Virus record (IMG/VR): IMGVR_UViG_3300046457_000073
Span: 1 to 28,525 of that record
From: a virus
Strand: one strand, 5' to 3'
Length of the DNA stretch: 28,525 bases
The notes beneath the pieces are model-generated. The model saw nothing but the letters and a program-made list of their open reading frames with translations, was not told where the DNA came from and ran no database searches. Positions 1 through 28,525 of this stretch are shown one piece after another (position 1 is the stretch's first letter; every line of letters starts with the position of its first letter). A program made the position numbers and the translations under genes.

Positions 1-1860
1 GTGGCAGCGGTCAAGGCCCTAGACAATGGGCAGGGCTGGGCGCTGTCCGGTGAAGCCTACAACAAAGCAATGAATCTGAAGTTGGCCGGCCCGATTGGTA
101 CTCTGATGAACTACGCCACCGGAGTGACCTCAGGGGACCCCTCGAAGGACCCCAACGTTCAGATGTCCCTTCAACAATTGGTGCAGACTGGCGCGAGAGC
201 TGGGCGGTCAGAGCCCATCCCGCAACTCAAGGCCCTAGTAGATGGCACCCTCCACGCCCTCCCCACGAAAGACGGAAACCCTTCGTCTCAATTTAACACT
301 GCAGCAGCGATGTATGGTGGTCTTCCTGACCAGCTCCGCTCGGCTTACTTTGATGACAAGGCGCAGGCACTCTTTGGTTCCTACAAGAGTCAAGTCGATT
401 CAGGGGTAGACCCCGCAACGGCCTACCAGAACGCCTACCGCTCCGTCTCACCGGAAGCCAAGAAGGCCGCTGAGCTCCGTATGCAGGACCCGAAGTGGAA
501 GGCCGATACCGCCAAGTCTGTGCAGAACATCACGGTGGACTTCGCTAACAAGATTCCGCTCGTGGGCCGCCTCTTCGGTGGCACCCCGCAGAACACCCAA
601 GCCTCCGAGGGCTGGGCATTGGTGCAGGCCAACGCGTACTACCAGCGCAACCCTGATGCCACCCCGGACCAAGCCAAGGCGTACCTGCAGGAGCAGTACA
701 AGTCTACCCATGTGTTCGACTCAACGAACAAGATTGACGTGGAGGTTCCCCCGGGGCGAGCCAGTGACCAGACCGCAGAAGCCCTCGCTGCCTATGTGCA
801 GAAGGCGCAGGCCAAGTACGGGGTCGATGACATGCAGGTCGGCCTAACGAACTATAAGGACGGCAACTACCAACTGGCCCTCTTCAAGAATGGGCAGATG
901 GTGGGCATGGCGAACCCGCAGGTCCCCTTCGATCAAATCATCAAGGACCACGGTTCCACCAAGGCGTTCACCCCGGATGAGCAGGCTGGCATGGCTGCAC
1001 TCACGGACAAGCTGAACAAGGGCACGGCCACCGCACAGGACCTCACGGATAACGCTGATGTACTCGCCAAGGCCCGAACGCTCAACATGGTCAACGATAC
1101 GACCCTCGGGAAGATCAAGACGATTCAGAGCAAGGCGTTCGATGGTGCCCTGAGTAATGCCTTCAATCTCCCTGTGGACCCGAAGCTGGGTGGTGGCTGG
1201 TTTGGCACCAACACGGCGAACTTCGCGGGCCTCAGCGGTTCCCGCCTCACGGGCAAGGGAAGCACGATTCAGGTTCAACAGGCGGACCAGTTCCTCCAGT
1301 CCGGGCAGCTCTCGGCCTCCACCATTGCGATGGGCGAAGGCTTCGTGTCCAAGGCTTACCCCGACCCGAACCCGAAGGCTGGCCTGAACATCGGCTATGG
1401 CTACAACCTGAACGCCAACGCGGACACCATCGCGGAAGACTTCAGGCGCGCTGGGATTCCCTCGACCTCCATCGAAGGCATCAAGTCGGGCAAGGTAGAG
1501 ATTACCCCTGAGCAAGGCGCACGACTCCTCCAGGCAGTGGTCCCCCGCTACGAGCAGCGCGCTAAGGACGCCGTTGAAGCTGCCCACCCTGGGCTGTGGA
1601 AGATGGTCTCCGAAGGCCAGAAGGCTGCCCTCGTGGACGTGGCGTACCAAGTAGGTGACGTAGCGCAGTTCAAGAAGGCAATCGGAGCGCTGGCCCGCAA
1701 GGACCTCCCAGCATTCCAAGAGGCCCTGAAGGTCACCTATCACGACAAGAACGGGAACCAGCAGGAAGACCAACGCCGTAACAAGTTGCGCAACCTCATG
1801 ATGAACGGGGTCAGTTCGTGGGGCCAAGGGCTCCAGGAGGCATCCCGTACAGCACAGTAA
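1..1860 (+). CDS. Internal virion protein with C-terminal lysozyme-like domain (5' truncated)
   Basis: The reading frame is open from the first base, so the true start lies upstream; the 619 visible codons are the C-terminal part. The position just before a gp16-sized protein matches the T7 gp15 internal core protein, which forms part of the ejected channel. Residues about 440-610 (window numbering) resemble a GH24-type lysozyme fold: E446, then D455 nine residues later, then an IGYG motif near 464-467. The usual Thr before IGYG is Asn463, and two extra residues lie between the Asp and that position. In T7 the peptidoglycan-cleaving domain is at the N-terminus of gp16 instead. The inferred role is local wall hydrolysis during DNA ejection; activity is uncertain given the Thr change. 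Confidence 0.8.
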   Translation: MAAVKALDNGQGWALSGEAYNKAMNLKLAGPIGTLMNYATGVTSGDPSKDPNVQMSLQQLVQTGARAGRSEPIPQLKALVDGTLHALPTKDGNPSSQFNTAAAMYGGLPDQLRSAYFDDKAQALFGSYKSQVDSGVDPATAYQNAYRSVSPEAKKAAELRMQDPKWKADTAKSVQNITVDFANKIPLVGRLFGGTPQNTQASEGWALVQANAYYQRNPDATPDQAKAYLQEQYKSTHVFDSTNKIDVEVPPGRASDQTAEALAAYVQKAQAKYGVDDMQVGLTNYKDGNYQLALFKNGQMVGMANPQVPFDQIIKDHGSTKAFTPDEQAGMAALTDKLNKGTATAQDLTDNADVLAKARTLNMVNDTTLGKIKTIQSKAFDGALSNAFNLPVDPKLGGGWFGTNTANFAGLSGSRLTGKGSTIQVQQADQFLQSGQLSASTIAMGEGFVSKAYPDPNPKAGLNIGYGYNLNANADTIAEDFRRAGIPSTSIEGIKSGKVEITPEQGARLLQAVVPRYEQRAKDAVEAAHPGLWKMVSEGQKAALVDVAYQVGDVAQFKKAIGALARKDLPAFQEALKVTYHDKNGNQQEDQRRNKLRNLMMNGVSSWGQGLQEASRTAQ

Positions 1861-1877
1861 CTAACCAAGGAAGGCGA

Positions 1878-4800
1878 ATGCCTATCACACCGCTTCAGTC
1901 CGCTATTCAGGACAACAGTAAACTTGTAGACACTTCGCCCTCTGCGGCACCAGTTACTCAACAGACTGCGCCCCCGGTGGATGCAGTCACCCAAGCTCGC
2001 CAGCGTGAAGACGCATCGGCTGGCCTGACGGGTGATGACTACCTCGGGGCTATGTGGCGCCAAGACTCCTGGATTCCCGGGATGATTGACCACTACGCTG
2101 GGGCTCAGTTGGCCCCGGATGAACACTACAACCCCTACGAGGAGAGCACGAACAAGGCCCTGACGGATGGCATCTGGCCTGAGTTCCAAGGTCAGTTCGC
2201 GCAGGCTACCTCGGCAGGGCAAGCAGCGTGGATGAAGCAGAGCATCCTCCAGAAGCAGAAGGACCTGGGGGACCTCTCCACGCTGGGCACTAAGGGCAAC
2301 GTTGGGCGCTTCGCTGCGGGCATGGCCTTCGGCATGGTGGACCCCATCAACGTGGCCGCTATGGTTGCCTCAGGGGGCACCTCGATGCTCCTGAAGGCCA
2401 CCGCTACGGCAGCCCGTACAGCCGAGGGTGTGGCAGTAGCAGCCGAAGCAGCGAGCCGTATGCGCCCTATCGCTTCCGGTTTGGCAACTGCTGGTGGCCT
2501 TGGGGCTGCCACTGAGAAGCTCCGTCAGAACTACAACTTCGAAGACGACAACATGGGGGTCCTCACCGCAGGACTCACCAGCATGGCCTTCGCGGCCCCC
2601 TTCGTTGGTCTTCATGCACACGAGCAGGCCAAGGTATCCCAGACGGCTATGCAGGAAGCACATGCCATCGAAGCGATGCGCAAGCAGCAGGCTGGAGAGC
2701 CGCTGGCACCCCACGAGGAAGCCAACCTGCACGCCTACACCGAGAACCTCCAGAAGGCTATGGATGTAGAGGCAGGCCGTGCTGAGCAAGCCCATGAAGC
2801 TCCTGCTGCGGTCCATGCGGCCCCTATCGATGGGGCGGAAGTAGCCCCACGAGAAGCACCGCAGGTGGACGTACCTGAGCACCTGAACGACACCGTTAGC
2901 CCGGAGGAACTGGCTAAGACTGCCCCCTACGAGAACACCGCTGACCGCGAAGTGTTCGGCATGGCGGACTCCGTAGGTGCAGCACGGGTGGACCCTAACG
3001 AGCGCATTGCCTCCCTTGCGGACCAGCCCACGGCCATGACTCACTTGGGCAAGGTCCCTATCCGCTGGGACTTCTACACCCACTTCAACAAGTCGGACAA
3101 TCCTGTGTTCCGCTTCCTCGGGAACAAGCTGGTCAAGGACGCCATCGGCAACGATGCCCACGAAGCGCAGGGCTGGACCGCCTCCGAACTCAAGTCGCAG
3201 TACCGCAGAACCCTCGAAGGTGGATTCCACTTGGAAGCCCGTAGAGCATTCGATGATGCCGCCAAGGTCCGTGGGATGAACTTCTTCAAGAAGCGCGCTG
3301 CTGTGGACCAGTTCTACTCGGACATCTCCCGTGTGGTCCGTGGCGACACCGAAGTCCTCAAGGCGAACCCTGACATTGCCCCGCAGCTTCAACGGGCTGC
3401 CAAGGCGCAGACTGACTTCTATGGAGAGATGCACCGCAGGATGGTTGAAGCTGGCGTAGAGGGCGCGGAGAACATCCCCGCTAATGCTCAGTACGTCAAC
3501 CGGGTGTGGAAGCAGGACAACATTCGGGAAGCGTTCGCCAAGCACAAGGAGCAGATGTATGAGGCCATCGGTCGCGCCATCAAACTCGATGGGGTAACTG
3601 GCGAGGCCGCCACGGCCAAGGCCAAGGGGTTCATGGATGCGGTGATGAAGCTTGAGTTCAGCCACGCCATGCAGGACATCCACCTCTACGCCAAGGATAT
3701 GGTGACCCTCCGGGAGGAGCTCGCCAACTCGGGCTTGAAGGACCACGAGATTAACTCTCTGGTGGACCTGATGTTTGACCGTAGGGGCAGCGGCGAGGGC
3801 GATGCTGGACAGGCAGGCCCCCTCAAGTACCGCTTGGCCCTCAATGAGAACCACGCAGAACGCATGGCGGATGGCTCAGTGTTCCGCATCTCGGACCTCT
3901 TCGAGAACGACTCACGGCTCCTCGCTGGCCGCTACATGAACTCTATGGGTGGTCACTTGGCCCTCGCTGAGGTCGGTATCAAGTCCCGTGCGCAGTTCAT
4001 GGCGAAGATGCGGGAGGCTGAGCAGTACCACGGGGAGAATGCCATGACCTCGGGCTCTGGCAAGTACAACCGGGTGAAGCAGATGATGCAGGATGTGTAC
4101 GACAACATCACTGGCCGCCCTATGTCCACCCAGAGCTTCAACCGTGGGGACCGTGTTCTGGGCGCAATGCGTGCATGGACTCGCTCCGCGATGCTGGGTC
4201 AGTTGGGCATTCCCGCAGCACTGGAAATGAAGAACGCTATCGGACTCACCTCGATGCGCGCCTTCACCCAGCACATGCCTACGTTCGGCAAGATCATCCG
4301 CAGTATGCAGGCTGGGCACCCCCCGCCAGAGGGACTGGAGGCAGCTATTCATCACCTCACGGGCCACGGGCTGGAGCATGTGTCCGCCTATGCTCGCCAG
4401 CATGAAATCACGGACTTCTCCTATGACAAGGGGCTGACCCGCTTCGAGAACTTCTCAGGCAAGCTCTCGCACGCTGTGGACCACCTTTCGGGGAACTCCT
4501 CGGCAACTGCAGCCACCCGGATGATGTCCGCCCGGATGGCTATCCAGAAGCACATCGACTTCGCTATGGGCAAGACGGAGATGACCGCGAAGCAGCGGGA
4601 GCGCATGACCCACAACGGGGTAGGCACGGATGACCAACCGGATGTCCACGCAGCCCTGAAGAAGTACACGGAGATGGATGGCAACAAGGTAGACAACGTG
4701 GACTATGAGAAGTGGAGTCGTGAGGCCCCCGAGACTTACAGCAAGTTCCAACTGCTGCTGTCCCGTGAGGTCCGCGACATGATTCAGGACCACGACTTGG

Positions 4801-5387
4801 GCGAGACTATCCCGTTCATGCACACCACCGTGGGCAAGATTTTCTCCGAGCTCAAGACGTTCGTGCTCGTGGGTCACGCTAAGCAGTTCCTCAAGAGCCT
4901 CCACTACCGTGACTCCACCACCGCTGTCCAGTGGATGTACTCGTTCGCCGGTGCTGCTCTGGAGTACTCCCTGCAGAACTCCATCAACTACGCACACGAC
5001 CCCGATAAGTTGGCCCAGAGACTCTCTCCGTCAGCCATCGCCCTCGGTGCGGTGAGCCGTATGGCTGTCCTCGGGCTCATGCCGCAGGTGATGGATACGG
5101 CCTATCAACCCCTGAGCGGTGGTCAATCGCTGTTCGCTAACGGCACCGCCAACACGGACAACCGGAACATCTTCCTGACCCCCTCGATGATTGAAGGTGC
5201 CCGTTTGGCTACCCTGGCGCAAGTCACGGGCAGCGTAGTGAACCCCTTCAGCACTAACACCATTACCCAGAAGGAGATGCACGATGCACTTGGGGCCATC
5301 CCTGGTGGCAACCTGTACGTCATGCGTAACGTGAACGACATGATTGGCTCGCACTTCCCGAAGTTCAAACCCCGTCCGACTAACTAA
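1878..5387 (+). CDS. Large internal virion protein (T7 gp16-like)
   Basis: A 1169-residue protein. The ATG at 1878 is chosen because AAGGAAGG lies just upstream; an in-frame GTG at 1818 would overlap the previous gene and lacks a comparable site. Size and position (after the gp15-like gene, before tail genes) match the T7 gp16 ejection protein of about 1,300 residues. Alanine/glycine-rich hydrophobic stretches occur near residues 140-195, 225-245 and 1050-1070, as expected of a protein that inserts into the envelope at ejection. I see no lytic transglycosylase motif at its N-terminus, consistent with the wall-degrading domain lying on the upstream protein. Assignment rests on size, order and composition more than on motifs. 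Confidence 0.75.
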   Translation: MPITPLQSAIQDNSKLVDTSPSAAPVTQQTAPPVDAVTQARQREDASAGLTGDDYLGAMWRQDSWIPGMIDHYAGAQLAPDEHYNPYEESTNKALTDGIWPEFQGQFAQATSAGQAAWMKQSILQKQKDLGDLSTLGTKGNVGRFAAGMAFGMVDPINVAAMVASGGTSMLLKATATAARTAEGVAVAAEAASRMRPIASGLATAGGLGAATEKLRQNYNFEDDNMGVLTAGLTSMAFAAPFVGLHAHEQAKVSQTAMQEAHAIEAMRKQQAGEPLAPHEEANLHAYTENLQKAMDVEAGRAEQAHEAPAAVHAAPIDGAEVAPREAPQVDVPEHLNDTVSPEELAKTAPYENTADREVFGMADSVGAARVDPNERIASLADQPTAMTHLGKVPIRWDFYTHFNKSDNPVFRFLGNKLVKDAIGNDAHEAQGWTASELKSQYRRTLEGGFHLEARRAFDDAAKVRGMNFFKKRAAVDQFYSDISRVVRGDTEVLKANPDIAPQLQRAAKAQTDFYGEMHRRMVEAGVEGAENIPANAQYVNRVWKQDNIREAFAKHKEQMYEAIGRAIKLDGVTGEAATAKAKGFMDAVMKLEFSHAMQDIHLYAKDMVTLREELANSGLKDHEINSLVDLMFDRRGSGEGDAGQAGPLKYRLALNENHAERMADGSVFRISDLFENDSRLLAGRYMNSMGGHLALAEVGIKSRAQFMAKMREAEQYHGENAMTSGSGKYNRVKQMMQDVYDNITGRPMSTQSFNRGDRVLGAMRAWTRSAMLGQLGIPAALEMKNAIGLTSMRAFTQHMPTFGKIIRSMQAGHPPPEGLEAAIHHLTGHGLEHVSAYARQHEITDFSYDKGLTRFENFSGKLSHAVDHLSGNSSATAATRMMSARMAIQKHIDFAMGKTEMTAKQRERMTHNGVGTDDQPDVHAALKKYTEMDGNKVDNVDYEKWSREAPETYSKFQLLLSREVRDMIQDHDLGETIPFMHTTVGKIFSELKTFVLVGHAKQFLKSLHYRDSTTAVQWMYSFAGAALEYSLQNSINYAHDPDKLAQRLSPSAIALGAVSRMAVLGLMPQVMDTAYQPLSGGQSLFANGTANTDNRNIFLTPSMIEGARLATLAQVTGSVVNPFSTNTITQKEMHDALGAIPGGNLYVMRNVNDMIGSHFPKFKPRPTN

Positions 5388-5398
5388 GGAACAACCCC

Positions 5399-6022
5399 AT
5401 GCCGACTCTGGCAACCTACGGGGATGGAGTGACGACTACGTTCCTCCTCCCTGTGCATAACCAACAGGCTACCGCTACCGTTGCGGGTAGTGGCGCATCC
5501 CTTGCATCTCAAGGCCCCGCCTCCGTCACCTTCGCCAGTGCCCCCGCACTGAATGCTGCAGTGGTCATTAGCTACAACCCGGTGTACAAGGGCAGCAGCC
5601 GCAGCGTGGTGTACGCCACCAAGACGAGCGCCCTGAGCTTGCCTAACAACGCAACCACCGGGATTACCGGCTGGACTGCTGGGCTTGACACCAACAGCAA
5701 CTTCGATGTCACTACGGGGACCTTCACCGCCCCCGCAGCGGGTAACTACTTGGTCTCCGCTCAGGTGTGCTCGGCGTATGGCTCCGTTGCTGCTGGAGCA
5801 ATCTTTGCCCTGCTGGTCCTAGCTAACAGCGCCACGGTTGCTGCTGGGGAATCCGGGTTCACTACCGCTGGCACCACGGACATGTGCGCCCAGACAACCG
5901 TGCTCGCGCCCCTCGCCGCTGGGCAAACCATCACGGTCTCCGTGTACCACACCAGCGGGGCAGCGATTAACACGGCCTCCGGTGCAGGAAAGAACTACCT
6001 CAGCATCACGCAACTCCCGTAA
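5399..6022 (+). CDS. Tail-associated protein with C1q-like C-terminal domain
   Basis: A 207-residue protein that follows the gp16-like gene by 11 bases. The N-terminus (TYGDGVTTTF, then FASAPALNAAVVISY) resembles the short beta-rich adaptor module common in phage tail and fibre proteins. The second half, from about residue 85, has the pattern of a C1q/TNF-like jelly roll: GITGW, FDVTTGTFTAPAAGNYLVSA, then alternating hydrophobic strands to the end. Such domains trimerise and are common at the tips of phage fibres. It is probably a virion surface or head-decoration protein; the exact location in the particle cannot be told from sequence. Confidence 0.6.
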   Translation: MPTLATYGDGVTTTFLLPVHNQQATATVAGSGASLASQGPASVTFASAPALNAAVVISYNPVYKGSSRSVVYATKTSALSLPNNATTGITGWTAGLDTNSNFDVTTGTFTAPAAGNYLVSAQVCSAYGSVAAGAIFALLVLANSATVAAGESGFTTAGTTDMCAQTTVLAPLAAGQTITVSVYHTSGAAINTASGAGKNYLSITQLP

Positions 6023-6024
6023 GC

Positions 6025-6354
6025 ATGGGCGCTAAGAAGGAAGCAAGACCCCGGAGCGTTCGCGTTCTGGGGAAAACCCACAGCATCAACTACAAACCAT
6101 CCGAAGAGATGGAGAACAGTTACGGCCTGTGCTTCAACGGCAGGCAACGCATCGACATCATGGAGGGCCTTCCCAGTGGCGAGGAGGCCGATACGGTCCT
6201 CCACGAAATCCTCCACGCAGTTCTCTTCCAGATGGCTGTTCTTCTGCCCCCAGAGGTAGAGGAGCAGTTCGTCAGGCCCGCAGCATCGGGGCTCTACGCG
6301 GTCCTCCAAGACAACCCTCAGTTAGCCAAGTGGCTCATCCAGCCGCGCCAGTAG
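6025..6354 (+). CDS. Small HExxH metallopeptidase-like protein
   Basis: A 109-residue protein starting 2 bases after the preceding stop. It carries a clear zinc-binding HExxH motif in the helix VLHEILHAVLF (H60, E61, H64), with further acidic residues at E77, E79 and E80 as candidate third ligands. Small HExxH proteins of this kind are frequent in phages and mostly uncharacterised. Its place among tail genes suggests virion maturation or a late host function, but no substrate can be inferred. A structural role without catalysis is possible. Confidence 0.6.
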   Translation: MGAKKEARPRSVRVLGKTHSINYKPSEEMENSYGLCFNGRQRIDIMEGLPSGEEADTVLHEILHAVLFQMAVLLPPEVEEQFVRPAASGLYAVLQDNPQLAKWLIQPRQ

Positions 6355-6363
6355 TTCCCCTCC

Positions 6364-6382
6364 GGGCCCCATTCGCGGGCCC
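6364..6382 (+). terminator. GC-rich hairpin before tailspike gene
   Basis: Two GGGCCC hexamers (6364-6369 and 6377-6382) are 7 bases apart and can pair into a 6-bp GC stem. No proper T tract follows, only CCTTTAA. It may be a weak terminator or an RNA-processing site between the metallopeptidase-like gene and the tailspike gene. Confidence 0.35.
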
Positions 6383-6406
6383 TACCAATTCCTTTAAGTG
6401 ACCCTA

Positions 6407-8680
6407 ATGTACTCAATCAATACCTATAACGGTACTGGCGTGGCTGCGCCCTACGCAGTTACGTTCCCCTACTTGTCCAAGGACCACGTTGAAATCCGCA
6501 TTGGTGGTGTCTTAATCACTACGGGATTCTCGTGGATCAACAGCTCCACCCTTTCGTTCGCTGCTCCGGTAGGAACGGGCAACGTAGAGATTCGCCGAAA
6601 CACTCCCAAGAATGTAGCTCAGGTCACGTACTCGGATGGCTCAACGCTCACTGACAGTGACATGAATCTTGAGACGCTGCATCTCATGTACATCACGCAG
6701 GAAGCCTACGACACCATAACGGTCACTGCTACTGATACCCTGGGGAGTGCTGCTTCTTCGGCCGCTGCATACGCTGATGCCCACGACGCGGTTACTCTGG
6801 CTGCTGCTGCTGTGCAGGCAGCAAACCTCGTCAACAGCATCGCCCCTCCGGTATTCCAAGCGTGGCTCCCCACGATTCTTGCTGATGGCCCGGACTACAC
6901 CTCAGGCACATCTACGAGTGTCACGCTGCCAGCTTCGGAGTCCACAGGTGCGCGAACCCTCATGGCTGTCATCTTCGATGGCATCGTTCAGGGCGACTAT
7001 ACCTTGGGTGGCGACAATGTAACCCTCAGCTTCAGCAGCGCTATTCCCGCAGGTGTCAAGAAGATAACCGTCTGGTATGCCGCAGCGTTCAACCTGGGCA
7101 GCTTCATCCAGGAAGGGTCCGGCTCGTGCCCCCGCTCCTTCCAGTCCAAGATGCGTGATTACGTCAACGTCAAGGACTTCGGCGCGAAGGGCGATGGAGT
7201 AACTGACGATACCGCAGCGTTCCTCGCTGCCATCGCTACGGGCAAGAAGGTAGAGGCAGGGGAAGGCACGTTCCTCACTAGCCAGATTGTTTGGCCGGAT
7301 AAGGCAGTGTTCCGGGGCCACGGTGTGCGTACCATTATTAAGCCGTGCGTGGGATTCAGCACGAATGCGTTCTGGGTGATTGCCGCTGGGGCAACCAATG
7401 CAGATATTGGGAACTTCGAGATGGACCTGCCAGTTGCTAACTTCGCTGCGACGGTTCCGCTCTTTGCCCTTCAAGGCAGTAGACACCACTTCCACGACAT
7501 CTACATGCCAAGCGGTGGGAACATCGGGGTGTTTCTCATTGACAACACCGATACGCTTATCGAGAACTGCCACGTAGCTTCCTCGCAGCAGCACTCGTTC
7601 CAGTCCACGGGCCTCAACAGTGCCCGAAACAAAATCGTAAGGTGCTACTCGGGGACCACGGTAAGCGGCCACGGCATCTCGATTATTGCAGGCATGGACC
7701 ACGATGTACTCGACTGTGTCTCTAGCGGGGCTCAGGGCTTCGGCATTAGCTACTACCAGACCCTTCGCGGTCGCGCCTGTCGCAATAGGTCCGGGAACTC
7801 CTACGCAGAAGGGATGCAGATTACAGATTCCAACTGGGTTATCTTCGCGGACAACACGTTGAGCTGGGATACCCCCGGCGTATCGACTGACTTGGGCATC
7901 TCGCTCGCTGCTCAGACCACGGGATTCTCCTGCGTGGGTAACAAGATTCAGGGCAACTTCATCACCGGGAACTCTGCATCAGGTATCGCCCTCGCGTCCA
8001 CGAACTACGGCACAGGAACCACGCCAATTATCGGCCCCGGCCTGCCTGTCCAGGACAACGTTATTAGCCACAACACAATCATCAACTGTAGCGTGGATAC
8101 GACCGGTGGCCTGCTGTCGGGACGCTGCGCTGGCATCCTGCTGTACGGAAGCCAATGCCAATACAACAACGTGCAGGACAACAAGGTTCTGAACAACATC
8201 GGGACGCTGCTGCACGGCGTGGCTGAATACGATGTAAGCGCTGCGTGGGGTACGCCGTCTAACAACCGTATCGTGAACAACTCGGTGCGTGGTGAGTCGG
8301 TCTCGAAGGTGCTTAAGAGCGGAACTACGAATGAGTCCCTGACCTCAGGAATCTTGGCGTACACCGCAACCCTTGGCGCAGCCACTGGTTCACTCACGAG
8401 CGCAAACGTACTCTCCGCGTTCTACTACGAGATTGAGCAGCGCATCGATGTGACGATTCAGATTCAAATCACCACGAACGGCACCGCTGGCGGGGCAGTC
8501 ACGTTCACGCTGCCTCGCTCTGCACAGGTTGGATTCGGTACGGGGCGTGCAACTTCGGTATCTGGCAAGCAACTCGTTGTGACCTGTGCTGGGGCCACAG
8601 CCAGCATCCGTAACTCCGATGGCTCCTACCCGGGTGCCAATGGAGAAACCCTCGAAGTCATGTGCAGCTTCTTCCGCTAA
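6407..8680 (+). CDS. Tailspike: T7-type fibre N-terminus plus pectate-lyase beta-helix
   Basis: A 757-residue protein from the ATG at 6407; an in-frame GTG at 6398 is an alternative. Residues 1 to about 110 match the T7 gp17 N-terminal attachment domain: NTYNG, FPYL, VEIRR-like VEIRRNTPKN, YSDGSTLTDSDMN, then an EA-rich helix. From about residue 250 comes the classic start of a pectate-lyase-fold depolymerase (YVNVKDFGAKGDGVTDDTAAF), followed by several hundred residues of short beta turns rich in N and G. The last 120 residues look like a separate C-terminal trimerisation or binding domain. Known relatives bind and cleave capsule, O-antigen or exopolysaccharide, so this is the probable host-range determinant. 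Catalytic residues cannot be picked by eye. Confidence 0.85.
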   Translation: MYSINTYNGTGVAAPYAVTFPYLSKDHVEIRIGGVLITTGFSWINSSTLSFAAPVGTGNVEIRRNTPKNVAQVTYSDGSTLTDSDMNLETLHLMYITQEAYDTITVTATDTLGSAASSAAAYADAHDAVTLAAAAVQAANLVNSIAPPVFQAWLPTILADGPDYTSGTSTSVTLPASESTGARTLMAVIFDGIVQGDYTLGGDNVTLSFSSAIPAGVKKITVWYAAAFNLGSFIQEGSGSCPRSFQSKMRDYVNVKDFGAKGDGVTDDTAAFLAAIATGKKVEAGEGTFLTSQIVWPDKAVFRGHGVRTIIKPCVGFSTNAFWVIAAGATNADIGNFEMDLPVANFAATVPLFALQGSRHHFHDIYMPSGGNIGVFLIDNTDTLIENCHVASSQQHSFQSTGLNSARNKIVRCYSGTTVSGHGISIIAGMDHDVLDCVSSGAQGFGISYYQTLRGRACRNRSGNSYAEGMQITDSNWVIFADNTLSWDTPGVSTDLGISLAAQTTGFSCVGNKIQGNFITGNSASGIALASTNYGTGTTPIIGPGLPVQDNVISHNTIINCSVDTTGGLLSGRCAGILLYGSQCQYNNVQDNKVLNNIGTLLHGVAEYDVSAAWGTPSNNRIVNNSVRGESVSKVLKSGTTNESLTSGILAYTATLGAATGSLTSANVLSAFYYEIEQRIDVTIQIQITTNGTAGGAVTFTLPRSAQVGFGTGRATSVSGKQLVVTCAGATASIRNSDGSYPGANGETLEVMCSFFR

Positions 8681-8687
8681 TCCCTCC

Positions 8688-8747
8688 GCGCCCCCTAGGT
8701 TCTCTATGGGGCCATCTCCCTCTTCTAAGTTGACTCTATGACGACTC
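8688..8747 (+). repeat. Hairpin repeat element, copy 1 (before second fibre gene)
   Basis: A GC-rich stem-loop (CCCC, loop with TAGGTTCTCTA, GGGG; 8691-8712) is followed by a CTCCCTCTTCT pyrimidine tract and then the fibre start codon. A closely similar element of almost 60 bases occurs at 9889-9946. It may act as a terminator or RNase III-type processing site in the late transcript. Confidence 0.55.
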
Positions 8748-9676
8748 TCGTACCGGCTGCCCTGGTCAGTCCTGCTGGCTCCACATCGGGCCAAGTATTG
8801 ACCTCCGGTGGTCCTTCATTCGCCCCCACATGGGTCACCCCTGTTAAGGCCAGTGTTGGCCTTGGAAACGTGGACAACACCAGCGATGCCAATAAACCTG
8901 TCAGTACCGCACAGGCAACCGCGTTGGGCCTCAAGGCTGACAAGAGCGGGACGCTTGCTCAGTTCGCCTCCACCACTTCATCGCAGCTTCTTGGGGTTCT
9001 TTCTGACGAGACAGGGACAGGCGTAGCTGTCTTTAACAACGCCCCTTCCCTGGTCAGCCCGGTAATCTCGGGGAGCGCGACGGCCCCCACTCAAGCCAAT
9101 ACGGATACCAGCACCCTCCTCGCTACGACAGCGCATGTGAAGAGCCTGAATCTAGGGCAGTTCGCTTCAACCACCTCGGCTCAGCTCGCTGCTGCGATTT
9201 CTGATGAAACCGGAACGGGTGTGTTTGTGCGCAACGTATCCCCAGCCATCAACGCACCTGTTATCACTGGTGTTGCTGACGGCTCTAACGCGGGGGCGGG
9301 GATTGTTGGTGAGTACGTCACGGCGAACGCCAGTGGTGTTTCGCTGACGAGCGGGGTCAGCGTGAATGCGACCAGCATCAGCCTGACTGCTGGTGATTGG
9401 GATGTGTCAGGTGTGGTGGTCTATTCGCCCGCTGGAACCACAATTCTGCAGCTTCAGTATGGTGGCGTGTCTACTACGTCAGCCAGCCTCGGTGCATTCC
9501 AGTACGCCCTCTACAACAATAACAACACCAACGCGGGGGCGGGCGGCGCCATCACTACGCCCACGGTTCGCGTCAGTGTCGCTGCGACCACTACGGTGTA
9601 CCTAGTGGCTCAAGGCGTGTTCACTACGAGCACCTGTACTGTTGCTGGCCTGATTCGCGCGCGCCGCATTCGTTGA
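8738..9676 (+). CDS. Second tail fibre protein
   Basis: A 312-residue fibre. The N-terminal segment has the phrase TSGQVLTSGG followed by SVGLGNVDNTSDANKPVS, a common module of phage side fibres. Two related repeats (QFASTTSxQLxxxxSDETGTG near residues 66-90 and 140-165) suggest a repeated shaft. The C-terminal 130 residues (NAGAGIVGEY, then TAGDWDVSG, ending LIRARRIR) resemble a beta-sandwich tip domain seen in many phage fibres. It probably assembles as a trimer on the tailspike or baseplate and binds the host surface. The start ATG has no strong Shine-Dalgarno sequence and sits just after the hairpin element. Confidence 0.75.
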   Translation: MTTLVPAALVSPAGSTSGQVLTSGGPSFAPTWVTPVKASVGLGNVDNTSDANKPVSTAQATALGLKADKSGTLAQFASTTSSQLLGVLSDETGTGVAVFNNAPSLVSPVISGSATAPTQANTDTSTLLATTAHVKSLNLGQFASTTSAQLAAAISDETGTGVFVRNVSPAINAPVITGVADGSNAGAGIVGEYVTANASGVSLTSGVSVNATSISLTAGDWDVSGVVVYSPAGTTILQLQYGGVSTTSASLGAFQYALYNNNNTNAGAGGAITTPTVRVSVAATTTVYLVAQGVFTTSTCTVAGLIRARRIR

Positions 9677-9802
9677 TTTAGCGGGCAGCTTCAACAGTCT
9701 CCGCGCTTCATCTTGGACCTCTTGCGAGCACAGATGACCGTACACGTCAGGGTCCAGTAGTTCGAATAAGAATGCTTTCATCTCTAGTAGTTCGTCCCGC
9801 AT
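9602..9802 (-). CDS. Possible small minus-strand protein, unknown
   Basis: A 66-codon reading frame on the minus strand whose last 25 codons overlap the fibre gene antiparallel. Its first 45 residues (rich in E, L and charged residues) look protein-like, and an AT-rich stretch with an inverted repeat lies just upstream (9845-9867). The Shine-Dalgarno is weak (GGGG about 7 bases before the ATG). Minus-strand genes are exceptional in T7-like phages, so it is either a moron-type insertion or a chance frame. Confidence 0.35.
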   Translation of the reverse strand: MRDELLEMKAFLFELLDPDVYGHLCSQEVQDEARRLLKLPAKSTNAARANQASNSTGARSEHALSH

Positions 9803-9844
9803 ATCTGGCCCCGTATCGTGTTGTTAGGTAGTTTTTACTACACC

Positions 9845-9867
9845 GTATTGTATGACGTATGTAATAC
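9845..9867. promoter_or_regulatory. AT-rich inverted repeat upstream of minus-strand ORF
   Basis: GTATT at 9845-9849 and AATAC at 9863-9867 are the outer arms of an imperfect 23-bp palindrome in an AT-rich patch (about 9820-9885) inside an otherwise GC-rich region. It may hold an operator or promoter for the minus-strand ORF or for the lysis genes. I found no convincing sigma70 pair on either strand. Confidence 0.3.
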
Positions 9868-9888
9868 CGTTGGCTAGATATTTCTGCA

Positions 9889-9946
9889 GCGCCCCGTAGG
9901 TTCTCTACCGGGGCCTCTTCCCTCTTCGTAGTTCATCTACGACTCA
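9889..9946 (+). repeat. Hairpin repeat element, copy 2 (before holin gene)
   Basis: The stem GCCCCG (9891-9896) pairs with CGGGGC (9909-9914) around the loop TAGGTTCTCTAC. It is followed by CTCTTCCCTCTTCGTAGTT, close to the copy at 8688-8747. Both copies then run into a similar ACGACTC sequence; in copy 1 this contains the fibre start codon, while here the ATG is lost. A small hairpin GTAG-TTCAT-CTAC (9928-9940) follows. It is probably a duplicated intergenic control element. Confidence 0.55.
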
Positions 9947-9963
9947 CACCGCGCGCACCCCCT

Positions 9964-10254
9964 ATGCAACTCCCAGAACACACCAAGACCCTCATCACCC
10001 TGGCCGGTATCGGCGCAGCTATCACCATCGGCAAGCTCCTCTCTGAAGGCGAACCGATGAACCTCAAGCGGGTCACCGGGCGAGTCATCGTTGGCTCCGG
10101 CCTGAGCATGGTGGCATCCGCTGCTGTCGCTCTGTTCCCCCAACTGCCCACTGAAGCCGTCTGCGGTGTCTCCGCTGCGCTGGCTATCTTCGGCACCCAC
10201 TTCCTCGAAGACCTCGTGAAGGTCAAGCTCGGGATTAACTCGGAGGCCAAGTAA
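9964..10254 (+). CDS. Holin
   Basis: A 96-residue membrane protein with three likely transmembrane segments: about residues 10-26 (LITLAGIGAAITIGKLL), 43-60 (VIVGSGLSMVASAAVALF) and 67-83 (AVCGVSAALAIFGTHFL). A charged C-terminus (KVKLGINSEAK) follows. The position directly before the small terminase gene is that of T7 gene 17.5, the holin. It would form inner-membrane holes that release the cytoplasmic endolysin at the end of infection. The Shine-Dalgarno is poor. Its stop overlaps the next start (TAATG), so translation is coupled. Confidence 0.75.
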   Translation: MQLPEHTKTLITLAGIGAAITIGKLLSEGEPMNLKRVTGRVIVGSGLSMVASAAVALFPQLPTEAVCGVSAALAIFGTHFLEDLVKVKLGINSEAK

Positions 10255-10532
10255 TGAGTCAAGCATCGAAGGACACACTGAACGAGCTCCACGGGCTCAT
10301 CGCTGAGACCCTTGCGGGGGCTATTAAGGCCTTCAAGGGAAAGACTGACCCGGAGGACCTCAAAGGCTTGGCCGCGCTTGCTAACGTCGCCAAGGGCTTC
10401 CTGAAAGACAACGGGATTGAAGCTATCCCGGAAGCCAACAGGCCTCTCCAGAACCTCGCTGCAGTGCTCCCGTTCCCCGGTCACGTTGGTGGTGAAGGTG
10501 AAGACGACGAGCCGCAAGTAGCAGCAGGCTAG
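10254..10532 (+). CDS. Terminase small subunit (T7 gp18-like)
   Basis: A 92-residue protein directly after the holin, the position of T7 gene 18. It has a helical N-terminal half (TLNELHGLIAETLAGAIKAFKG), the phrase DPEDLKGLAALANVAKGFLKDNGIEA typical of podophage small terminases, and an acidic tail (GEGEDDEPQ). It would recognise the concatemer and load the large subunit. In T7 the large subunit follows almost at once; here an HNH gene is inserted between them. Confidence 0.8.
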   Translation: MSQASKDTLNELHGLIAETLAGAIKAFKGKTDPEDLKGLAALANVAKGFLKDNGIEAIPEANRPLQNLAAVLPFPGHVGGEGEDDEPQVAAG

Positions 10533-10542
10533 ACCGCACCAC

Positions 10543-10562
10543 AGCCCCGTAGCGGGCTTCCT
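10543..10562 (+). terminator. Hairpin with pyrimidine tail after small terminase gene
   Basis: AGCCC (10543-10547) pairs with GGGCT (10554-10558), followed by TCCTTTCT. Related hairpins with the same GTAGCGGGCT phrase occur at 15486 and 15546. It may be a weak intrinsic terminator or an RNA-processing site. Confidence 0.45.
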
Positions 10563-10640
10563 TTCTCACGCCCTACCGCATCCACTTGGACATCTCTTCC
10601 AACGCCGTGTGGGGCCTCCTATGACCTTCAAGAGGATTCC

Positions 10641-11129
10641 TTGAGCCATACCAAGATTTGCGCTCGGTGCAACGCCGAGAAAGAACTTTCCGAGTTCAAC
10701 AAGATGAAGTCGTCAAAAGACGGACACCAGCCCTACTGCAGGCCGTGCGGTGCTGCGTACCTGAACACCCCCGAGCGCCGTGCAGCAGCGCGCGCTTATA
10801 AGAACGCCACCACGCGGACCCTCTCCGGGCGCTGCGTTGCGCTACTGAAGAACGCTGAGGCGCGCGCGAAGGACAAGGGACTGCCCTGCACCATCACGCT
10901 CGCTTGGATCACGGAGCGGGTTGCTGTGGGGCACTGCGCTGTAACCGGGCTCCCCTTCGCCATCGAAGAGGTCGGCCGTGGACTCTCCCCCTCCCTGGAC
11001 CAAATCATTCCGGGCCTTGGGTACACACCTGAGAACACTCAAGTGGTCTGCTGGCTCTACAACCGGGCCAAGGGTGTGGAAGGCCACGATGCAGTCATGC
11101 TGCTCGCGGAGGCCCTGTGCAACAAGTAA
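10641..11129 (+). CDS. HNH-family endonuclease (endonuclease VII-like)
   Basis: A 162-residue protein. The TTG start at 10641 is chosen because the first zinc-finger cysteines come at residues 7 and 10, no upstream ATG is in frame, and AAGAGGA lies 4 bases upstream. Two CxxC pairs (C7/C10 and C32/C35) make a treble-clef-like zinc ribbon. The C-terminal half has the conserved pattern CAVTGLPF, then SLDQIIPGLGYTPENTQVVCWLYN, as in recombination endonuclease VII and related HNH nucleases. It lies between the terminase subunits and overlaps the large subunit start by 13 bases. It could assist packaging by resolving or nicking concatemers, or be a free-standing homing endonuclease. Confidence 0.7.
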   Translation: MSHTKICARCNAEKELSEFNKMKSSKDGHQPYCRPCGAAYLNTPERRAAARAYKNATTRTLSGRCVALLKNAEARAKDKGLPCTITLAWITERVAVGHCAVTGLPFAIEEVGRGLSPSLDQIIPGLGYTPENTQVVCWLYNRAKGVEGHDAVMLLAEALCNK

Positions 11130-12814
11130 AGGACCCCGTAGCAGACGACCTCCGCAACATGGTCTTCTTGATTTGGCAGCATTTGAATCTTCCCGCCCCC
11201 ACCCCCGTTCAATATGACATCGCGGACTACCTGCAGCACGGGCCGAAGCGCCGCATCATTGAGGCGTTCCGGGGGATTGGCAAGAGCTGGCTGACTGCGG
11301 CCTACGTGATATGGCTCCTCTATCGGGACCCTGAGGAGCGCATCTTGGTGGTCTCCGCATCGAAGGCGCGGGCGGATGCGTTCGCCGTGTTCGTCAAGCG
11401 GCTCATCGATGAGATGCCGCTGCTCCACCACCTGAAGCCTAGAGAAGGTCAGCGGGACTCCATCATCGCCTTTGACGTTGGCCCTAGCTCTGCCCACCAA
11501 GCACCCTCGGTTCGCTCTGTGGGTATCACTGGGCAGCTCACGGGTGGCCGTGCTACTCGTATCGTGGCCGATGACGTTGAGGTGCCGAGCAACTCGATGA
11601 CCCAAGCACAGCGGGACAAGCTGAGTGAGTCGGTCAAGGAGTTCGATGCAGTGCTGGTCCCCAACGGGGAAATCACTTACCTCGGGACCCCGCAGACAGA
11701 ACTATCCCTCTACAACCTGCTGACCGAACGCGGCTATGAAATCCGCATCTGGCCCGCACGGTTCCCCAATGACAAGCTCATGGCCTCCTACGGTCAACGA
11801 GTGGCCCCCTTCATCACCAAGCAGCTTGCCAAGAACCCGAAGCTGGCGACTGACTGCAGCGGCCGTGGGGCACCTACAGAACCCTCACGGTTCCATGACC
11901 TCGACCTATTTGAGCGTGAGGCATCTTACGGCCGCTCAGGGTTCGCCATGCAGTTCATGCTGGACACCTCGCTCAGTGATGAGAACAAGTACCCGCTGAA
12001 GCTGGCTGACCTGATGGTGCTGGACCTCAACCCCGAGATGGCCCCTGTGAAGCTCGTATGGGCCTCAGGGCCGGACCAACTGCTCAAGGATGTACAGGCA
12101 GTAGGGTTACAAGGAGACAGGCTCTACAGGCCTCTATTCGTGTCTGGTGAGTTCGCTGAGTATCAGGGCTGTGTCATGGCTATTGACCCCTCGGGCCGTG
12201 GCGGTGATGAGACCAGCTATGCGGTAGTGGCGATGCTCAATGGGCATCTCTACCTGTTGGACGCTGGGGGCTTCAAGGGGGGCTATGAGGATGCTACGCT
12301 CCAGAAGCTCGCTGACACAGCCAAGAAGTACAAGGCCAAGCAGGTCATCATCGAGTCCAACTTCGGTGACGGCATGTACTCCAAGCTGTTCACTCCCTTC
12401 CTGGTCCGCACCTATCCCTGCACCCTTGAGGAGATACGCAGCAGCCAGCAGAAGGAGAAGCGCATCATCGACACCCTAGAGCCCGTACTGAACCAACACA
12501 GGCTCGTGGTGGACACCAAGCTGGTCAAGCGGGACCAAGAGAACTACAACGAATACCCGCTGGAGTCATGGACCAACTACCAGTTGTTCTACCAGCTCAC
12601 CCGTGTCACCAAGGAGCGAGGAGCACTGGCGAAGGATGACCGCCTCGATGCTCTGGCGATGGCTGTGGCCTACTGGGTGGAGCAGATGGACAAGGACACC
12701 CAGAAGGTCCTCGATGACCACCGCTCTGAGATGCTCCGGTTGGAGCTCCAGAAGTTCTCTGACCATGTGCTTGGGATGGCCCCTGCAGAGGACAATTGGG
12801 CCGACAACTGGTGA
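11117..12814 (+). CDS. Terminase large subunit (T7 gp19-like)
   Basis: A 565-residue packaging motor that matches T7 gp19 over long stretches. The Walker A-type motif is FRGIGKSW (51-58), followed by ILVVSASKARAD, a GQRDSIIAFDVGP segment and SVRSVGITGQLTGGRA. The acidic pair D152-D153 (IVADDVEVPSNS) is the Walker B site. The nuclease domain starts at about 345 with AIDPSGRGGDET (D357), then ESNFGDGMYSKLF, and DDRLDALAMA near the end. The GTG start at 11117 has GGAGG 4 bases upstream and overlaps the HNH gene, implying coupling. It translocates DNA into the prohead and cuts the concatemer. It is the last late gene before the genome-end region. Confidence 0.95.
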   Translation: MQQVKDPVADDLRNMVFLIWQHLNLPAPTPVQYDIADYLQHGPKRRIIEAFRGIGKSWLTAAYVIWLLYRDPEERILVVSASKARADAFAVFVKRLIDEMPLLHHLKPREGQRDSIIAFDVGPSSAHQAPSVRSVGITGQLTGGRATRIVADDVEVPSNSMTQAQRDKLSESVKEFDAVLVPNGEITYLGTPQTELSLYNLLTERGYEIRIWPARFPNDKLMASYGQRVAPFITKQLAKNPKLATDCSGRGAPTEPSRFHDLDLFEREASYGRSGFAMQFMLDTSLSDENKYPLKLADLMVLDLNPEMAPVKLVWASGPDQLLKDVQAVGLQGDRLYRPLFVSGEFAEYQGCVMAIDPSGRGGDETSYAVVAMLNGHLYLLDAGGFKGGYEDATLQKLADTAKKYKAKQVIIESNFGDGMYSKLFTPFLVRTYPCTLEEIRSSQQKEKRIIDTLEPVLNQHRLVVDTKLVKRDQENYNEYPLESWTNYQLFYQLTRVTKERGALAKDDRLDALAMAVAYWVEQMDKDTQKVLDDHRSEMLRLELQKFSDHVLGMAPAEDNWADNW

Positions 12815-12860
12815 CCCTCGGAATCCCTTACTGGGCAAGCGAGAGCGAGGAAAAGTGGCC

Positions 12861-12881
12861 TTAACCCTCACTCTCGCAGGA
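12861..12881 (+). promoter_or_regulatory. Phage RNA polymerase promoter, phi-OR position
   Basis: TTAACCCTCACTCTCGCA followed by GGA, with a predicted +1 G at 12876. The first 12 bases equal positions -15 to -4 of the T3 promoter. The 25 bases from GGCC to GGA are identical to those at 18133-18157. It lies just after the large terminase and just before the repeat array, the place of T7 phi-OR, which acts at the genome right end in replication and packaging. Confidence 0.85.
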
Positions 12882-12896
12882 GGGATGAATATCCCC

Positions 12897-12973
12897 CTAT
12901 AGATACTCTTAAGATACTCTATAGGTTATCTATAGATGTCTTATAGATGGCCTAGCATTGGCTATGAGATGCA
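12897..12973 (+). repeat. 11-bp tandem repeat array beside right genome end
   Basis: Units begin at exactly 11-base steps: CTATAG (12897), CTTAAG (12908), CTATAG (12919), CTATAG (12930) and TTATAG (12941), with weaker units at 12952 and 12963. The unit is roughly CTATAGATRCT. Degenerate units in the same phase recur at 13007 (CATAGA) and 13029 (CTATAG). T7 has arrays of a short repeat beside each terminal repeat (SRR and SRL); this occupies the SRR position. Confidence 0.75.
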
Positions 12974-13015
12974 CCAGTACTAGTACACCCACACAGACCC
13001 CACCATCATAGACAC

Positions 13016-13303
13016 CTACTCGGTAAGCCTATAGCATCTCTCTAGGTCACCTCTGGCACTCACATGGATGGCCCTGTTGCCTGAGTCCAGTTCCACCGCT
13101 CTCTGGCATCCCCCATCCATCGTGTCCTTCCACGTCACCACCCGCTTACCCGCCACCATCTGCTCCCCATCCGGGTACCCCCACTTCTTGATAAGGGAAT
13201 CCAGTGGCTGCCCCTTGGCTGTCTCTAGGTGGCTATCGACCATCTTAGGGGTGATACAGGCTGTCAGTACGAGGCACGGCAGGAGGTAGGCTAGGGTTCT
13301 CAT
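13016..13303 (-). CDS. Small lipoprotein, opposite strand to all main genes
   Basis: A 95-residue protein from the ATG at 13303. A longer in-frame extension exists, but the signal peptide fixes this start. It has a textbook lipoprotein signal: positively charged N-terminus (MR), hydrophobic core LAYLLPCLVL and lipobox LTAC, with lipidation at Cys16. The next residues (ITPK) lack the Asp that would retain it in the inner membrane, so outer-membrane sorting is likely. The mature part has the motif GQPLDSLIKKWGYPDG then VVTW, seen in small bacterial and prophage lipoproteins with a BamE-like pattern. Two further cysteines (C70, C91) may form a disulphide. Prophage lipoproteins of this size often act in lysogenic conversion or superinfection exclusion; function here is unproven. 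Confidence 0.7.
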   Translation of the reverse strand: MRTLAYLLPCLVLTACITPKMVDSHLETAKGQPLDSLIKKWGYPDGEQMVAGKRVVTWKDTMDGGCQRAVELDSGNRAIHVSARGDLERCYRLTE

Positions 13304-13603
13304 AGTGGTCTCTGTGGTTTGTCTGAAGTTTACCTTAAGGTGGTCCTGAAATGTTCTACCGGGAAAATCTGAGAGGGTATCTGACACAGCCGGGGCGCGA
13401 CTTCCCCCCGTGCCACCCGCCCACAGCAGGCAGGCCTTGGCCCTCCCAGGCACTCTCTAGCTGCACCACTGGCCTACCCTAGGGCACAGCCTGGGCGCTG
13501 GATGGTCACAGTCATGGGCACACCGCACGCTAAGTCATTGCTTCTAAAGGGATGCCTGAGGATTGGTAATCCTTCAGCAGTAGATACACCGTGGTATCCC
13601 ATA
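13304..13603. other. Noncoding spacer in putative genome-end region
   Basis: No convincing gene is seen on either strand. A hairpin CTGAGGATT-GGT-AATCCTTCAG (13556-13577, one bulge) stands out. The promoter for the minus-strand lipoprotein should lie near 13310-13400 but I cannot identify a clear -35/-10 pair. By analogy with T7 the terminal repeat should fall somewhere between the two 11-bp arrays, which would include this stretch. Confidence 0.4.
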
Positions 13604-13642
13604 GGGGAGATGGTCCAGAGTACCGGGCTGTCTCCCCTTTTT
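13604..13642 (+). terminator. Rho-independent terminator in genome-end region
   Basis: A perfect 7-bp stem GGGGAGA (13604-13610) / TCTCCCC (13631-13637) is followed directly by TTTTT. The 20-base loop holds a further GGT/ACC pairing. It is oriented to stop rightward transcripts coming from the late genes or phi-OR before they enter the early region. Confidence 0.75.
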
Positions 13643-13679
13643 CGCTCATATGTCCGGACATGTCCAACTGTTCGCTCAT
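13641..13679. repeat. Palindrome flanked by direct repeats
   Basis: The perfect 12-bp palindrome ATGTCCGGACAT (13650-13661) follows the first of two TTCGCTCAT direct repeats (13641-13649 and 13671-13679, 30 bp apart). It may be a protein-binding site for end processing or early-promoter control. Confidence 0.45.
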
Positions 13680-13718
13680 GTGTGTGGGATCACCTGTTTG
13701 TTTTGCCCTTTTGGCACC

Positions 13719-13773
13719 CTATAGACCATCCATAGACCACTCTAGGACCTCCACAGAGCCTCTACAGCGCCTT
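13719..13773 (+). repeat. 11-bp phased array beside left genome end
   Basis: Degenerate units lie at 11-base steps: CTATAGACCAT (13719), CCATAGACCAC (13730), TCTAGGACCTC (13741), CACAGAGCCTC (13752) and TACAGCGCCTT (13763). Another CTATAGAC occurs at 13808. The period and the TATAGA core match the array at 12897. It occupies the place of T7 SRL, between the terminal repeat and the early host promoters. Confidence 0.55.
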
Positions 13774-13866
13774 CCTGGCTATCACCTGCTACCCATGTAG
13801 CTCTACCCTATAGACAACCCGCTGTAGCCTCATCTGTTCCTTTTGTGATTTTCTTGCGATTGAGTG

Positions 13867-13895
13867 TTGACATCCTCATGTGGAACGCCTACAGT
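13867..13895 (+). promoter_or_regulatory. Strong sigma70 early promoter
   Basis: A perfect -35 box TTGACA (13867-13872), a 17-base spacer and a -10 box TACAGT (13890-13895). It precedes the first early ORFs with good Shine-Dalgarno sites and so corresponds to the T7 A1-A3 host promoters. A weaker candidate, TTGTTT-N16-TATAGA, ends at 13725 inside the repeat array. Confidence 0.75.
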
Positions 13896-13929
13896 TCAAT
13901 CCAGCGCAACGAAACACAGGAACCGCAGC

Positions 13930-14043
13930 ATGAGCCAGACAGCACAGACACTCCTCCTGCTCCTCTTCAGTAACTCCAAGGGGCAGCATGAGAAACACAT
14001 CAGAGCCGCAGCAGTTGACCTTATCGCTGGTATCTATCGTTGA
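13930..14043 (+). CDS. Early small ORF, 37 aa, unknown
   Basis: The first reading frame after the early promoter. AGGAA sits 7 bases before the ATG, a near-ideal ribosome site. The product begins MSQTAQTLLLLLF with a short leucine run, then turns polar and basic (KGQHEKHIRAAA). The hydrophobic run is too short for a confident membrane segment. By position it could be a host-takeover peptide like those encoded first in T7; no family is recognised. Confidence 0.5.
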   Translation: MSQTAQTLLLLLFSNSKGQHEKHIRAAAVDLIAGIYR

Positions 14044-14055
14044 GGAGCTAGCATC

Positions 14056-14106
14056 ATGGGCCTTCCGCACCGTAAGCACACGAAGAGAATAATAGTTGCA
14101 CTGTAG
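14056..14106 (+). CDS. Very short early ORF, 16 aa
   Basis: An ATG 8 bases after a strong GAGGAG site opens a frame for the basic peptide MGLPHRKHTKRIIVAL. It begins 12 bases after the preceding stop. It may be a translated micropeptide or a leader; the only evidence is the ribosome site. Confidence 0.25.
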   Translation: MGLPHRKHTKRIIVAL

Positions 14107-14152
14107 TTCGCCTTCAGTTAAGCTTCAGTCATCCACTAGAGAGAGTCATGCG

Positions 14153-14275
14153 ATGTACAAACTGATCCACAAGCTCAACGGCAAGATAATACTGACCTTC
14201 GATACCCTCGAAGATGCCCTAAGAGCTCTACAGGCAGCCGCAGTGCCTAGCCTGTTCTACGTTTCTAACCACTAA
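14153..14275 (+). CDS. Early small ORF, 40 aa, unknown
   Basis: Encodes MYKLIHKLNGKIILTF followed by an amphipathic helix (DTLEDALRALQAAAV) and SLFYVSNH. The pattern of short beta strands then a helix looks like a small folded domain. A purine-rich AGAGAGAG stretch lies just upstream, and the next gene starts 13 bases later. No family is recognised. Confidence 0.5.
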   Translation: MYKLIHKLNGKIILTFDTLEDALRALQAAAVPSLFYVSNH

Positions 14276-14288
14276 GAGAGTATCGATC

Positions 14289-14561
14289 ATGCAAGCAATC
14301 GTAACGAAGTGCATCAGCCCGTCAGACACCAAGGGCTCGCGCATCAAGGCAACCTGCGATGCAGGCTCTATCACCATCCCATACCCGCACGCGCTCAGTG
14401 GGGATGCAGTCCACGCCAAGGCTGCAATGGCTTTGGTCCATAAGATGGGCTGGCACGCTGATTCACGCTCCTGGGCCTGTGGCGGTTTGCCCAATCAAGC
14501 TGGCTATGTGTTTGTCTGGGTAGGCCCGTACAACCAATACAGCCCCGCTGATTCGCTCTAA
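14289..14561 (+). CDS. Conserved hypothetical early protein, 90 aa
   Basis: The product begins MQAIVTKCISPSDTKGSRIKA and continues with GSITIPYPHALS, an AAMALVHKMGW helix and a GGLPNQAGYVFVW strand. From memory, very similar small proteins (MQAIVTK then GxRIKA then GSxTxPxxHAL then GGLP) are widespread in proteobacterial phages, plasmids and genomic islands without assigned function. Their recurrence on mobile DNA suggests a role in early takeover or defence evasion, but this is inference. The gene stands before a pair of hairpins that may end or process its message. Confidence 0.7.
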   Translation: MQAIVTKCISPSDTKGSRIKATCDAGSITIPYPHALSGDAVHAKAAMALVHKMGWHADSRSWACGGLPNQAGYVFVWVGPYNQYSPADSL

Positions 14562-14590
14562 CCGTTCCACTAGCGCAACACATACTGACT

Positions 14591-14646
14591 GGCTCTAGTC
14601 CATCTCTGGAGCCCGTTAGATAAACCGGATGGTCACCGTCTGGTTT
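14591..14646 (+). terminator. Two consecutive hairpins after the 90-aa early gene
   Basis: The first stem is GGCTC (14591-14595) / GAGCC (14609-14613). The second is AAACCGGA (14622-14629) / TCTGGTTT (14639-14646), with one G-T pair and a short TTTCTCT tail. They may be processing sites or weak terminators in the early transcript. Confidence 0.45.
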
Positions 14647-14685
14647 CTCTAGCGAATCGTCTAGTTACCACCAAGGGGAATCACC

Positions 14686-15129
14686 ATGACCGTAGCGAAC
14701 GAAATAAAGGCAGCAATGGCCCGTGCAGCATTCGCGGATGACTGGGCAAGGGAACAGGAAGAGAGCGAAGACGGAATGAATCTCTCAGGCGTGGAAATCT
14801 TCGATGTTATGCCTGATGAGACACCTGCTGCTTACCTGGAGTGTGCCGAGCGGCTCTCTACTGCGTTTTGCCAGTGCAACGGCGTGGCGTCGCTCGATGC
14901 CCTGTATGCCCGTGCTGCCTCCTTTCGTGTGGAACGCTACGCGGACCGCAAGCTTTGCCCTGAGCTATTCGGGCATTACTGCGCGATGGAAGCAATGGGG
15001 CATGGTGTTGGGCTTGACTCCTTTGGTCTTCGCACGGTCGATGGCGGGATTGTTCGCTCAGGTGAAGCACTGCCCGCGTGCACATATGACGGCGTGATTG
15101 CGGTCCCCTACTTCTCTTTTGACATCTAA
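14686..15129 (+). CDS. Hypothetical early protein, 147 aa
   Basis: Starts after AGGGGA with good spacing. The N-terminal third is strongly acidic (DDWAREQEESEDG). The middle is helical with several cysteines (C52, C62, C64, C91, C98), and the C-terminus is beta-rich, ending VIAVPYFSFDI. No family is recognised. Acidic early phage proteins can mimic DNA or bind host regulators, but nothing specific supports that here. It is followed after 3 bases by a small membrane protein gene. Confidence 0.65.
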   Translation: MTVANEIKAAMARAAFADDWAREQEESEDGMNLSGVEIFDVMPDETPAAYLECAERLSTAFCQCNGVASLDALYARAASFRVERYADRKLCPELFGHYCAMEAMGHGVGLDSFGLRTVDGGIVRSGEALPACTYDGVIAVPYFSFDI

Positions 15130-15132
15130 GCC

Positions 15133-15300
15133 ATGTTCGACACCCTCAGTATCCCCTGTGCTTTCGCTGTAGCTGTCTTCGTAGTCCTCGGACTGGCTAC
15201 CACCTTCGGCATCCTCCTGGAATCTGTGCGGGGCCTCTTGACCGCGCATGAGGAACCCAAGGTTTTCATCCATCGCGCTATTAGGGATGCCCAGCCATGA
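15133..15300 (+). CDS. Small membrane protein, 55 aa
   Basis: One clear transmembrane segment (about residues 8-29, PCAFAVAVFVVLGLATTFGILL) is followed by a polar tail (HEEPKVFIHRAIRDAQP). The start is 3 bases after the previous stop, and its own stop overlaps the next start (ATGA). It may be an early membrane-acting protein such as an exclusion factor; no family is recognised. Confidence 0.55.
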   Translation: MFDTLSIPCAFAVAVFVVLGLATTFGILLESVRGLLTAHEEPKVFIHRAIRDAQP

Positions 15301-15455
15301 CTGACGAACAAGTCTATGAATTAGCCGCCAGCTACTGCGTTGATGGGCAGTACAGAGACGTTCTCGCCTTCGCTCAAGCACTCACCGCGCAGTACAAGTT
15401 CTTCGGTGTATGGGGTCCTACGGGTGAAACCCTGTATGTGAAGGCCGCCGAATGA
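15297..15455 (+). CDS. Small early ORF, 52 aa, unknown
   Basis: Overlaps the preceding stop by ATGA, implying coupled translation. The product MTDEQVYELAASYCVDG followed by RDVLAFAQALTAQYKFFGVWG and ETLYVKAAE looks like a compact helical domain with a short C-terminal hairpin. An 11-codon ATG frame follows at 15452 and is probably not a gene. Function unknown. Confidence 0.55.
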   Translation: MTDEQVYELAASYCVDGQYRDVLAFAQALTAQYKFFGVWGPTGETLYVKAAE

Positions 15456-15485
15456 CCAAACGAACCAAACCCAAGGTCCCCATAT

Positions 15486-15504
15486 GAAGCCCCTAGCGGG
15501 CTTC
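15486..15504 (+). terminator. Hairpin after early gene cluster
   Basis: A perfect 7-bp stem GAAGCCC / GGGCTTC with loop CTAGC, followed by CTTCAGTTTACC. The same GCCC-TAGC-GGGCTTCC phrase occurs after the small terminase gene (10543). The tail is pyrimidine-rich rather than a pure T run. Confidence 0.55.
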
Positions 15505-15545
15505 CTTCAGTTTACCCCTAGCAATCCACTAGGACATCTCATCCA

Positions 15546-15561
15546 AGCCCGTAGCGGGGCT
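15546..15561 (+). repeat. Third copy of the AGCCC/GGGCT hairpin
   Basis: AGCCC (15546-15550) and GGGCT (15557-15561) enclose GTAGCG. It lies 20 bases before the start of the 73-aa gene, so it could shape that leader or be a processing site. Confidence 0.4.
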
Positions 15562-15581
15562 GTATTCAAGCGAGAGACACC

Positions 15582-15803
15582 ATGCCGTACCTGATAGAAG
15601 TGCAAGCAACACGGGGCTACACCTGCCGTACCAAAACGAGGGTCAAGCGGGACGCATTCGAGATGGCAAGATTTGCCGCTTGTGTCCTCGGGTTCACGGA
15701 CCTGGAGAGGGCCCAGCTAGGCGAAACCAAGTTAGGCCCAGGGGTGCCCAGCGTCCAAGTTGTTACGGCCCAGGGGTGGGTAAGAGTTACCCGCGTCAAC
15801 TAA
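15582..15803 (+). CDS. Hypothetical protein, 73 aa
   Basis: The product begins MPYLIEVQATRGYTCRTKTRVKRDAFEMARFAA and ends VVTAQGWVRVTRVN. The arrangement strand, basic segment, helix, strand suggests a small alpha/beta fold. AGAGA precedes the ATG. It is the last early gene before the AT-rich control region and is followed by a terminator-like structure. No family is recognised. Confidence 0.55.
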   Translation: MPYLIEVQATRGYTCRTKTRVKRDAFEMARFAACVLGFTDLERAQLGETKLGPGVPSVQVVTAQGWVRVTRVN

Positions 15804-15865
15804 TCAGTAGGTAATTGTGGCGGAAGCACAACAGGGGTGTTAGTACAAACCCCTACAGAACCCTC

Positions 15866-15906
15866 AAGGAAGGCCCAAGGTGTCTGGGGATTTCCTTCAG
15901 GTTTTT
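15866..15906 (+). terminator. Terminator-like stem-loop at end of early block
   Basis: AAGGAA (15866-15871) pairs with TTCCTT (15892-15897), with an inner CCC/GGG pairing, then CAGG and TTTTT (15902-15906). It would separate the early small genes from the lysogeny module. Confidence 0.5.
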
Positions 15907-16178
15907 GATGTAGTCAGTGCAATAACACAGTAACAATCCTGTAATTAAGTGGACTGCGAGTATCAATGGGGCGTCTATATCCTGTGGACCTCGCAAACGG
16001 TAACGCCACTTTTGTCAATGCTATGTATATGGGGGATTACATAGTTATAACTCATCGTAAGGTGTGACCAATTGGGTCCTATGATGCGTTTCACCGAGGC
16101 GACAAGACCTGTTACAAGTTTTAACAAATACCAATAACACATTCACTAAGTCATATTCTCCTCACGAGGAACTGTTGT
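15907..16178. promoter_or_regulatory. AT-rich lysogeny control region
   Basis: A stretch without genes, much richer in A+T than its neighbours and full of symmetric sites. CAATAACACA occurs twice (15920-15929 and 16132-16141). CTATGTA (16021-16027) and TACATAG (16038-16044) form a perfect inverted repeat. TGTTACAA-G-TTTTAACA (16110-16126) is a near-perfect 17-bp palindrome. The palindrome overlaps a possible sigma70 promoter TTACAA-N17-TAACAC (16112-16140) reading toward the 52-aa ORF and the regulator. TGTGACCAA at 16063-16071 resembles the repeats near the integrase 3' end. Operator function is inferred. Confidence 0.5.
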
Positions 16179-16337
16179 ATGCTGCTGTCACTTGCTGGGT
16201 TCGATGTCCACGTCTGCCGTGACTACATAAACCGCAACGGGCGCAAGCCCAAGATGTTGGAATCGATACGCGATGTCGGGAGTCTCGAAGTGTTGATCCT
16301 GCGGAGGTGGCTCCTGGTAGTCAGCCGCAGCACCTAA
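16179..16337 (+). CDS. Small ORF upstream of regulator, 52 aa
   Basis: The ATG at 16179 has AGGA 8 bases upstream, a good site. The product is basic (9 Arg, 2 Lys), with an N-terminal MLLSLAGFDVHVCRDYINRNGRKPK part and an LRRWLLVVSRS tail. It ends 21 bases before the regulator and would be co-transcribed with it. Its size and charge would suit an excisionase or Cro-like partner, but no motif supports that, so function is unknown. Confidence 0.45.
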   Translation: MLLSLAGFDVHVCRDYINRNGRKPKMLESIRDVGSLEVLILRRWLLVVSRST

Positions 16338-16358
16338 AATAATATTGAGGAAGGAAAG

Positions 16359-16742
16359 ATGAGCAGCACCACAGCATTACACGTAGCCGCAGAAGTCCTA
16401 CAAATCTTCCGTCAACTCTGTGCAGAGAAGATGGAGAAGCAGGATGTACCTCCGAATATGGTAGTGGTGTTTGCGGAAATCGCAGCGAACCCGGACAGGT
16501 CCCTCAGGGAGTACCAAGAGGCCACCGGTCTGGGCCAAGCTGTGATGTCCCGCAGTGTTGCAGCATTGGGCAGAGGGAACCAAGCGATGGGCCACGGGTT
16601 GGGCCTAGTGACCACCGCAGAGGACCCAACGAACTACAGCAGAAAGATTGTCAGCCTGACACTCGAAGGCAAAGAACTACTAGAGAGAATCGATGAGCAA
16701 CTAGGTCGATTCGTCAGAACAAGGCCAGCAGTTAGAGCCTGA
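16359..16742 (+). CDS. MarR-type winged-helix regulator
   Basis: A 127-residue protein with a strong GAGGAAGGAAAG leader. It shows the MarR layout: an N-terminal helix, PPNMVVVFAEIAANPDRSLREYQEATGLGQAVMSRSVAALGR as the helix-turn-helix with recognition helix near residues 60-72, a wing (GLGLVTTAEDPTNYSRKIVSLT), then the dimerisation helix LEGKELLERIDEQLGRF. MarR proteins bind palindromes as dimers. It stands between an AT-rich palindrome-bearing region and the integrase and is followed by its own terminator, the place expected for a lysogeny regulator. I see no other candidate repressor in the window. Its action as immunity repressor is inference. Confidence 0.75.
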   Translation: MSSTTALHVAAEVLQIFRQLCAEKMEKQDVPPNMVVVFAEIAANPDRSLREYQEATGLGQAVMSRSVAALGRGNQAMGHGLGLVTTAEDPTNYSRKIVSLTLEGKELLERIDEQLGRFVRTRPAVRA

Positions 16743-16756
16743 GAGAGCAGAGATGG

Positions 16757-16778
16757 GCCACCTTAGGGTGGCTCTTTT
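16757..16778 (+). terminator. Rho-independent terminator after regulator
   Basis: Stem GCCACC (16757-16762), loop TTAG, GGTGGC (16767-16772), then TCTTTT. It is almost identical to the terminator at 27806. It sits 15 bases before the integrase start, insulating it from the regulator transcript. Confidence 0.85.
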
Positions 16779-16793
16779 GCGTTTACCGGCAAA

Positions 16794-17900
16794 TTGGGGA
16801 AGGTTATGAAGCTACGCGGGGATGTGTGGTGGTTCGATGGGTACGTGGACGGGAAGCGTGTGCGCAAGTCCCTGGGCACCACAGACAAGAAGGAAGCCAA
16901 GCGCAAGGAAGCTGAGCTCCTCGCTGGGGTCACTGAGGTTGCCTCCAAGAAGTCTGTAGCCGACTACGGCCCTACTCTCTCGGAAGCCTACAAGAAGGCC
17001 ATGAGGGAATACAAGCCCTGGCGGGACAGCCCAGATGTGCGGACCATCGATAAGAACCGTAGGGCCATCGAAGACTACTTCAAGGCTGACCGTAAGCTGT
17101 CCAGCATCGACCGTGAGGCCATCAACGGCTTCATCGAGTCCATGACCAAGGAAGGAAAGGCTGGGTCAACCATCAATCAGCGTGTGTCCCAGCTCTCAGT
17201 CCTGTTCAACGAAGCCCTGGACAACTGGGGGTATGACAAATTGGTGAAGCCGAGGATTGTCCGCGCCAAGGTAGCAGAGGGCCGCCAGCGACGCTTCACC
17301 AACGAGGAGGTGGCTGAGGCTATCGAGAGGCTCCAGAAGGCCCCCAAGGACATCTACGGGGACGTAGCGGACCTCATCAAGGTACTGGCCGATACCGGCA
17401 TGAGACTGAACGAGTGCCTGAGTCTCACACGGGCCAACTTCAGCCTCCCCGAGAAGCAGATTGTCCTGTGGGTGACCAAGAACAAGCAGCCCCGTGGTGT
17501 CCCCATGACGCCCCGAGTGGTGGACGTATTGACAGCCCGAGCTCACCTCTCGAAGCCCTTTGGGATGCTCTCAGAGACCTCCGCAACGAGGGCCTGGAGG
17601 TGGGTCAGGGAGGAGATGGGGTTCGCTGAGGATGCAGAGTTTGTGATGCACACCCTTCGTCATACGGTAGGCTCACGGCTCGCTGATGCCAACGTATCGG
17701 CACCTTTGATTCAGCAGATGTTAGGCCACAAGTCACTCAAGACCACCCAGAAGTACATCCATGTGAGTGCCTCGGGGCTGCGCCAAGTTGCTGATATTCT
17801 GGCCGCTACAGGGGCTCCAGCGTGTGACCAAAACTGTGACCAAAGTGTGCCCAAAAGTGACCAAAAGGGCACTCCTGGTGTCTCTAGCGAAGCAGCCTAA
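16794..17900 (+). CDS. int: Tyrosine integrase
   Basis: A 368-residue site-specific recombinase. The TTG at 16794 gives the family-like opening MGKV-KLRGDVWW; an ATG at 16806 is the alternative start. It has an N-terminal arm-binding region (GKRVRKSLGTTDKKEAK), a SAM-like core-binding domain (about 60-170) and a catalytic domain. The full active-site set is visible: R204 (TGMRLNE), H286-x-x-R289 (HTLRH), H312 (LGHKS) and nucleophile Y321 (TTQKYIHV). The last 40 residues (CDQNCDQSVPKSDQK) are coded by phased GTGACCAAA repeats. It would integrate the phage at an attP close by. An integrase just upstream of RNA polymerase is known for temperate or cryptically temperate T7-like phages of marine bacteria. 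Confidence 0.95.
   Translation: MGKVMKLRGDVWWFDGYVDGKRVRKSLGTTDKKEAKRKEAELLAGVTEVASKKSVADYGPTLSEAYKKAMREYKPWRDSPDVRTIDKNRRAIEDYFKADRKLSSIDREAINGFIESMTKEGKAGSTINQRVSQLSVLFNEALDNWGYDKLVKPRIVRAKVAEGRQRRFTNEEVAEAIERLQKAPKDIYGDVADLIKVLADTGMRLNECLSLTRANFSLPEKQIVLWVTKNKQPRGVPMTPRVVDVLTARAHLSKPFGMLSETSATRAWRWVREEMGFAEDAEFVMHTLRHTVGSRLADANVSAPLIQQMLGHKSLKTTQKYIHVSASGLRQVADILAATGAPACDQNCDQSVPKSDQKGTPGVSSEAA
17823..17866 (+). repeat. Phased GTGACCAAA repeats at integrase 3' end
   Basis: GTGACCAAA or a one-base variant occurs at 17824, 17836, 17847 (GTGCCCAAA) and 17857, spaced 12, 11 and 10 bases, about one helical turn. Two further copies stand at 18066 (GTGACCAC) and 18078 (GTGACCAAA) beyond the gene. 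They may be arm-type binding sites of the integrase, marking attP. Confidence 0.55.
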
Positions 17901-18136
17901 GCCTCTGAATTCCAACGATAATGTTCCGTCTGGTGACCTGTCCGAGCAGGATGGGTCGTCCTCGGGCAACGGCCATAGGAGCATGTGGGCATCGACTGAA
18001 ATCCGTTGTAAATCAGGCAGTTACACGATAGTTTCCCCATCTGGCACATCCACTTACGCATACGCGTGACCACGAATGTGACCAAAGCTCCTCCAAAAGT
18101 TTCCCTCCTGTTGTCCTTCGCTGACTCCCTAAGGCC
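17901..18136. other. Likely attP region between integrase and phage promoter
   Basis: No convincing gene is present. The stretch is bounded by GTGACCAAA-type repeats on both sides (17823-17866 and 18066-18086), which suggests a core crossover site between them. I looked for a tRNA 3' end (TTCRANNC loop with CCA) or a tmRNA end on both strands and found none, so the core cannot be placed. Confidence 0.45.
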
Positions 18137-18157
18137 TTAACCCTCACTCTCGCAGGA
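18137..18157 (+). promoter_or_regulatory. Phage RNA polymerase promoter upstream of polymerase gene
   Basis: TTAACCCTCACTCTCGCA followed by GGA, with +1 G at 18152. It is identical to the promoter at 12861, including the preceding GGCC. It points to the polymerase gene but a strong terminator lies between (18428). If read through, it gives positive feedback on polymerase synthesis. Confidence 0.85.
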
Positions 18158-18427
18158 CGAACGCTGACATCCTGTTGGCGGTTATCCTAGTACTAAGACT
18201 ACTAGGCTAAGTTTCGTATTGTGGGAATACAACAGAATCAATGAACTATAGAATAAAACTATCAATTTGACACATAGGATTGACTCTATAGATTCCCTGA
18301 AGATGGTTACAAAATTGACATAGGGTGTAATCCCTACCAGTACACACTGTAAATATTTCGTGGAAGAGTTCCTCTAATGGATGTATTCCTGATATAGTCT
18401 TACCGTAGTAGGAAACGTAAGTTCAAG
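18158..18427. other. AT-rich leader between phage promoter and terminator
   Basis: No gene is seen. It holds a perfect inverted repeat CCTAGTA (18186-18192) / TACTAGG (18200-18206) and a hairpin GTATT-GTGGG-AATAC (18216-18230). Two sigma70 -35-like TTGACA boxes (18267-18272 and 18315-18320) lack good -10 partners at normal spacing. It could encode a regulatory RNA of about 300 nt ending at the terminator, or hold host promoters for the polymerase gene. Confidence 0.4.
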
Positions 18428-18460
18428 GCTTCCCGCGCAATGACGCAGGAGGCGTTTTTA
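18428..18460 (+). terminator. Rho-independent terminator just upstream of RNA polymerase gene
   Basis: GCTTCC (18428-18433) pairs with GGAGGC (18448-18453), an inner GCG/CGC pair continues the stem, and GTTTTTATT follows. It lies 33 bases before the polymerase ATG, so it would block host transcripts arriving from upstream unless they are antiterminated. Confidence 0.7.
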
Positions 18461-18492
18461 TTGTCCTAAGCCTTCCATATAGGGAACACATC

Positions 18493-20925
18493 ATGACCAC
18501 GAACACATCCAGCATCGACCTTCAAGCCCTCCAAATCGAACTCGAAGAGGAATCGATTGGTCTTGGGATGAAGCGCTACAACGAAGCCCTGAAGCAGGGT
18601 GAAGACATGATGCCCCCTGGTCTTCAGATGATTAAGGCTGCTGTTGAGCCGACCGCTGTTGTCATTGACAAGTTCATCGAGGAAGGACTGTCAGGCAAGG
18701 CCAACCGCTCCGTTGGTGTGGTCCGCTTCCTTGACCAGTTCCCTGACCGCAAGCTGGTGGCATTCGTCACAGCAAAGGTGGTCATGAACCACATCTCCAG
18801 CATGTCAATGGTCGGTGCTGTTGCTGGCGACATCGCCAATCGTCTGGAGGATTGTCTGAACTTTGACGAGCTCAAGAAGGCTGAACCGGCCCTCTATAAG
18901 CAACTGCTGAAGAAGATTGAGAGCTCCCGCGATGAGCGCCACCGCCACATCGTCCTCCGTGTGCAGCAGAAGTACGCCAAGGTGGTCCCCATCAAGTGGG
19001 GCAAGTCGGAGAAGGTGCGCCTCGGTATGGCCCTCATCTCGATGTTCCAGGAAGCTACGGGACTCGTGGAGGTGCAGACCTTCGTCCGTGGCGCCAATGA
19101 CACCCCGCACATCGTTGTGCCCACTGAAGAAACCGCCAAGTGGCTCGCCAACGGCCACGCTCGGTGTGCCCTTATGTCCCCTATGGCTATGCCTATGGTG
19201 GTCCAGCCGCGCCCTTGGACCAGCCCGTTCGGTGGTGGTTACCTGACCAAGCCGATGCGCTTCCCGCTCATCAAGACTGGCAACCGGAACTACCTGGAGG
19301 ACCTGAAGCAGGTCTCCATGCCGATGGTCTACAAGGCCGTCAATGCCCTTCAGGAAACCCCGTGGGCCATCAACAAAGCCATCCTGCATGTGATGAAGGA
19401 GGTCTGGGACAACGGCGGCCGCCTCGGTAAGCTGCCCCACCGGGACCCGATGCCCCTCCCTACGAAGACCTTTGACCTCGATACACCGGACCCGGAGGAG
19501 CTCAAGGCGTGGAAGAAGCAGGCAGCACAGGTGTACGAGGGCAACATCCGCGCTGCATCCAAGCGGGCCTCGATGTCCAGCAAGCTGTGGATGGCCGAGA
19601 AGTTCGAGAACATCGAAGCCTTCTACTACGTTCACAATCTGGACTGGCGTGGCCGGGCGTACCCGGTGGCTACCTTCCTGAATCCGCAGGGGGCCGACAG
19701 TGACAAGGCGCTCCTGCAGTTCTCGGAAGGGAAAGCACTGGGGGACAATGGTGCTCGCTGGCTGGCTATCCACGGTGCCAACACCTTCGGCATCGACAAG
19801 GTGGACTTCGATGAACGCATTCAGTGGGTCATCGACCATCAGGACCAAATCCTGGAGGCCGCTATCAACCCGCTGGACGGTTCCCGCTGGTGGGCCGATG
19901 CTGACAGCCCGTACATGTTCCTGGCCTTCTGCTACGAGTGGCTCGCCCTCACGATGCATACGGACCTCGGCAAGGATCAAGAGGACTTCGTAAGCCACCT
20001 CCCGTGCTCCTGGGATGGCGCCTGTAATGGCCTGCAGAACTTCTCGGCCCTCCTTCGGGATGAAGTGGGTGGCGCTGCTGTTGGCTTGGTCCCCAGCGAT
20101 AAGCCGAGTGACATCTACAGCGAAGTGGCGAAGGCTGCCAACGTGCTGATGCTGGCTGATGCTGACGAAGGCATCGAACTGGGCCAGAAGTGGGCCGGTA
20201 AGATGACCCGCAAGCTCTCCAAGCCCAACACCATGACGACTCCCTACGGTGCCACCAAGCGGGGCATGTGCCAGCAAATTGAAGGCGTCTTCCAGAAGAT
20301 GAAGGCCGATGGTGCGGAAGTCACTGCGGACCTGAAGGACTGCCAGTACCTCGCCAACACGAACTATCAGGCAATCGGCAAGGTGGTGGTGGCCGCTCAC
20401 TTGGCGATGGACTGGCTGAAGGAAGCCGCTCGGGTGGCAGCATCCAACGGCCTGCCTATTCACTGGAATACCCCGAGTGGCCTGCTGGTGCTTCAGAACT
20501 ACCGCGAACAGGTGGGCAAGCGCCTGGACATGGTGGTGGCTGGTGTTCGTGTACAGCTCATGCTCAAGAGCGACGGTGACAAGCTCGATGGCCGCAAATG
20601 TTCTGCAGGAATTTCCCCGAATTACATCCACTCGCTCGATGGGGCTCATATGCAGCGGACCGTGGCCTACTGTATTGATGCAGGCATCTCGGACTTCGCC
20701 ATGATCCACGATAGCTATGGTAGCCATGCGGGTTCCGCTGAGGCACTGCGGGATTGTCTGCGGGAAGCCTTCGTGGACCAGTACAGCGGTGACGTGCTGG
20801 CTGACTTCAAGGCTCAGTTGGTTGCCCAGTTGCCCGAAGCGCTGGCTAATGAGATTCCCGAACTGCCCCCGATGGGCAACCTGGATTTGAAGTTGGTCCT
20901 CCAATCGGAGTATTTCTTTGCCTAA
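18493..20925 (+). CDS. T7-type single-subunit RNA polymerase
   Basis: An 810-residue DNA-directed RNA polymerase, somewhat shorter than T7 (883), that transcribes the middle and late genes from the phage promoters. Motif A is CSWDGACNGLQNFSALLRDEVGG with catalytic D508. Motif B has K577 and Y585 (KPNTMTTPYG), equivalent to T7 K631 and Y639. Motif C is IHDSYGSHAG with D740. The segment before GISPNYIHSLDGAH corresponds to the promoter specificity loop. The C-terminus ends SEYFFA, like the T7 FAFA foot. AGGGAACACATC precedes the ATG. Terminators on both sides isolate the gene, which suggests that its entry into expression is the key control point. Confidence 0.97.
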   Translation: MTTNTSSIDLQALQIELEEESIGLGMKRYNEALKQGEDMMPPGLQMIKAAVEPTAVVIDKFIEEGLSGKANRSVGVVRFLDQFPDRKLVAFVTAKVVMNHISSMSMVGAVAGDIANRLEDCLNFDELKKAEPALYKQLLKKIESSRDERHRHIVLRVQQKYAKVVPIKWGKSEKVRLGMALISMFQEATGLVEVQTFVRGANDTPHIVVPTEETAKWLANGHARCALMSPMAMPMVVQPRPWTSPFGGGYLTKPMRFPLIKTGNRNYLEDLKQVSMPMVYKAVNALQETPWAINKAILHVMKEVWDNGGRLGKLPHRDPMPLPTKTFDLDTPDPEELKAWKKQAAQVYEGNIRAASKRASMSSKLWMAEKFENIEAFYYVHNLDWRGRAYPVATFLNPQGADSDKALLQFSEGKALGDNGARWLAIHGANTFGIDKVDFDERIQWVIDHQDQILEAAINPLDGSRWWADADSPYMFLAFCYEWLALTMHTDLGKDQEDFVSHLPCSWDGACNGLQNFSALLRDEVGGAAVGLVPSDKPSDIYSEVAKAANVLMLADADEGIELGQKWAGKMTRKLSKPNTMTTPYGATKRGMCQQIEGVFQKMKADGAEVTADLKDCQYLANTNYQAIGKVVVAAHLAMDWLKEAARVAASNGLPIHWNTPSGLLVLQNYREQVGKRLDMVVAGVRVQLMLKSDGDKLDGRKCSAGISPNYIHSLDGAHMQRTVAYCIDAGISDFAMIHDSYGSHAGSAEALRDCLREAFVDQYSGDVLADFKAQLVAQLPEALANEIPELPPMGNLDLKLVLQSEYFFA

Positions 20926-20963
20926 TGCGTTCCACTTGCGTATGTGTTTCTGATGCGCAAGGG

Positions 20964-20985
20964 CTAAACCCTCACTCTCGCAGGA
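20964..20985 (+). promoter_or_regulatory. Phage RNA polymerase promoter after polymerase gene
   Basis: CTAAACCCTCACTCTCGCA followed by GGA, with +1 G at 20980. It differs from the first two only around -15 to -13. It starts class II transcription of the methyltransferase and replication genes and sits immediately upstream of an intrinsic terminator. Confidence 0.85.
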
Positions 20986-20993
20986 TCAAATCG

Positions 20994-21018
20994 CCCTCGG
21001 CCTCGGTCGGGGGTTTTT
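20994..21018 (+). terminator. Early terminator analogue (T7 TE-like)
   Basis: CCCTCG (20994-20999) pairs with CGGGGG (21008-21013, one G-T pair) around an 8-base loop, followed by TTTTT (21014-21018). It would stop host polymerase after the polymerase gene, while phage polymerase starting at 20980 must read through it. Confidence 0.75.
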
Positions 21019-21036
21019 CATTTCAAGAGGGCCTCT

Positions 21037-21825
21037 ATGGCGAACTTCGATTTACACCTCGGGAACTGCCTAGAGGTGCTCGCACAGCTTCCTGCGGAGA
21101 GCATCGACCTGACAGTCACCAGCCCGCCCTATGACGACCTCCGTACCTACAACGGGTACACCTTCGACTTCGAAGGAATCGCCAAGGAACTCTTCAGGGT
21201 GACCAAGCCCGGGGGCGCGGTTGTGTGGGTGGTGGGCGATGCCACCGTTAAAGGCAGCGAGACCGGGACTAGCTTCAGGCAAGCGCTGTACTTCAAGGAT
21301 GTCTGCGGGTTCAACCTGCACGACACCATGATCTACCACAAGACAGATATGGCATTCCCACGCCACGGCCATAGGAAGTACCCAGGGGCCTTTGAGTACG
21401 TCTTCGTGCTGACCAAGGGCCGTGTGAAGACCTTCAACATGATTAAGGACCGCAAGAACAAGCTGGCAGGCGCAACTATGAGCGGCACGGTGCGCCAAGT
21501 GGATGGCTCAGTGAAGCCTAGTAGGGCCGCAGGCAAGCAGGTAGCCGAATTCGGGGCCCGCTCCAACGTCTGGGGCTACTCCACGGGGAAGGGCAAATCA
21601 TCCACCGATGCCATCGCCTTTGAACACCCCGCAATCTTCCCGGAGGCGCTCGCCCTGGATCACATCCTCTCTTGGTCCACCGAGGGGGACACCGTACTGG
21701 ACCCGTTCACCGGCTCAGGCACCACAGGGAAGATGGCCGTGCAGGCAGGCCGCAAGTTCATCGGCATTGAGATCAGCCGCGAATACCACCGCATCGCAAC
21801 CGCCCGCATCGAGTCAGTGGCCTAA
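21037..21825 (+). CDS. Orphan DNA methyltransferase (beta-class, N4-C or N6-A)
   Basis: A 262-residue amino-methyltransferase. The catalytic motif TSPPY (28-32) comes near the N-terminus, and the SAM-binding motif DPFTGSGTT (222-230) comes near the C-terminus, the beta-class order. The target recognition part lies between, about 80-200. AAGAGGG precedes the ATG. There is no restriction enzyme gene nearby, so it probably masks sites in phage DNA against host restriction. Target sequence and base cannot be told; the S-P-P-Y motif occurs in both N4-cytosine and N6-adenine enzymes. Its stop codon lies inside the next phage promoter. Confidence 0.9.
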   Translation: MANFDLHLGNCLEVLAQLPAESIDLTVTSPPYDDLRTYNGYTFDFEGIAKELFRVTKPGGAVVWVVGDATVKGSETGTSFRQALYFKDVCGFNLHDTMIYHKTDMAFPRHGHRKYPGAFEYVFVLTKGRVKTFNMIKDRKNKLAGATMSGTVRQVDGSVKPSRAAGKQVAEFGARSNVWGYSTGKGKSSTDAIAFEHPAIFPEALALDHILSWSTEGDTVLDPFTGSGTTGKMAVQAGRKFIGIEISREYHRIATARIESVA

Positions 21826-21843
21826 ACCCTCACTCTCGCAAGA
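21822..21843 (+). promoter_or_regulatory. Phage RNA polymerase promoter before small-gene block
   Basis: CTAAACCCTCACTCTCGCA followed by AGA, with +1 G at 21838. It overlaps the last codon and stop of the methyltransferase gene. It drives the small genes, SSB, endonuclease and downstream replication genes. No other copy is visible between here and the window end. Confidence 0.85.
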
Positions 21844-21881
21844 CCAAACCGCTGTCCCAAATTTCCCCCAAGGACCACCTC

Positions 21882-22055
21882 ATGAAATCCAACGCTGTAG
21901 CAGTAGTCCGCACCCTGAACACTGTCGGTGGCAAGCGTGAAGGCGCTAAGCACACCCGCAAGTTGAACCGCTTTGCTCGTAAGAACGGCTTTGTGACCTT
22001 CGTGGCTATGAAGGCGGACTTCGAGCTGCGCACACACGGTCTGGTGCAAGCATGA
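21882..22055 (+). CDS. Small basic protein, 57 aa, unknown
   Basis: AAGGA lies 6 bases before the ATG. The product is strongly basic (KREGAKHTRKLNRFARKNG) and would suit nucleic-acid binding. It overlaps the next start by ATGA. It is the first gene after the phage promoter at 21822. No family is recognised. Confidence 0.6.
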   Translation: MKSNAVAVVRTLNTVGGKREGAKHTRKLNRFARKNGFVTFVAMKADFELRTHGLVQA

Positions 22056-22273
22056 AGACCGCTCTCGTAACCAACGCAGGGTTCCAGCCGTTCACCTTCA
22101 GCGTCACTGTGGAGACCAGGGAAGAAGCAGAGATTCTCCGAACTCTGTGCCTCGAAAGCCGAGTCTTAGCGGAGGCGATTGATAACCACTCCACGACACA
22201 TGTGGACACTGACACCGCTAACACAATTCTTGAAGAACTGGGCTCCTACGCCAACGCGAGCCTCTCACGATGA
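22052..22273 (+). CDS. Hypothetical protein, 73 aa
   Basis: Coupled to the genes on both sides by ATGA overlaps. The pattern FSVTVETREEAEILRTLCLESRVLAEAIDN then DTANTILEELGSYA resembles a small protein with one strand pair and two helices, a shape common among phage accessory proteins. Function unknown. Confidence 0.6.
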   Translation: MKTALVTNAGFQPFTFSVTVETREEAEILRTLCLESRVLAEAIDNHSTTHVDTDTANTILEELGSYANASLSR

Positions 22274-22530
22274 ACAAAGACCAACTCAACTCAATCATCT
22301 CCTTCCACGCCGTGGAATCCGCATACGCAGCCGTATCGGCCATCCAAAGCTACCCGCGACACAAGCAGGTGGCTGGCGTAGCGGTCCTCTTCACGGTCAT
22401 CTGCGAGGAGCTCAAGTTGGACCCCAGCGAACTCATCAGCAAGGCCGCAAGAGTGGCTAAGGATGCCGATGGGTTCTTTACGAGGGAGACCAAGGCCCTC
22501 CGTGATTACGTTAAAGGTGAACTGAAGTGA
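22270..22530 (+). CDS. Hypothetical helical protein, 86 aa
   Basis: Mostly helical by eye (LNSIISFHAVESAYAAVSAIQSY, VAVLFTVICEELKL, ISKAARVAKDADGFFTRETKALRDYVKGEL). It overlaps the next GTG start by GTGA. No membrane segment is certain. Function unknown. Confidence 0.6.
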   Translation: MNKDQLNSIISFHAVESAYAAVSAIQSYPRHKQVAGVAVLFTVICEELKLDPSELISKAARVAKDADGFFTRETKALRDYVKGELK

Positions 22531-22667
22531 ACGAACCGCTCATTACCGGCATCTTGCAAGAACTGCAGCGCGTGGACCAGCAAATCGATGCTCTCTATGA
22601 GTACCGCTCGGCCCTCGCACTGGAACTCGAAGCCGCTGAACAAGAACCCCAAGGAGACCAAGCATGA
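22527..22667 (+). CDS. Small coiled-coil-like ORF, 46 aa
   Basis: GTG start overlapping the preceding stop by GTGA. The product (ILQELQRVDQQIDALYEYRSALALELEAAEQE) has heptad-like leucine and isoleucine spacing, suggesting a short coiled coil. It overlaps the next ATG by ATGA. Function unknown. Confidence 0.5.
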   Translation: MNEPLITGILQELQRVDQQIDALYEYRSALALELEAAEQEPQGDQA

Positions 22668-22816
22668 CCTACCACGACTACCTCATCTGCCAAGCAGAAG
22701 CCCACTGGGCAGCAGCCCGCGCACTCCCCCAACCGCTGCTCCACACGATGCTCAATGAGGGCATCAACGTGGACCAAGAGCAACGCATGTTCAACCTCAC
22801 CAACCAAGGCATCTAA
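22664..22816 (+). CDS. Small ORF before SSB, 50 aa
   Basis: AAGGAG lies just upstream of the ATG. The product starts MTYHDYLICQAEAHWAAARALPQPLL and ends FNLTNQGI. The stop abuts the SSB ATG with no gap, so its main role may include feeding ribosomes to SSB. Function unknown. Confidence 0.5.
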   Translation: MTYHDYLICQAEAHWAAARALPQPLLHTMLNEGINVDQEQRMFNLTNQGI

Positions 22817-23518
22817 ATGGCAACCGATAAGAAACCCAAGCTCGTCAAGGGCACCACCCCGCGTGGCGTCTTCGTCTTCCCCGCACTAACCAAGCCGGAC
22901 TACGGCAATGAAGCCTTCCCGCAACCGGATGGTGTTTATAAGGTCAACCTGAAGATGACCGAAGAGGAAGCTGAGCCGCTCATCGCCAAGCTCACGCCCA
23001 TCTACGAGCAGGCTGAGAAAGACGGTCAGGCCGAGTTCGATGCCCTCCCGGTGGCGAATCGCAAGAAGCTGAAGAACGGCTTCCAGATGAACGACATGTA
23101 CGAAACGGAGTACGACAAGGAATCGGAAGAACCTACCGGCTATGTCATCTTCAAACTCAAGATGAAGGCATCGGGAAAGAACAAGAAGGGTGAGCGCTGG
23201 ACCCGCAAGCCGGGAATCTTCAACGCCAAGGGTGTCGCCCTGAAGAACCCCCCGAACATCTGGGGCGGCACGGAAGGGAAGGTCTCGTATGAGGTGAGCC
23301 CGTACTTCATCGCTGGTCAAGGTCAGGCAGGCATCTCGCTGCGCCTCCAGGCTGTCCAGATTCTCGAACTGGTGTCGGAAGGCTCCAAGTCGGCATCCTC
23401 GTATGGCTTCGGTGAAGAGGATGGCTACGATGAAGCTGATGAGTTCCCGGCTGCTGATGCTGAGGAAGGCACGGAAGGCACCGCTGGTGCTGCTCCCGCA
23501 GGTGACGACGAGTTCTAA
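22817..23518 (+). CDS. Single-stranded DNA-binding protein (T7 gp2.5-like)
   Basis: A 233-residue protein with the size, position (before endonuclease I) and layout of T7 gp2.5. It has an OB-fold body with [19 protein letters not shown], a basic middle ([30 protein letters not shown]) and GLAGGM-like strands ([20 protein letters not shown]). The last 45 residues are strongly acidic ([19 protein letters not shown]) and end DDEF with a terminal Phe. In T7 that acidic tail and final Phe contact DNA polymerase and helicase, and the tails of this polymerase system look conserved. It coats lagging-strand DNA and promotes annealing. Confidence 0.9.
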
Positions 23519-23922
23519 TGGCTCGTGCTGGATACGGTGCGCGGCACGTTCAAGCTGCGTATCGCTCTGGTTTGGAGGAGGCTGTTGCTGAACAGCTTCT
23601 CCAGGCTGGAGTGGTTGCCGCATACGAGGAAGAGAAGATTCCGTATGTGACCCCCGCTACACCCCATAAGTACACCCCGGACTTCAAGCTCCCCAACGGT
23701 ATCTACATCGAGACCAAGGGCCGCTTCGAGACCGCAGACAGAAAGAAGCACCTCCTCATCAAGGCGCAGCACCCGGAGCTTGATATTCGCTTCGTGTTCA
23801 CGCGCTCCAAGTCCACCATCTCCAAGACCTCGAAGACCTCCTATGCGGATTGGTGCCAGAAGTATGGGTTCCAGTACGCGGACAAGTGGATTCCAGAGGC
23901 TTGGCTAAAGGAAACCAAATGA
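23518..23922 (+). CDS. Endonuclease I, Holliday-junction resolvase (T7 gp3-like)
   Basis: A 134-residue nuclease. The catalytic residues fall at the same numbers as in T7: E20, D55 (in YTPDF), E65 and K67 (in IETKGRF). It cuts branched DNA and, in T7, degrades host DNA and resolves replication intermediates before packaging. The ATG overlaps the SSB stop by one base (TAATG). It is preceded by SSB and followed by a 60-aa gene and the amidase, the T7 order. Confidence 0.93.
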   Translation: MARAGYGARHVQAAYRSGLEEAVAEQLLQAGVVAAYEEEKIPYVTPATPHKYTPDFKLPNGIYIETKGRFETADRKKHLLIKAQHPELDIRFVFTRSKSTISKTSKTSYADWCQKYGFQYADKWIPEAWLKETK

Positions 23923-24101
23923 AAGTCAAACACACCCAGAACGGCAACATCAAGCTGACGGTCACCGAAGATCAGGCTAAGGTCATCAACTGGTGCCTCA
24001 CTTACGCTGCAGGAAAGAGCGAAGATGGCTACTTTGCCCGCCACGAGACCGCAGCAGCGCGCGCTATGGCTGACGAGTTGGATTCGGCGCGCCTTTTCTG
24101 A
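23919..24101 (+). CDS. Hypothetical protein, 60 aa
   Basis: Overlaps endonuclease I by ATGA and abuts the amidase start. The sequence MKVKHTQNGNIKLTVTEDQAKVINWCLTYAAGK then ETAAARAMADELDSARLF suggests a small strand-helix-helix protein. It lies between T7 gene 3 and 3.5 homologues. Function unknown. Confidence 0.6.
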   Translation: MKVKHTQNGNIKLTVTEDQAKVINWCLTYAAGKSEDGYFARHETAAARAMADELDSARLF

Positions 24102-24559
24102 TGTCCAAGCTGACCACTGAAGCCGTGGTCTACATTGTTATCCACGCTTCAAATACTAAACCACGTCAGAAAGTCAACAAGGCCTTCATCGAACGCATCC
24201 ACCGCCTCAAGGGGCGCCTGTGGGTGGGCTATCACTTCATCCTGGACCGCAAAGGGAACATCGAAACGGGCCGCTCACTGGACCAAATCGGTGCCCACGC
24301 TCCGGGATTCGATAGTCAATCCATCGGCATCTGCTTGGCTGGCGGTATGGACCAGGAAGGGAACCCCGCAGACAACTTCACGAAGGACCAGCGGGAGAAC
24401 CTTCTGACTCTCCTCACGTACCTCCATACGCAGTTCCCGCAGGCCATCGTAGTGGGGCATCGGGACCTCCCTAACGCCACCACCAGTTGCCCGCAGTTCG
24501 ATGTCAAGCAGTTCCTTCAGGAGTCTCAGTATGTTCCTCCGCTTCAAAGCATGGCTTGA
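24101..24559 (+). CDS. N-acetylmuramoyl-L-alanine amidase (T7 lysozyme, gp3.5-like)
   Basis: A 152-residue zinc amidase of the Amidase_2/PGRP fold. The zinc ligands are H15, H120 and C130, nearly the same numbers as in T7 (17, 122, 130), and the catalytic Tyr is Y44 (GYHF). The T7 Lys128 position is Thr here, as in many PGRP-type amidases. In T7 the protein both cuts peptidoglycan and binds RNA polymerase to slow transcription and aid the switch to replication and packaging. A similar brake on the polymerase at 18493 is likely but not shown. It overlaps the preceding stop by one base. Confidence 0.93.
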   Translation: MSKLTTEAVVYIVIHASNTKPRQKVNKAFIERIHRLKGRLWVGYHFILDRKGNIETGRSLDQIGAHAPGFDSQSIGICLAGGMDQEGNPADNFTKDQRENLLTLLTYLHTQFPQAIVVGHRDLPNATTSCPQFDVKQFLQESQYVPPLQSMA

Positions 24560-24614
24560 TGAGCAGCTCCGCAAGCTGTTCGAAGCACCGCTAGTCCAAC
24601 TGCAGTTCCACTAA
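24531..24614 (+). CDS. Small overlapping ORF, 27 aa
   Basis: An ATG with AGGAG 7 bases upstream starts inside the 3' end of the amidase gene in another frame. The peptide is MFLRFKAWLDEQLRKLFEAP followed by LVQLQFH, an amphipathic helix with aromatic and basic faces. Membrane-active or regulatory peptides look like this. The good ribosome site is the main support. Confidence 0.4.
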   Translation: MFLRFKAWLDEQLRKLFEAPLVQLQFH

Positions 24615-24629
24615 GTCCTCTCTAGGCGG

Positions 24630-24664
24630 CCCACCTCTACATCACCCGGTATCGGGCTGGTGGG
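24630..24664 (+). other. Nested hairpin between amidase and next gene
   Basis: Outer arms are CCCACC (24630-24635) and GGTGGG (24659-24664); the inner hairpin is CCCG-GTAT-CGGG (24645-24656). No T tract follows. It lies 26 bases before the next ATG and may be an RNA-processing site or a phage-polymerase pause site. Confidence 0.45.
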
Positions 24665-24690
24665 TACTAAACACATTTAAGGAGTTCCAC

Positions 24691-25110
24691 ATGAGCAAGT
24701 CAGTCAGCACCAACGTGTTCAAGAAGAAGACCGGCATCCAGAACATCCAGGCTTATCTGGAGTCGGGCCGCAGCATCACCCCGCTGGAAGCCCTGAGCAA
24801 CTTCGGCATCTTCCGGCTGGCTACGGCCATCAACAGTCTCCGCAAGCGTGGCCTGCCCATCGAAACGGAGATGAAGAAGGACCCGAACGGGAAGACCTAT
24901 GCGCGCTATGTGCTGGGTGCAGCAGAGGCCCCCAAGAAGGAACTGAAGGTGGGCGCTCGGGTTCGCGTGAAGAACTACAACCCCGCAATTGACGGCCGTG
25001 TAGGTGTGGTGGTGGGCATCACTGATTGCCCGCACTGGCCGATTACCACTGACCTCGATTGCGGTCGCCAAGGCTACCTCTTCGCTATCCACGAACTGGA
25101 GGGCATCTAA
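24691..25110 (+). CDS. Hypothetical protein with helix-turn-helix and KOW-like parts, 139 aa
   Basis: AAGGAG stands 7 bases before the ATG. The N-terminal half (GRSITPLEALSNFGIFRLATAINSLRKRGLPIETEM then YARYVL) fits a winged helix-turn-helix module that is common in phage proteins. The C-terminal half (KVGARVRVKNYNPAIDGRVGVVVGITDC) resembles a KOW/SH3-like barrel opening. The combination suggests nucleic-acid binding, perhaps to replication or transcription complexes. Its stop overlaps the next start (TAATG). No specific function is known. Confidence 0.65.
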   Translation: MSKSVSTNVFKKKTGIQNIQAYLESGRSITPLEALSNFGIFRLATAINSLRKRGLPIETEMKKDPNGKTYARYVLGAAEAPKKELKVGARVRVKNYNPAIDGRVGVVVGITDCPHWPITTDLDCGRQGYLFAIHELEGI

Positions 25111-25295
25111 TGACCGCCCTCCGTACCGCATTCGAAGACGCCATTGAACTCACGGTCCCCACGGACCTCAGTGTGCGCATCTGGGAGGCCCTCCTGAAGA
25201 AGCCTAAGACCACCCGTGACAACCAACGCGGCTACTCGACCGCCATCGGGTTCCGCACATACAGCCAACTGAAGAACCAAGGGGTACTGGAATGA
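25110..25295 (+). CDS. Small hypothetical protein, 61 aa
   Basis: The product (MTALRTAFEDAIELTVPTDLSVRIWEALLKKPKTTRDN then GYSTAIGFRTYSQLKNQGVLE) looks like a short two-helix protein with a C-terminal helix-turn-helix-like end. It overlaps both neighbours by 1-4 bases. Function unknown. Confidence 0.6.
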   Translation: MTALRTAFEDAIELTVPTDLSVRIWEALLKKPKTTRDNQRGYSTAIGFRTYSQLKNQGVLE

Positions 25296-25504
25296 CCAAC
25301 TCCCAAGCCGCATACATCTCGGAACTCGAAGACGCCATCGTTGAAGTGGAGTGGGAAGTAGAGGACCTGAAGGCATCCATCCGTGAAGCTGCGGAGGAAG
25401 GCGGGGATACGTGGATTTTCTCGCAGATGCTTGAGCACGCTGAGAAGGTCCTGAAGGAACTCCAAGAGGACCTCGATGTGGCTGAAGAGGCCTACGACCG
25501 CTGA
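25292..25504 (+). CDS. Acidic coiled-coil protein, 70 aa
   Basis: Almost entirely a charged helix with heptad spacing (ISELEDAIVEVEWEVEDLKASIREAAEEG, then MLEHAEKVLKELQEDLDVAEEAYD). It is probably a dimeric coiled coil with strong negative charge. Coupled by ATGA to the gene before it and by one base to the primase gene. Function unknown. Confidence 0.6.
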   Translation: MTNSQAAYISELEDAIVEVEWEVEDLKASIREAAEEGGDTWIFSQMLEHAEKVLKELQEDLDVAEEAYDR

Positions 25505-27159
25505 TGACTGAAGACACAGACTTCCTCGGCCACTGTCCTTGTGAGGCCTGTGGCTCGTCAGATGCCAACTCGCTTTACAGCGATGGGCACTACTACTGCC
25601 ACTCATGCAGAACTTACGTTCCACCTCCCAAGGATGGAGTCCAACAACCCACCCAGCAGAGGCGCAAGGTGAGCGGAGATTTGATTTTAGATGGTGAAGT
25701 ACGGGCACTGCCTAAGCGGAAGCTCAGCGAAGACACGGCAGCAAAGTTCGGATACAAGGTAGCAACCTACAAGGGCAAGACAGTTCAGGTCGCTCCGTAC
25801 TTCGACGGCCAGCAGATGGTTGCTCAGAAGGTCCGCGATGCGGATAAAAACTTCGTGTTCCTCGGGGACACCAAGGCTGCGGGCCTGTTCGGTATGCAGC
25901 TTTGGCGCGATGGCGGTAAGAAGGTGGTGGTTTGTGAGGGCGAAGTGGATGCGATGACCGTATCGCAGCTACAGGGCAATCGCTGGCCGGTTGTCTCAAT
26001 CCCTACCGGGGCTGGAGGTGCCAAGAAGGCGCTCCAGAAGAACCTGGAGTGGCTCGAACAGTTCGAAGAAGTTGTGCTCATGTTCGACGCAGACGAACCG
26101 GGCCAAGCAGCAGTGGCCGAATGTGTCCCGCTGTTCACCCCCGGCAAGGTTAAGGTGGCCTCCCTACCCAATGGGTTCAAGGACCCGAATGACATGCTGG
26201 TTGCTGGCCGGGGCTCCGAGGTCATCGATGCTATCTGGGGTGCGAAGACGTACAAACCGGACGGGATTGTCAGTATCGCTGACCTCCGCCCCAAGCTCTC
26301 CCGCACCATCGAGCGCGGTCTTTCGTGGCCGTGGCCTGCTCTAACCGATGCCACCTACGGTATCCGCGTGGATGAGATGTACGCGCTGGGCGCTGGCACG
26401 GGCATGGGCAAGTCGGAGATTTGGAAGGAGGTGATGGTGCATCTCGTAGAGGAACACGGCCAGAAGGTTGGCGGGGTGTTTCTCGAAGAAAGCCCGGAGC
26501 ACACCGTGCGCTGCCTTGCGGGGAAACTGCGGAGCAAGCGCTTCCACGTTCCCGATGCAGGCTGGACTCAGGAGGAGTTCGAAGGCGCAGTTGATGCCCT
26601 CGATGCTTCCCAATCGGTGTTCCTGTATGACCACTTCGGTCACACCGATTTTGATACGGTAAAGGCGCGCATCCGCTACATGGTGGTCTCGATGGAATGC
26701 AAGCACATCTTCCTGGACCACATCACCGCTCTGGCTTCAGGTGCTCGGGAACTCGATGAGCGCAAGGAGCTTGAGTACATCATGACCGACCTCGCCAGCA
26801 TGGTCCGCGAGCTCCACTTCACCCTCTACTTCATCTCCCACTTGAACACGCCTGAGGGCAAGCCCCATGAGGAAGGCGGGCGCGTGATGATTCGCCACTT
26901 TAAAGGCTCCCGAGCTATCGGCCAGTGGAGTTCCCTGATGCTTGGTCTCGAAAGAAACCAGCAGGAGGAGAACGAGAAGCTCCGTCACGTTTCCCTACTG
27001 CGCATCCTGAAGGACCGCTATACGGGTCAAGGGACTGGCACTGTGATTCCGCTGGGGTATGACACGGACACCGGGAGGCTGAAGCAATTGGACAGCAACC
27101 CGTTTGACGATGAGACCGCTGAGGATAAGCCGAAGTGGGATGAAGACGTACCTTTCTGA
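25504..27159 (+). CDS. Bifunctional primase-helicase (T7 gp4-like)
   Basis: A 551-residue replisome protein. The N-terminal zinc finger has C13, C16, C32 and C35, the same spacing as T7. The TOPRIM primase domain follows (VVVCEGEVDAMTVSQL, then VVLMFDADEPGQAA). The RecA-like hexameric helicase has Walker A GAGTGMGKS (296-304), then FLEESPEHT, a Walker B strand IFLDHITALAS, and YFISHLNTP. The C-terminus is acidic and ends EDVPF, like T7, where the tail with its terminal Phe binds DNA polymerase. It unwinds DNA and makes primers. I see no clear internal start like that of the T7 short helicase form. Confidence 0.95.
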   Translation: MTEDTDFLGHCPCEACGSSDANSLYSDGHYYCHSCRTYVPPPKDGVQQPTQQRRKVSGDLILDGEVRALPKRKLSEDTAAKFGYKVATYKGKTVQVAPYFDGQQMVAQKVRDADKNFVFLGDTKAAGLFGMQLWRDGGKKVVVCEGEVDAMTVSQLQGNRWPVVSIPTGAGGAKKALQKNLEWLEQFEEVVLMFDADEPGQAAVAECVPLFTPGKVKVASLPNGFKDPNDMLVAGRGSEVIDAIWGAKTYKPDGIVSIADLRPKLSRTIERGLSWPWPALTDATYGIRVDEMYALGAGTGMGKSEIWKEVMVHLVEEHGQKVGGVFLEESPEHTVRCLAGKLRSKRFHVPDAGWTQEEFEGAVDALDASQSVFLYDHFGHTDFDTVKARIRYMVVSMECKHIFLDHITALASGARELDERKELEYIMTDLASMVRELHFTLYFISHLNTPEGKPHEEGGRVMIRHFKGSRAIGQWSSLMLGLERNQQEENEKLRHVSLLRILKDRYTGQGTGTVIPLGYDTDTGRLKQLDSNPFDDETAEDKPKWDEDVPF

Positions 27160-27168
27160 GCACCAAAG

Positions 27169-27369
27169 ATGAAACAGAAGATTAGCCAGTGGACCGTGCG
27201 GCACCGTGAGCAAACCGTAGCGGGACCGTGGACCACCCGCGCTATGGCTACTGCCCACATTGCGAAGGCAGTCCGTGACAACCAAGCCGCGAGCGTGGAC
27301 CAGTACCAGATTGTGGAAGTGGTCTACCAACTCGAAGGCTTCAACTACTACCAACCGAAACTCGATTGA
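27169..27369 (+). CDS. Hypothetical protein, 66 aa
   Basis: A small basic protein (MKQKISQWTVRHREQTVAGPWTTRAMATAHIAKAVRDN then YQIVEVVYQLEGFNYYQP) with strand-helix-strand appearance. It lies between primase-helicase and endolysin and overlaps the endolysin TTG start by 4 bases. Function unknown. Confidence 0.6.
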   Translation: MKQKISQWTVRHREQTVAGPWTTRAMATAHIAKAVRDNQAASVDQYQIVEVVYQLEGFNYYQPKLD

Positions 27370-27800
27370 ACTTCACATATAGCAAGAACGGCTTGGCACT
27401 CACGAAGCAATTTGAAGGGTGCAAGCTGACCGCGTATCAAGACTCAGTAGGTGTATGGACCATCGGCTACGGCCACACAGGCACCTTCGCTGACCCCGGC
27501 AAGACCATCACGCAAGCCTTCGCTGACCAACTGCTCCTCGCAGACATCGCCAAGTTCGAAGCTGGGGTTCTCAAGTTGGTCCGCATGACCATCAACCAGA
27601 ACCAGTTCGATGCCTTGGTGGACTTCGCGTTCAACCTCGGGCTGGGCAATCTGGGTAGCTCCACGCTGCTCAAGAAGCTCAACGCTGGGGACATCAAAGG
27701 GGCATCTGAAGAGTTCCTGAGATGGGATAAGGCTGGCGGGAAGGTTCTCGCTGGGCTCACCAGACGCAGGAAAGCAGAGCGGGACTTGTTCCTCGCGTGA
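27366..27800 (+). CDS. Endolysin, GH24 T4-type lysozyme
   Basis: A 144-residue muramidase. The triad is E17 (FEG), D26 and T32 in TIGYGHT, with the classic 8- and 5-residue gaps. The TTG start at 27366 is needed to keep the family N-terminus (KNGLALTKQFEG); it overlaps the previous stop, so translation is probably coupled, as no Shine-Dalgarno is seen. There is no signal or SAR anchor at the N-terminus, so release should depend on the holin. T7 lacks this enzyme and uses gp3.5, so this phage has two lysis-type enzymes. A strong terminator follows. Confidence 0.92.
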   Translation: MNFTYSKNGLALTKQFEGCKLTAYQDSVGVWTIGYGHTGTFADPGKTITQAFADQLLLADIAKFEAGVLKLVRMTINQNQFDALVDFAFNLGLGNLGSSTLLKKLNAGDIKGASEEFLRWDKAGGKVLAGLTRRRKAERDLFLA

Positions 27801-27805
27801 CACAC

Positions 27806-27832
27806 AGGGCCACCTTCGGGTGGCTCTTTCCA
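27806..27832 (+). terminator. Rho-independent terminator with UUCG loop after endolysin
   Basis: GCCACC (27809-27814), loop TTCG, GGTGGC (27819-27824), extended by AGG/TCT (one G-T pair) and followed by TTTCCATTT. The C(UUCG)G tetraloop makes it very stable. It is nearly identical to the terminator at 16757. It separates endolysin from DNA polymerase. Confidence 0.8.
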
Positions 27833-27859
27833 TTTACAGGGCACTCAACAGGAGGCCGA

Positions 27860-28525
27860 TTGCGCTTCATCGCTGACATCGAATCGAATGGGTTCCTGGA
27901 CAAGGTAACCACCATTCATTGCTTGGTCCTCAAGGACCTCGACACAAGACAACATCACCGCTTCAACCACCAACCGGGACACCGCAGCATCGAAGAGGGC
28001 CTCGCCCTGATGCAGCAAGCGGACCTCTTGGTGATGCACAACGGCATCTCCTTTGACTACCCGGTTATCCAGAAGCTGCACCCCGGGTTCACTCTGGATG
28101 AATCCAAGGTCCTCGATACGCTGGTCATGACCCGCCTCATCTACCCGGACCTGTGGGACATCGACACGGCCCTCTACGAGAAGGGCAAGCTCCCCGGTAA
28201 TCTCCGTAAGCGCCAATCGCTGGAGGCTTGGGGGCATCGTCTGGGGCTCCATAAGGGGGACTACTCGGCTGAGATGAAGGCCAAGGGCTTGGACCCGTGG
28301 GCTGCCTGGAACATGCCGATGGAGGACTACTGCTGTGGCGACACGGATGTAACCGAGGCCCTGTTCAAGAAGCTGGAGGCGAAGAACTATTCCCAGACGG
28401 CTATCGAACTGGAGCATCAGGTGGCCTGGATCATCACCGCACAGGAGCGCCGTGGGTTCTCTTTCGACAAGGACGGGGCCGCCAAGCTGCTGGCTACGTT
28501 GGTCAAGGAGAAGCTCAAGATGGAA
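27860..28525 (+). CDS. DNA polymerase, family A (T7 gp5-like), 3' truncated by window end
   Basis: The TTG start at 27860 is preceded by AGGAGG 4 bases upstream and gives the T7-like opening LRFIADIESNGFL. The 222 visible codons are the 3'-5' proofreading exonuclease and the beginning of the following region. Exo I is D6-x-E8. Exo II is HNGISFDYP with D66. Exo III is Y157-x3-D161 (YCCGDTDVT). The phrase DTLVMTRLIYPDL and GKLPGNLRKRQSLEAWGHRLG also match T7. The polymerase domain lies beyond the window. It works with the primase-helicase and SSB upstream and, in T7, with host thioredoxin. Confidence 0.93.
   Translation, partial: MRFIADIESNGFLDKVTTIHCLVLKDLDTRQHHRFNHQPGHRSIEEGLALMQQADLLVMHNGISFDYPVIQKLHPGFTLDESKVLDTLVMTRLIYPDLWDIDTALYEKGKLPGNLRKRQSLEAWGHRLGLHKGDYSAEMKAKGLDPWAAWNMPMEDYCCGDTDVTEALFKKLEAKNYSQTAIELEHQVAWIITAQERRGFSFDKDGAAKLLATLVKEKLKME

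Follow-up and report, generated by a model that had tools for sequence, protein, structure and literature searches.

In phage T7 the elements of the concatemer junction follow one another in the order phi-OR, SRR, direct terminal repeat (160 bp), SRL and A promoters, with phi-OL and gene 19.5 lying in the same part of the genome. SRL and SRR were reportedly described in T7 by Dunn and Studier in 1983. The T7 SRL holds 12 copies of its motif at spacings of 13, 13, 12, 13, 13, 28, 13, 13, 13, 13 and 13 bp, and T7 also shows an 11-bp phase just past phi-OR.

The sequence ATCTGTT, a class II termination/pause signal of the T7 polymerase, occurs at the concatemer junction (PMC11617373). According to PMC3276506, citing Zhang and Studier (2004), maturation in T7 begins with pausing of polymerase and lysozyme on the right-hand side of the junction. 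In the Yersinia phages fPS, whose ends were mapped by ligation, Salem and Skurnik described repeats on both sides, each set lying between a terminal repeat and the phage promoter next to it; the left side holds 11 to 34 copies (PMC5923468). A literature search on the function of SRL and SRR found nothing.

The window, i.e. the whole stretch of DNA analysed here, is an entire IMG/VR virus record, a linear metagenomic contig of 28,525 bp. What lies downstream of its terminase genes is a T7-type junction of the ordinary kind, found here in a new clade. The author of an earlier note on this DNA had not seen the repeat unit found there described; repeats flanking mapped T7-type ends are, however, already in print (PMC5923468). 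Compared by published description, the fPS phages resemble the window in that short repeats lie, at either end, between the terminal repeat and a neighbouring phage promoter. The arrays of the window are the local version of arrays known beside the ends of T7 and its relatives, which makes the junction another instance of an arrangement already known.

The window among integrase-bearing T7-type phages

The large terminase subunit gene (gp19-like; 11117..12814, plus strand; Pfam PF22530, E = 4e-41) encodes a protein that is 59-61% identical to the TerL proteins of Limnohabitans phage YIMV22061 and of LUZ100. The small subunit gene (gp18-like; 10254..10532, plus strand; phrog_891, E = 3e-14) lies upstream. 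Between both terminase genes there is an endonuclease VII/HNH-like gene (10641-11129), and LUZ100 carries a putative endonuclease in the equivalent slot.

On the 3' side of the junction we find early genes, a MarR-like regulator, a tyrosine integrase and a T7-type RNA polymerase (18493..20925, plus strand; PF00940, E = 5e-110), which is the layout of LUZ100 (PMC10134795). LUZ100, Pasto and YIMV22061 resemble the window in that they bear an integrase, have lysogeny genes between the early region and the polymerase gene, and possess a T7-type terminase; YIMV22061 moreover has, as does the window, a minus-strand gene past the terminase. A T7-lysozyme-like amidase gene (gp3.5; 24101..24559, plus strand; T7 lysozyme 1LBA, E = 1e-28) is also present, and its product would be expected to act with the phage polymerase in pausing.

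Two further repeats touch the integrase gene. Imperfect direct repeats of the type GTGACCAAA are found at its end (17822-17866) and past it (18063-18100); these are possibly integrase arm sites near attP. The perfect 16-bp inverted repeat GGCACTCACATGGATG links 17756-17771, in the 3' part of the integrase gene, with 13055-13070, in the small cargo gene described below.

Anatomy and conservation of the junction

The terminase gene is followed by a phage RNA polymerase promoter (12857..12881, plus strand), as the earlier note had proposed. It was recognised as a repeated 25-mer, with an exact copy at 18133 and variants with a few mismatches at 20961 and 21819. Its T3-like core TTAACCCTCACT is also present in the phi-OR region of T3, and it occupies the position that phi-OR has in T7 and T3.

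The first, SRR-like array (12897..12951) consists of five 11-bp units. The hexamers CTATAG (12897, 12919, 12930), CTTAAG (12908) and TTATAG (12941) were all found where they had been claimed, at steps of 11 bp. The spacing of this array, which had been called exact, is indeed 11 bp at every step; in sequence the units are imperfect copies, with 37 of 55 positions matching at lag 11. This is the best 55-bp window at lag 11 and the top score of all periods from 3 to 39 across the record. The second, SRL-like array (13719..13773) likewise has an 11-bp pitch, with 35 of 55 positions matching in the best window over the array. The autocorrelation check that the note had suggested was made against 200 dinucleotide shuffles of the whole window (periods 6-30, all positions): the maximum score was 33 and none of the 200 reached 35, so both arrays exceed the shuffles.

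A predicted host sigma-70-type promoter (13867..13895, plus strand) follows the second array and lies 3' of the left repeat, again in accordance with the note. It is recognised by its sequence, i.e. TTGACA (13867-13872), a 17-bp spacer and TACAGT (13890-13895), the latter matching 4 of 6 positions of the -10 consensus. TTGACA and the spacing are kept in the relatives.

For comparison, 80 loci carrying the terminase (relatives are designated below by L numbers) were drawn from viral contigs and ten of them were aligned over the junction. The first array, the block 13350-13718, the second array and the host promoter are common to the aligned relatives. The first array is conserved at 11 bp in L005, L007, L008, L016 and L046 and at 12 bp in L010, L019 and L023, while the second has an 11-bp pitch in L005, L007, L008, L010, L016, L019, L020 and L046. 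The arrays therefore recur in related phages, as the note had asked to see: place and pitch (11 or 12 bp in close relatives) are held and the sequence of the unit drifts. This bears on the idea that the arrays are functionless by-products of replication slippage at genome ends, which is suggested by the variation of the T7-type Yersinia phages (repeat numbers next to the left terminal repeat range from 11 to 34, and variation is greatest near the ends; PMC5923468). We consider slippage an improbable explanation: the pitch of 11-12 bp and the position persist in relatives despite changed unit sequences, and phages of different subfamilies carry arrays at 11-13 bp.

The stretch between the arrays had been called a spacer. 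Its first part contains an optional cargo gene (13016..13300, minus strand) that encodes a small protein with a lipoprotein-type signal (phrog_3716, E = 2e-10; function of phrog_3716 unassigned). It sits between the first array and the terminal repeat and is antisense to all its neighbours. The stretch from the first array to 13350 is replaceable, i.e. L010 and L013 have a different open stretch there and the close relatives L005, L007 and L046 almost nothing. Gene 19.5 of T7 sits in the matching slot. The same slot is occupied in Pseudomonas phage 3MF5 (L148, 556-2064) by an annotated integrase gene, on the minus strand between a phi-OR-like promoter and the right terminal repeat. We also note in L023 (~8740-8950) a long run of 15-bp repeats of the type ACCTGTATGGGGCGG, which probably encode a pentapeptide-repeat protein.

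With respect to T7, the window has the same order of elements, the left-end element AAAATCTGAGNGNNTATCTNACA, a right pause-type site, motif arrays on both sides of the repeat and an 11-bp phase right after phi-OR. The T7-style junction of the earlier note is thus well supported by order, by the left-end element and pause-like site, and by conservation. The differences are that the T7 SRL has a 13-bp pitch and the unit CCTAAAG, whereas the window has a pitch of 11 bp and a CTATAG-type unit; that the pause site is ATCTGTT in T7 and ACCTGTT in the window; that the repeat is 160 bp in T7 and about 312 bp, by prediction, in the window; and that phi-OL and gene 19.5 are absent from the window. SRL and SRR proper, i.e. 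CCTAAAG at 13 bp, were not found in it, and its arrays are equivalent to them by place, not by sequence.

Since the phage encodes a MarR-like regulator and an integrase, the arrays might alternatively be operators for the MarR-like repressor or for another regulator of lysogeny genes, not packaging elements, and CTATAG does occur also close to the polymerase gene, at 18246 and 18286. These copies, however, form no array, and the strictly lytic phages T7 and SP6 carry equivalent arrays in equivalent places, which makes an operator function very unlikely.

Predicted genome ends

The left-end element AAAATCTGAGAGGGTA-TCTGACA is found at 13364..13386 (plus strand), with the predicted cut between the two parts. 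The pattern AAAATCTGAGNGNNTATCTNACA is rare: it was found in only 17 stretches of IMG/VR viral contigs, namely 15 T7-type isolates and 2 relatives of the window. Wherever the ends of such a T7-type record are intact, its first base follows immediately on the first 16 nt of the element. In T7, AAAAATCTGAGTGACTA is followed, from the first genome base on, by TCTCACAG; T3 has AAAATCTGAATGGGTA and then TCTCATAG, the latter mapped as its left end by adaptor sequencing (PMC3896407); gh-1 has AAAATCTGAATGGTCA and then CCTCTCAA; and the Pasto record, whose ends were mapped with PhageTerm, ends with AAAATCCGAGACACTG and starts with AACTCGAC. In general terms, the start lies 16 nt after the beginning of AAAATCTGAG, or of a near variant, in T7, T3, gh-1, Pasto and several other T7 types. 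There are exceptions as recorded: 3MF5 is off by about 2 nt, BB8 by 6, ProddE by 8 and LUZ100, which differs from the window in this respect, by 12 nt. In the SP6 genome the left-end element was not found. Since the window shares the element with T7-type genomes that obey the 16-nt rule, with the exact pattern directly 5' of the putative repeat, its left end is predicted at 13380.

The right ends of T7, T3 and Pasto read CCCT and continue with ATCTGTT, so Pasto has both end rules in common with the window. SP6, with its right end likewise at a class II pause site, ends with GTGTGTGGGCGTGGGCTA and continues with TCTGTTCGTTTGC. At 13692 the window reads GTGTGTGGGATC-ACCTGTTTGTTTTGC, containing ACCTGTT. 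This class II-like pause site (ACCTGTTTGTTTT, 13692..13704, plus strand) is one base from ATCTGTT, and the SP6 context, i.e. GTGTGTGGG..TA followed by TCTGTTCGTTTGC, is matched by it. ACCT[GA]TT is kept here in all clade members examined.

An exact ATCTGTT is also found, at 13832..13838 (plus strand). It adjoins a T-rich stretch and is conserved in L005, L007, L008, L010, L020 and L022; if the right end of the same junction were at about 13831, the repeat would be about 452 bp long and enclose the second array. This counts against our main reading. We regard such an end as rather unlikely. The exact site is lost in L013, L015, L016 and L019, it precedes the host promoter by only 35 bp, and the array comes after the pause site, not before it, in T7, T3, SP6 and 3MF5. 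We chose 13691 over 13831 because, of the two sites, the one at 13692 is present in every clade member examined and the other is not, and because only the former leaves array and host promoter ordered as in end-mapped phages. By the boundary rules of end-mapped relatives, the right end is thus predicted at 13691 and the direct terminal repeat at 13380..13691 (about 312 bp); the alternative right end is 13831. The interval that the earlier note had proposed for the repeat (12974-13718) encloses the predicted one. When contig ends of the clade were used as a proxy for physical ends, none was located at a predicted boundary.

Inside the predicted repeat there is a terminator-like hairpin (13604..13642, plus strand; arms 13604-13616 and 13625-13637, followed by TTTTT). 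Covariation is apparent, as 8 of its 16 predicted pairs retain pairing via two-sided changes (8 sequences), and LUZ100 has annotated terminators in the equivalent region.

Pitch of the arrays and their proposed role

The earlier note contrasted a 7-bp repeat in T7 with the 11-bp repeat of the window, which sets the length of a motif against a period: the 7-bp motif of T7 has a 13-bp pitch. A pitch of 12 bp was best for SP6, 3MF5, LUZ100, BB8 and YIMV22061. LUZ100 and YIMV22061, both at 12 bp, and Pasto, with a weak array, resemble the window in having arrays near the repeat and differ from it in their units, which are GC-rich. Compared with 3,266 background windows, which themselves favour pitches of 9, 12 and 15 because of coding periodicity, most of these phages and of the relatives scored in the top 2%, and T3, gh-1, phi15, Pasto and L022 were unremarkable by autocorrelation.

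It had also been argued that 11 bp is about one helical turn and hence points to cooperative protein binding. Helical-turn phasing was rejected as the cause of the pitch because the latter varies from 11 to 13 bp between phages, and even between the arrays of single relatives (12 in the first and 11 in the second array of L010 and L019). Bending at TA steps was rejected on reading the sequences, the GC-rich arrays of YIMV22061, Pasto and LUZ100 being mostly without TA.

Alternatively, the arrays could function at the RNA level once transcribed, or take part in transcription or replication, e.g. by slowing the phi-OR polymerase or by providing primase sites near the end. The first array lies immediately 3' of the promoter start, and T7 packaging requires transcription to get as far as the junction (PMC3276506). 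Primase-type words (GACCA, GACCC, GACAC) occur, by reading of the alignment, in some second arrays; they are absent from the first array and from the second arrays of L020 and L022, and primase sites were rejected as a general function. We hold an RNA or transcription role to be fairly unlikely.

Our preferred reading, which we consider probable, is that a T7-like phage with an integrase has its concatemer junction here, with ends at about 13380 and 13691, flanking arrays and cutting guided by pausing. Late in infection the phage polymerase would initiate at the phi-OR-like promoter at 12857 and transcribe the first array and the terminal repeat. The terminator hairpin and the class II-like site at 13692 would then slow it down or halt it, probably in concert with the T7-lysozyme homologue, and the stalled complex would flag the junction for the terminase. 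The terminase would cut at about 13691, giving the right end, and at about 13380, giving the left, so that both ends carry the direct repeat of about 312 bp. The window encodes homologues of T7 lysozyme, TerS, TerL and the polymerase, which counts in favour of this reading. Against the main reading count the departures of LUZ100, BB8 and ProddE from the left rule, the missing left element of SP6, and the arrays of T3 and gh-1, which are below significance by autocorrelation.

Placed on either side of the repeat, like SRR and SRL in T7, the arrays would most likely offer a packaging protein a series of docking sites specific to the phage. Packaging specificity in T3 and T7 involves gp19 and DNA within 5% of the termini, according to the statement in PMC3276506 that cites Yamagishi (1985). 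Because their unit is phage-specific, their place is fixed and this specificity lies near the termini, the arrays are good candidates for packaging recognition; taken by itself, such a function seems plausible, at slightly less than even chances. A tentative and considerably less likely extension is that arrays of 11-13 bp with a phage-specific unit form a recognition code throughout the Autographiviridae, in which the geometry of an oligomeric packaging protein would hold the pitch while the drifting unit would set packaging specificity.

The two boundary elements, shared with the end-mapped phages T7, T3, gh-1 and Pasto, and with SP6 for the right end only, allow exact end positions to be predicted for an uncultured phage from sequence alone. 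Across the family, the pitch of arrays next to T7-type ends stays within 11-13 bp while the unit changes, and this conservation of pitch makes the role of SRL and SRR, an old question, accessible to a simple binding or deletion test.
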